Assembly: GCA_004292755.1 (NCBI GenBank)
Contig: RDXE01000053.1
Coordinates: 1 to 44,896, forward strand
Length of the DNA stretch: 44,896 nucleotides
DNA from: Alphaproteobacteria bacterium
GTDB lineage: Bacteria > Pseudomonadota > Alphaproteobacteria > Elsterales > Elsteraceae
Reading direction: 5' to 3'
Shown here piece after piece: positions 1 to 44,896 of this stretch. Within the stretch, counting starts at the first letter, position 1. Each line of letters begins with the position of its first letter. The notes beneath the pieces were generated by a model. It was not told the DNA's origin and did no database searches. It saw only the letters and a list, made by a program, of their open reading frames with translations. Made by a program: the position numbers and the translations under genes.

Positions 1-3
1 CCC

Positions 4-47
4 AAAACGACGCCGCCCCGCCGCCGGGAGCACCGGGGGCGGGGCGG
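4..47 (-). terminator. Probable intrinsic terminator of the dctQM operon
   Basis: A perfect 10-bp inverted repeat (arms 13-22 and 38-47, CCGCCCCGCC against GGCGGGGCGG) lies just past the end of the minus-strand dctM gene. Read on the minus strand, the hairpin is followed after five bases by TTTT (positions 7-4). The stem is very GC-rich, but the U tract is short and slightly displaced, so efficiency is uncertain. No other gene is visible in 1-65. Confidence 0.4.
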
Positions 48-73
48 GTGGTGTTTGATGGGTGATCAGCTGA

Positions 74-1730
74 TCAGTTGTTGTTTGGTGCGAACATATC
101 GCCCAGTCCCTCGTCCATCTCTGGGGCGATGGGCATGCTCTCCTCCAGGCTCTTGCGCTCGAACGGGCCGCTGTCGAGGTCGACGGCGAACACTTCGCCC
201 GGCAGCCAAGTTGCCAGTTCCGGTACGGCCCACATCAGACCAATCCCGAACACCTGCAGGAACACGAACGGCAGCACGCCGCGATAGATCTGCATGGTCG
301 AGATCAGTTTTTCCGACACGCCGCGCAAGTAGAACAAGGCGAAGCCGAACGGCGGGGTCAGGAACGAGGTTTGCAGGTTCATGCCCATCAACACGCCAAG
401 CCACAGCGGGTCGACACCCATCTTGATCAGCACGGGAGCCGTGATTGGCACCATGATGAAGATGATCTCGAACGTGTCGAGGAAGAACCCGAGCACGAAC
501 ATGATGAGCATTACCAGCATCACCGCGCCGAATTGGCCGCCGGGCATGGCTTCCAGGATGTCTTCCACCACCTTTTCGCCGCCGAGGCCGCGGAACACGA
601 GGCTGAACACCGAGGCGCCGAGCAAGATCACGAACACCATCGACGAAATCAGCATCGTCGAGCGGCCGCTTTCCCGCGAGACTTCGGGTCACCAACGTGC
701 CAAGGATGAAGCCGCCGGTCATCGCGATCAGCAGGCCGGCCAAGCCAAAGATGAAACCAAGGGCAATCAGCACTGCGAGGAACACCAGCCAGAACTTGAA
801 CATGATCTGTTCAAGCTCGTCTTCGTCCGTGGTGCCAGCGAAGTGTTCGGCAATGTTCTTGATCTGGGTCAGCAACAACGCGCCAACGGCACCGAACGAG
901 GCGCTTTCGGTTGGCGTTGCAATGCCAGCCAGGATCGAGCCCAACACCGCGAGGATCAGCAGCAGCGGCGGCACCAACGCCACCACGATACGGCGGCCAA
1001 GGCCCGCCTTCTCATGGGCCGTCATCACCAGCGGGGGGGCTGCGTGCGGGTCGGTGTAGGCGCGGTAGAGCACCCATAGGGCGTAAAGCACTGCCAGCGA
1101 CACGCCGGGGATCAGCGCGCCGACGAACAATTCACCGACCGAGATCGGATCGGGCGTCAGATTGCCAATCTCCGCCTGGGCGCGCGCGTTCGCGCCTTGC
1201 AGCAGATCGCCAATAAAGATCAGCACCGTGGAGGGCGGGATGATCTGGCCCAAGGTGCCAGAGGCGCAGATCACGCCTGCTGCCAATTTCGGATCATAGC
1301 CCGCGCGCATCATCGCGGGCAGCGACAGCAGGCCCATGGTCACAACCGTGGCGCCGACGATGCCGGTGGAGGCCGCCAGCAGCGCCCCCACGATCACCAC
1401 GGAAATGCCAAGACCACCGCGCATGCCGCCGAACATCTGCCCCATGGTGGTGAGCAGGGTTTCCGCGATCTTGGAGCGCTCCAGCACCACGCCCATGAAC
1501 ACGAACAGCGGCACTGCGACCAGCACCTCGTTGATCATGGTGCCGAAGTAACGCGATGCGAGGCCGGTCAGCAGTGCGTAGTCAAACACCCCAAACCAAT
1601 GGCCGATCCAGGCGAAGATCAACGCCAAACCAGCCAGGGAGAAGGAGACGGGATAGCCAATGAACACCACGAAGATCGTGGCGACAAACATGATAAGGGC
1701 GATGATTTCGCCGATCACAGCTTGCGACAT
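74..1730 (-). pseudogene. dctM: TRAP transporter large permease DctM, interrupted by a frameshift
   Basis: Large membrane subunit of a TRAP transporter, which moves carboxylates using a Na+ or H+ gradient together with DctQ and a periplasmic binding protein. The first frame runs from the ATG at 1730 and carries many membrane segments and DctM hallmarks, such as the stretch with GTLGQIIPPSTVLIFIGD. After the bases encoding LGTLVT it goes out of frame into arginine-rich nonsense. The rest (SMVFVILLGASVFSLVFRG to the C-terminus) continues in the next frame down to 74. Skipping one C of the CCC at 686-688 (minus strand) restores a continuous 551-residue protein, a normal size for the long DctM variant. 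Either this is a real inactivating or phase-variable indel, or it is an assembly error. The start lies 24 bp after dctQ. No dctP gene is present in the window. Confidence 0.8.
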
Positions 1731-1754
1731 AGGAACACTCCGGATCGGCGTGGA

Positions 1755-2300
1755 TCAGTGGCTACCGCCCCAGGCGGGGTGCATGTCGGTACGGCCCTTG
1801 AGGACCAGGATCGCCCGTGCCATGGACGCCAGCGCCTGCAGGCTGACCAGCAAGCAAAAGGCCCAGATCACCGATTTCAGCAGGAAGTAGCCCGGCAAGC
1901 CATTGGCCTGGGGTGATACTTCACGCAGCCACCAGGACTGGCTGATGAACGGGATCGAGGTATAGGCCAGCACGATCATCCAGGGCAGCAGGAACACCAG
2001 CGTGCCGAAGATTTCCACCCAGGCACGCCCCCGCGGCCCAAGGCCGCCGAACCAGATGTCCACACGGACATGGCCGCCTTTCATCAGGGTGTAGCCGGCG
2101 CCCATCATGAACACCACGGCATGCTGCCAGACATACAACTCCTGCAGCCAGATGAAGCCCAGGCTGAACACGTAGCGGAAGACAACAACGGCGAAACACA
2201 CCAACACCGTGCCGATGGTAAGCCACGCCGTGGCTTTGCCCACCAGATCATTGATCGTGTCGACGACACGAATGAACCCTTCCATGACCGACATCGGCAT
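1755..2300 (-). CDS. dctQ: TRAP transporter small permease DctQ
   Basis: Small membrane subunit of a TRAP carboxylate transporter, 181 residues. Four hydrophobic segments are visible, roughly at residues 20-40, 55-75, 98-118 and 140-165. The sequence RYVFSLGFIWLQELYVWQHAVVFM is the typical DctQ region between helices 2 and 3. It pairs with the frameshifted dctM 24 bp downstream. The gene is separated from the upstream racemase gene by 120 bp (2301-2420), in which no clear promoter or terminator was recognised. The substrate is unknown; the neighbouring amidohydrolase and racemase suggest an organic acid. The family call is secure, but function is doubtful if dctM is really broken. Confidence 0.88.
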   Translation of the reverse strand: MPMSVMEGFIRVVDTINDLVGKATAWLTIGTVLVCFAVVVFRYVFSLGFIWLQELYVWQHAVVFMMGAGYTLMKGGHVRVDIWFGGLGPRGRAWVEIFGTLVFLLPWMIVLAYTSIPFISQSWWLREVSPQANGLPGYFLLKSVIWAFCLLVSLQALASMARAILVLKGRTDMHPAWGGSH

Positions 2301-2420
2301 GGTCCTCCCACAGGCTTATTGGACCGGGCTGGATGTGGACAGGCCTCCCCAGGCTGACGGCATCCGCGACGGGTGGCCGGTTATCGTGATACCGATAGGG
2401 CTGCGTCAAGCGTCCTGTCG

Positions 2421-3098
2421 TCAGAATCGTCGGGGGCGAAGGCCAAATTGCATCGCAGTGAGCGCAAACCCCACTGCCGCTTGGGTGGGATCGACCACTG
2501 GGACAGCCAAATCCGCCTCCAACATCGGTCGGTAGCGCGCCATACCAGCGCAGCCCAGCACGACCACGTCGGCGCCATCCTGGTGAACCAAAGTGCGCGC
2601 TGTTGCTAGCAGTCGATCCTGTGTGCGCGATTCGTCGCCCAACTCTACCACGGCGAGGCCCAGGGGGCGTTCACCGACCACGCGGTCCATCGCACCCATG
2701 GCGCGAAACGCGCGGATGTGGCGCGGAATCGATTGCGGCAAGATTGCAACCACGCCCACCCGCTGACCCAAGCTCATGGCGGTCAGCATGCCCGCTTCCA
2801 TGATGCCAACCACTGGCTTGTTGGTGACTTCGCGCGCTGCAAACAGGCCGGGATCCGAAAAACAGGCGATCACGAAGGCGCTGGCGGTCTCCTCAGCGCT
2901 CTCTGTGGCGATCAGGCGACACAGCGGCCCGGTCACGGCTTCGATGTCGCGCTGGCTTTGGATGCCCGGTGGCCCCTCGCTCAACGTGACGCAGCGAATG
3001 GCGGGCGCACCCGGCAAGCGCATCGGTTGCACCGCCTGATCCAACCCCTCGGTCACGGCGACGGTGGAGTTTGGATTGATCACCAGAATATCAGTCAC
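2421..3098 (-). CDS. Asp/Glu/hydantoin racemase family protein
   Basis: A 225-residue protein of the aspartate/glutamate/hydantoin racemase superfamily. The N-terminus (ILVINPNSTVAVTEGLD) is the characteristic first strand and loop of hydantoin-racemase-type members. The two catalytic cysteines are at Cys79 (VIACFSDPG) and Cys183 (VLGCAGM). The start chosen is the GTG at 3098, which overlaps the stop of the histidine kinase gene (GTGACTGA), with a GGGAG-type ribosome site just upstream. A longer open frame back to 3212 would overlap the kinase extensively and adds only unconserved residues. Members racemise amino acids or hydantoins, or isomerise or decarboxylate small diacids. The substrate here cannot be told, but the transporter genes around it suggest a carboxylate or its amide. 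Confidence 0.82.
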   Translation of the reverse strand: MTDILVINPNSTVAVTEGLDQAVQPMRLPGAPAIRCVTLSEGPPGIQSQRDIEAVTGPLCRLIATESAEETASAFVIACFSDPGLFAAREVTNKPVVGIMEAGMLTAMSLGQRVGVVAILPQSIPRHIRAFRAMGAMDRVVGERPLGLAVVELGDESRTQDRLLATARTLVHQDGADVVVLGCAGMARYRPMLEADLAVPVVDPTQAAVGFALTAMQFGLRPRRF

Positions 3099-4716
3099 GG
3101 TTGTCTCCCATCGCGGCGCCGGGCTCAGCGGGAAGCACCAAGCGGGCTGTGGTACCTTGCCCGACGATGCTGTCCAACTCCAAGCGGCCACCGTGCAGAC
3201 GGGCAAAGCCATCCACCAGGGTCAAGCCCAACCCGGTGCCACCCTCGCTGCGCACCAGCGCGGAGCCGACCTGCTGGAAGGCATCGCGCACCCGTTCCAG
3301 GTCATCAGGCTCGATCCCGGGGCCGGTGTCGGCAATGCTGATCACCACAGTCCCGTCAATGGTGCGCGATGTGATGCTGATCTGACCGCCAGCGGGTGTG
3401 AACTTCACAGCATTTTCCAACAGATTTGCGACCATCTCGCGCAGGGCGCCCAAGTCACCGACGATAGTTTCGGTCGCCAGATCAACGTTTATTGTTAGGG
3501 ACTTGCTGTCAATCAGTGTTGAAAAGCTGTGTAAGCAGAACCGCACCAGACCATCAATGACAATCTCAGTCGGGGCGATCTGCATCTCCCCAGCTTGCAG
3601 CTTGGCGACAGTCAACACATCGTTGACAAGGCGTAACAACTGGCGGCCCGCACGCCCAATGTCGGTGATATACTCCTCATAGCGATCATTCCCCAACGGG
3701 CCGAAATACTGACCGGAAAGCACTTCGGAGAACCCCAAAATCGCATTGAGGGGCGTGCGCAATTCATGGCTGATGGTCGCAAGGAAGGCGGATTTGGCCT
3801 GGTTTGCTTGCTCGGCTTCCTCCTTCGCGCGGCCCATCTCGGCCATTGCATCGGCCAGATAGCGCGTCATTTCCTGCTGCTCACGCTCGCGCCGTTTGGC
3901 ATCGGTCACGTCGGCGCGGGTGCCAACGGTACCGCCGGTTGGGAGCGGTTGCTGGGTGATCACCAACCAGCGCTGCCCGCTCTGGACCGCCTGACTGATC
4001 GCGTCGCGGGTGGCATCGCTGCCCGGCGGCACCAGCACCTCGCCGACGGCCTCAGCCTCGCGCAGCAGATCGGTGATGCTGGCACCGGGCACAAGCACTG
4101 GCGCCAAGCCGGGATAAAGCTCGCGCAAACGGCGATTGCAGAGGACCAGATAACCGCTGCGGTCAAACACCACAAAGCCATCGGTCAAACAGTCAATCGC
4201 CGTGCGCATCAATTGTTCGGAGGCGATCACTGCATCCTGCGCTTCCCGCAGATCGGTGATGTCGCGGCGGATGCTGATGGTGCCGCCGTCCGACAAGCGA
4301 TAATCGCTGGCGCGCACCCAGTGCCCGGCGGCAGTCCGCCACTCCGCGACGCTGCCATCGGCGCAGGTGAAGGTGGCGATGCGGCGCGCCAGCAGCGCCT
4401 CGCGATCCTCCCGCGCCACGGCCGCCGTAGTCTCCAGCCAGCGGGTGGTGATGTCCCGAAAACTGTCCCCTGGCTTGGCATCGGCTGCCGCCAAGCCACC
4501 GAGGCGGCGATACGCGTCGTTGCAATAGATCAAGCGCTGCTCGCGATCCCACAACGCCATGCCATCGCCGACGACGCGCGTTGCCTCCAGAAACCGGCGT
4601 TCGGTATCGGCGCTGGTCGTCCGCTGTGTGTGGGTGTGACGAGACCGAACCAGCGCGAGGGTGACGATGCCCAGAGCAATCGCGAGAACTGGGGCCGCCC
4701 AAGCCAACCAGATCAT
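3091..4716 (-). CDS. PAS-domain sensor histidine kinase
   Basis: A 541-residue sensor kinase. Residues 3-23 form one membrane segment. Two PAS-like regions follow (about 40-155 and 170-275), then a short coiled coil (about 275-308). The HisKA domain has the phospho-acceptor His317 in ATISHELRTPLNAILGFSEVLSG. The HATPase domain has the N box (NLLENAVKF, Asn435), G1 (DTGPGI, 463-468) and G2 (EGGTGLGL, 491-498). All catalytic motifs are intact. No receiver domain and no response regulator gene lie nearby. An HPt protein is encoded two genes upstream in the same operon, so signalling may run through a phosphorelay. The start is 12 bp after the I78-like gene; the 3' end overlaps the racemase start by 8 bases. 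Confidence 0.93.
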   Translation of the reverse strand: MIWLAWAAPVLAIALGIVTLALVRSRHTHTQRTTSADTERRFLEATRVVGDGMALWDREQRLIYCNDAYRRLGGLAAADAKPGDSFRDITTRWLETTAAVAREDREALLARRIATFTCADGSVAEWRTAAGHWVRASDYRLSDGGTISIRRDITDLREAQDAVIASEQLMRTAIDCLTDGFVVFDRSGYLVLCNRRLRELYPGLAPVLVPGASITDLLREAEAVGEVLVPPGSDATRDAISQAVQSGQRWLVITQQPLPTGGTVGTRADVTDAKRREREQQEMTRYLADAMAEMGRAKEEAEQANQAKSAFLATISHELRTPLNAILGFSEVLSGQYFGPLGNDRYEEYITDIGRAGRQLLRLVNDVLTVAKLQAGEMQIAPTEIVIDGLVRFCLHSFSTLIDSKSLTINVDLATETIVGDLGALREMVANLLENAVKFTPAGGQISITSRTIDGTVVISIADTGPGIEPDDLERVRDAFQQVGSALVRSEGGTGLGLTLVDGFARLHGGRLELDSIVGQGTTARLVLPAEPGAAMGDNRD

Positions 4717-4728
4717 CGCCGCCCCCGC

Positions 4729-5004
4729 CTACAGGCACAGCAGGCGGACAATCCGCCCACGACCATCGACGAAGAGGGTCAGTCGTCCGGGGTCAATCGG
4801 ACCGGCTAGGGGCGCGTCGGCGGCGACCACGCGATGGCCGCGCGGCAGATTGCTGATCTGCAGTCCGGGCTCGCCAATGCGCCGACCAATCCACGCCTCC
4901 CGCCCGCCACACAGCACCGCCGGGCGCGGCTGAGCCGGTGGTGGTGGCTCGCTTTGGGCGACGGTCAACTCAGCCACCAGCCACAGGCCCACCAGATCGA
5001 TCAT
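4729..5004 (-). CDS. Small I78-like peptidase inhibitor family protein
   Basis: A 91-residue protein. Its ATG at 5004 overlaps the HPt stop codon (ATGA), showing translational coupling. A short hydrophobic N-terminus (residues 3-16) may be a signal or anchor. After a proline-rich linker come Cys32 (AVLCGGREAWIGRRIG) and a C-terminal strand pair RLTLFVDGRGRIVRLLCL with Cys90. This spacing of two cysteines, the IG motif and the RL..xVDxxGRI...C ending is the pattern of the I78 peptidase inhibitor family. The usual TxD segment before RL is replaced by a different loop, so inhibition is not assured. Its place between an HPt and a sensor kinase is unusual and may mean a sensory accessory role. The family call rests on pattern recognition only. 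Confidence 0.6.
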   Translation of the reverse strand: MIDLVGLWLVAELTVAQSEPPPPAQPRPAVLCGGREAWIGRRIGEPGLQISNLPRGHRVVAADAPLAGPIDPGRLTLFVDGRGRIVRLLCL

Positions 5005-5426
5005 GGCGCACCTGCCGCTGCGACCAGGGCTGCCACTCCTGCCGATGCCGCCGTCGCTGCGGCCCGCACCGCGTCCAGATCCGGGGTGATCGACTGGTTT
5101 TCCGACAGGGCGCGGCGCAACAGCCGCTCCACATCCAGCGCTTCGGCCACCAACCACTCGGCGCCTGCGTGTGCGGCGACACCTTTGAGGCTGTGCAGCC
5201 AGAACACCATCTGTTTCAAGTCACCGGCTGCGAGCGCTGCTTCCAGCCTGGGCATCAGGTCGACTTCTAGCGTGGTGCGAAACAGGTCCACATAGGCTGC
5301 CACCACTGCTGGGTCGTTCGAACCCAGCAAGTCCTCGACAATAGACCGATTGAAAGCAGGCGGCTGCACGGACCGATGTCCTACCCAAGTCTCCCCGCTG
5401 GGACCCTCGCTGATCCCGAAAGCCAC
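5001..5426 (-). CDS. HPt (histidine phosphotransfer) domain protein
   Basis: A 141-residue protein with a single HPt four-helix domain (about residues 30-125). The phosphorylatable His78 lies in the canonical motif HSLKGVAAHAGA. No other domain is visible; the alanine-rich C-terminal tail is probably helical. HPt proteins pass phosphate between receiver domains, yet no receiver is encoded in the window, so the partners must be elsewhere. The gene begins 11 bp after the amidohydrolase and overlaps the I78-like gene by 4 bp, so it belongs to the minus-strand operon with the histidine kinase. Confidence 0.87.
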   Translation of the reverse strand: MAFGISEGPSGETWVGHRSVQPPAFNRSIVEDLLGSNDPAVVAAYVDLFRTTLEVDLMPRLEAALAAGDLKQMVFWLHSLKGVAAHAGAEWLVAEALDVERLLRRALSENQSITPDLDAVRAAATAASAGVAALVAAAGAP

Positions 5427-5437
5427 AGCAAGCGCTA

Positions 5438-6283
5438 TCAGCGTTCAGTCACAAACCCAAACAGCCGACCAGCAGTGGCGGCGAGACGATGCGCCAGCAC
5501 GCTACCTGCGCGGTCTGTCAAGGCGAGCCAATCCTGGTAGCGGCGATTTGCCTCGTGTTGTGTCCAGGGCCAGTCACTGCCCCAGAGCAGGCGGTCGGGG
5601 CCGAGCTGGGCAAACAGGTCCTCAAGGCAGCCGTCGACGGAACCCAGCACGCGATAGGGCGCTGATAGTTTGACGTACAGCCGCCCGCTTGGTCCTTCGC
5701 GCAGCAAGAGTTGAAATCCTGGGCACGCGCGCCCGAGGCCTAGGGTTGGGCGGCCAAAATGGTCGGCCACGATTGTCGTTGGTATGCGATCCAGTGCGCG
5801 CAGCACCGTGGACCATTGCGGGCCATCGGCCTGCACTTCGATCTGCCAGCCCAACGCCGCGACGCGCCGAACCAGATCGCGCAGGTCCGGGCGATCCAGG
5901 ATGGCGGCATCCTGGTCAATCAAGTTGAAGCGCACGCCGACCACGCCGACTGCCGCCAGATCGCTCAAGGCCGTGTCGGTGATCCCTGGATCGACCACGG
6001 CGATGCCGCGCAACCGCCTGGGGTGAGCGGCAAGGCAGCGCACAAGGTAGCTGTTGTCGGTGCCCAGGAAGGAGGGTTGGACGAGCACGCCCGCGGCCAC
6101 CCCATGATGATCCAGCACCGCCAAGAATTGCTCCACCGACGCGTCGTAGCCTGGCGTGTAGCGACGCTGCGGTGCCATCGGCAGGCTGGCCAGAAAACAA
6201 TGGGCGTGGGTGTCGATCGGGGCAGGCAGCGTCGCTGGAGGCATGCCCGTCAGTCTAGGGCTTGCAGTCAATCCTGTCATCAT
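5438..6283 (-). CDS. Metal-dependent amidohydrolase (PDC-lactonase-like)
   Basis: A 281-residue TIM-barrel hydrolase of the amidohydrolase-2 family. The metal-binding motif DTHAHCF is at residues 24-30. Further active-site elements are ADHFGRP (His175) and LLWGSDWPWTQHE (Asp237). These resemble 2-pyrone-4,6-dicarboxylate lactonase and related lactonases, which open lactone rings made in aromatic degradation. The actual substrate is unknown. It is the first gene of the minus-strand operon, divergent from gntR. The ATG at 6283 lies against the presumed operator and has no ribosome-binding site, so translation may be leaderless or start at the internal ATG at 6244, which still keeps the DTHAH motif. 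Confidence 0.85.
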   Translation of the reverse strand: MMTGLTASPRLTGMPPATLPAPIDTHAHCFLASLPMAPQRRYTPGYDASVEQFLAVLDHHGVAAGVLVQPSFLGTDNSYLVRCLAAHPRRLRGIAVVDPGITDTALSDLAAVGVVGVRFNLIDQDAAILDRPDLRDLVRRVAALGWQIEVQADGPQWSTVLRALDRIPTTIVADHFGRPTLGLGRACPGFQLLLREGPSGRLYVKLSAPYRVLGSVDGCLEDLFAQLGPDRLLWGSDWPWTQHEANRRYQDWLALTDRAGSVLAHRLAATAGRLFGFVTER

Positions 6284-6285
6284 CT

Positions 6286-6301
6286 AGTTCTATAGAGAAC
6301 T
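6286..6301. promoter_or_regulatory. Perfect palindrome, likely GntR operator
   Basis: AGTTCT-ATAG-AGAACT is a perfect 6-4-6 inverted repeat filling most of the 27-bp gap between the divergent amidohydrolase and gntR genes. It ends one base before the GGAGGGG ribosome-binding site of gntR. GntR-family regulators bind short palindromes next to their own gene, so this is the natural site for autoregulation and control of both arms. The assignment is inferred from position and symmetry; no second copy was seen upstream of dctQ. Confidence 0.65.
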
Positions 6302-6310
6302 GGAGGGGAC

Positions 6311-7045
6311 ATGCAGGACCGCCTCACCGAGACCGACCAACGCTTGCCGATGTACCAGCGCGTCAAGGATGCGCTGACCCAACGCCTAGCGGAGGGGGAG
6401 TGGTCGCGTGCCGAGCCCTTGCCCTCTGAAACCGTGCTGGCGGCTGAGTATGGCGTCGCCATCGGCACAGTGCGCAAGGCCCTGGAAGGGTTGGTGGCCG
6501 AAGGGTTGCTGGAACGTCAGCAGGGCCGTGGCACGTTCTTGCGCCGCCCAAGCTTTGGCAATGCCCTGTTCCGCTTCTTTCGGTTGAGCGATGGCAGCGG
6601 AGCGATTGTGCCGCCGCGAGCCCGCATCTTGAGCCGCACCATCGGCCAGGATGAGGAGCGCGCACGCACCCTGGGCCTCAACCCCGCGGCACCCCTGTTG
6701 GTGCTATTCCGCGAGCGGTCAATCCAGGATCGCCCGGCCCTGGTGGAGGAAATCGCGCTGGATGCTGCGCGCTTTCAGCCCCTTTCAACCCTGCCGCTGG
6801 ATGCCTTCGGCGACCTGCTCTACCCGCTCTATGAGGAGGTGTGCGGCCTGTTGGTCGTCCGGGCGGCGGAGACCATCCGCTTCAGTCAAGCCACCCCGCC
6901 CATTGCCGCGGCGCTCAACATCCCGACTGGCACCGCCACGGCGGTGATCGACCGCATCGCCTATGGCATCGACGCACGACCCCTGGAATGGCGCCGCTCC
7001 CACGGGGAGGCCGCTCGCTTCAACTACACGATCGATCTGCGCTGA
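6311..7045 (+). CDS. GntR family transcriptional regulator with UTRA domain
   Basis: A 244-residue regulator of the HutC subfamily of GntR. The winged helix-turn-helix spans about residues 13-78 (MYQRVKDALTQRLAEGEW, then LPSETVLAAEYGVAIGTVRKALEGLVAEGLL, and the wing RQQGRGTF). A UTRA ligand-binding domain spans about residues 95-240. UTRA domains bind small effectors, usually the substrate or product of the controlled pathway. The gene starts 3 bases after a GGAGGGG site. The stop is 22 bp before tctC, so it is probably co-transcribed with the TTT transporter and represses both it and the divergent operon. Confidence 0.93.
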   Translation: MQDRLTETDQRLPMYQRVKDALTQRLAEGEWSRAEPLPSETVLAAEYGVAIGTVRKALEGLVAEGLLERQQGRGTFLRRPSFGNALFRFFRLSDGSGAIVPPRARILSRTIGQDEERARTLGLNPAAPLLVLFRERSIQDRPALVEEIALDAARFQPLSTLPLDAFGDLLYPLYEEVCGLLVVRAAETIRFSQATPPIAAALNIPTGTATAVIDRIAYGIDARPLEWRRSHGEAARFNYTIDLR

Positions 7046-7067
7046 TCGACACACGGGAGGACACCTG

Positions 7068-8060
7068 ATGACTGGCACCAATCGATCCCCGCTCTGGCTG
7101 ACGGCGCTGGCTGTCCTTGCCGTGGCGCCGGCACTCGTTCCCGGCGCTGCGACTGCGCAAACTTACCCCACCCGCCCGGTCTCGCTCATTGTCCCGGCCC
7201 CACCCGGTGGCGGCACGGACATCTTCGCGCGCCAATTGGCGGAATTGGTCAGCACCGCTGTGGGCCAGCGCTTCGTTGTGGAGAACCGCGGTGGTGCCGG
7301 GGGCACGCTGGGCACCACCCAGGTGGTTGCGGCGCAGCCCGATGGCTACACACTGGGCTTCATCTGGAATTCCCCGCTCACCACCAGCCCACATTCGCTG
7401 ACTCTGGCCTACACACCCGATAGCTATCGAGCGGTGATGTCGATTGGGTTTTCCTCCTATGTCCTGTGCGCGCGGGCGGATTTTCCCGCGGCGACTGGGG
7501 CTGAGCTGGTTGCACATCTGAAGGCCAACCCAAGTCGGTACACCTATGGCAATGATGGCGTCGGTGGCACCATGCGTCTGGCGGCCGAGCGGATTTTCCG
7601 CCGGATTGACACGCGCGTGCGGTCTGTCCCGTTTGCTGGGGCGGGGGAGACAGCGCGCGCCTTCCTGGGCGGCCATATCGACTTCTACGGTGGATCGCTG
7701 CCGCCCATCTTACCCCATGTCCAGGCAGGCACGGCGAAGTGCCTGATGCTGACCTCAGCCGATGCCAACCCAGCCTTGCCGCAGGCCGCTGGCCTGCAGT
7801 CGCTGGGGCTGGGTGAGGAGGAAACCGTGCTGTGGTGGGGCTTGATCGCCCCCGCACGGACCAATCCGCAGATCCTCAGTCGCCTGGAAGCCGTGTTCAC
7901 CGAGGCCGCGCGCAGCGACGCGTTCCGCCAAATCATGGAGCGCCAGGGAGCAACCCCGCGGGTGCTGGGGGCTGAGGCAACCCAGCGCCTGATCCGCAGC
8001 GAGCTGGCGGCCCTTGGCACGGTGGCCCAGGCCATCGGCCTGCAACGTCAGGCGCAGTAG
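7068..8060 (+). CDS. tctC: TTT transporter periplasmic binding protein TctC (Bug family)
   Basis: Extracytoplasmic solute receptor of a tripartite tricarboxylate transporter, 330 residues. A Sec signal peptide covers residues 1-31 (cleavage near AATAQ). The mature protein begins with YPTRPVSLIVPAPPGGGTD, the hallmark of Bug proteins, followed by FVVENRGGAGG. The start at 7068 is preceded by GGGAGG at 7055-7060; an open frame reaching back to 6963 would overlap gntR and lacks a signal peptide. Bug proteins bind carboxylates such as citrate, glutarate or aromatic acids. The ligand here is unknown but is probably linked to the amidohydrolase and racemase encoded divergently. Confidence 0.93.
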   Translation: MTGTNRSPLWLTALAVLAVAPALVPGAATAQTYPTRPVSLIVPAPPGGGTDIFARQLAELVSTAVGQRFVVENRGGAGGTLGTTQVVAAQPDGYTLGFIWNSPLTTSPHSLTLAYTPDSYRAVMSIGFSSYVLCARADFPAATGAELVAHLKANPSRYTYGNDGVGGTMRLAAERIFRRIDTRVRSVPFAGAGETARAFLGGHIDFYGGSLPPILPHVQAGTAKCLMLTSADANPALPQAAGLQSLGLGEEETVLWWGLIAPARTNPQILSRLEAVFTEAARSDAFRQIMERQGATPRVLGAEATQRLIRSELAALGTVAQAIGLQRQAQ

Positions 8061-8061
8061 C

Positions 8062-8514
8062 ATGCGCTCCCTGCATCAATGGCAGGGGGATGCTGCGGTC
8101 GGTGGCCTTCTGGCTGCCGTCGGTGCGCTGGTGATCCATCTGGCGCAGGCGCTGCCGGTCGGGACCTGGCGGGAGCCCGGTCCCGGTGCGCAGCCCCTGG
8201 TGCTGGGCGTGGCACTGGTGGTGCTGGGTCTGCTGGCAGCCTTACGGGCGTGGCGGGTGCGCGATGCCACTGCCGCGACGATTGGCGAGCCGCGCGCCGT
8301 CGCCACCCTTGGCCTGCTGGGTGGCTTTGTGCTGCTGCTGGAGCCCGTGGGCTTCCTGCTGACGGCACCAGCCTTCCTGATCGCCTTGATCGCCGCCCTG
8401 GGTGGCGGCTGGCGCCGCGCGGCCCTGATTGGTTTGCCGTTGGGGCTTGGCGCGTGGGCCGTGTTCGATCGCGTGCTGGGTGTGCCGCTGCCGCCCGGCC
8501 TGTTGCCATTGTAA
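8062..8514 (+). CDS. tctB: TTT transporter small membrane subunit TctB
   Basis: A 150-residue membrane protein with four hydrophobic segments (about residues 9-28, 45-65, 82-100 and 103-135), matching the TctB family in size and layout. It starts 2 bases after the tctC stop and is followed 13 bp later by tctA. The gene order tctC-tctB-tctA supports the assignment, because TctB sequences themselves are weakly conserved. An upstream in-frame start at 8014 is rejected because it lies inside tctC. Confidence 0.85.
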   Translation: MRSLHQWQGDAAVGGLLAAVGALVIHLAQALPVGTWREPGPGAQPLVLGVALVVLGLLAALRAWRVRDATAATIGEPRAVATLGLLGGFVLLLEPVGFLLTAPAFLIALIAALGGGWRRAALIGLPLGLGAWAVFDRVLGVPLPPGLLPL

Positions 8515-8527
8515 GGATTGCCAGCCC

Positions 8528-10018
8528 ATGCAGTCGTTTTCCCTGCTGCTGGACGGGCTCGCGACCGCGATCACGCCCACCAATCTGCTGTTGTGCTTCG
8601 TCGGATGTTTGTGGGGAACGGCGGTTGGCGTGCTGCCGGGCCTTGGTCCATTGGCGGGCATGGCGTTGCTGCTGCCGCTGACATACAGCCTGGACCCGAC
8701 GGGTGCGGTGATCATGTTGGCCGGCATCTTTTATGGCGCGATGTATGGTGGCTCCACCACGTCGATCCTGCTGCGCATTCCGGGTGAGGCGGCGTCGATC
8801 ATCACCTGCATTGATGGGCACGAGATGGCACGCCGCGGGCGTGGTGGCGCGGCCCTAACCATCGCGGCATTCGGCAGCTTTGTCGGCGGCACCGTGTCTA
8901 TTCTGGGTTTGATGGTGGCGGCACCGCTGCTGGCCAATGCGATGCTGGCGATTGGCCCCGCGGCCGAAGCGGTGCTGATGGCGATGGCGTTGTTGGTGGT
9001 GGCGGCCGTGTCCAGCGGGCCGGCCGTGAAAACCCTGGCAATGATCACCCTGGGTCTGGTGTTTGCCACCATCGGCTTGGATCAGCTGACAGCGTTTCCG
9101 CGCTTCATGTTCGGACGATTGGAGCTGGCGGAGGGGATGAGTTTCGTCGCCCTTGCCATCGGCTTGTTTGGAGTGTCGGAGCTGCTGCTCTCCCTCGATG
9201 ATGCGATCACCGAGCGACCGCGCACGCCCCGTTTGGTGGACCTGCTGCCAACCCGTGCCGAGGTGCGCGAAGCGGCGCCCGCGACCCTGCGTGGTTCCCT
9301 CATCGGGTTTGCGTTCGGGATCGTACCGGGGGTGAGCCACATCGTCTCCACCTTCGCGTCCTACGCCGTGGAGAAGCGGCTGTCCCGACATCCGGAGCGC
9401 TTCGGCCAGGGTGCGGTTGCGGGCTTGGCCGGACCTGAGACAGCCAACAATGCCACCACCGGCTCCGCGATGATTCCTCTGCTGGTGCTGGGAATTCCCG
9501 CCATCCCCTCCACGGCCATTCTGCTGTCGGCCTTGCAGATCCATGGGGTGCAGCCCGGCCCCTTGATGCTGTCTGAGCATCCCGGCGTGTTCTGGGGGTT
9601 GGTGGCCTCCATGTATGTCGGCAACCTGTTGTTGCTGGTGCTGAACCTGCCGCTGGTCGGTCTCTTCGTCGCCCTGCTGCGCACGCCGATGACGGTGCTG
9701 GCGCCAGCCGTGCTGCTGATCTGTGTGATTGGAGTGTTTTCCGTCAGCGCATCCACCTTTGACTTGTGGGTGATGGTGACGGCTGGGGCGGCAGGCTATG
9801 GGCTGCGCAAGTTTGGCTATGATGTGGCCCCCTTGCTGTTGGCCATTGTGCTGGGGGACCGGCTGGAGGTGAGTGTGCGGCGGGCGCTCACCATCTCCGA
9901 CGGGGACTACAGCACCTTTGTCCAAGGACCAGCCGCCCAAGTCTTCCTGGGCATTTTCGTGCTGGTCGGGGCGTTGCAGTTGGGTGCCCGCGCCCTGGGG
10001 TGGCGCCGCGGCGGGTGA
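8528..10018 (+). CDS. tctA: TTT transporter large permease TctA
   Basis: Main membrane subunit of the tripartite tricarboxylate transporter, 496 residues with about 10-12 hydrophobic segments. Family signatures are GVLPGLGPLAGMALLLPLTY near the N-terminus, YGAMYGGSTTSILLRIPGE, and the second-half repeat GFAFGIVPGVSHIVSTFASY. The start at 8528 follows an AAGGA-type site. It completes the gntR-tctCBA transcription unit. It is intact, unlike dctM of the TRAP system on the other strand, so it may be the only working uptake system of the cluster. Confidence 0.94.
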   Translation: MQSFSLLLDGLATAITPTNLLLCFVGCLWGTAVGVLPGLGPLAGMALLLPLTYSLDPTGAVIMLAGIFYGAMYGGSTTSILLRIPGEAASIITCIDGHEMARRGRGGAALTIAAFGSFVGGTVSILGLMVAAPLLANAMLAIGPAAEAVLMAMALLVVAAVSSGPAVKTLAMITLGLVFATIGLDQLTAFPRFMFGRLELAEGMSFVALAIGLFGVSELLLSLDDAITERPRTPRLVDLLPTRAEVREAAPATLRGSLIGFAFGIVPGVSHIVSTFASYAVEKRLSRHPERFGQGAVAGLAGPETANNATTGSAMIPLLVLGIPAIPSTAILLSALQIHGVQPGPLMLSEHPGVFWGLVASMYVGNLLLLVLNLPLVGLFVALLRTPMTVLAPAVLLICVIGVFSVSASTFDLWVMVTAGAAGYGLRKFGYDVAPLLLAIVLGDRLEVSVRRALTISDGDYSTFVQGPAAQVFLGIFVLVGALQLGARALGWRRGG

Positions 10019-10040
10019 GCCACGGCGCCAGCGGTCAGAG

Positions 10041-10532
10041 TTACGGCGTGCGCGGGGCTGGCGCCGGACCTGGACCTTGACCTGGACCTTGACCGGGGCC
10101 TGGACCTTGGCCTGGGCCGTGACCATGCCCACCGCCATGGCGGCGACCATCACCCAAGCGGCCTTCGCTCATCCGGCGATGGGCCTCGAGCAGGCGGCTC
10201 TGATCCTCCGCGGGCAGTTGCGCGAAGCGGGAGCGATACTCTTCCTGCAATTGGGTGCGCTGCTCCGGCGTTGCATCCTTCAGGCGCGGATCGGGTTGGG
10301 GACGACGCTGGGCCATCCATTGCTGGCGCTGTTCGGGGGTGGCCTGTTCCCAGCGCTGGCGCATTTCCCGCCGCATCCGCTCCCGTTCCTCCGGGGTGGC
10401 GTTCTGCATGCGTTGGCGCATTTCCTCGCGGGAGACCGGCGGGCCGGGGGGTGTCGGCTGGGCCACTTGCGCCAACACGGGTGTGGCGAGGCCCGCAATC
10501 ATCACAGCGGTTAGAAGAAGGGGGGAGCGCAT
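10041..10532 (-). CDS. Low-complexity secreted protein (DUF3106-like)
   Basis: A 163-residue exported protein. The signal peptide (residues 1-21, cleavage near VLA-Q) is followed by a charged helical region rich in Arg, Gln and Glu with repeated phrases such as NATPEERERM, QATPEQRQQW and DATPEQRTQL. The C-terminal tail is glycine/proline repeats (GPGQGP units). The repeated x-TPE-x-R pattern recalls DUF3106-type proteins and Spy/CpxP-like periplasmic helices, but no function can be assigned. A strong AGGAGG site precedes the ATG at 10532. The tail is encoded by short imperfect DNA repeats (about 10062-10130) and could vary in length. Confidence 0.7.
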   Translation of the reverse strand: MRSPLLLTAVMIAGLATPVLAQVAQPTPPGPPVSREEMRQRMQNATPEERERMRREMRQRWEQATPEQRQQWMAQRRPQPDPRLKDATPEQRTQLQEEYRSRFAQLPAEDQSRLLEAHRRMSEGRLGDGRRHGGGHGHGPGQGPGPGQGPGQGPGPAPAPRTP

Positions 10533-10618
10533 GGTGACCTCCTGGTTGGGATAACCAGTGGTACGCAGGCGATCCCCTCGGCATCCCCAACGGGGATTTA
10601 ATTTTCTGTCTGCCGGGT

Positions 10619-11464
10619 CTATCGCTTCACCAATGCCACCACCGCCTGAAACTTGATCTCGGGCGAGTCCGGGTACTCCAACACCTGAAACCGATCCGCC
10701 CACACCCGGTCAATAAAGGCGCGCGGGATGACAGCATCGCCATAGATTGAGGGTGGAAGGTGCGGGCCACCCCCGGTGGGGAAATAGACAAACTCACCAG
10801 CAGCGGCGCGGTCGCCGGCATCGCTCTGGGCGGCCAGTTTGGCTTGCAACGGCGCCAGCCAGATGGGCGGCGGCTCCACCGCCGTGAGCGAGCGCACGAA
10901 CTCAAGAAAGCTGGGCGGCTGCAGCGTGATCACCACCAAACCACCTGGCCGCAAGGCACGATGAATCTCACCCATCCAGTGGGTGGCCACGGCCTCCGGC
11001 AGGTGTGTGAACACGGAGTAGGCGTAAACCAAATCCATCAAGCCATCGCGGAAGGGCAGTACGCCATCGGCGGTGGTGAGGGAGACGGCTGCTGGCACGC
11101 GGGTCTCTCGACACAGGTCCAGCATCAGCGGAAACGGGTCTACCCCGTACAGCCTGCCGATCCCCGCATCGCGGGCAAACAAGCGCGCAATCCGGCCCCA
11201 ACCGATCCCGAAATCAAGAATCGTTGCATCATCCAGCCCACCACCGTTGACCCGGCGGTACAGGGCTTTGACTGCCTTGTAGAACTGTCCGGCACCCAGA
11301 ATGGCGTAGTCGTTGGCGACACCAACGCTGTTGGTCTGCAGCTCCTCACTCGGAAATCCAGGGAACGTCACCCCATCAATCACGGGCTCGTGGCGGGAGC
11401 GCAGAATGGTGGCGATCCAATCATCATCGCTCTGACAGCGGAACTGCTCAAACCCAACCGGCAT
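10619..11464 (-). CDS. Class I SAM-dependent methyltransferase
   Basis: A 281-residue protein with a Rossmann-type methyltransferase core. Motif I is TILDFGIGWGRIARLFA, followed by the acidic strand end GRLYGVDPF and a motif IV/post-motif region LVYAYSVFTHLPE. HRALRPGGLVVITLQPP is the usual strand-5 segment. The acceptor substrate is not indicated. The ATG at 11464 is preceded by GAAGGGGG; a longer frame to 11635 would run into the neighbouring gene and adds proline-rich nonsense. Confidence 0.8.
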   Translation of the reverse strand: MPVGFEQFRCQSDDDWIATILRSRHEPVIDGVTFPGFPSEELQTNSVGVANDYAILGAGQFYKAVKALYRRVNGGGLDDATILDFGIGWGRIARLFARDAGIGRLYGVDPFPLMLDLCRETRVPAAVSLTTADGVLPFRDGLMDLVYAYSVFTHLPEAVATHWMGEIHRALRPGGLVVITLQPPSFLEFVRSLTAVEPPPIWLAPLQAKLAAQSDAGDRAAAGEFVYFPTGGGPHLPPSIYGDAVIPRAFIDRVWADRFQVLEYPDSPEIKFQAVVALVKR

Positions 11465-11588
11465 TGTCTTGCCCCCTTCCAGCCGCTGCCATCCCCGGAC
11501 TGGGATCGCGGGGGGAGCATTCCATTCCCCTCTGCCCGTGGCAATCTGAGCCGTTGCGGGCGGCGGGGCGCGCGTTTGCGGCCGCGCC

Positions 11589-12089
11589 TCATTGCAGGCC
11601 ACGGGCGATGGCACGGCAATCTGGCCCGGCTTCAAGCTCCGGTGGCAGACGGCGCAGAGGAAGGGTCACCGCAGCAGCCGTCAAATGGTTCGCGATGTCA
11701 CCCAAGGGGCCCGCGGCAAGCCGCACCGCAGCTGGCGCCAACAGGTCGGATAGCACCAGGGTGAGGGAGGCCGCCGGGTCGGCCTGCAGGCGTTGCAGCG
11801 CGCTCAGCAGGCGTTGTTCATCGGCGGTCAGGACCGCCGCGATGGGCGAGGCGATGGCGAGCGGGCGGCGGGCACCCATCGCGCACAGGCGCACCAAGGC
11901 TGCGAGCGGCCCCGCGCAGTCGCCCAAGCCTTGGCCCTCCAGCTGATCAAACACATAGCGGCATTGTGGGCGACCACAACGCTGCGCCTCCACCGTCATG
12001 CGCAGGCCCCACAGCACCCAGCGCTCCGCCGAGGCAAGGGCATCGCTGCGCTGCGGCATGAGCGGACAGAAGATGAAGATGGCGGGCAT
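11589..12089 (-). CDS. Unknown protein downstream of a Fur-like box
   Basis: A 166-residue protein that I do not recognise. It is alanine- and leucine-rich, probably cytoplasmic and helical. Six cysteines lie in the first half, including AQRCGRPQCRYVF and LGDCAGPLAALVRLC, which could bind metal. The ATG at 12089 is preceded by CAGGAG; a GTG at 12146 in the same frame is an alternative. The gene is divergent from the deacylase, with the shared gap containing a Fur-type palindrome. Iron-dependent expression is therefore a reasonable guess. Confidence 0.55.
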   Translation of the reverse strand: MPAIFIFCPLMPQRSDALASAERWVLWGLRMTVEAQRCGRPQCRYVFDQLEGQGLGDCAGPLAALVRLCAMGARRPLAIASPIAAVLTADEQRLLSALQRLQADPAASLTLVLSDLLAPAAVRLAAGPLGDIANHLTAAAVTLPLRRLPPELEAGPDCRAIARGLQ

Positions 12090-12198
12090 GCGCGACAGCT
12101 CCTGCAAAAAAGCGGGTGCTTCGCCGATGAGGGGGCGGCGAAGCACCCGAGGGACCCATCCCAGTGTCGACGACCCGCCGCACCGGCTAAGTCGCGAA

Positions 12199-12213
12199 TG
12201 CGAGTTATTCGCA
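12199..12213. promoter_or_regulatory. Fur/Mur-like box
   Basis: TGCGAGT-T-ATTCGCA is a 7-1-7 inverted repeat with a single mismatch, matching the alphaproteobacterial Fur/Mur pattern TGCnAATnATTnGCA. It overlaps a second exact inverted repeat (GCGAAT at 12194-12199 against ATTCGC at 12207-12212). It lies 110 bp upstream of the unknown gene on the minus strand and 117 bp upstream of the deacylase on the plus strand, so either could be its target. Confidence 0.45.
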
Positions 12214-12329
12214 AATAGACCGTGGTGTCAACCCTGCATTGGGATCATGGCGCTGTGTCCGACGTGCCATTGACACCCCCGCCCCGGTGCCCAACCGTTC
12301 GCGGTCCCAACTGCACCGATGAGGCCGCG

Positions 12330-13334
12330 ATGACTGTGTCGCGCATTCGCACCGAGATCGATTTTTCCGCCGACGGCAAACAGGTTGGTTGGGCACACCT
12401 GCCCCACTCCGTTCATGAGAGCGCCTATGGTGTCATCGCCATTCCGTTGGCCGTGATCCGCAATGGCGAGGGGCCGACGATCCTGTTGATGGCAGGCAAT
12501 CACGGCGACGAATACGAGGGTCAAGTGGCGCTGGCAAAGCTGATCCGTCGGCTGGAGCCGGGCCAGATTCGCGGTCGGGTCATCATTCTGCCTGCGGCCA
12601 ACTTTCCAGCCGCTATGGCGGGCAGGCGCACGTCGCCAATCGACCAGGGCAACCTGAACCGCACCTTTCCCGGCGATCCCCGCGGCACGCCCACCTGGAT
12701 GCTGAGCCACTGGATTGAAACCGTGCTGATGGAGATGGCCGACATCGTGGTTGACTTGCATTCCGGTGGGTCCTCGCTGGACTACATCCCGATTTGCATG
12801 ACGCGCCGCTTTGAGGATGCGGCTGTGACGGAGGCCTGCGTGGCCGCGGTTCAGGCGTTCGGCGCCCGCTATGCCGTGCTGATGGATTTGATCGGCGAAG
12901 ACCGGACCACCTTCGCGGCCGCCACCCGCACCCGCAATCGCATCGTGGTTGGCACGGAGATGGCGGGTAAAGGGACCGTTGGGATTGAAGCGCTGGAGAT
13001 TGCCGAGACCGGCGTGCAGCGTTTGCTCCAGCATTTCGGCATCTGGCAGGGCGCCCCGCTGGTCGCGATGCCGACGGAGCCGCCAACTCTGCTGGAGGTG
13101 AAGGGCGTCGAACACTATGTCTACGCCCCCGACGCAGGTGTGTTCGAAAGCTTCGTCGATCTGGGCGCGCGCGTGGTGGCAGGCCAGCCAGCAGGCCAAG
13201 TTCACTTCATCGACGACCCCATGCGCCCGCCAGCGCTGGCCCATTTCCGCGGTGCCGGCCTCGTGGTGTGCAAACGCCTGCCAGGCCGCGTGGTCCGCGG
13301 CGATTGCGTGTTCCACCTCGCGTCGGAGGTTTAG
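12330..13334 (+). CDS. Succinylglutamate desuccinylase/aspartoacylase family deacylase (DoeB-like)
   Basis: A 334-residue zinc-dependent deacylase. Zinc ligands are in AGNHGDEYEG (His and Glu, near residue 58) and VVDLHSGG (His, near residue 145). The segment RTSPIDQGNLNRTFPGDPRGT contains the substrate-binding Asn-Arg pair of this family. The pattern resembles DoeB, the N-alpha-acetyl-diaminobutyrate deacetylase of ectoine breakdown. No other ectoine gene (doeA, doeC, doeD) is nearby, so the substrate is open. The ATG at 12330 has a weak ribosome site; the longer frame from 12222 adds unconserved residues. Confidence 0.82.
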   Translation: MTVSRIRTEIDFSADGKQVGWAHLPHSVHESAYGVIAIPLAVIRNGEGPTILLMAGNHGDEYEGQVALAKLIRRLEPGQIRGRVIILPAANFPAAMAGRRTSPIDQGNLNRTFPGDPRGTPTWMLSHWIETVLMEMADIVVDLHSGGSSLDYIPICMTRRFEDAAVTEACVAAVQAFGARYAVLMDLIGEDRTTFAAATRTRNRIVVGTEMAGKGTVGIEALEIAETGVQRLLQHFGIWQGAPLVAMPTEPPTLLEVKGVEHYVYAPDAGVFESFVDLGARVVAGQPAGQVHFIDDPMRPPALAHFRGAGLVVCKRLPGRVVRGDCVFHLASEV

Positions 13335-13993
13335 CCGACGCGGTGGTGTCCACGCCAAGGATCGCACAGGTCGCATTGCGTGGCGGTCGCTGGTCTTGCC
13401 CGGCCTGTTCGTCTGAAGAGTGCTTGCCAAGATTAGGCAAAAAATATATCCATCTCCGCGAAGAAGAAGCGGTAGGTTGCATAGGGTGACCAACGCCGGA
13501 GGCGCCAGTATGCAAAACACATCCCATGCGGTTATGTCTCAAAGAAATGAACCAACGGATAGTCCGGACGATTTCCCTACACCGCCCTGGGCAACGCGCG
13601 CTATGTTTGAGCACGTTTTGGAGAAATAGTAGAGTATTTCGGTAGCTTTGTCTATTTTGACTTCTACCACTGCGGATGCGATTAACGAAAGCAATTTTGT
13701 CACGCCACCAATGCAACAACGGAAACAAAGAAAGCTGTTCAGAACTCACATTGTAGATTTATGACTTCGGATAAGTGATCTTAGTGCATAACACGACTGC
13801 CTATCGGTTTGCTGTCTTCTCCAACTGGCAATCAGGCGATCTCTATCCATGCCCTAGCATGGTCGACGCTGTGCTACGGCTGCGGTGCAAACCCCACACA
13901 CCCCCCTGTGCGGCGCACAACCCCCCTGACTTCGTGCAGGAACTCGGGTACACCGGTGCGGCGCGCCGCCCGCTTGGCGGACGAAGAGGTGCC
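13335..13993. other. 659-bp AT-richer intergenic scar
   Basis: The gap between the deacylase and kdpF is clearly poorer in G and C than its surroundings, especially about 13430-13850. It holds one recognisable gene fragment (13510-13629) and otherwise only short unconvincing frames. The sequence looks like degraded mobile or phage DNA. The kdp promoter must lie in its right part, but no clear -35/-10 pair was identified. Confidence 0.5.
13510..13629 (+). pseudogene. N-terminal fragment of a phage-type DNA methyltransferase
   Basis: A 39-residue frame ending in DDFPTPPWATRAMFEHVLEK and then a stop. The phrase DDFPTPPWATRA with a following helix is the standard N-terminus of phage and island SAM-dependent DNA methyltransferases; the FPTPPW segment precedes the catalytic core. 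The rest of the enzyme is missing, and downstream sequence shows no continuation in any frame. It is best read as a remnant left by a deleted element. The match is from memory of the family, and the fragment is short. Confidence 0.55.
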
Positions 13994-14083
13994 ATGCTGA
14001 TCGATTACGCGCTTGGCTTGGTGGTGGCCCTGGGGCTTGCTGGCTATCTGGTCCTAGCCCTCGCCGATCCGGATCGGTTTTAA
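13994..14083 (+). CDS. kdpF: KdpF, small subunit of the K+-transporting ATPase
   Basis: A 29-residue single-span membrane peptide, MLIDYALGLVVALGLAGYLV then LALADPDRF. The length, hydrophobic core and the ending (x-P-x-RF) match KdpF, which stabilises the KdpABC complex. It ends 4 bp before kdpA, as expected. A longer in-frame reading from 13775 has no support. Confidence 0.88.
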   Translation: MLIDYALGLVVALGLAGYLVLALADPDRF

Positions 14084-14087
14084 AGTC

Positions 14088-15791
14088 ATGGATGCCAACG
14101 GCTGGACTCAGATCGCGCTGGCCTTGCTGGTGGTAACGGCGCTCACCCGCCCGCTCGGGCGCTATCTGCACATCGTGATGGATCGCGAGCATCGCCCGTT
14201 CCCAGCTCTGCTGGTGCCGCTGGAGCGCGCCGTGCTGGCGCTGCTGGGCAGCAAGGGGGAGGAGCAGAGCTGGCAGGCCTATCTGGCGTCTGTCCTTGCC
14301 TTTGGTGTCGCGTGCATTGCCGTCGGCATGCTGCTGTTGATGGCCCAGGGCAGGCTGCCGTGGAACCCTGCCGGTGTGGAGGGCTTCACCCTGCACCGGG
14401 CGTTCAATACAGCCGTCAGCTTTGTCACCAACACCAACTGGCAGTCCTATCCCGGTGCGGAAGCCGTGAGTCCGCTCATCCAGGCGGTGTTCTTCACGTG
14501 GCAGAACTTTGTCTCGGCGGCTACCAGTCTGGCCGTTGCGATTGCCGTCACGCGTGGCCTGACCCGGCGCGGGCTGGGCAGTGGGATTGGCAACTTCTGG
14601 CTCGATTTGGTGCGTGGCACGCTGTTCGTGTTGTTGCCGGGGGCCGCTCTGGCGGCCGTCCTGCTGGCTGCTCTTGGGGTGCCGCAAACCTTGAACCCCG
14701 CCGTCACGGTGGCCACCCTTGACGGTGGCCAGCAGACGATCACGCTGGGGCTGGTGGCCAGCCAAGAGGCGATCAAGATGCTGGGCACCAATGGCGGTGG
14801 CTACTTCAACGCCAACACGGCCCATCCGTTTTCGGGTCCCAATGGTTTGGCGGTATGGCTGTCGGTGGTGTTGATGCTGCTGCTGCCATCCGCCTTGACC
14901 AACACCTATGGCCGCATGGCGAAGGACCAGCGCCAGGGCTGGGCCTTGTTTGCCGCGGTCATGGCTTTGCTGCTCACCTCGCTCCTGGCGATTCCATCGG
15001 AGTTGGGGCCAACCGCGGCCCTGCAGCAGGCGGGGTTGGTGGATGCTGGCAATCCTGAGGGCAAAGAGGTGCGCGTTGGCACGGCACTCTCGGTGTTCTA
15101 TGGCTTGGTGACCACCGCCACATCGTCCGGGGCTGTGGTGGCCATGCACGACAGTTTCGGCGTCGCCACGGGCTTGGTCGTGCTGGTCAACATGCTGCTG
15201 GGCGAGGTGGTGTTCGGCGGCGTTGGGGTTGGCCTGTACGGCATGTTGTCGATGGCGATCCTGACGGTGTTTCTGGCGGGCTTGATGATCGGGCGCACGC
15301 CGGAACTGCTGGGCCGCAAGATTGAATCCCGCGAGGTGACGCTGGTGGTGCTGGTGCTGCTGGTCCCCTCGGCCTTGATCCTAATTGGCACGGCGCTGGG
15401 GCTGTCGCTGCCATTCGCGGCAAGATCGATCCAAGACCCCGGCCCGCATGGGTTGTCTGAAATGCTGTACGCTTACACCAGTGCCAGCTTGAACAACGGC
15501 TCGGCCTTTGCTGGCTTTCATGCCGATACGGCGTGGCACAACACGGCGCTTGGCGTCGCCATGTTGATTGGCCGCTATCTGGGCATTGTCGCCATGCTGG
15601 CGATTGCTGGATCCATGATCACGAAGCGCGCGATTCCCTCCGGTCCCGGCACCTTTCCCACGTCTGGCCCGCTGTTCGTGTGGCTGTTGCTGGGGGTGAT
15701 CTTGATCGTCAGTGCCCTCACCTACATCCCCGCCCTGGCGCTGGGACCCTTCTTGGAGTTGGCGATGGCGAACGCCGGTCGGCTGTTCTAG
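14088..15791 (+). CDS. kdpA: K+-transporting ATPase subunit KdpA
   Basis: The potassium channel-like subunit of the KdpFABC pump in the inner membrane, 567 residues (family about 560-600). The four selectivity-filter regions are visible: [39 protein letters not shown] and [11 protein letters not shown]. These form the high-affinity K+ site. The gene is complete and follows kdpF by 4 bp; kdpB starts 2 bp after its stop. Confidence 0.97.
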
Positions 15792-15793
15792 CG

Positions 15794-17863
15794 ATGACGC
15801 GGTCCGCTTCCTCCCCAGGCGGCACGGCGGGTTTGGTCTCGCTTGACGCCCTTCGCCCGGCTCTGGTGGAGGCCGTGCGTCGGCTGCACCCGCGCTGGAT
15901 GGTGCGCAATCCCGTGATGTTTGTGGTGTGGGTCGGCTCGGTCCTCACCACGCTGCTGGCGGTAAAGGCGCTGGTGGTAGGCAGTACCGAGCCTGCGTGG
16001 TTCGCCATCACAATCAGCCTGTGGCTGTGGTTCACCGTGCTGTTCGGCAATGCAGCTGAGGCGATTGCCGAAAGCCGGGGCAAGGCGCAAGCCGCCAGCC
16101 TGAAAGCCATGCGCCAGGACGTGACGGCCCATCGCGTGCTGCCCACCGGCAGCACGGAGGCTGTCTCCGCAGCTGATCTGCGCCGCGACGACGTGGTGGT
16201 GATTGTCGCCGGTGATTGGATCCCAGCCGATGGCGAGATCATTGAGGGGATTGCCTCGGTCGATGAAAGCGCGATCACGGGCGAAAGTGCCCCCGTGATC
16301 CGCGAGAGTGGCGGGGATCGGAGCGCCGTCACCGGCGGTACCCGGGTCTTGTCCGACCGGATTGTGGTGCGTGTGACGGTGGACCCCGGCACCTCCTACC
16401 TCGATCGCATGATCGCGATGGTCGAGGGCGCGGCGCGCCAGAAAACCCCGAACGAGCGGGCGCTGCACATCTTGCTGGTCGGCCTGACGCTGATCTTTCT
16501 GATGGGCTGCGCCACCCTGGTGCCAATGGCGCTGACGGCGGGTGTTCAGCTGTCGATGACGATGATCGCAGCGCTGCTGGTGTGCCTGATCCCCACCACC
16601 ATCGGGGGGCTGGTCTCGGCCATTGGCATTGCGGGGATGGACCGGCTGCTGCGCAAGAATGTGCTGGCGATGTCCGGTCGAGCAGTGGAGGCCGCGGGCG
16701 ACGTCGATGTGTTGCTGCTGGACAAGACCGGCACCATCACCCTTGGCAATCGCATGGCGCACGACTTCATCCCAGTTGGCGGTGCGACCAAGGACCAGCT
16801 GATTGAGGCCGCCGAACTCTCCTCCCTCGCCGATGAGACGCCGGAGGGGCGCTCTGTTGTCGCGCTGGTGCGGGAGCGGTTTCACGCCAGCCATCGGGAT
16901 GCCCATCGGTTGGGCGGCACACCGGTGCCGTTTACAGCCGAAACGCGGATGTCCGGCCTGGATGTCACCATCGATGGGCGGCTGCGGCGCTTGCGCAAGG
17001 GGGCTGTCGATAGCGTGAAGCGCCATGTTCTGGCCGAAGGCGGCACCGTGCCGCCTGAGCTGGACTATGTCGCCCTCGGCATTGGGCGCGAAGGCGGCAC
17101 GCCGCTGGCTGTCTGTGATGGCAACCGCGTGCTGGGCATCATCCACCTGAAAGACATTGTGAAGCCCGGCATTGCGGAGCGGTTCCAGCGCTTCCGCGCC
17201 ATGGGCATCCGCACTGTCATGATCACCGGTGACAACCCAGAAACCGCAGGCGCAATCGCCCGCGAGGCCGGGGTGGATGACGTGCTGGCCGAGGCGACGC
17301 CCGAGACCAAGATGCGGCGCATCAAGGACGAGCAGGCGCGCGGCCACCTGGTTGCCATGACCGGCGACGGCACCAACGACGCCCCGGCGTTGGCTCAGGC
17401 CGATGTTGGGGTGGCGATGAACACCGGCACCCAGGCCGCCAAAGAAGCGGGCAACATGGTCGACCTGGACAGCGACCCGACCAAGCTGTTGGAGATTGTC
17501 GAGGTGGGCAAGCAGTTGCTGATGACTCGTGGCTGCTTGACCACCTTCTCCGTCGCCAATGATCTGGCGAAATACTTTGCGATTGTGCCGGCCCTGTTTA
17601 TCGCGACGTTCCCGGAGATGCAGATCTACAACGTGATGGGGCTCACCTCGCCCTATTCAGCGATCTTGGCGGCCGTGATCTTCAACGCGCTGGTGATTGT
17701 GGCGCTGATTCCGCTGGCGCTCAGCGGGGTGCGGTATCGGCCGCTCTCGGCGGAGCAATTGCTGCGCCGTGCGCTGTTGGTGTACGGCCTTGGCGGTGTG
17801 GTGGCGCCCTTCATCGGCATCAAGGTGATCGACATGGCATTGACGCTGGTGGGCCTCGCATGA
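15794..17863 (+). CDS. kdpB: K+-transporting P-type ATPase subunit KdpB
   Basis: Catalytic subunit that hydrolyses ATP to drive K+ import, 689 residues. The actuator motif TGES is at 162-165. The phosphorylated Asp310 is in [14 protein letters not shown]. The hinge motif [43 protein letters not shown] is in the C-terminal part. All catalytic residues are present. The ATG at 15794 is used; an in-frame extension to 15533 lies wholly inside kdpA. The 3' end overlaps kdpC (ATGA). Confidence 0.97.
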
Positions 17864-18447
17864 TCACGCGGGCTGCGATCACGGCGCTGAGGGCCGTGGT
17901 GGTGACGCTGGTGGTCACCGGCATCGCCTATCCACTGGTGATCCTGGGTGCTGCGCAGATGCTAGTGCCCTCCCGCGCCGATGGCAGCTTGGTGATCGAC
18001 CGCGAGGTTGTGGTGGGCTCGGAGTTGATCGCCCAGGAAACCCGCCACCCGGCCTATTTTCACCCGCGCCCGTCGGCTGTTGGCTGGGATGGTCAGCGCT
18101 CGGGTGCCAGCAATCTTGGGCCAACCTCCGCAGCTCTGCGCGATGCCGTGATGGCGGAAGCGCGCACGCAGCGCGCCTTGAACCCCCATGGTCCGGGCCC
18201 GGTCCCAGCGGAGTTGGCGACAGCCTCCGCCAGTGGGCTTGATCCTCACCTGAGCCGTGCGGCTGCGCTGTGGCAGGTGCCGCGGGTGGCAGCGGCGCGC
18301 CGGGTGTCGGAAGATCGTGTCCACGCCATCGTGATGGCGATGGTGGAGGAGCCGCAGTTCGGCATCTTCGGGGCGGAGCGGGTGAATGTGCTGCTGTTGA
18401 ATCTGGCCCTGGACCGGCAACTGGGTGCTCCCGGCCATCGTCGCTAA
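17860..18447 (+). CDS. kdpC: K+-transporting ATPase subunit KdpC
   Basis: Accessory subunit of the Kdp pump, 195 residues. One N-terminal membrane segment (about 10-33) is followed by a periplasmic domain with the family motifs [22 protein letters not shown] and [18 protein letters not shown]. Start overlaps the kdpB stop by 4 bases. The usual kdpD/kdpE sensor-regulator genes do not follow; the next gene is an unrelated small protein. Confidence 0.96.
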
Positions 18448-18561
18448 CCGACGCTGCGCTTTTCGCCTCGGTAGGGGTGGACAGCGGCGGGGTGGCACCG
18501 TACCTAGCCTGGACGAGGCCGCGCCCGCTCTGGGCAGCGGGCAGGCGTGAAGGACTAGGCG

Positions 18562-18798
18562 ATGTTGGGCGTGTCATTCGGTAAGGTGGTGGTGCTGGTC
18601 GCGGTGATCGCCGTGGTCTGGTTCGCCTTCCGCTGGCTGCGCATCCGCGAGGCCGAGGCCCGGTCCAAGGTGGGCAAACAGACACCGCCCGCGGCCCAGC
18701 CCGAGGAACCTGCCAACGCTGCCCAGGACCTGCGCCGCTGCTCCACCTGCGGCACCTTCGCGGCTAGCCGCTGCCAGCGCCGGGACTGCGCGCTGTAG
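18562..18798 (+). CDS. Small membrane-anchored zinc-ribbon-like protein
   Basis: A 78-residue protein. Residues 6-27 form a membrane segment (VVVLVAVIAVVWFAFRWL), followed by a charged and proline-rich linker. The C-terminus has CSTCGTFAASRCQRRDC, a Cys-x2-Cys...Cys-x4-Cys arrangement like a zinc ribbon. Similar short proteins are common in proteobacteria (PP0621-like), without known function. An AAGGA site is 8 bp upstream of the ATG. It is 114 bp after kdpC and may have its own promoter. Confidence 0.75.
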   Translation: MLGVSFGKVVVLVAVIAVVWFAFRWLRIREAEARSKVGKQTPPAAQPEEPANAAQDLRRCSTCGTFAASRCQRRDCAL

Positions 18799-18810
18799 GA
18801 CAGGGCCCAC

Positions 18811-18926
18811 CGACACCCCCGTGCAACGGCACCGACACCCCCGTGCAACGGCACCGACACCCCCGTGCAACGGCATCGACACCCCCGTGCAACGGCATCG
18901 ACACCCCCGTGCAACGGCATCGACAC
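18811..18926. repeat. Five 22-bp tandem repeats plus a partial copy
   Basis: Unit CGACACCCCCGTGCAACGGC plus A and C/T, starting at 18811, 18833, 18855, 18877 and 18899, with a 6-base partial copy at 18921. The copies are identical except for the last base (C in the first two, T in the later three). Each contains a small inverted repeat CCGT-GCA-ACGG. The unit is not a multiple of three, so it is not coding. It lies between the zinc-ribbon gene and tRNA-Phe. Confidence 0.95.
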
Positions 18927-18994
18927 AGTGATTTCACGCTAGACAGCCCGCCAACCCTCGGCTATACGACGCCCCTCGCCAACGCGCGCCCGGT

Positions 18995-19070
18995 GCCCAG
19001 GTAGCTCAGTTGGTAGAGCATGCGACTGAAAATCGCAGTGTCGGTGGTTCGATTCCGCCCCTGGGCACCA
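18995..19070 (+). tRNA. tRNA-Phe (anticodon GAA)
   Basis: A complete 76-base cloverleaf. Acceptor stem GCCCAGG pairs with CCTGGGC, the D arm is GCTC...GAGC, the anticodon stem TGCGA/TCGCA encloses CTGAAAA with GAA, and the T arm GGTGG-TTCGATT-CCGCC is intact. The CCA end is encoded. Its last 21 bases recur at 26785-26805, so the gene is the integration site of the downstream island. Confidence 0.98.
19050..19070 (+). repeat. attL: left direct repeat of the island (tRNA-Phe 3' end)
   Basis: Twenty-one bases from the T loop to the CCA end (beginning CGATTCCGCCCCTGGGC) are repeated exactly at 26785-26805 in the same orientation. Sequences diverge immediately on both sides. Integrases of the tyrosine family commonly use tRNA 3' ends and leave an intact tRNA at one end and a partial copy at the other, which is what is seen. 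Confidence 0.9.
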
Positions 19071-19385
19071 TCTTCTCCGTCGAAGGCATCCAGCCACGCC
19101 CGAACCAGCGGCTGAGCGCGCATCGCCCGGCGCGTTTGCCAGCTCGCGCACCCATGGCTCGCGTCTCGCGCGGGCAAAAGGGTGTGGCGTGCGCATCCCT
19201 TCCCCGATCCCGGCGTATCGCCAGCCAGCAACTGCTTTCTAAGCAGTATCATGCTCCCCGCTAGCATCAGGTTGGGGGATTGGGATAGCACCACCTCGTC
19301 CGCTGATTGTATCCGGCCTTGTCTGGCTGGGGCATAAATGCAACCCTCGCGCCGACGAAAGCCCGTAGGGCGACGGAGGTGGAGC
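19071..19385. other. Island left end, no convincing gene
   Basis: This 315-bp stretch between tRNA-Phe and the small frame at 19386 contains no gene I can support. Its notable element is a pair of short inverted repeats at 19231-19271. The promoter of the hsd operon is expected somewhere between here and 19652 but was not recognised. Confidence 0.4.
19231..19247. repeat. 7-bp inverted repeat in the island left end
   Basis: ACTGCTT-TCT-AAGCAGT is a perfect 7-bp stem with a 3-base loop. It is followed closely by a weaker inverted repeat (ATGCT/AGCAT around 19251-19267). There is no T tract, so it is not a classical terminator. An integrase or regulator site is possible but unproven. Confidence 0.45.
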
Positions 19386-19571
19386 ATGGTCAACATCCCG
19401 ATCCGAAACCCGGATGACGCGCCGAACACGCGTCGGCCCATCCGTGCGGCCACGCGTGGCCGCGTGATGAAGAAGGCCCAGGCCGTCTACCTGCGTGTCG
19501 CCACCCTCGGCAGGGTTGATCTGGATACGCCGCCGCGCGAACCTTTGCGCACGCCGCCCGCAGGTTCGTGA
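19386..19571 (+). CDS. Possible small basic protein, unknown
   Basis: A 61-residue frame preceded by a good GGAGG site (19375-19379) six bases before the ATG. The product is basic (RRPIRAATRGRVMKKAQ) with no membrane segment or motif that I recognise. It lies between attL and hsdM. It could be an island-encoded small protein or a chance frame; the ribosome site is the main argument for it. Confidence 0.3.
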   Translation: MVNIPIRNPDDAPNTRRPIRAATRGRVMKKAQAVYLRVATLGRVDLDTPPREPLRTPPAGS

Positions 19572-19652
19572 GCGGCCCCGTGATTCCGCCTGACGCCATG
19601 TCGTCGTCGGGATGCTTGCCCCTTCAGCGACACCAGCAACCTTAGAGGCCCA

Positions 19653-21194
19653 ATGCTCAGCGGTGACATTCGCAATCAAGTCGATCAAATCTGGAACGCC
19701 TTCTGGGCGGGTGGCGTGGCGAACCCGTTGTCGGTGATCGAGCAGATCACCTATCTCTTGTTCATCAAGCGGCTTGATGATCTGCACACGCTGGAAGAGA
19801 ACAAGGCCGTCACCCTCGGCATCGCGATGGAGCGTCGCATCTTCCCGGATGGGAAGGATGAGCAGGGGCGCGACTGGTCGGACCTGCGCTGGTCGCGGTT
19901 CAAGAACTTCGAAGCCCGCGCGATGATGGACGTGGTGGCCGACCGCGTCTTCCCGTTCCTGCGCCAGTTGGGCGAGCAAGGCTCCAGCTTCGGCGAGCAC
20001 ATGAAGGATGCACGCCTTGGCTTTCCCAATGCCGGCCTGCTCGCCAAGGCCGTAGACCTCCTCGACAAAATCCCGATGGAGGATCGCGACACCAAGGGCG
20101 ACCTCTATGAGTACATGCTCGGCAAGATCGCGAGCGCCGGTCAGAACGGCCAGTTCCGCACGCCGCGCCACATCATCCGGCTGATGGTGGAGATGACCAA
20201 GCCCACCCCGCAGGACGTGATCTGCGATCCGGCGGCGGGTACCTGCGGCTTCCTAGTGGTGGCCGGTGAGTACTTGCGGGAGAAGCACCCGGCGCTGTTC
20301 CGCGATGAAAAGCAGCGCAAGCACTTCCACACCAGCATGTTCCACGGGTTTGACTTTGACTCGACCATGCTGCGCATCGGCTCCATGAACTTGATGCTGC
20401 ACGGGGTGGAGAACCCCGATGTCAGCTATCGCGACAGCTTGGCGCAAGAGCATGATGCCGATGCCGGGCGCTATTCCCTCATCCTCGCCAATCCGCCCTT
20501 CGCGGGCTCGCTCGATTACGACGCCACGGCGAAGGACCTTCAGCAGATCGTCAAGACCAAGAAGACCGAGCTTCTGTTCCTTGCGCTCTTCCTGCGCCTG
20601 CTGAAAACCGGCGGGCGCGCGGCGGTGATCGTACCGGACGGCGTGCTGTTCGGCTCTTCCACCGCGCACAAGACGTTGCGGGCAATGCTGGTTGAGAAGC
20701 ACAAGCTGGAAGGCGTGCTGAAACTACCGTCGGGCGTGTTTAGGCCTTACGCGGGCGTGTCCACCGCGATCCTGTTCTTCACCAAGACCGGCGTCGGCGG
20801 TACCGATCACGTGTGGTTCTATGACCTCCAGGCCGATGGCCGGAGCCTCGACGACAAGCGCACCGAGCTGTTACCGCCGGAAAAGCAGGGGCCGGTGCCG
20901 CGCGAGGCGTTGGGTGCTGGCGAGCATGAGAAGAACAATCTGCCCGACGCGCTGGCCCGCTGGTTTGAACGCGACGGGGCGGAGCGGAGTAACCCGCGCA
21001 CGGCGCAAAGCTTCTGCGTGCCAAAGGCCGAGATCGCCGCGACCGGCAGCTATGACCTCTCGCTCAATCGCTACAAACAAGTGGAACACGAAGAGGTGGA
21101 GCACGAAAGCCCCGCCGCCATCATCGCCGAGCTGCGCAAGCTGGAGGACGAGATCAGCGAAGGCCTCACCAAGCTGGAGGGGATGCTGGGATGA
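19653..21194 (+). CDS. hsdM: Type I restriction-modification methyltransferase subunit HsdM
   Basis: Adenine-N6 methyltransferase subunit, 513 residues. The HsdM N-terminal helical domain is about residues 1-140 (QIWNAFWAGGVANPLSVIEQITYLLFIKRLDD). The catalytic domain has the SAM-binding motif DPAAGTCGF (192-200) and the active-site motif NPPF (280-283), with GQFRTPRHIIRLMVEM just before. All key motifs are intact. It acts with HsdS to methylate a split recognition sequence and, with HsdR, to cut unmodified DNA. It overlaps hsdS by 4 bases (ATGA). Confidence 0.97.
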   Translation: MLSGDIRNQVDQIWNAFWAGGVANPLSVIEQITYLLFIKRLDDLHTLEENKAVTLGIAMERRIFPDGKDEQGRDWSDLRWSRFKNFEARAMMDVVADRVFPFLRQLGEQGSSFGEHMKDARLGFPNAGLLAKAVDLLDKIPMEDRDTKGDLYEYMLGKIASAGQNGQFRTPRHIIRLMVEMTKPTPQDVICDPAAGTCGFLVVAGEYLREKHPALFRDEKQRKHFHTSMFHGFDFDSTMLRIGSMNLMLHGVENPDVSYRDSLAQEHDADAGRYSLILANPPFAGSLDYDATAKDLQQIVKTKKTELLFLALFLRLLKTGGRAAVIVPDGVLFGSSTAHKTLRAMLVEKHKLEGVLKLPSGVFRPYAGVSTAILFFTKTGVGGTDHVWFYDLQADGRSLDDKRTELLPPEKQGPVPREALGAGEHEKNNLPDALARWFERDGAERSNPRTAQSFCVPKAEIAATGSYDLSLNRYKQVEHEEVEHESPAAIIAELRKLEDEISEGLTKLEGMLG

Positions 21195-22351
21195 AGACGG
21201 TACCGCTTGGCGATCATGTAGAGATTTTGTCTGGCTTCGCGTTTAAGTCAGAGCGCTTCAACAATGATGGCCGTGGTTTGCCACTCGTGCGCATCCGAGA
21301 CGTGAAGCCCGCGACCTCGCAAACCTACTACGACGGAGAATATGACAGGCGGTTTCTTCTATCCGACGGAGACCTGCTTGTCGGGATGGATGGCGAGTTC
21401 AACTGCGCAAGGTGGGCGGGCGGTAACGCGCTTCTAAATCAGCGAGTCTGTCGAGTTCGAGCGGTCTCAAAGTTTTTGTACGAGCAATACCTTTTCTGGT
21501 TTCTGCCTAAAGCCCTAAAGGATATTGAGCAAAAGTCGAATTTCGTCACCGTCAAACATCTGTCCGCCAAGCAGATCAATGAAATCGAAATCCCGCTCCC
21601 CCCGATGGAGGAGCAGAAGCGGATTGCGGCGATCTTGGATCAGGCCGATGAGCTACGCCGCAAACGCCAGCGCGCCCTCGACCGCCTCAACCAACTCGGC
21701 CAAGCCATCTTCATCGAGATGTTTGGGCGCGTCGGCAGTCCTAGAGATGGAAGTCGGATCACCCCACTCGATGAGATCTGCGATCTAGTTCGCGGAAGTT
21801 CACCCCGTCCACAGGGCGACCCTCGGTTCTTTGGCGGACCGATTCCTCGACTGATGATCGCAGACATTTCCCGCGACGGTATGATCGTAACGCCGCGCAT
21901 CGATAGCTTGACCGAAGAAGGCGCTACGAAAAGTCGACCAATGCCCGCCGGAAGCGTAGTCATGGCGGTCAGCGGCGCGGTTGGTCTTCCAGCAATCCTA
22001 GCAGTCGATGCCTGTATACACGACGGATTTGTTGGTTTTAGAGATCTTCGAAAATGCGTGCTGCCAGACTTTTTTTATTGGTATTTAGTGGTCAACCGCG
22101 AAGCCAATCGCGCCCAGGGAGCGGGGGCAATATGGGTAAATCTTACAACTGAACAAGTGAAGCGCTTCGCAGTGCCAGTACCAAAATTTGAATCTCAGTT
22201 AGAATTTGCGTCGCGAATGAGGGTTGTGTTGGGCCAGTCCGAACATAGCCGGGCGGCTCTACAAGTGTCTGAACGGCTTTTCACCTCCCTGCAACACCGC
22301 GCCTTCCGTGGCGAACTCACCGCCTCCAGCCTCAACGAGGCTGCCGTATGA
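21191..22351 (+). CDS. hsdS: Type I restriction-modification specificity subunit HsdS
   Basis: Sequence-recognition subunit, 386 residues with two target-recognition domains. TRD1 (about 1-140) is followed by the conserved helix IPLPPMEEQKRIAAILDQADELRRKRQRALDRLNQLGQAIFIEMF (about 137-180). TRD2 (about 190-335) is followed by the second conserved helix, ending RLFTSLQHRAFRGELT. Both halves are intact, predicting a bipartite target. The DNA encoding TRD2 (about 21740-22250) is AT-richer than its flanks, as expected for a swapped recognition module. The target sequence cannot be predicted by eye. Confidence 0.95.
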   Translation: MKTVPLGDHVEILSGFAFKSERFNNDGRGLPLVRIRDVKPATSQTYYDGEYDRRFLLSDGDLLVGMDGEFNCARWAGGNALLNQRVCRVRAVSKFLYEQYLFWFLPKALKDIEQKSNFVTVKHLSAKQINEIEIPLPPMEEQKRIAAILDQADELRRKRQRALDRLNQLGQAIFIEMFGRVGSPRDGSRITPLDEICDLVRGSSPRPQGDPRFFGGPIPRLMIADISRDGMIVTPRIDSLTEEGATKSRPMPAGSVVMAVSGAVGLPAILAVDACIHDGFVGFRDLRKCVLPDFFYWYLVVNREANRAQGAGAIWVNLTTEQVKRFAVPVPKFESQLEFASRMRVVLGQSEHSRAALQVSERLFTSLQHRAFRGELTASSLNEAAV

Positions 22352-22400
22352 ACACCGACGCCTCCGGCGACCATCATCCTGTGCGAAGGGAGCTAAAGAG

Positions 22401-23207
22401 ATGGCTGGCGCCCCAAAACTCACCGATATGCAGATCGAAGATGTCTCCAAACTGCTGAGCGATTGTCTCAGTGGCAGTGACATCTCGCGGCATTTCGCTG
22501 ACATGGGCATCGACGACACGTCTGGTGAAAGCACGAAGTGGCGGCGTCTTTGCGCGACATTCAAGCACTACCAAGCGAGAGATGGCGGCGCTTCCAGGCT
22601 CTTGGACTTCACCCGCCGGTTGCTTGAGCCTTCGCGCTATGTGAATCGGCAAGACGCATTCGAAGAAGCCCGCCATGCGATCAACGCCCACCTCGCGTTT
22701 GCGGGGCTGGAGTATCGCCCAGACGGCAAGTTCTCCGTCATCGAAACCGCGACCACCATAGACGAGGCTCACAAGCGCCTCAACACGATCAACGCAAAAT
22801 TCAAAGGGCGGCTCATTCACGCTGAGGTCAGAAAATACTGCACGGCGGAGCTGCTTCAAGATAACTACTTCCATGCGGTCTTCGAGGCCGCGAAGGGGCT
22901 GGCGCAGCGCATCCGGGACATGTCCGGTGAAGCGCTCGACGGGGCTGCGTTAGTAGACAAGGTGTTTGCCATCGAGCGGCCCTTGCTCGCTATGAATTCC
23001 CTGCAAACTGAAACCGAAAAGTCGGAGCACAAGGGGTTCGCCCAGCTCCTGAAGGGCTGTTTCGGCGCAGTCCGAAACCCGCTAGCCCACGAGCCGAAGA
23101 TTCTATGGAAGGGCGAGGACGATGCAGCCGACTACCTCTCGCTGATCTCACTCTTGCACCGCAAGCTGGACGATTGTGTGCAAACTGGGCTCGGAGGTAT
23201 GCCGTGA
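22401..23207 (+). CDS. TIGR02391-family HEPN-like protein in the hsd operon
   Basis: A 268-residue protein. Residues 135-262 match my memory of the TIGR02391 (Ymh) family: EVRKYCTAELLQDNYFHAVFEAAKGLAQRIR, then KGFAQLLKGCFGAVRNPLAHEPK. The segment Arg225-Asn-Pro-Leu-Ala-His230 fits the HEPN RNase motif R-x4-H. The N-terminal 130 residues are a separate helical region without a recognised domain. It begins 49 bp after hsdS, with GGGAG upstream of the ATG, and overlaps hsdR by 4 bases (GTGA). HEPN proteins often act as RNases in defence, so it may be an effector or safety device tied to the restriction system. Confidence 0.75.
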   Translation: MAGAPKLTDMQIEDVSKLLSDCLSGSDISRHFADMGIDDTSGESTKWRRLCATFKHYQARDGGASRLLDFTRRLLEPSRYVNRQDAFEEARHAINAHLAFAGLEYRPDGKFSVIETATTIDEAHKRLNTINAKFKGRLIHAEVRKYCTAELLQDNYFHAVFEAAKGLAQRIRDMSGEALDGAALVDKVFAIERPLLAMNSLQTETEKSEHKGFAQLLKGCFGAVRNPLAHEPKILWKGEDDAADYLSLISLLHRKLDDCVQTGLGGMP

Positions 23208-26200
23208 CCCAGTTCGCCTTCCTCGAGACCGAGTTTCCCAAGGTCTTCGCTCTGGCGAGGAAGGCAGAGATGTCGGCGACCACAGACGCGCGCGGGGCGT
23301 GCTTTTATGCACGCTTGGCGCTGGAGACGGCGGTCAAGTGGATGTACGACTACGACCGCAGTTTGCGCTCCCCCTATGACACCGCGCTCTCGGCGCTGAT
23401 CCATGAGGGCACGTTCCGCGCGGCTGTCGGCACGACAATCGTCAAGAAGGCGCGCCTTATCAAAGATTTCGGCAACGCGGCTGCGCATGATACCCGTGCC
23501 ATCCCGCCGGGCAACGCCATCATCGCCGTGCGGGAGCTGTTTCATGTCTGCTATTGGCTGGTGCGCACCTATGGGCGCGGAGCCAAGCCCGATGCGGGGC
23601 TGACCTTCGATCAGAATGCTCTGCCCCATGTCGTGCAGGTGGAGGCTTCCACACTCGCCAAGCTGCAAGCCCTGGCCAGGGAGCATGAGAGCGCGGCGAA
23701 GGCGCTTGAAGATGCGCAAGCCGCCCGCAGTCAGAGCGAAGCGGACGCCAAGGCGCGCGATGCGGAGATCGCCCGACTTCAGGCGGAGATCGCCGCCATC
23801 AAGCAGGCGAACGCCGCGACGCCCGACACACACGATTACGACGAGGAAGAAACTCGCGACGCGTTCATCGACCTGCTCCTGCACGAAGCGGGCTGGCCAT
23901 TGGACCAACCGCGCGACCGCGAATTCCCCGTCACCGGCATGCCCAACACGACCGGCGAAGGATTCGTCGACTACGTGCTCTGGGGCGATGACGGCATGCC
24001 GCTCGCCGTCATTGAGGCCAAACGCACTCGCCGCGATGCGCGGGTCGGTCAGCAGCAGGCGAAGCTGTATGCCGATTGCCTGAAACAGCAGTTTGGCGTA
24101 CGCCCGCTGATCTTCTACACCAATGGCTATGAGCACTGGCTGTGGGATGACGAGCGCTATCCGCCGCGCGCCGTGCATGGCTTCCTGAAAAAGGACGAGT
24201 TGGACCTGTGGCGGCAGCGCAAGAGTGCCAGGCGTTTGCTCTCCACCACCAGCATCGATGCCGAGATCGTTGAGCGGTACTATCAGACCCGCGCTATCCG
24301 GCGGGTTGGTGAGGTGTTCGAGAAAGATCACCAGCGCAAGGCGCTTCTGGTCATGGCGACCGGCAGCGGCAAGACCCGCACGGTGATCGCGTTGATTGAC
24401 CAGTTGATGCGCGCCAACTGGGTGAAGCGCGTGCTGTTCTTGGCTGACCGCGTCGCCCTGGTCCGGCAGGCGCACAACGCCTTCAAGAGGCATCTGCCAT
24501 CAACGGCGAGCGCGAACTTGATCCAGGCGCACGACCCCAAGAAGAACAACCACCACGGCGCGCGGGTTTGTCTTTCGACTTATCCGACGATGATGAACCT
24601 GATCGACGAGATGGAGAACGGCCAGCGCCGCTTCGGGCCTGGGCATTTCGACCTGATCGTTATCGACGAGGCGCACCGCTCTATCTACCGCAAATATCGC
24701 GCGATCTTCGACTATTTCGACAGCCTGCTCGTGGGCCTGACGGCCACGCCGCGCAATGAGATCGACCGCGATACCTATTCCCTGTTCGAGCTAGAGCGGG
24801 GTGTGCCCACCGATTCTTATGACCTCGACCAGGCCGTGGCCGACCGCTTCCTTGTGCCGCCGCGTGCTGTCTCTGTGCCGTTGCGCTTTGTGCGGGAGGG
24901 TATCAAGTACAATGACCTCTCCGATGAGGAAAAGGCGGATTGGGACGCGCTCGAATGGGACGGCAAGCTCCCCCGTGGGGACGTGGACGCTGGCGCTGTC
25001 AACACGTGGCTGTTCAACACCGATACAGTCGACAAGGTGCTGGAGCACCTCATGACCTACGGCCTGAAGGTCGCGAGCGGCGACCGGCTGGGCAAGACCA
25101 TCATCTTTGCCAAGAACCATGACCATGCGAAGTTCATCGGGGAGCGCTTCGACGCCAACTATCCGCACCTGAAAGGCCACTTCGCCCGCGTCGTCGATTA
25201 TCAGACAGAATATGCGCAATCCCTGATCGATGACTTCTCCGTCCCGGAGCGTGCGCCGCACATCGCCATTTCGGTCGACATGCTCGACACCGGGATCGAC
25301 GTGCCCGAGGTGGTCAACCTGGTTTTCTTCAAGATCGTCCGTTCAAAGACGAAATTCTGGCAGATGATCGGGCGGGGTACGCGGTTAAGCCCCAACTTGT
25401 TTGGCCCCGGCCAGCACAAGACCGAATTCTTCATCTTCGACTTCTGTCAGAATTTCGAGTTCTTCAATCAGAATCCCGATGTGAAAGACGCAGCGGTGGT
25501 CCGGTCCTTGAGCGAGCGCTTGTTCGCCACTCGAGTTGAGATTGCCAGCATACTTCAGGATTTGCCAGAGGACGAACGCGGCGACGGACTGACAAAGCTG
25601 AATGACGAAACCCGCAGCCGTCTGCGTGATGAAGTGGCGGGCATGAGCCACGACAACTTCCTGGTTCGCGCGAAACGCCGCGCCGTGGAGCGTTTCCAAC
25701 GCCCGGAGGCGTGGAACACGTTCTCGGCCGATGATCGCGAGACGCTGATCAACGAGATTGCGGGGCTGCCGACTGCTCTGGTGGATGACGACGTTGTCGC
25801 CAAGCAATTCGACTTGATCGTGCTGAACGGCCAGCTTGCCTTGCTGCGCAAGGACGCGACGATTGTGCGCTGCAAGGAAAAGGTGATGGCAATCGCCGCC
25901 AAGCTGGAGGGTCTTGGCAATGTGCCGATAGTCGCCGCTGCCATGGCGCTGATCCTAGAGGTGCAGACCGATGAGTTCTGGCAGGGCATCGAAGGCTGGT
26001 CGCTGGAGCAGATGCGCCGTCGCCTTCGCGATCTGGTCAAACTGATCGAGGGGGAGGATCGCGTTCTTGTCTACACCGACTTCGTCGACGAGATCGGCGA
26101 AGGTGTCGCAATCACCGTGCCGAACGCTGCCATCGGCACGGACCCGGTGCGCTTCCAGATGAAGGCGCAGGACTTCCTGAAGCGCCACCTCGACCACATC

Positions 26201-26608
26201 ACAGTTCAGAAGCTGCGCCGCAACGAACAGCTTACCGCCCAGGATTTGAGCGAGTTGGAACGCATCCTCGTCGAGAAGGTGGGAGCAACCCATAGCGACC
26301 TCGACGAGGTCCGGTCTGGGGGCGGTTTGGGGCTCTTTGTCCGCTCCCTCGTTGGCCTGGAACGCGCCTGCGCCAAGGCGGCCTTCGCAGACTTTCTTGC
26401 AAGCCGCAACCTAAGCGCCAATCAGATCGAGTTCGTGAACCTGATCATCGAGCACCTGACCGAGCGTGGCGCGATGGACCCGCGCCGCCTCTACGAAAGC
26501 CCCTTTACCGACTTCGACGATCAAGGGGTCAACGGGGTGTTCGCTCGGGCGGACGTGCAGCAGATCGTGCGGGTGTTGAACGAGTTTACCGAGAGGGCCG
26601 CAGCGTGA
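23204..26608 (+). CDS. hsdR: Type I restriction endonuclease subunit HsdR with N-terminal DUF4145-like domain
   Basis: Motor and nuclease subunit, 1134 residues from a GTG at 23204 overlapping the previous stop. Residues 1-125 form a DUF4145-like helical domain (ARLALETAVKWMYDYD, KDFGNAAAHD). A coiled coil follows (about 145-205). The PD-(D/E)xK nuclease is at 215-310, with Asp256 and Glu271-Ala-Lys273. The SF2 helicase has Walker A ATGSGKT (385-391), DEAH (488-491), GLTATP, and motif VI in MIGRGTRLSP. An EcoEI-type C-terminal domain ends the protein. All catalytic motifs are present, so the enzyme should be active. DUF4145 fusions occur in EcoEI-like HsdR proteins. Confidence 0.95.
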   Translation: MTQFAFLETEFPKVFALARKAEMSATTDARGACFYARLALETAVKWMYDYDRSLRSPYDTALSALIHEGTFRAAVGTTIVKKARLIKDFGNAAAHDTRAIPPGNAIIAVRELFHVCYWLVRTYGRGAKPDAGLTFDQNALPHVVQVEASTLAKLQALAREHESAAKALEDAQAARSQSEADAKARDAEIARLQAEIAAIKQANAATPDTHDYDEEETRDAFIDLLLHEAGWPLDQPRDREFPVTGMPNTTGEGFVDYVLWGDDGMPLAVIEAKRTRRDARVGQQQAKLYADCLKQQFGVRPLIFYTNGYEHWLWDDERYPPRAVHGFLKKDELDLWRQRKSARRLLSTTSIDAEIVERYYQTRAIRRVGEVFEKDHQRKALLVMATGSGKTRTVIALIDQLMRANWVKRVLFLADRVALVRQAHNAFKRHLPSTASANLIQAHDPKKNNHHGARVCLSTYPTMMNLIDEMENGQRRFGPGHFDLIVIDEAHRSIYRKYRAIFDYFDSLLVGLTATPRNEIDRDTYSLFELERGVPTDSYDLDQAVADRFLVPPRAVSVPLRFVREGIKYNDLSDEEKADWDALEWDGKLPRGDVDAGAVNTWLFNTDTVDKVLEHLMTYGLKVASGDRLGKTIIFAKNHDHAKFIGERFDANYPHLKGHFARVVDYQTEYAQSLIDDFSVPERAPHIAISVDMLDTGIDVPEVVNLVFFKIVRSKTKFWQMIGRGTRLSPNLFGPGQHKTEFFIFDFCQNFEFFNQNPDVKDAAVVRSLSERLFATRVEIASILQDLPEDERGDGLTKLNDETRSRLRDEVAGMSHDNFLVRAKRRAVERFQRPEAWNTFSADDRETLINEIAGLPTALVDDDVVAKQFDLIVLNGQLALLRKDATIVRCKEKVMAIAAKLEGLGNVPIVAAAMALILEVQTDEFWQGIEGWSLEQMRRRLRDLVKLIEGEDRVLVYTDFVDEIGEGVAITVPNAAIGTDPVRFQMKAQDFLKRHLDHITVQKLRRNEQLTAQDLSELERILVEKVGATHSDLDEVRSGGGLGLFVRSLVGLERACAKAAFADFLASRNLSANQIEFVNLIIEHLTERGAMDPRRLYESPFTDFDDQGVNGVFARADVQQIVRVLNEFTERAAA

Positions 26609-26784
26609 GGTGCGATGTGGTCTGTGCCTAGCCTGACCCCTGCCAATCTTGTTTGGGCGAGGGATACAGCGTTCTTTTCGTCGAGCTGGGTTGGAAATGG
26701 GGCCGTATCAAACGTCTCAGCGCGTGGAATTGGGGGTATCGATGCAAGGCCTCCGAAGTATTTCGTTTCACTATAGGATTGATG
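26609..26784. other. Island right end, no gene recognised
   Basis: The 176 bases between hsdR and the right repeat contain no supported gene and no trace of an integrase C-terminus, which is often found next to an att site. The composition is slightly less GC-rich than the flanks. Confidence 0.4.
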
Positions 26785-26805
26785 CGATTCCGCCCCTGGG
26801 CACCA
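26785..26805 (+). repeat. attR: right direct repeat of the island
   Basis: Exact copy of the last 21 bases of tRNA-Phe, including CCA, in the same orientation. The rest of a tRNA is absent here: upstream bases (TAGGATTGATG) do not form a T arm or anticodon arm. It marks the right end of the island. Confidence 0.9.
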
Positions 26806-26875
26806 CTTTCCGCTCCACAGGCCGCAGCATCCCACCTTGGTGTTTTGGGGGAGGTAGCGCTGCGAGAAACGTCTG

Positions 26876-27334
26876 TTGGCCGCTCGGCGCTTCATGCGAT
26901 GCTGGCGTAGGATTGATGTTGGCCCGCTTGCCCGTGCCCTCGCGTGGCTGACTGAGGCTTTGGAGGCATATGAACAGCGTGATCGCGATCCGTTCGTGCG
27001 AGACGCGGCCATTCAGCGGTTCGAATACACCTATGAGTTGACTCACAAGATGCTCCGCCGCGCCTTGGCTGAGCGTGAACCGGCCTCAGCTGCTGTAAAT
27101 GAACTGTCGCTTCCGGATTTGGTGCGCCTTGCCCATCGAAGGGGGCTGGTCCGCAGCGAGTGGGCTGTGTGGCGGCGCTTTCGGGAAGATCGCAATGCCA
27201 CCAGCCACACCTATAATCCAGACACCGCAGACCGGGTGTTTGCGGGGCTGATGCCCTTCCGGGACGAAGCAGCCTATGTGCTGATGAAACTAACCCGTCG
27301 CCAAGCTGACCCTGATGATGCGGAGCAAGAATGA
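26876..27334 (+). CDS. HEPN-domain protein of the HI0074/HepT-like family (toxin)
   Basis: Up to 152 residues. The family signature RDAAIQRFEYTYELTHKMLRR is at about 42-62, and the RNase motif RNATSH is at 106-111 (Arg106, His111). HepT-like proteins cut RNA and are neutralised by the partner nucleotidyltransferase, encoded here with a 4-base overlap. The start is uncertain: a TTG at 26876 and an ATG at 26894 are possible, neither with a good ribosome site (GGGGGAGG at 26847-26854 is too far away). The homologous core begins only at about residue 14. The gene begins 70 bp after attR, so the original 5' end may have been affected by the integration events. Confidence 0.8.
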   Translation: MAARRFMRCWRRIDVGPLARALAWLTEALEAYEQRDRDPFVRDAAIQRFEYTYELTHKMLRRALAEREPASAAVNELSLPDLVRLAHRRGLVRSEWAVWRRFREDRNATSHTYNPDTADRVFAGLMPFRDEAAYVLMKLTRRQADPDDAEQE

Positions 27335-27642
27335 TCCAGGCGATCGACATTCGAGAGGAGGACGGTATCGTCCTGCGCGCTATTCTGCGCCAATGTCTAC
27401 CGGATGAAGCCCAGGTATGGGCGTTTGGGTCGCGCGTGACGGGGCGTGCGTGTCGTGGGTCTGACCTTGACCTCGCCATTGATGCCGGGCGCCCGCTCGG
27501 CCAGGACGCTGTTGCCGCCCTGCGCGAGGCGCTGGAGAACAGCGATTTGCCCTATCCTGTCGACCTTGTGGACCTCGCCACGGCCTCGCCTGGGTTTCGG
27601 GCGCGCATTGACTCTAGCCTGCGGCCCTTCCCAATTCGCTAA
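27331..27642 (+). CDS. MNT-domain nucleotidyltransferase (MntA-like antitoxin)
   Basis: A 103-residue minimal nucleotidyltransferase. The motif [20 protein letters not shown] (residues 31-50) provides Gly33-Ser34 and the metal-binding Asp46 and Asp48; another acidic strand, PVDLVDL, is at about 76-82. In known HepT-MntA pairs this enzyme modifies the HEPN toxin with AMP and silences it. The start ATG at 27331 overlaps the toxin stop (ATGA). The pair is complete by motif. Confidence 0.87.
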
Positions 27643-27719
27643 CCTTGCCACTGACCCCCTTGATTTCACCGCTCCGTCGCGCCAAGCCTCTGCCAGATCG
27701 TCGCGGGTGGGGGAGCGGC

Positions 27720-29030
27720 ATGGCCAGCGGGACGCTCACAGGGTTCGGCAACCACTTTGCAACGGAGGCTGTCGCAGGGGCACTGCCCGTTGGGCAGAAC
27801 TCGCCCCAGCATGTGCCGTTCGGGTTGTATGCGGAGTTGATCTCCGGCAGCGCGTTCACAGCCCCGCGAGCAGAGAACCGGCGCACCTGGATGTATCGCG
27901 TGCGCCCCTCGGCGATGCATCCCGCGTTTCGGACCATCGATGCCGGTCGGCTGCGCACGGCTCCGTGGAGCGAGGGGGAGACGCCGCCCAATCGGCTGCG
28001 CTGGAACCCGCTGTCGGCTCCCGATCGCCCGACCGACTTTGTCGAGGGACTGGTCACCTGGGTCGGTAATGGCGATGTCGCGACGCGCCAAGGCTCGGCC
28101 GTGCATCTTTACGCGGCCAACCGCTCCATGCCGGACCGGGTGTTTCAAAATCATGATGGGGAACTGCTGCTGGTGCCCCAATCGGGCGGCTTGGTGGTGC
28201 GCACGGAACTCGGTCGCCTCGCGGTCGCGCCGGGGGAGATTGCGATCCTGCCGCGCGGGCTCAAGTTTGCCGTTGACCTCGTCGAGGGGCAGGCGCGCGG
28301 CTACGTGCTGGAGACCTATGGTCAGCCGCTGCAATTGCCGGAGCTGGGGCCGATAGGCTCCAACGGCTTGGCCAATCCGCGCGATTTTGAGGCGCCCGCG
28401 GCCGCGTTCGAAGACCCGGACCGCCCAACCCAGGTGGTTGCCAAATTCCTCGGTCAATTGGCTGTCGCCGACGTGCCGCACAATCCACTGGATGTGGTGG
28501 CTTGGCACGGCACATTGGCGCCGATGCGCTATGATTTGGCTCGGTTCAATACCATCGGCACAGTCAGTTTTGACCATCCCGACCCCTCGATCTTCACGGT
28601 ATTGACCAGCCCGTCCGGCCATCCGGGGACGGCAAACGTGGATTTTGTGATCTTCCCGCCGCGCTGGATGGTGGCGGAGCATACCTTTCGCCCGCCCTGG
28701 TTCCATCGCAACCTGATGAGCGAGTTCATGGGCCTGATCCATGGCGCCTATGATGCCAAGGCGGATGGGTTTGTGCCGGGTGGGGTCTCCTTGCACAATT
28801 GCATGACCGCCCATGGCCCGGACCGCACCAGCCATGACGCAGCAGTCGCAGCCACCCTGGCGCCACACAAGATCGACAACACCCTGGCCTTCATGTTTGA
28901 GAGCGGCTGGGTCTACCGCCTGACCGCAGCTGCCACGACGGCGCCCAGTCGCCAGCCCGACTATGATGCCTGCTGGGACGGCTTTGCCCGGCGCTTTCCG
29001 CAGACCCTTTCAGGAGCATCCACCCGATGA
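27720..29030 (+). CDS. hmgA: Homogentisate 1,2-dioxygenase
   Basis: Opens the aromatic ring of homogentisate to maleylacetoacetate in tyrosine and phenylalanine breakdown. The protein has 436 residues, the normal size. The N-terminus [24 protein letters not shown] is a family hallmark. Iron ligands are predicted at His329 (FHRN), Glu335 (SEFMGL) and His365 (TAHGPD). The ATG at 27720 follows a GGGGGA site; a 25-residue extension is possible but unconserved. It overlaps fahA by 4 bases. Confidence 0.97.
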
Positions 29031-30343
29031 GCCGGTTCCCGCTGGACGAGACCCATGATCCTGCCGCCACCAGCTGGGTGGTGGGTGCTGCTGAGCCGGA
29101 CACGGACTTCCCGCTCCAGAACCTGCCGTTCTGCGCTTTCAGCGTGGGGACAGAGACGCCGCGGATCGGTGTTGGCATCGGGCGCATGGTGCTGGACATC
29201 ACCGCTGCCGCTGAGGCGGGCTTGTTGGACCTCGCTGAGGCCGAAGCGGCTGCCTGTGCCCACCCAGTGCTAAACCCATTGATGGCGATGGGGCCAGCCG
29301 CGTGGCAGCGCCTGCGCCGGGCCTTGTTCCGCTTGTTGCACAAGGATGCGCCAGCACCCTGGCGGACCGAGGCGGCGGTGTCTTGCCTGGTTCCGATGGC
29401 GGGGCTGCGCTTTCACCTGCCGGTCGCGATTGGTGACTATACTGACTTTTACGCCTCTATTGACCATGCCACCAATGTTGGGCGGATGTTTCGCCCCGAT
29501 CAGCCGCTGCTGCCGAACTACAAATATGTGCCGATTGGGTATCACGGTCGGGCTTCGTCCATCAGTGCCGACAATCGCCCCGTGCACCGGCCGACCGGCC
29601 AGCGCAAGCGCCCCGATGACGCCGAGCCCAGCTTCGGCCCCTGCCGTCAGTTGGATTGGGAGTTGGAGCTTGGCTTCCTGATCGGCACCGGCAACGCCCA
29701 AGGCGAGAGTATCGCCATTGAGCAAGCAGGGGCCCATCTGTTTGGCGTAACCTTGCTGAATGACTGGTCAGCGCGCGACTTGCAGGCCTGGGAATACCAG
29801 CCTCTCGGCCCGTTCCTAGCCAAGAACTTTGCAACCTCCATCGGTCCTTTCGTGGTGACTATGGCGGCATTGGCGCCGTTCCGCATCCCAGCCCACGTCC
29901 GGCCAGAGAGCGACCCTGCACCGCTGCCCTATCTGTTCGACCCTGCCGATCAGGCCGAGGGCGGCTTTGCGATTGATGTCTCAGTGGAGTTGCGCAGTGC
30001 CACGATGCGCGCAGCGTCTGGGCAGTTCGATCACATCACGACTGTTGGCTTCCAGCATATGTACTGGACCGCCGCCCAGATGGTGGCGCATCACAGTTCC
30101 AACGGCTGCAATCTGCAACCAGGGGACCTGCTGGGCTCTGGTACCATCTCGACTCCGGACCCGGCAGCCGTTGGCTCGTTGTTGGAATTGACCCGCCGCG
30201 GCCAAGCGCCGATCACCCTCTCCAGTGGCGAGACCCGCAGCTTTCTGCAGGACGGCGACGAAGTTCGCATGACCGCGCGCGCCCACCGTGACGGAGCACG
30301 CAGCATCGGCTTTGGCCGGTGTGAGGCCGTGATTGTGGGGTAA
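29027..30343 (+). CDS. fahA: Fumarylacetoacetase
   Basis: Hydrolyses fumarylacetoacetate to fumarate and acetoacetate, the last step of tyrosine breakdown. The protein has 438 residues. Conserved stretches are [80 protein letters not shown] and [24 protein letters not shown]. It is translationally coupled to hmgA. The intermediate isomerase (maiA) and the dioxygenase hppD are not in the window. Confidence 0.97.
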
Positions 30344-30380
30344 GGGAGGCCGGTGGTGGAGAGCCGAGGGGGTGGGGCGG

Positions 30381-30788
30381 CTAAGACTTCTTGGCCGCAA
30401 CCAGCGGCACTGGGATGCCCGCGCTGGTCAATGCCGCCTCAATCGACCTAGTGTTGGCGTTGACTGCATCGATCAGGCCGATGGTAAGGCGGTTCGTGTG
30501 CGCCATTCCGATTTTTAGCTCAGCGACATCGGTCTTGAGCGCTGCGACATCGGTCTTGAGCGCTGCGACATCGGTCTTGAGCTCAGCGACATCGGTCTTG
30601 AGCTCAGCGACATCGGTCTTGAGCTCAGCGACATCGGTCTTGAGCTCAGCGACATCGGTCTTCAGCTGATCGACATCCGTGCGCAGCTCTTTGAGCTCCG
30701 TACGCACGCCAGCCAGACCCTCGGCGATAGCGGCGCCGAAGGCAGTGGCGGATGTTGTGATCTTATCGGCAGTCGTGTCCGCGCTCAT
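30381..30788 (-). CDS. Heptad-repeat coiled-coil protein
   Basis: A 135-residue protein made mainly of a coiled coil. Seven or more near-identical heptads LKTDVAE (or LKTDVAA) occupy about residues 40-92. Hydrophobic L and V sit at the a and d positions. There is no signal peptide or membrane segment. The ending IPVPLVAAKKS is basic. The start at 30788 (MSADTTADKI) has no clear ribosome site; TATATATT lies only a few bases upstream, so a leaderless mRNA or a different start is possible. Function unknown; proteins with such repeats are often structural or act as oligomeric scaffolds. Confidence 0.65.
   Translation of the reverse strand: MSADTTADKITTSATAFGAAIAEGLAGVRTELKELRTDVDQLKTDVAELKTDVAELKTDVAELKTDVAELKTDVAALKTDVAALKTDVAELKIGMAHTNRLTIGLIDAVNANTRSIEAALTSAGIPVPLVAAKKS
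30525..30671. repeat. Seven 21-bp tandem repeats inside the coiled-coil gene
   Basis: The segment GACATCGGTCTTGAGC begins at 30525, 30546, 30567, 30588, 30609, 30630 and 30651, exactly 21 bp apart, with a degenerate eighth at 30672. Each unit encodes one heptad. The near identity of the DNA, including silent positions, points to recent expansion by slippage or unequal exchange. Confidence 0.95.
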
Positions 30789-30815
30789 AAGAAATATATA
30801 GCAGCAGGGATGAGC

Positions 30816-30848
30816 GGTGGCAACCGATGAGTGTATTGCGTTGCCACC
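30816..30848. promoter_or_regulatory. 9-bp inverted repeat upstream of rpsA
   Basis: GGTGGCAAC (30816-30824) and GTTGCCACC (30840-30848) are perfect complements with a 15-base spacer. The element lies in the 274-bp gap between the coiled-coil gene and rpsA. It could be a hairpin in a long rpsA leader (S1 controls its own translation in other bacteria) or an operator. No function is shown. Confidence 0.45.
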
Positions 30849-31062
30849 TGGATAGGCCCCTCCCCGGTTGCATTTTAGCCGCGTCCGCGGTAAACCCCCG
30901 CCAGCGCTGGAGAGGATCCATCGCGGCAGCAGCGGGCGAAACCCGGTGGCGAGCAGTCGCCGCGGTCGTCCGCGTTTTGCCGTTCTGGGGTTCTGGCGCG
31001 CTGGCAACCCCGAGACCCCGACGTGCGGATGAGACCGTCCCGCGGGCGGGCAGGAGAGATAC

Positions 31063-32766
31063 ATGGCTCTGGTAGCCGAGAAAGAAAGCTTTGCCGCCCT
31101 GTTGGAAGAAAGCATGGGGGCTGGTGAAAATCTTGAGGGGACCGTCGTCAAGGGGACGATTGTCGCCATCGAGAATGACAGCGCGATCATTGATGTTGGC
31201 CTGAAGTCTGAAGGCCGCGTGTCGCTGAAGGAATTCGGCGCGCCGGGTACCGCCTTGGACCTGAAGGTTGGCGATGTCGTCGAAGTGTTCTTGGAGCGGA
31301 TGGAAGACAAGAACGGCGAAGCCGCCTTGTCCCGCGACAAGGCCCGCCGGGAAGAGGCGTGGAACCAGCTGGAGAAGGCGTTCCAGGCGCAAACCCGCGT
31401 CAACGGCGTTATCTTTGGTCGCGTCAAGGGCGGCTTCACCGTGGACCTGTCGGGTGCCGTGGCGTTCTTGCCAGGCAGCCAGGTGGATATCCGCCCGGTG
31501 CGCGACATCACCCCGCTGATGGGCACGCCGCAGCCGTTCCAGATCCTGAAGATGGACCGCCGCCGCGGCAACATCGTGGTTTCGCGCCGCGCTGTGCTGG
31601 AAGAAAGCCGCGCCGAAGCCCGTTCGGAGCTGGTCGCTTCCTTGAAGGAAGGCCAAGTGCTGCAGGGTGTGGTGAAGAACATCACCGACTACGGCGCCTT
31701 CGTCGATCTGGGCGGTGTCGATGGTCTGTTGCACGTCACCGACATCGCGTGGCGCCGCATCAACCACCCGTCCGAAGCCCTGAACATCGGCCAAGCCGTG
31801 ACCGTTCAGGTGATCCGCTTCAACCCGGACACCCAGCGCATCAGCCTCGGCATGAAGCAGCTGGAAGCCGATCCGTGGGAAGGGGTGGAACTGAAGTACC
31901 CAGCCGGTGCCAAGTTCAACGGTCGCGTGACCAACATCACCGACTACGGCGCCTTTGTGGAGCTGGAGCCGGGGATCGAGGGTCTGGTCCACGTTTCCGA
32001 AATGTCCTGGACCAAGAAGAACGTTCACCCCGGCAAGATCGTCTCCACCTCGCAAGAGGTTGAGGTCATGGTGCTGGACGTGGATCCGGTCAAGCGCCGC
32101 ATCAGCCTCGGCTTGAAGCAGTGCCTGGACAATCCGTGGCAGTCCTTCGTCGACAAGTATCCGGCCAATACCGAATTGTCGGGCGAGGTGAAGAACATCA
32201 CCGAGTTCGGCTTGTTCGTTGGTCTGCCGGGTGATATCGACGGCATGGTCCACTTGTCTGACCTGTCTTGGGAAAAGTCTGGCGAAGAAGCCATTCAGGA
32301 CTACAAGAAGGGCGATCAGGTGAAGGTGCGCGTGCTCGACGTGGACGTCGAGAAGGAACGCATCAGCCTTGGCATCAAGCAGCTGGTCAACGACCCCTTC
32401 GAGAAGGGGTTGGAGAGCATCCGCAAGGGCGAGGTGATCACCGGCAAAGTCACCCAGGTGCAGGACAACGGCATCGAGGTGGAAATCGTCGAAGGCATCA
32501 CCGGCTTCATCCGCAAGGCGGAACTGGCGCGCGATCGTCAGGACCAACGGCCGGAGCGCTTCGCCGTGGGCGAGAAGGTGGACGCCAAGGTCGTGCAAAT
32601 CGACAAGGCGGCCCGCAAGATCACCCTGTCGATCAAGGCGCGCGAAGTCGAAGAAGACAAGCAGGCGATGGCCGAATACGGCTCGTCGGACAGCGGGGCG
32701 TCGCTGGGCGACATCCTGGGTGCCGCGATCCGCAAGGCCCGCAGCAAGGACCAAGCCGAGGGCTAA
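31063..32766 (+). CDS. rpsA: 30S ribosomal protein S1
   Basis: Binds mRNA and helps translation initiation on the small ribosomal subunit; 567 residues, as usual for Gram-negative S1. Six S1 (OB-fold) repeats follow each other. The four C-terminal ones are clearest, each with a [19 protein letters not shown] start (for example [46 protein letters not shown]). A GGAGAG site precedes the ATG. The common upstream neighbour cmk is absent. A strong terminator follows, so it is not co-transcribed with ihfB by default. Confidence 0.98.
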
Positions 32767-32793
32767 CCCCCTTCGCTCCGTCGTGGTATCAGA

Positions 32794-32830
32794 GCCCCCC
32801 GCCGATCCCAATCGGCGGGGGGCTTCTGTT
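32794..32830 (+). terminator. Intrinsic terminator of rpsA
   Basis: A perfect 13-bp stem, GCCCCCCGCCGAT (32794-32806) against ATCGGCGGGGGGC (32811-32823), with a CCCA loop, followed by TTCTGTT. It lies 28 bp after the rpsA stop. Confidence 0.9.
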
Positions 32831-32959
32831 AGGGATCAGGTTTTCTGTTTGTTATCAGAGGGTTTCGGCGTTGAATTGCTTGACTCTGTGCCTGCTGTTT
32901 CGGCACGGTGCGTTTCACGGGACGATTGGTTGGCAGGGGAGCAGGGCCTCGTGACGTCC

Positions 32960-33265
32960 ATGACCAAGTCTGAGTTGATCCAGCGGTTGGCGGAGCACAA
33001 TCCCCACCTGTATCAACGGGACGTTGAACGGATCGTATCAACGATCTTTGAAGAGATTGCTGCCGCGCTGGCACGGGGCGACCGGGTGGAACTGCGCGGT
33101 TTCGGCGCGTTCTCTGTCAAGCGCCGGGAGGCCAGGATTGGCCGCAACCCGCGCACCGGCACAGCTGTGCAGGTGGAGGAGAAGGTGATCCCCTTCTTCA
33201 AGACCGGCAAGCAGTTGCGGGAGCGGTTGAATTTGAGCGGCGACGAGACTGGCAGCGCTGCCTGA
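32960..33265 (+). CDS. ihfB: Integration host factor subunit beta
   Basis: DNA-bending protein that works as a heterodimer with IHF-alpha. It has 101 residues. The sequence [21 protein letters not shown] and the DNA-binding arm [30 protein letters not shown] are diagnostic of the beta subunit (the intercalating proline is in RNPRTG). An in-frame GTG at 32951 would add three residues and is better placed for the GGGGAG upstream, so the start is slightly uncertain. It follows rpsA, a widely kept gene order. Confidence 0.96.
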
Positions 33266-33317
33266 GGCTCGCACTGGTGCCTGTCATGTGGGCAGCAGCC
33301 GCTGAGAGGAGGACCCG

Positions 33318-33632
33318 ATGCGTCGTTTGTGGCTGCTGATCGGATTGCCGTTGGTTGCAGCCGCGGCCGTGTTCGCCGCCAACAACCGGACGGCGGCACC
33401 GATCGATCTCTGGCCGTTTGGCATCACAATTGATGTCCCGGTGTTCCTGCTGGTGCTGGGCACCCTGGCGGTCGGCCTCCTGCTTGGCGGCGCCTTTGTC
33501 TGGGTCAAGCTGATCGGCTGGAAGCTGCGGGCTCGGCGCAATGATCGGCGCATCGCCGATCTTGAACGCGACGTAGCGACCCTCCGCCAGCCGCCAACAG
33601 TGTCGGTTTCAAGCCCGCCAGCCGCAGCCTAG
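33318..33632 (+). CDS. LapA-domain (DUF1049) membrane protein
   Basis: A 104-residue protein with two membrane segments (about 4-22 and 42-66) and a cytoplasmic basic/coiled tail (RARRNDRRIADLERDVATL). The pattern of NN near residue 22, then PxDLWPFGITIDVPVFLLVLGTLAVGLLLG is that of the LapA/DUF1049 family, commonly located after ihfB. A GGAGGA site precedes the ATG. It ends one base before the converging ddl gene. Confidence 0.85.
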   Translation: MRRLWLLIGLPLVAAAAVFAANNRTAAPIDLWPFGITIDVPVFLLVLGTLAVGLLLGGAFVWVKLIGWKLRARRNDRRIADLERDVATLRQPPTVSVSSPPAAA

Positions 33633-33633
33633 C

Positions 33634-34548
33634 TCATGATCCCCAGCGGGCGCTGGCGATCAAGCGTTCGCACAGCTCAGCAAAGCCGATGCCGCGATGG
33701 GCGCAGGCTTCCGGCACCAAGCTGGTCTCGGTCATGCCCGGCTGAGTGTTGACCTCTAGCAAAAACAATCCGGCGAGACCATGCGCCGGGTCCCACCGGA
33801 AGTCAGCACGGCTGACCCCGCGACAGCCCAGCACTTGGTGCGCGGCCTGAGCGATGCGCCGCGCAGCTTGCGCCACTGCATCCGGAATACGGGCGGGCAG
33901 GTGGTGGACCGCGCCGCCGGTTGGTTTGTACTTGGCCTCGAAGTCAAAGATCGCGCCAGCGAAGTCGATCTCAATCACCTCCAGCGGCTCATCGTCCAGC
34001 ACGGCAACGGTCAACTCGACGCCAGGGATGAACGCCTCCACCAGCGCCACAGCGGCAGGATCGTCGGGCGGGGGCAGGTTGTCGCCGGGCCGGACAATCC
34101 GGACGCCAACGGTGGAGCCTTCATCGGGTGGTTTGGCGACATAAGGGCGCGGCAATGGGTCCGCGTCCGCCAAGCTGGCCCACGGCACCTCCACCCCCTG
34201 GGGCACGGGCAGACCAGCGGCCTGGAACAAGCGCCGGGCAGTCGGCTTGTGCAGGGCCGCCGCCGAAGCGCGGACGCCAGAATGGGTGTACGGGATGCCG
34301 AGCAGGTCTAACAGCCCCTGCACCGTGCCATCCTCGCCGCCGCGGCCATGCAAGGCATTGAACACAACATCAGGAGCCAGAGCGGCCAGCCGCGCGGGCA
34401 GGCTGACGGCGGGGGCGGGGTCCAGCGTGGTGACCACCCGTCCCGGCTTTGCCAGGGCAGCGGCCACCGCAGCACCGGTCACCAGCGATATCTGGCGTTC
34501 AGCCGACCATCCACCGGCCAAAACCACCACATGCTGTGGCTTATCCAC
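33634..34548 (-). CDS. ddl: D-alanine--D-alanine ligase
   Basis: ATP-grasp enzyme that makes D-Ala-D-Ala for peptidoglycan, 304 residues. The N-terminal part has VVLAGGWSAERQISLVTG and the motif NALHGRGGEDGTVQGLLDLLGIPYTHSGVRASA. The C-terminal part has the metal-binding end LFLLEVNTQPGMTETSLVPE. All motifs are present. It is isolated from the mur genes here, so it may be a second copy. Confidence 0.94.
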   Translation of the reverse strand: MDKPQHVVVLAGGWSAERQISLVTGAAVAAALAKPGRVVTTLDPAPAVSLPARLAALAPDVVFNALHGRGGEDGTVQGLLDLLGIPYTHSGVRASAAALHKPTARRLFQAAGLPVPQGVEVPWASLADADPLPRPYVAKPPDEGSTVGVRIVRPGDNLPPPDDPAAVALVEAFIPGVELTVAVLDDEPLEVIEIDFAGAIFDFEAKYKPTGGAVHHLPARIPDAVAQAARRIAQAAHQVLGCRGVSRADFRWDPAHGLAGLFLLEVNTQPGMTETSLVPEACAHRGIGFAELCERLIASARWGS

Positions 34549-34627
34549 AGATTTCTGCCTTCTGGGTCTTGCGATATATGGTGGCTCGATCGTAAAGTCT
34601 CACAAGCCATTGACGGGAGGTACGGCG

Positions 34628-34966
34628 ATGGAATGGACACCTGAAAAGGTCGACGAGTTGACCCGCCTGTGGGATAGCGGCATCCCAACCGCCGAGATTG
34701 GCCGTCTGATGGGTTGCACCAAGAATACGGTGATCGGCAAGGTTCATCGGCTTGGTCTCACGCCGCGCAAAGTGATGGCACCAAAGCCCCAGGCTCCACG
34801 CCTGCTGGAGCTGAAGGGTCCGGTTTGCTGCTGGCCCATCGGCCACCCCGGCACGCCGGAGTTTCGGTTCTGCGGTGCGCCGGCAGCCCCTGGCAAGCCC
34901 TATTGTGCTGAGCACGTTGCAGTAGCCTACATCAAGCAGCGTCCGCAACGCGAGCGTGCGGCCTAA
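34628..34966 (+). CDS. gcrA: GcrA-family cell cycle regulator
   Basis: An alphaproteobacterial regulator that works with sigma-70 at promoters carrying methylated GANTC sites; 112 residues. The N-terminus MEWTPEKVDELTRLWDSGIP then TAEIGRLMGCTKNTVIGKVHRLGL is the conserved GcrA helix-turn-helix. The C-terminus has the cysteine/CXXP region CCWPIGHPGTPEFRFCGAP. A GGGAGG site is 7 bases before the ATG. It is a good lineage marker for the host. Confidence 0.95.
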   Translation: MEWTPEKVDELTRLWDSGIPTAEIGRLMGCTKNTVIGKVHRLGLTPRKVMAPKPQAPRLLELKGPVCCWPIGHPGTPEFRFCGAPAAPGKPYCAEHVAVAYIKQRPQRERAA

Positions 34967-34995
34967 ACCCACACCTGGCTGGGGAGGGCGGGGCT

Positions 34996-35439
34996 GTGAC
35001 AGACGCGCCATTGCGGCCCCGCGTCGGTGCGCTTGTGATCGCGCGCCGGGATGGTGCTGTGCTGCTGGTAAAGCGCACGGCTGACCCCCATCGGCTCCAC
35101 TGGGGTTTTCCCGGCGGCGGGGTGGAGTGGGGTGAAAGCTTTGTCACTGCCGCCTTGCGTGAACTGGCGGAGGAAACCGGCTTGACCGGTCACTCTGCCC
35201 ATTTGATTGACGTCCATGAAGCGATCATCGCCGACCCCGCGGGCGGGGTTGCGGCCCATTGGGTCTTGGGCACGGTGGTGGTGGACTGTCCAGTGGGGGA
35301 ACCCGTGCTGGATGCTGAGGCATCGGCCTGCGGGTGGTTCCGCCCCGGCGCTTGGCCCAGCCCCCTGATCGGCGAGGTGGATCGGCTTGGCCGCTATGCC
35401 CTGGACGGGTCTCGCAGCGGCCCCAGTCCGATGCTATAA
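34996..35439 (+). CDS. Nudix hydrolase
   Basis: A 147-residue hydrolase of nucleoside diphosphates linked to another group. The Nudix box GGGVEWGESFVTAALRELAEETGL is at about residues 40-63 with the metal-binding REL-EE-TG core intact. GTG start at 34996 with GGGAGGGCGGGG upstream. The substrate is not predictable; the ADP-ribose pyrophosphatase or MutT type is possible. Confidence 0.92.
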   Translation: MTDAPLRPRVGALVIARRDGAVLLVKRTADPHRLHWGFPGGGVEWGESFVTAALRELAEETGLTGHSAHLIDVHEAIIADPAGGVAAHWVLGTVVVDCPVGEPVLDAEASACGWFRPGAWPSPLIGEVDRLGRYALDGSRSGPSPML

Positions 35440-35520
35440 AGATTCCAGATCACACCATTGCCGAGGATAGTGTGTGATCCATATCAGTTGAAGGGTTGTC
35501 GGCGAGGCAAGGACGCCGCC

Positions 35521-36081
35521 ATGTTGATGTCGTTGAATCAGGATCTGCGCAATCAGGCGGCGGCTGTTCTAGAGCCGACGATCTTTTTGCCGGTCTGGCA
35601 ATACTGGCAGCGTTGTCTGCCTGGCGATGGAACGTTGCCGGGTCGTCACAACCTTGACCCGCTGGATATGCCGCGCCTCAGCTTGCCTTACACACTGCTG
35701 GTTGATGTCTTGAATCGGGGGGAGCGGTTGCGCTTTCGTCTGATTGGCACAGAGTTGGTTAAGATGTCAGGCCGCAATCTCACCGGTAAATTCTATGATG
35801 AGTGTTACGCTTCCTCACATTTGCTGAGCTATATCCATGATCTCTATGCCGCGTTGCTGGAGACGCGTCGCCCGCTCTACACCGAGAACATCGGCACTCC
35901 TGGGTGGGCGCGTGGTCCCCGGATGGTCCGTCGCCTGATGCTGCCCTTGGCCGGCAATGGGCAGGACATCGATATGGTCTACGGTGTGCAGGACTTCACC
36001 CCGGTTTCGGAGGACCTTGACGCCAGGGAGTATTTCGGCCCCAACGCCGATGTGGCCGAGGTCCGTCGCGTGTTTCTATAG
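35521..36081 (+). CDS. PAS-domain (PAS_5-like) protein
   Basis: A 186-residue soluble protein with one PAS_5-type domain, common in alphaproteobacteria. Signature segments are LPYTLLVDVLNRGERLRFRLIGTELVKMSGRNLTGKFYDE and ENIGTPGWARGPRMVRRLMLPLAGNGQDIDMVYGVQDF. No output domain is fused. An AAGGA site precedes the ATG at 35521; an extension back to 35458 is in frame but poorly supported. Function unknown. Confidence 0.83.
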   Translation: MLMSLNQDLRNQAAAVLEPTIFLPVWQYWQRCLPGDGTLPGRHNLDPLDMPRLSLPYTLLVDVLNRGERLRFRLIGTELVKMSGRNLTGKFYDECYASSHLLSYIHDLYAALLETRRPLYTENIGTPGWARGPRMVRRLMLPLAGNGQDIDMVYGVQDFTPVSEDLDAREYFGPNADVAEVRRVFL

Positions 36082-36114
36082 CGCTGGTGCGCGGACGGAA
36101 CCGCCGGGTCGGCC

Positions 36115-38487
36115 CTACTCCAGCGCTTCTGCCAGATCGGCCATCGCCTCAAGCGGGTCTACCCCAGGCCAGACGGCTACCAGGCGTGGTGCCCACACCG
36201 GGTCTAGCCCATCGAGGAACGAACCAAGGGTGCGCAGGGCGTCACTGCTGTCCCAGGCCGGGAACAGTATGTTCGCGAGTGGACGCCACAGCGCCCGGGC
36301 AGGTCCATCGCTTTGGTCAGGCAGCGGGGCAAGCCCAAGGCGCAACCGCCGGACACCCATTCCGGCCAGCATGGATGGCAGGCCCGCCAACACGGCCAGG
36401 ACCGTGTCCGTGGCAACGGGCATTGCCCACTCGATCCTGGTCAGCACTGCCTCCTCCGCTGCCGGGAGGCGGAGCAAGCGGACATCACCCAAGGTCTGAC
36501 CGGCGCGTTCAGCCCGCAGCACGATATGGCCGGGCGTGGCGGGGATGGGGTGCAGGACAAGGTCCTGGATCGTTTGGGTCACGCGGCGGTCTGTGCTCAA
36601 GATCACCTCCGCCCCTGCAGGAACCATCTCGAACCCCAGATCGACCAACTGAGGGCGCCATTCGGCTGGTGCGGGCCCTAGAACCGGCGTCAGGCCGCCG
36701 CGCTCGGCAAGATCGCACCAAAGCCACAGTACGTCGGCAGCCTCGCGTGCCTCGCCCTGGGGTGGAAGCGGCGCCAGCACCCGCCGACCGCGCTGCCGAT
36801 AAGCCAGTCCCGTACGGCGGCTGTCCGACAGCACGATCCCATCGGCAGCGGCGAACAAGTCCGGTGCGCGCGGATCGTTGAAGTTGATGGTGGTCACCGT
36901 CGGTCTGGCCTCTAGGCTGCTCGCGCGGCCCCCGGCGCGCGCCAGCGGGCGGGCCAGCGCCACGACGATGGCGGCCACGACAGCGACCAGAATGGCACGG
37001 CTGGAGCGGGCGGCATCAGCATCCAGCGCAAACACTGAAAGGTACTGATCGCCCAGGCGCCGGAACTCATGCAGGAACAGCATCAGCCACAGTGCCCCGG
37101 CGACGGCGCCAACCAGTCCAAGCGTCCAGGCCCAGGGTAGTCCTTGGCCGATGCGCGCGTCGCGTCGGTCAAACTGCGCGCCGGATGCTGCAAGGATCAC
37201 CCAGAACAGCACCAGGGCAGCGGCCAATTCCACTTCCCACCCCCGGACCAGGGCGGAGAGGGCGCCGACGGCCAGCGCCACCAACGCCAGTCCCCACGCG
37301 CGTCGCAAGCGCTGGCGCAGGCTGCGGGCCAGCGCCAGCAGCGCAACACCAGCGATGGTGCCTGCCAGATGCGCACCCTCAATGGCAGCCAGCGGCAACC
37401 ACGACGCCAGATAGATCAAGCGGTTGCTGGAGGCTGGTGCCGCGGCGACGGCGAGCAAGGCCATGCCCGCCACCAACGCCAGCACAGCGCCAGCGGTGGG
37501 CAGCAGCCGGGCACTTGCCTCTGCGGCGGCGCGGCCATGGCGCAACACTTCATTGCCCGCCAGCAGCACGGCTGCCAGCACCATCGGCAGCAAGTAGAAG
37601 GTGGCGCGGAACACCACCAGGGCGGCCACCAAAGGCTCCACCCCAATGCGCGGGCCAAGCGCCACCAGGAACACGGCCTCGAACACGCCGACACCGCCGG
37701 GCACATGACTGATCAGCGTGGCAGCCAGTGCAATGCCATAAACGGGCAGGAACTCCAGGAAGGTCACATTCGCCGAGGGTGGCAGCAGGACGTAGAACGC
37801 GGCCCCTGCGAACGCGAGATCAATGGCAGAGATGACCAGTTGACCCAGCACCAGCCGCCCGCCCGGCAGTCGCACCTCCCGGCGGCCCAGGCGAAGCGGA
37901 CGATTGCGCCATGTGGCGGCGACCACGGTGATGACAACTGCCAAGGTGGCGGCGCCAATCCACTGACCCGTGCGCTCTGACAGTCCGACCGCCCCGGCCA
38001 GCAAGGCTGGATCCAGCAGCAAGGCGACGGCCGACACGGCTGCCAACCCAACCGCGTAGGAGGCAGCACAGAACAAGGCTACCGCGCCGATCGCGCCAGC
38101 GGTCAGCCCGGCCGCGGAGTAAATCCGGTACCGGACGCCCCCGCCGGTGACCAACGAGAACCCCACCATGTTGCCAATCGCATAGCCGCAGAAGGACGCG
38201 AGAGCGACCAATCCAATCGGCAGGCGTGCGCCAACAAACCGCAGGGCGGACCAGTCATAGCCGACCAGGGTGAGGTAGCTCAGCGCTGTGAAGCCAAGGC
38301 TCATCAGGATCGCGCTGGTCGGCGTTCCGCTAAGGGCGGCCCCGATGCGCTCCAGGCTCACTTCGGACAAGATCCGTGTGATCGCAAAGCCAGCGCCCAA
38401 AAACACCAGCGCCACCGCCGCAGGCAGTAGCCAAGCGGCTTGGCGCTTGACCCAGGAGATCAGACCGGGGGAGTTGGCGTCGCTCAT
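36115..38487 (-). CDS. MprF-like flippase/aminoacyl-phosphatidylglycerol synthase with divergent C-terminal domain
   Basis: A 790-residue membrane protein. About 14 hydrophobic segments fill the first ~520 residues, including the UPF0104/flippase-type stretch FCGYAIGNMVGFSLVTGGGVRYRIYSAAG and ISHVPGGVGVFEAVFLVALGP. The C-terminal ~270 residues correspond to the DUF2156 lysyl-transfer domain (VRRLRLGLAPLPD, GLDPVWAPRLVAVWPGV). Several residues normal in active synthases are altered. The usual basic helix is replaced by STDRRVTQTIQDLVLHP, and the K-x-K-F before DPxWxPR reads LGSFLDGLDP. It may flip lipids or use another substrate. The ATG at 38487 is chosen; a start at 38604 adds an unconserved N-terminus. 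Confidence 0.82.
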   Translation of the reverse strand: MSDANSPGLISWVKRQAAWLLPAAVALVFLGAGFAITRILSEVSLERIGAALSGTPTSAILMSLGFTALSYLTLVGYDWSALRFVGARLPIGLVALASFCGYAIGNMVGFSLVTGGGVRYRIYSAAGLTAGAIGAVALFCAASYAVGLAAVSAVALLLDPALLAGAVGLSERTGQWIGAATLAVVITVVAATWRNRPLRLGRREVRLPGGRLVLGQLVISAIDLAFAGAAFYVLLPPSANVTFLEFLPVYGIALAATLISHVPGGVGVFEAVFLVALGPRIGVEPLVAALVVFRATFYLLPMVLAAVLLAGNEVLRHGRAAAEASARLLPTAGAVLALVAGMALLAVAAAPASSNRLIYLASWLPLAAIEGAHLAGTIAGVALLALARSLRQRLRRAWGLALVALAVGALSALVRGWEVELAAALVLFWVILAASGAQFDRRDARIGQGLPWAWTLGLVGAVAGALWLMLFLHEFRRLGDQYLSVFALDADAARSSRAILVAVVAAIVVALARPLARAGGRASSLEARPTVTTINFNDPRAPDLFAAADGIVLSDSRRTGLAYRQRGRRVLAPLPPQGEAREAADVLWLWCDLAERGGLTPVLGPAPAEWRPQLVDLGFEMVPAGAEVILSTDRRVTQTIQDLVLHPIPATPGHIVLRAERAGQTLGDVRLLRLPAAEEAVLTRIEWAMPVATDTVLAVLAGLPSMLAGMGVRRLRLGLAPLPDQSDGPARALWRPLANILFPAWDSSDALRTLGSFLDGLDPVWAPRLVAVWPGVDPLEAMADLAEALE

Positions 38488-38645
38488 GCCCGCGGCAGGC
38501 GATGCTGTCGCGCGCCTGCTTGTCAAGCCTTTGCTGACGGGTGGCTGCGGGATACGCGCATGACGCGCTGTTGCCAGCGTCTCGCACTCGCGGCACAGTC
38601 CCACCCTGGATCGAGGGCTGGATGCCTCGGGTGTGGGGGGACAGG

Positions 38646-39233
38646 ATGACGGTATTGATTGTTGGGTTGGTGCTGTTCTTGGGCACCCATTGGTTTACCA
38701 CGCAGCGGGCAGCGCGCGCCGCGGCGATCGAACGCCTAGGAGCGGGACGCTACAAAGGTCTCTATTCGGCGCTGGTTGCCGTTGGATTGGTGTCGATCAT
38801 CATCGGATACGGGCAGTATCGCGCCAGCGGCTACATCCCGGTATGGCATCCACCACAGGGATTGAGCCATCTCGCCCTGTTGCTGATGGCGCCCGTGTTT
38901 GTTCTGCTGTCGATCCCACGACGGATGACTTGGCTGCGGGCGCGCACCAAGCATCCCATGCTGTTGGGGGTGAAGCTGTGGGCCTTGGCGCATCTGTTGG
39001 CCAATGGCGACCTTGGCACCATTTTGCTGGCGGGTGGGTTTCTGGCCTGGGCGGTGGCGGCGCGGGTGTCGTTGGTACGGCGCGAGCGGGACGAAGGGGC
39101 GCCCGATCGCAGTGGTGTGCGCTTCGGGCTGCCCGATGGGATCGCGATTGGTGGCGGCCTTGCGGTCTATGTCGTTTTTGCGATTTGGCTACACCCTTTG
39201 TTAATCGGCGTCTCCGTCATCGCGACACGCTGA
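38646..39233 (+). CDS. NnrU family membrane protein
   Basis: A 195-residue protein with about five membrane segments. FLGTHWFTTQRAARAAAIERLGAGRYKGLYSALVAVGL and TKHPMLLGVKLWALAHLLANGDLGTILLAGGFLAWAV are NnrU signatures (heme and membrane-region residues HW and H-x3-NGD). NnrU was first linked to nitrite/nitric oxide metabolism and is related to isoprenoid-pathway 15-cis-zeta-carotene isomerase. No denitrification gene is nearby. The start at 38646 follows AGG with modest spacing. Confidence 0.88.
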   Translation: MTVLIVGLVLFLGTHWFTTQRAARAAAIERLGAGRYKGLYSALVAVGLVSIIIGYGQYRASGYIPVWHPPQGLSHLALLLMAPVFVLLSIPRRMTWLRARTKHPMLLGVKLWALAHLLANGDLGTILLAGGFLAWAVAARVSLVRRERDEGAPDRSGVRFGLPDGIAIGGGLAVYVVFAIWLHPLLIGVSVIATR

Positions 39234-39309
39234 CAAGTGATCCAGTCTGTGCAAAACCTCGCGCCGCAGGATCACCGGTCGAGGCCGGAGCAGCACAGGG
39301 GCAAAGGCG

Positions 39310-40791
39310 ATGGATTGGCTGGATGCTGGCGGGCTGATCGCGGCGTGCCTTTTATTGGTGGGTCTGCACCGTCCGCTTAGACCGGTTTCCCGCATGATGT
39401 TGCTCACCGTATCGCTGGCGATGATGGTGGGCTGGGGCCTCAGCGGTCGCCCCGTACCGGCTGTCGCGGCAGCGAGTGTGGCAATCTGCTGGCTGGCGCG
39501 CGATTGGATGCTGCGCCGCTTGATCCGGCAGACGGAGAATTTGGCCACCGACAATCCCTCGCTCGACTGGCTCATCCCCTTCATGACCAAGCGCAGCGTG
39601 CCAGCTGGCACCACCTTGTTCCGGGTGGGCGACACCTCCGATGAGATGTTTGTGCTGCTGTCCGGGCGATTGACACTGGTGGAGTTTGGTGCCCGCCTGG
39701 GTCCTGGGGAGATGCTGGGCGAGATTGGTATCCTGTCGGATCAGCGCAAGCGCACCGCCACAGCGGTGGCGGAGGAGCCGATTGAGCTGTTGGCGATCAG
39801 TGCCCCCCGCGTTTATGAGCTCTATGCGCAAAGCCCGCACTTCGCGTTTCAACTCACCCGCTTGGTGATCCGCCGGATGACTCAGCGCGTGGACCGGCAT
39901 ATGGCCGACCACAAGGCAGCCGAGGCGCGGGCAGCCGAAGAAAAGCAGCGCACCCGCCAGACCTTGGCCGATCACTTCGAGGGAACGGTGCAGCGGGTGC
40001 TCGGCGCAGTGTCTGAGTCGGTCTCTGGCATGCAGGTGTGCGCCGAGGAGATGTCCCACGCCTCCACCGAAACCCAGGAGCGCACGCGCACCATTCAAAA
40101 TGCCATGGCCAGTGCGCGCGATGCCGCAGCGGAGATGTCGGCGGCGTCGGTTGCCCTGATGCGCTCAATCGCCAGCATTGAGGCGGGTGTGGCCGATGGC
40201 GCCCAGCTGGCGGATCGCGCCACCGATCAGTCCCAGCGCACGGCTGATGTTGCGACGAACTTGATTGCCGCCGTCGGTCAGATCGACGAAGTGGTGCAGA
40301 TGATCACCGAAATCGCGGAGCAGACAAACTTGCTCGCCCTCAATGCGACCATTGAGGCAGCCCGTGCGGGCGATGCTGGCAAGGGCTTCGCGGTGGTGGC
40401 GACGGAGGTGAAGTCCCTGTCCCGCCAGACCGCGCAAGCCACCGAAGACATCCGCAGTCGGATCACCGCCGTGCAGTCTGCCAGCGGCGACATTGCCGCG
40501 GCGATCCGCGATATCTCCGCGACGATCATCAACATGCGTGGCGTGACCGAGCGGATTGTGGAGGAGATGGACAATCAATCCACCTCGGCCGGTCAGATCG
40601 CGCGCCGGGTGGACTCAGTGGCAGACGCCACCCGCCAGGCTGTTGATGAGTTGCGCAGCATCGGCAATGCCGTCTCAGAATCCTCTCAAGTGGCGGGCCA
40701 AGTGCTGATGGCAGCCGATGAATTGACCAAATCCTCCAACACCTTGCGGTTGGAGGCGGAAAGCTTTGCGGGTCAGGTGCGCGCGGCGTGA
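39310..40791 (+). CDS. Membrane-anchored cyclic-nucleotide-binding / methyl-accepting chemotaxis fusion
   Basis: A 493-residue protein. Two or three membrane segments lie at about 5-66. A cNMP-binding domain follows (about 85-200) with the phosphate-binding cassette [22 protein letters not shown] (Glu138, Arg148). A coiled linker leads into an MCP signalling domain (about 220-490) with the conserved tip [38 protein letters not shown] (about 334-371). There is no HAMP or periplasmic sensor domain. It should report an intracellular cyclic nucleotide to a CheA/CheW complex. No che genes are in the window. Domain calls are firm; the signal is inferred. Confidence 0.9.
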
Positions 40792-40827
40792 TGCCTGTAC
40801 CCAGGGTGATGAGTGTTGGGGGAAGCA

Positions 40828-41322
40828 ATGGCTAGTCAACCGAATGGCCCAGGGTATGATGCCATGGTGGTAGCCCCTGTGGCCTGGGTGGTGGGCGGAC
40901 GGCTGGCGCCGGAGGATGATGAGTGGGCGCGCGAAGTGGCCCATCTTCACCTGGACGCCAGCATTCCCAGCGATGCTTTGGCGGGGCTGGAGGCGTTCTC
41001 CCACATTGAAGTGATCTTTCACTTCCACCGCGTCAGTCCGAGTGCCATCACCTTCGGTGCTCGCCACCCGCGCGAGCGGCAGGATTGGCCAGCCGTCGGC
41101 ATTTTCGCCCAGCGCGGTCGGGTGCGCCCGAACCGGCTGGGCGTCAGCGTTTGCCGTCTTCTCGCAGTGGCGGATCGCGTGCTGACGGTTCAGGGCCTGG
41201 ATGCCATTGATGGCACGCCGATCCTGGACATCAAGCCCGTGGTGCGCGAGTTCCTGCCCCGCGGCGAGGTCACCCAGCCCCCCTGGATGACCGAACTGAT
41301 GGCGCAGTATTGGGGTGACTAA
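40828..41322 (+). CDS. TrmO-like tRNA methyltransferase (TsaA domain)
   Basis: A 164-residue protein. The motif GIFAQRGRVRPNRLGVSVCRL followed by LTVQGLDAIDGTPILDIKPVVREF is the signature of the TsaA/VirR fold that methylates N6-threonylcarbamoyladenosine-37 of tRNA. The canonical SPFRPNP is changed to RGRVRPNR, so activity or specificity may differ. GGGGGAA precedes the ATG at 40828. It has only the single domain; the E. coli enzyme is longer. Confidence 0.82.
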   Translation: MASQPNGPGYDAMVVAPVAWVVGGRLAPEDDEWAREVAHLHLDASIPSDALAGLEAFSHIEVIFHFHRVSPSAITFGARHPRERQDWPAVGIFAQRGRVRPNRLGVSVCRLLAVADRVLTVQGLDAIDGTPILDIKPVVREFLPRGEVTQPPWMTELMAQYWGD

Positions 41323-41334
41323 CCGCCGCCCCGC

Positions 41335-41772
41335 TCAGACGTGGGTCACCGCCTCGATTTTGTTGCCGTCGGGGTCGCGGATGAAGGCGGCGTAGTAGGT
41401 CGGGTGATAGCTGCGCAGGCCAGGAGGGCCGTCGCAGGTGGCACCGGCGGCCAATGCCGCAGCGTGGAAAGCATCGACTGCGGCGCGGTTGGTCGCGCGC
41501 AGGGCGACGTGGCAGCCATTGCCGGGTTGCGGGCGACCGCCATCATAGGGCAGCTGTACCCAGAACTGGGCGAAGGCGTTGGGTTTGCCATAGCCCCAGC
41601 CCCAGCTGTCGTCGCCCATCCCTTCCCCCATTGCGCGCACCAAGCCCAGGGGGGCGAGGGCTGCGTCGTAGAAGGTTCGCGCGGCCGCGACGTCGCTGAC
41701 CCCAACTGAGACATGGTCGAGCGTGCCATGGGTTCCCACCGGATCGGTGACACTGTCGTCGAAATCAGCCAT
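41335..41772 (-). CDS. VOC (glyoxalase/bleomycin-resistance fold) protein
   Basis: A 145-residue single VOC domain. LDHVSVGVSDVAAARTFYDAALAPLGL is the first beta-alpha unit and AAFIRDPDGNKIEAVTH the last, carrying the usual His and Glu metal ligands. The GGAGG site favours the ATG at 41772. Such proteins range from glyoxalases to resistance or dioxygenase enzymes; no specific function is implied. Confidence 0.87.
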   Translation of the reverse strand: MADFDDSVTDPVGTHGTLDHVSVGVSDVAAARTFYDAALAPLGLVRAMGEGMGDDSWGWGYGKPNAFAQFWVQLPYDGGRPQPGNGCHVALRATNRAAVDAFHAAALAAGATCDGPPGLRSYHPTYYAAFIRDPDGNKIEAVTHV

Positions 41773-41870
41773 CTGGCCCTCCATTTGTTTCTGCTTTGTT
41801 CTTATGTCGGCCGGACCGGTGTGTCAATCCAGGGCTTGCCGAGACCGGCCAAGGGCAGCAGGATCAAGCC

Positions 41871-42635
41871 ATGTCGAAGCCCGGTCCGCGCGTTGCGCTG
41901 TTCGTCACTTGCTTGGTTGACCTCTATCGGCCAAGCGTGGGGTTTGCTGCCGTCTCGCTGTTGGAGCGGGCTGGCTGCACCGTGGAGGTGCCAGCGCAGC
42001 AAACCTGCTGCGGTCAGCCTGCTTTCAATTCCGGGGATCGCGCCACGGCGAAGGCGATTGCCCGGCAGGTGCTGGCGGCATTCCAGGGCTATGACTATGT
42101 CGTGGTGCCGTCCGGGTCATGCGGCGGCATGATCCGCAGCCACTTCCCCGAACTGTTTGTCGATGAGCCGGACACTGCGCTGCAGGTCGAGCATCTGGCT
42201 GCCCGCACCTACGAGCTTGTCTCGTTCCTGGTCGATGTGTTGGGCGTGACGGAGACGGGCGCGCCTGCGTTCCCGCGCACGGTAACCTACCATGACAGCT
42301 GTTCTGGCCTGCGCGAGCTGGGCGTGAAGGCGCAGCCGCGGGCCCTGCTGTCCAAGGTGGAGGGTGTGAGCCTGACGGAGTTGCCGGGCGCAGAAATCTG
42401 CTGCGGCTTCGGTGGCACCTTCTGTGTCAAATACCCTGACATCTCCGACAAGATGGTCGGCGAGAAAGCCGCCGACATTGAGCGGACCGGAGCGGAGGTG
42501 TTGCTGGCCGGTGATCTTGGCTGCCTGCTGAACATGGCGGGTAAGCTGTCACGGCAGGGCAGCCGGGTGGAGGTGCGCCACGTCGCAGAAGTGCTGGCTG
42601 GCACGGCCGACGCGCCACCCATCGGCCGCACCTAG
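41871..42635 (+). CDS. LutA/YkgE-like cysteine-rich (CCG) domain protein
   Basis: A 254-residue protein with two CCG domains: QTCCGQPAFNSGD with PSGSCGGMIRSHFPE, and YHDSCSGLRELG with ICCGFGGTFCVKYPDIS. These bind Fe-S clusters in L-lactate utilisation proteins (LutA) and related heterodisulfide-type oxidoreductases. The usual partners lutB and lutC do not follow, so it is an orphan in this window. AGGA precedes the ATG at 41871. Confidence 0.87.
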   Translation: MSKPGPRVALFVTCLVDLYRPSVGFAAVSLLERAGCTVEVPAQQTCCGQPAFNSGDRATAKAIARQVLAAFQGYDYVVVPSGSCGGMIRSHFPELFVDEPDTALQVEHLAARTYELVSFLVDVLGVTETGAPAFPRTVTYHDSCSGLRELGVKAQPRALLSKVEGVSLTELPGAEICCGFGGTFCVKYPDISDKMVGEKAADIERTGAEVLLAGDLGCLLNMAGKLSRQGSRVEVRHVAEVLAGTADAPPIGRT

Positions 42636-42663
42636 CCGCGGCCCCAGCGCCCGCCCGGTCTGG

Positions 42664-43368
42664 CTAGGCTCGGGCGGAGACGAGGTAGTTCACCCGGCGA
42701 TCATCGCTTAGCACCCAGGTGCCGTCCAACCGACGGCTCAACCCAGTGATGCGGTCCAGCTGCAGGCCCTCGGCGCGCAGACCCCGCACCAGTTCGGCGG
42801 GGGTGAGGAATTGCCGCCAGTCGTGGGTGCCGCGGGGGATGATGCGCAGCACGTATTCCGCCGCCGCGATCGCCATCGCCCAGCTGTGCCAAGTGCGATT
42901 GAGTGTGGAGAGAATCACCACTCCACCCGGCCTGACCAGCGCCCTGAGGCACGCCAGGAACGCGGGCACGTTGGCAACATGCTCCACCACCTCCAACGCT
43001 AGCACCACGTCAAAGCGCAACCCTTCGGCCACCAGATCCTCGGCCGCACCCTGGCGATAGTCGATGGTGAGCCCTGCCTGCGCGGCGTGCTGACGGGCAG
43101 CAGCAATACCCTCCGCCGTGCCATCGACACCCGTGACGGTTGCTCCCAGCCGCGCCAGAGGCTCGGCCATCAAGCCGCCACCGCAGCCAATGTCCAAAAT
43201 GCTGACCCCGTCAACCTGCCCGAGGGCCGCCGTGATCCGCTCGCGCACGAAGGCCAAACGGGCTGGGTTGAGTGCGTGCAGCGGTGCGAACGGGCCGGTG
43301 GTGTCCCACCAGCGGGCGGCGACACTGGCGAAGCGCTGAACGTCTGCGGGGTCGATGGTGGTGGTCAT
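42664..43368 (-). CDS. ubiG: Ubiquinone biosynthesis O-methyltransferase UbiG
   Basis: Performs the two O-methylations of ubiquinone synthesis at the inner membrane; 234 residues. The segment FASVAARWWDTTGPFAPLHALNPARLAFVRERI is UbiG-specific. The SAM motif is ILDIGCGGGLMAEPLARLGATVTGVD, and NRTWHSWAMAIAAAEYVLRIIPRGTHDWRQFLTPAEL is another diagnostic stretch. It starts with a 4-base overlap with the acetyltransferase gene. Confidence 0.97.
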   Translation of the reverse strand: MTTTIDPADVQRFASVAARWWDTTGPFAPLHALNPARLAFVRERITAALGQVDGVSILDIGCGGGLMAEPLARLGATVTGVDGTAEGIAAARQHAAQAGLTIDYRQGAAEDLVAEGLRFDVVLALEVVEHVANVPAFLACLRALVRPGGVVILSTLNRTWHSWAMAIAAAEYVLRIIPRGTHDWRQFLTPAELVRGLRAEGLQLDRITGLSRRLDGTWVLSDDRRVNYLVSARA

Positions 43369-44180
43369 TGCGGCTCCCGTCGATACCAGCAGCGATACAA
43401 CTCAGTGGTGATGCCGAGCCGGGAATAGACGGCTTTGGCTGGAGTGTTGGTGGTTTCCACATTGATCGACAGGTGGGTCGCGCTCAAGCGCAGCGCCGCT
43501 GCCACAGTTGCCTGCACCACCTTGAGCCCATGGCCCGCGCCGCGCTGGTGCGGGTCAACCACCACCGCATGAAGATAGCCGATGGGAGGGTCGACGGCCA
43601 CGGCTGCGATGGCCAGCGGTGTCGGATTGCCCAACTGCACCCACGCCGCGGGAAGAGGAGTGAGCGCGACGAGGCTGCGCAAGGACTGGGCGCGCCGCTC
43701 CTCCAGTCGATGCCACGCGATATAGGCGTCTAGCCAGGCCGCACTGGGCTCAGTGGTCACCACTGCGCTGAGGGTTGCGTCGGCGCCTAACACAAGCTGA
43801 GGGGTGATCGGGCCGAACCGCTCTTCCGTGTCGCCTTCGCGGGTCCAACCCTCATTTGCCAAACTGTCGTCGATGGCCGTTTCGTTGGGAATACCGCGCA
43901 AGCGCACCACAGCCGACTGACCCAGGCGATGGCTGTGGGCGACCAGCGTTGGTAAGGCTGCGATGTCCGGTTGCTGCTGTGTGCTCACCGGCGTGATGCA
44001 GTTCGCCCGGCGGCTGAGACCGCCAGAGACACGCAGCATCCAGCCGCGATGATAGAGTGTCTGCCGCGCAGGCCAGGCACTGGCGGCCAACTCTTCCAAC
44101 CGCGCGATCAGGCTGAGATCGGGGCCAGGATCGACGTGAGAGGAAGACGGAGGGTTGGAAGCGTCAGCAGCCACCCTCAT
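43365..44180 (-). CDS. GNAT family N-acetyltransferase
   Basis: A 271-residue acetyltransferase. The N-terminal half (AWPARQTLYHRGWMLRVSGGLSRRANCITPV) is typical of a GNAT subgroup with a duplicated fold. The C-terminal GNAT domain (about 175-265) carries the acetyl-CoA-binding PHQRGAGHGLKVVQ and NTPAKAVYSRLGI. Substrate unknown. The ATG at 44180 overlaps the stop of the upstream gene, and its stop overlaps ubiG, so three genes are translationally linked. Confidence 0.88.
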   Translation of the reverse strand: MRVAADASNPPSSSHVDPGPDLSLIARLEELAASAWPARQTLYHRGWMLRVSGGLSRRANCITPVSTQQQPDIAALPTLVAHSHRLGQSAVVRLRGIPNETAIDDSLANEGWTREGDTEERFGPITPQLVLGADATLSAVVTTEPSAAWLDAYIAWHRLEERRAQSLRSLVALTPLPAAWVQLGNPTPLAIAAVAVDPPIGYLHAVVVDPHQRGAGHGLKVVQATVAAALRLSATHLSINVETTNTPAKAVYSRLGITTELYRCWYRREPQ

Positions 44181-44797
44181 GGCCGCGGCAAAGAGGGGTT
44201 GCCTGGACTGGTGAGAGCATTGAGACCAATGCCTTGCATCAACAGTTGTCGCGCTATGTCTGCCCCGTTGGGCATTGCAGTCGCCGGAGCAGCACCCGCT
44301 GGACTGCCCGGCGGGGGCGGTGCGCGCCGCACAGCCACGGGGGGTGTACCCGGTGGCAGAGGTGCCGCCCGTGCGGCTGTCGGGTTGGCGGCCCCTTGTG
44401 CCGGTTGCGGCAGGCCACGCGTCACTGTCTGCTGTGGCTGGCCATCGGGACCAACGGTTGTGGTCACGGTTGTGGCCCGTGCGGGATCGACTGGGCGCGG
44501 CGGTACGGGCTGCGCCGGCTGCACGGGTGCCGGGCGGGACTGACGCTCCGGCAGAGTTGCCACGGGGCGCGGTGGGCGCGGTGGCTGAACAGTGCCTGGG
44601 GTGCGCGCCTCCGCAGGGCGCGGCCGCACGGCAATCATCCGCTTTGGTGACCCCTCCAACGGAATGGGCTGCGCCAAAGGCATTGGCGCTGGCTGCCACG
44701 CTGGTTGAGCGCGCTGCTGCGCCAACGTCAGGCCGGGCAGCAGCAGAACCAGACCAGCGAGTGAGCAAACGGTAAGAGCACGGCGTGTCATCGGCAT
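44177..44797 (-). CDS. Proline-rich secreted protein, unknown
   Basis: A 206-residue exported protein. The signal peptide is about residues 1-27 (MPMTRRALTVCSLAGLVLLL, cleavage near TLAQ). The rest is low-complexity, with many Pro, Ala and Arg residues (PPRPPRPVATLPERQSRPAPVQPAQPVPPRP) and no recognised domain; it may be natively unfolded. The start could be the ATG at 44797 or 44809. It is the first gene of the operon with the acetyltransferase and ubiG. The last 99 bases of the window (44798-44896) contain no further gene that I can support. Confidence 0.65.
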   Translation of the reverse strand: MPMTRRALTVCSLAGLVLLLPGLTLAQQRAQPAWQPAPMPLAQPIPLEGSPKRMIAVRPRPAEARTPGTVQPPRPPRPVATLPERQSRPAPVQPAQPVPPRPVDPARATTVTTTVGPDGQPQQTVTRGLPQPAQGAANPTAARAAPLPPGTPPVAVRRAPPPPGSPAGAAPATAMPNGADIARQLLMQGIGLNALTSPGNPSLPRP

Positions 44798-44896
44798 TGA
44801 GTTAACCATACTGCCGAGGTTTGCGCCACCTGTCGAATCAGCGCCGTTTCTCGCTCGGCGGCTCCCAACCCGGCGGTGGCGCATATTCACGCGGGC

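What the first reader, a model, noticed from the sequence alone, without database searches (positions are those of the whole stretch)
2421..5426. HPt, I78-like protein and histidine kinase in a catabolic operon without a response regulator
HPt (5001-5426), an I78-like small protein and a PAS histidine kinase are joined by overlaps or very short gaps and followed by a racemase and transporter genes. A two-component set lacking any receiver domain, with a predicted peptidase-inhibitor-fold protein in the middle, is not a standard arrangement. It may be a phosphorelay input for carboxylate uptake that shares a distant regulator.
Basis: partly seen in the sequence, partly recalled or inferred. Interest (0 to 1): 0.55.

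Follow-up and report, generated by a model that had tools for sequence, protein, structure and literature searches.

The report
Receiver-less HPt–kinase pair in catabolic operon
Two related uncultured alphaproteobacteria keep a signalling kinase, a phosphate-carrier protein and a small inhibitor-shaped protein inside a nutrient-breakdown operon, with no response regulator nearby, so the signal must be handed to a partner encoded elsewhere; each part is of a known kind, the combination is unusual.

Summary
On the minus strand, amidohydrolase–HPt–small protein–PAS histidine kinase–racemase are joined by an 11-base gap, a 4-base overlap, a 12-base gap and an 8-base overlap. HPt and kinase pass Pfam cut-offs and keep their catalytic motifs. 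None of the genome's 70 receiver matches lies on this 44.9 kb contig.

The small protein has an I78-like fold: below Pfam's cut-off, but a purpose-built I78 profile finds it clearly, and its structure model matches the CI-2/I78 inhibitor fold. The inhibitory loop is degenerate, so inhibition is doubtful.

The order recurs in the one congener held (two contigs meeting at the small protein/kinase). There the operon ends after the racemase: no receiver and no TRAP genes. It was not found elsewhere (77 relatives, a 385-genome class sample, an 84,980-species contig scan, plasmids). The same amidohydrolase family, sometimes beside a related GntR or Tct genes, occurs in other alphaproteobacteria without these three genes.

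Best reading: a genus-specific orphan phosphorelay input expressed with a GntR/Tct catabolic operon and handing phosphate to a shared receiver encoded elsewhere. That receiver was not identified. Unusual arrangement of known parts; moderate interest.

The parts
5438..6283 (-). amidohydrolase (PF04909), first gene of the run
   Evidence: Pfam 134.5 bits; NCBIfam best 4-sulfomuconolactone hydrolase 93.5 bits, cut-off 500 not met; 57% identical in congener
5001..5426 (-). stand-alone HPt protein, GTG start
   Evidence: Pfam Hpt 33.5 bits; H77, K80, G81 invariant with the congener; congener copy 32.9 bits
4729..5004 (-). small I78-like protein, 91 aa, two cysteines (C32, C90), hydrophobic N-terminus
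   Evidence: congener copy 73% identical over the 44 residues before its contig ends
3091..4716 (-). histidine kinase, one N-terminal transmembrane stretch, PAS_7 x2, HisKA, HATPase_c, no receiver domain
   Evidence: Pfam; hydropathy; congener kinase core 54% identical
2421..3098 (-). Asp/Glu/hydantoin racemase family protein, last conserved gene of the run
   Evidence: Pfam PF01177 200.2 bits; 71-73% identical in congener
6311..7045 (+). divergent GntR/UTRA regulator, start codon 27 bases from that of the amidohydrolase
   Evidence: Pfam GntR 67.5 and UTRA 71 bits; 61% identical in congener
7068..8060 (+). TctC, receptor of tripartite tricarboxylate transporter
   Evidence: Pfam 181.3 bits; start chosen by eye
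8062..8514 (+). TctB
   Evidence: Pfam 66.3 bits
8528..10018 (+). TctA
   Evidence: Pfam 488.5 bits
1755..2300 (-). DctQ, small TRAP membrane subunit; not part of the conserved module
   Evidence: Pfam 59.1 bits; absent after the racemase in the congener
74..1730 (-). DctM, large TRAP membrane subunit, reading frame broken; not part of the conserved module
   Evidence: Pfam 155.9 bits over the first frame only; second half in another frame

Best explanation
An orphan phosphorelay input placed inside a GntR-controlled catabolic operon. SHOWN: five overlapping or near-touching genes, conserved in a second species; intact phospho-acceptor motifs; no receiver on the contig, nor in the congener's run. 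INFERRED: the genes are made together when GntR is released by its ligand; the membrane-anchored kinase senses a cytoplasmic cue through its two PAS domains and phosphorylates itself; because a HisKA kinase does not hand phosphate directly to an HPt (recalled rule of phosphorelays), a receiver encoded elsewhere takes the phosphate and exchanges it with the HPt, which feeds or drains a second receiver. A single-domain receiver of the DivK or MrrA kind is the likeliest shared partner. The operon would thus report its activity to a global network rather than control its own transcription, which the GntR protein can do. The I78-like protein is probably exported and disulfide-bonded, and probably not a classical inhibitor; its place in the circuit is open.
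For: Gene joints. Domain calls. HPt H-x-L-K-G and the kinase HisKA/HATPase_c domains kept in both species. 0 of 70 receivers on the contig. Congener: amidohydrolase-HPt-small protein at one contig end, kinase-racemase at another, then a convergent ABC gene. The genome offers shared receivers: stand-alone receiver frames and a DivK-like receiver directly before PleD (REC-REC-GGDEF). MrrA, a single-domain receiver of Caulobacter, takes phosphate from at least six kinases and gives it to proteins acting as histidine phosphotransferases (PMC5964349, abstract and passages seen). Best NCBIfam match of the kinase core in both species is DivJ, far below its cut-off (186 and 216 bits; cut-off 1000).
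Against: No receiver was linked to the module: the one single-domain receiver near a racemase ortholog (G003) has no ortholog here (28-37% identity). HPt is the least conserved of the genes (38-42%), which fits weak constraint as well as fast co-evolution. Two species only, both represented by draft assemblies. The congener's kinase N-terminal half and the rest of its small protein fall in an assembly gap.
Confidence: 0.5

Rival explanations
1. The kinase is an ordinary orphan kinase for a distant receiver and the HPt works in an unrelated relay; they merely share an operon.
For: In a survey of 44,008 genes 65.6% of phosphotransfer genes and about 39% of kinase genes are orphans (PMC3018481, section 14 and passages). 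HPt and kinase are 284 bases apart, so by that paper's 200-base rule both would count as orphans. Close paralogs of this kinase in G000, G001 and G002 are also receiver-less among the neighbours tested, each near an N-formylglutamate amidohydrolase gene.
Against: HPt and kinase stayed together, with the small gene between them, while the proteins diverged to 38-54% identity.
Confidence: 0.25
2. HPt as phosphate sink: it drains a global receiver when the catabolic operon is on, and the kinase acts mainly as phosphatase on the same receiver.
For: The LovK-LovR pair works as a phosphate sink for MrrA (PMC5964349, abstract and passages seen). Kinase keeps the H-E-L-R-T box; the T is predicted to serve phosphatase activity in PdhS2 (PMC7003649, passages seen).
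Against: No direct evidence of flux direction.
Confidence: 0.12
3. The missing receiver lies just beyond the end of this contig, after the TRAP genes, and the set is an ordinary operon cut by assembly.
For: The window is the whole contig and the run reaches to base 66-74.
Against: In the congener the run ends at the racemase with a convergent gene, without receiver. TRAP genes are not conserved with the module.
Confidence: 0.08
4. The trio is a decaying insertion without function.
For: HPt absent from the other 7 genomes of the family searched; neighbouring DctM is frame-broken.
Against: All reading frames of the module intact, catalytic motifs kept, close joints kept in two diverged species.
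Confidence: 0.05

Closest known systems
Orphan histidine kinases feeding shared single-domain receivers in alphaproteobacteria (PdhS/PleC/DivJ to DivK; several kinases to MrrA)
   Same: Kinase without local receiver, HisKA core of the same general look, DivK-PleD pair present in the genome.
   Different: Here the kinase is co-encoded with a PF01627 HPt in a catabolic operon; NCBIfam cut-offs for DivJ/PdhS not met; partner receiver unknown.
Orphan HPt hubs such as HptB of Pseudomonas aeruginosa (recalled; search listing only)
   Same: Stand-alone HPt without a fused kinase.
   Different: HptB is recalled as taking phosphate from hybrid kinases with their own receivers and being encoded near its output regulator HsbR; neither is seen here.
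TctD/TctE-type two-component control of tripartite tricarboxylate transporters (recalled)
   Same: Sensor kinase next to a Tct transporter.
   Different: No response regulator; a GntR protein sits in its place; kinase has cytoplasmic PAS domains.
Solo HPt at the end of a TRAP operon in G129 (L130/L064)
   Same: HPt gene overlapping a carboxylate-type transporter gene.
   Different: There an OmpR-type regulator gene is next door; no kinase was seen among the neighbouring genes tested.
I78 inhibitor family / CI-2 fold (AFUEI, 3w0d)
   Same: Two conserved cysteines, strand pattern, C-terminal R-L-x-L-x-V-D motif, Foldseek rank 2 of the model.
   Different: Loop residues aligned with the consensus T-M-D are A-G-P; Pfam cut-off not met; short leader without basic residues.

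Membership tests
HPt (PF01627) | Profile above curated cut-off | tested here: met
   33.5 bits against 24.6; congener 32.9
HPt (PF01627) | Phospho-acceptor histidine in H-x-[LMC]-K-G | tested here: met
   H77-S-L-K-G in the window, H-C-L-K-G in the congener
HPt (PF01627) | Accepts phosphate from a receiver | not testable with these tools
   needs purified proteins
Peptidase inhibitor I78 (PF11720) | Pfam curated cut-off | tested here: not met
   16.6 bits against 23.6, last 20 residues only
Peptidase inhibitor I78 (PF11720) | Family-level sequence similarity by a lineage-specific profile | tested here: met
   23.0 bits, E 8e-6; best unrelated of 1731 frames 7.8 bits
Peptidase inhibitor I78 (PF11720) | CI-2/I78 fold | tested here: inconclusive
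   Model mean pLDDT 62; of the 50 PDB rows listed nearly all are CI-2/eglin/AFUEI-fold proteins, best E 0.06
Peptidase inhibitor I78 (PF11720) | Reactive-loop consensus T-M-D | tested here: not met
   A-G-P in the gap-free stretch of the profile alignment; the congener copy ends before the loop
Peptidase inhibitor I78 (PF11720) | Inhibits a serine peptidase | not testable with these tools
   needs an assay
Classical two-component system | Response regulator encoded next to the kinase | tested here: not met
   0 of 70 receivers on the contig; none in the congener's run
HK-REC-HPt-REC phosphorelay | Kinase and HPt present | tested here: met
HK-REC-HPt-REC phosphorelay | Intermediate and terminal receivers identified | tested here: inconclusive
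   many receivers in the genome, none linked to this module
PdhS/PleC/DivJ kinases | NCBIfam cut-off for DivJ or PdhS | tested here: not met
   186.2 against 1000; 153.5 against 2000
PdhS/PleC/DivJ kinases | Phosphorylates DivK | not testable with these tools
   needs phosphotransfer assay

The most novel reading that the evidence does not exclude
HPt, I78-fold protein and kinase form one sensory unit in which a periplasmic, non-inhibitory I78-fold protein reports a periplasmic state (substrate or peptidase activity) to the membrane-anchored kinase, and the unit taps a global hub receiver so that catabolism of one substrate adjusts cell-wide signalling. An I78-fold protein would then be a signalling part, not an inhibitor.
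Probability: 0.1. Interest if true: 0.65.

Novelty: new variant of a known kind. Interest (0 to 1): 0.36.

Why it matters
Most stand-alone phosphotransfer genes are orphans, and when paired the partner is a response regulator in 85% of cases (PMC3018481). A kinase and an HPt kept together without any receiver, inside a metabolic operon, points to a pathway that must plug into a shared receiver. If shown, it would give a compact natural case of substrate-specific input to a hub of the alphaproteobacterial network, and a candidate role for an I78-fold protein outside peptidase inhibition.

Tried and rejected
Order beyond the genus. HPt in 77 relatives: own genome and congener G001 only at E below 1e-16; 8 of 77 match at 1e-3, the six others no better than 2.7e-5. 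HPt alignment in 385 genomes of the class: 14 match at 1e-5; apart from the own genome the best is 8.7e-9, in a 1324-residue frame. The three hits in frames under 300 residues (own genome aside) all have a receiver beside or fused to the HPt: G312 and G131, G129. Contig collection of 84,980 species: one locus, JAAFHH010000195.1, taken to be the congener's contig by its equal length; the query was HPt alone with two patterns, so distant cases could be missed. Plasmids: none for HPt; one 37-bit hit for the small protein under an IS4 transposase annotation, dropped as chance.

Is the trio part of the wider catabolic operon? Nine neighbourhoods (9-16 kb each) around the nine best-scoring amidohydrolase genomes other than the own one: GntR relative in 3 of 9, Tct genes in 1 of 9, DctM in 2 of 9, HPt, small protein, kinase or racemase in 0 of 9 at E 1e-4.

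Candidate receiver from G003 (single-domain receiver near a 62% identical racemase): no ortholog in own genome or congener; the own genome's 9 matches and the congener's 8 are 28-37% identical. Rejected as partner.

Missing receiver behind the contig end: cannot be excluded for this species, argued against by the congener.

First I78 profile held two wrongly framed rows (L075, L082); it was rebuilt with corrected rows and only the second is used. L079 was left out of both (weak match, stop inside).

Literature: no paper holds 'I78 family', 'peptidase inhibitor' and 'histidine kinase' together; 'I78 family peptidase inhibitor' gives one paper (listing only); Tct transporter with two-component and HPt gives two listings, not read. 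Subscription papers are not covered.
Full report
WHAT IS THERE. The window is the complete contig C65 of a 4.2 Mb draft genome. On its minus strand five genes follow each other: an amidohydrolase (6283-5438), a stand-alone HPt protein (5426-5001), a 91-residue small protein (5004-4729), a histidine kinase (4716-3091) and an Asp/Glu/hydantoin racemase-family protein (3098-2421). The joints are 11 bases, a 4-base ATGA overlap, 12 bases and an 8-base overlap, which fits one translationally coupled transcript (inference). Divergently, 27 bases from the first start codon, lie a GntR/UTRA regulator and TctC, TctB and TctA of a tripartite tricarboxylate transporter. After the racemase, 120 bases on, come DctQ and a DctM whose second half is in another reading frame.

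THE SIGNALLING GENES. HPt scores 33.5 bits (cut-off 24.6) and has the H-S-L-K-G motif. The kinase has one N-terminal hydrophobic stretch, two PAS_7 domains, HisKA and HATPase_c and no receiver domain. None of the 70 PF00072 matches of the genome is on this contig. The genome has 14 HPt matches, three of them in frames under 150 residues, so stand-alone HPts are not unique to this place.

THE SMALL PROTEIN. Pfam's I78 model gives 16.6 bits, below 23.6, over the last 20 residues. A profile from 12 I78 domains of relatives, without the window protein, gives 23.0 bits and E 8e-6 over residues 32-90; the frame that contains the same gene is the only other match above 8 bits among 1731 frames of the window and seven related loci. 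A template-free model has mean pLDDT 62; in the PDB search its best matches are CI-2 and AFUEI, an I78 inhibitor, at E 0.06-0.11, and nearly all of the 50 rows listed are proteins of that fold. The E-values are weak but the consistency is telling. Where the profile consensus reads T-M-D in the stretch before R-L, the window reads A-G-P; in CI-2 that stretch is the reactive loop (recalled). So: I78-like fold, inhibition doubtful. In the congener the N-terminus is fixed by an upstream stop and is short, hydrophobic and without basic residues, so export is likely but not sure.

CONSERVATION. The one congener held, G001, has TctA-TctB-TctC-GntR and, divergently, amidohydrolase-HPt-small protein up to the end of contig C107, and at the end of contig C357 kinase-racemase, followed by a convergent ABC transporter gene. 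Identities to the window: TctA 82, TctC 71, racemase 71, GntR 61, amidohydrolase 57, kinase core 54, HPt 38% and small protein 73% over 44 residues. That the two contigs are neighbours is inferred from gene content; the gap was not bridged. The module thus survived strong divergence. It has no TRAP genes and no receiver there.

HOW FAR IT REACHES. HPt orthologs were found in no other of 77 relatives (the seven other genomes of the family gave no match at 1e-3), none clear in 385 genomes of the class, and only the congener in the contig collection. The amidohydrolase has relatives at E 1e-30 or better in 47 of 385 genomes, the own one included; nine enlarged neighbourhoods show GntR in 3, Tct genes in 1 and no HPt, kinase, I78-like or racemase relative. 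In G003 of the same family a 62% identical racemase sits behind a PF01979 amidohydrolase, read as hydantoinase-like by eye, with a single-domain receiver, an FAA-hydrolase-family gene and an aminotransferase nearby. The simplest history is that HPt, small protein and kinase came in between amidohydrolase and racemase in this genus (inference).

HOW IT MAY WORK. A HisKA kinase does not phosphorylate an HPt directly; a receiver must stand between (recalled rule). So either both proteins share a receiver from elsewhere or they act in separate pathways. Alphaproteobacteria are known for shared single-domain receivers: PdhS-type kinases are predicted to act on DivK (PMC7003649, passages), and MrrA collects phosphate from at least six kinases, with a classical HisKA kinase among those that phosphorylate it, and passes it to histidine phosphotransferases (PMC5964349, abstract and passages). 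The genome has a DivK-like receiver directly before PleD. The kinase core is most like DivJ among NCBIfam models in both species, but far below the cut-off, so DivK as partner is a lead only.

HOW UNUSUAL. In a survey of 1406 replicons, 65.6% of phosphotransfer genes were orphans and 30.2% in pairs, with a response regulator in 85.0% of the pairs (PMC3018481, section 14 and passages). A kinase-HPt set without a receiver is therefore uncommon but not unheard of. The stand-alone-sized HPt relatives found here (G312, G131, G129) all have a receiver beside or fused to them. The closest full-length kinase paralogs in G000, G001 and G002 are also receiver-less among the neighbours tested and lie near an N-formylglutamate amidohydrolase gene.

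VERDICT. All parts are of known kinds; the arrangement is a rare, genus-level variant.

Noticed in passing
window 74-1730 (-): DctM of the TRAP transporter is split between two reading frames, the change lying between about 655 and 700; a draft-assembly error or a broken gene.
   Followed up: partly
L130 (G129:C14:11000-27000), HPt about 7356-7676 (-): A TRAP operon whose DctM gene is overlapped at its end by a solo HPt gene, with an OmpR-type response regulator gene converging on it; a second link between HPt and carboxylate-type transport.
   Followed up: partly
L123, L124, L125: Close paralogs of the window kinase (PAS_7 x2, HisKA, HATPase_c) in three genomes each lie near an N-formylglutamate amidohydrolase gene, without a receiver among the neighbours tested.
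   Followed up: partly
L140 3213-3602 (-): Single-domain receiver between an FAA-hydrolase-family gene and a PF01979 amidohydrolase next to a racemase ortholog; no ortholog in the own genome or the congener.
   Followed up: yes
L029 (G000:C40:6241-6420) and L078 (G001:C16:3772-3948): A second I78-like protein, very similar between the two species, with a longer leader; its neighbours were not examined.
   Followed up: no
window 10041-10640 (-): Arg/Pro/Gln-rich protein with a sub-threshold match to the heavy-metal resistance family PF13801 (24.2 bits, cut-off 29.2).
   Followed up: no
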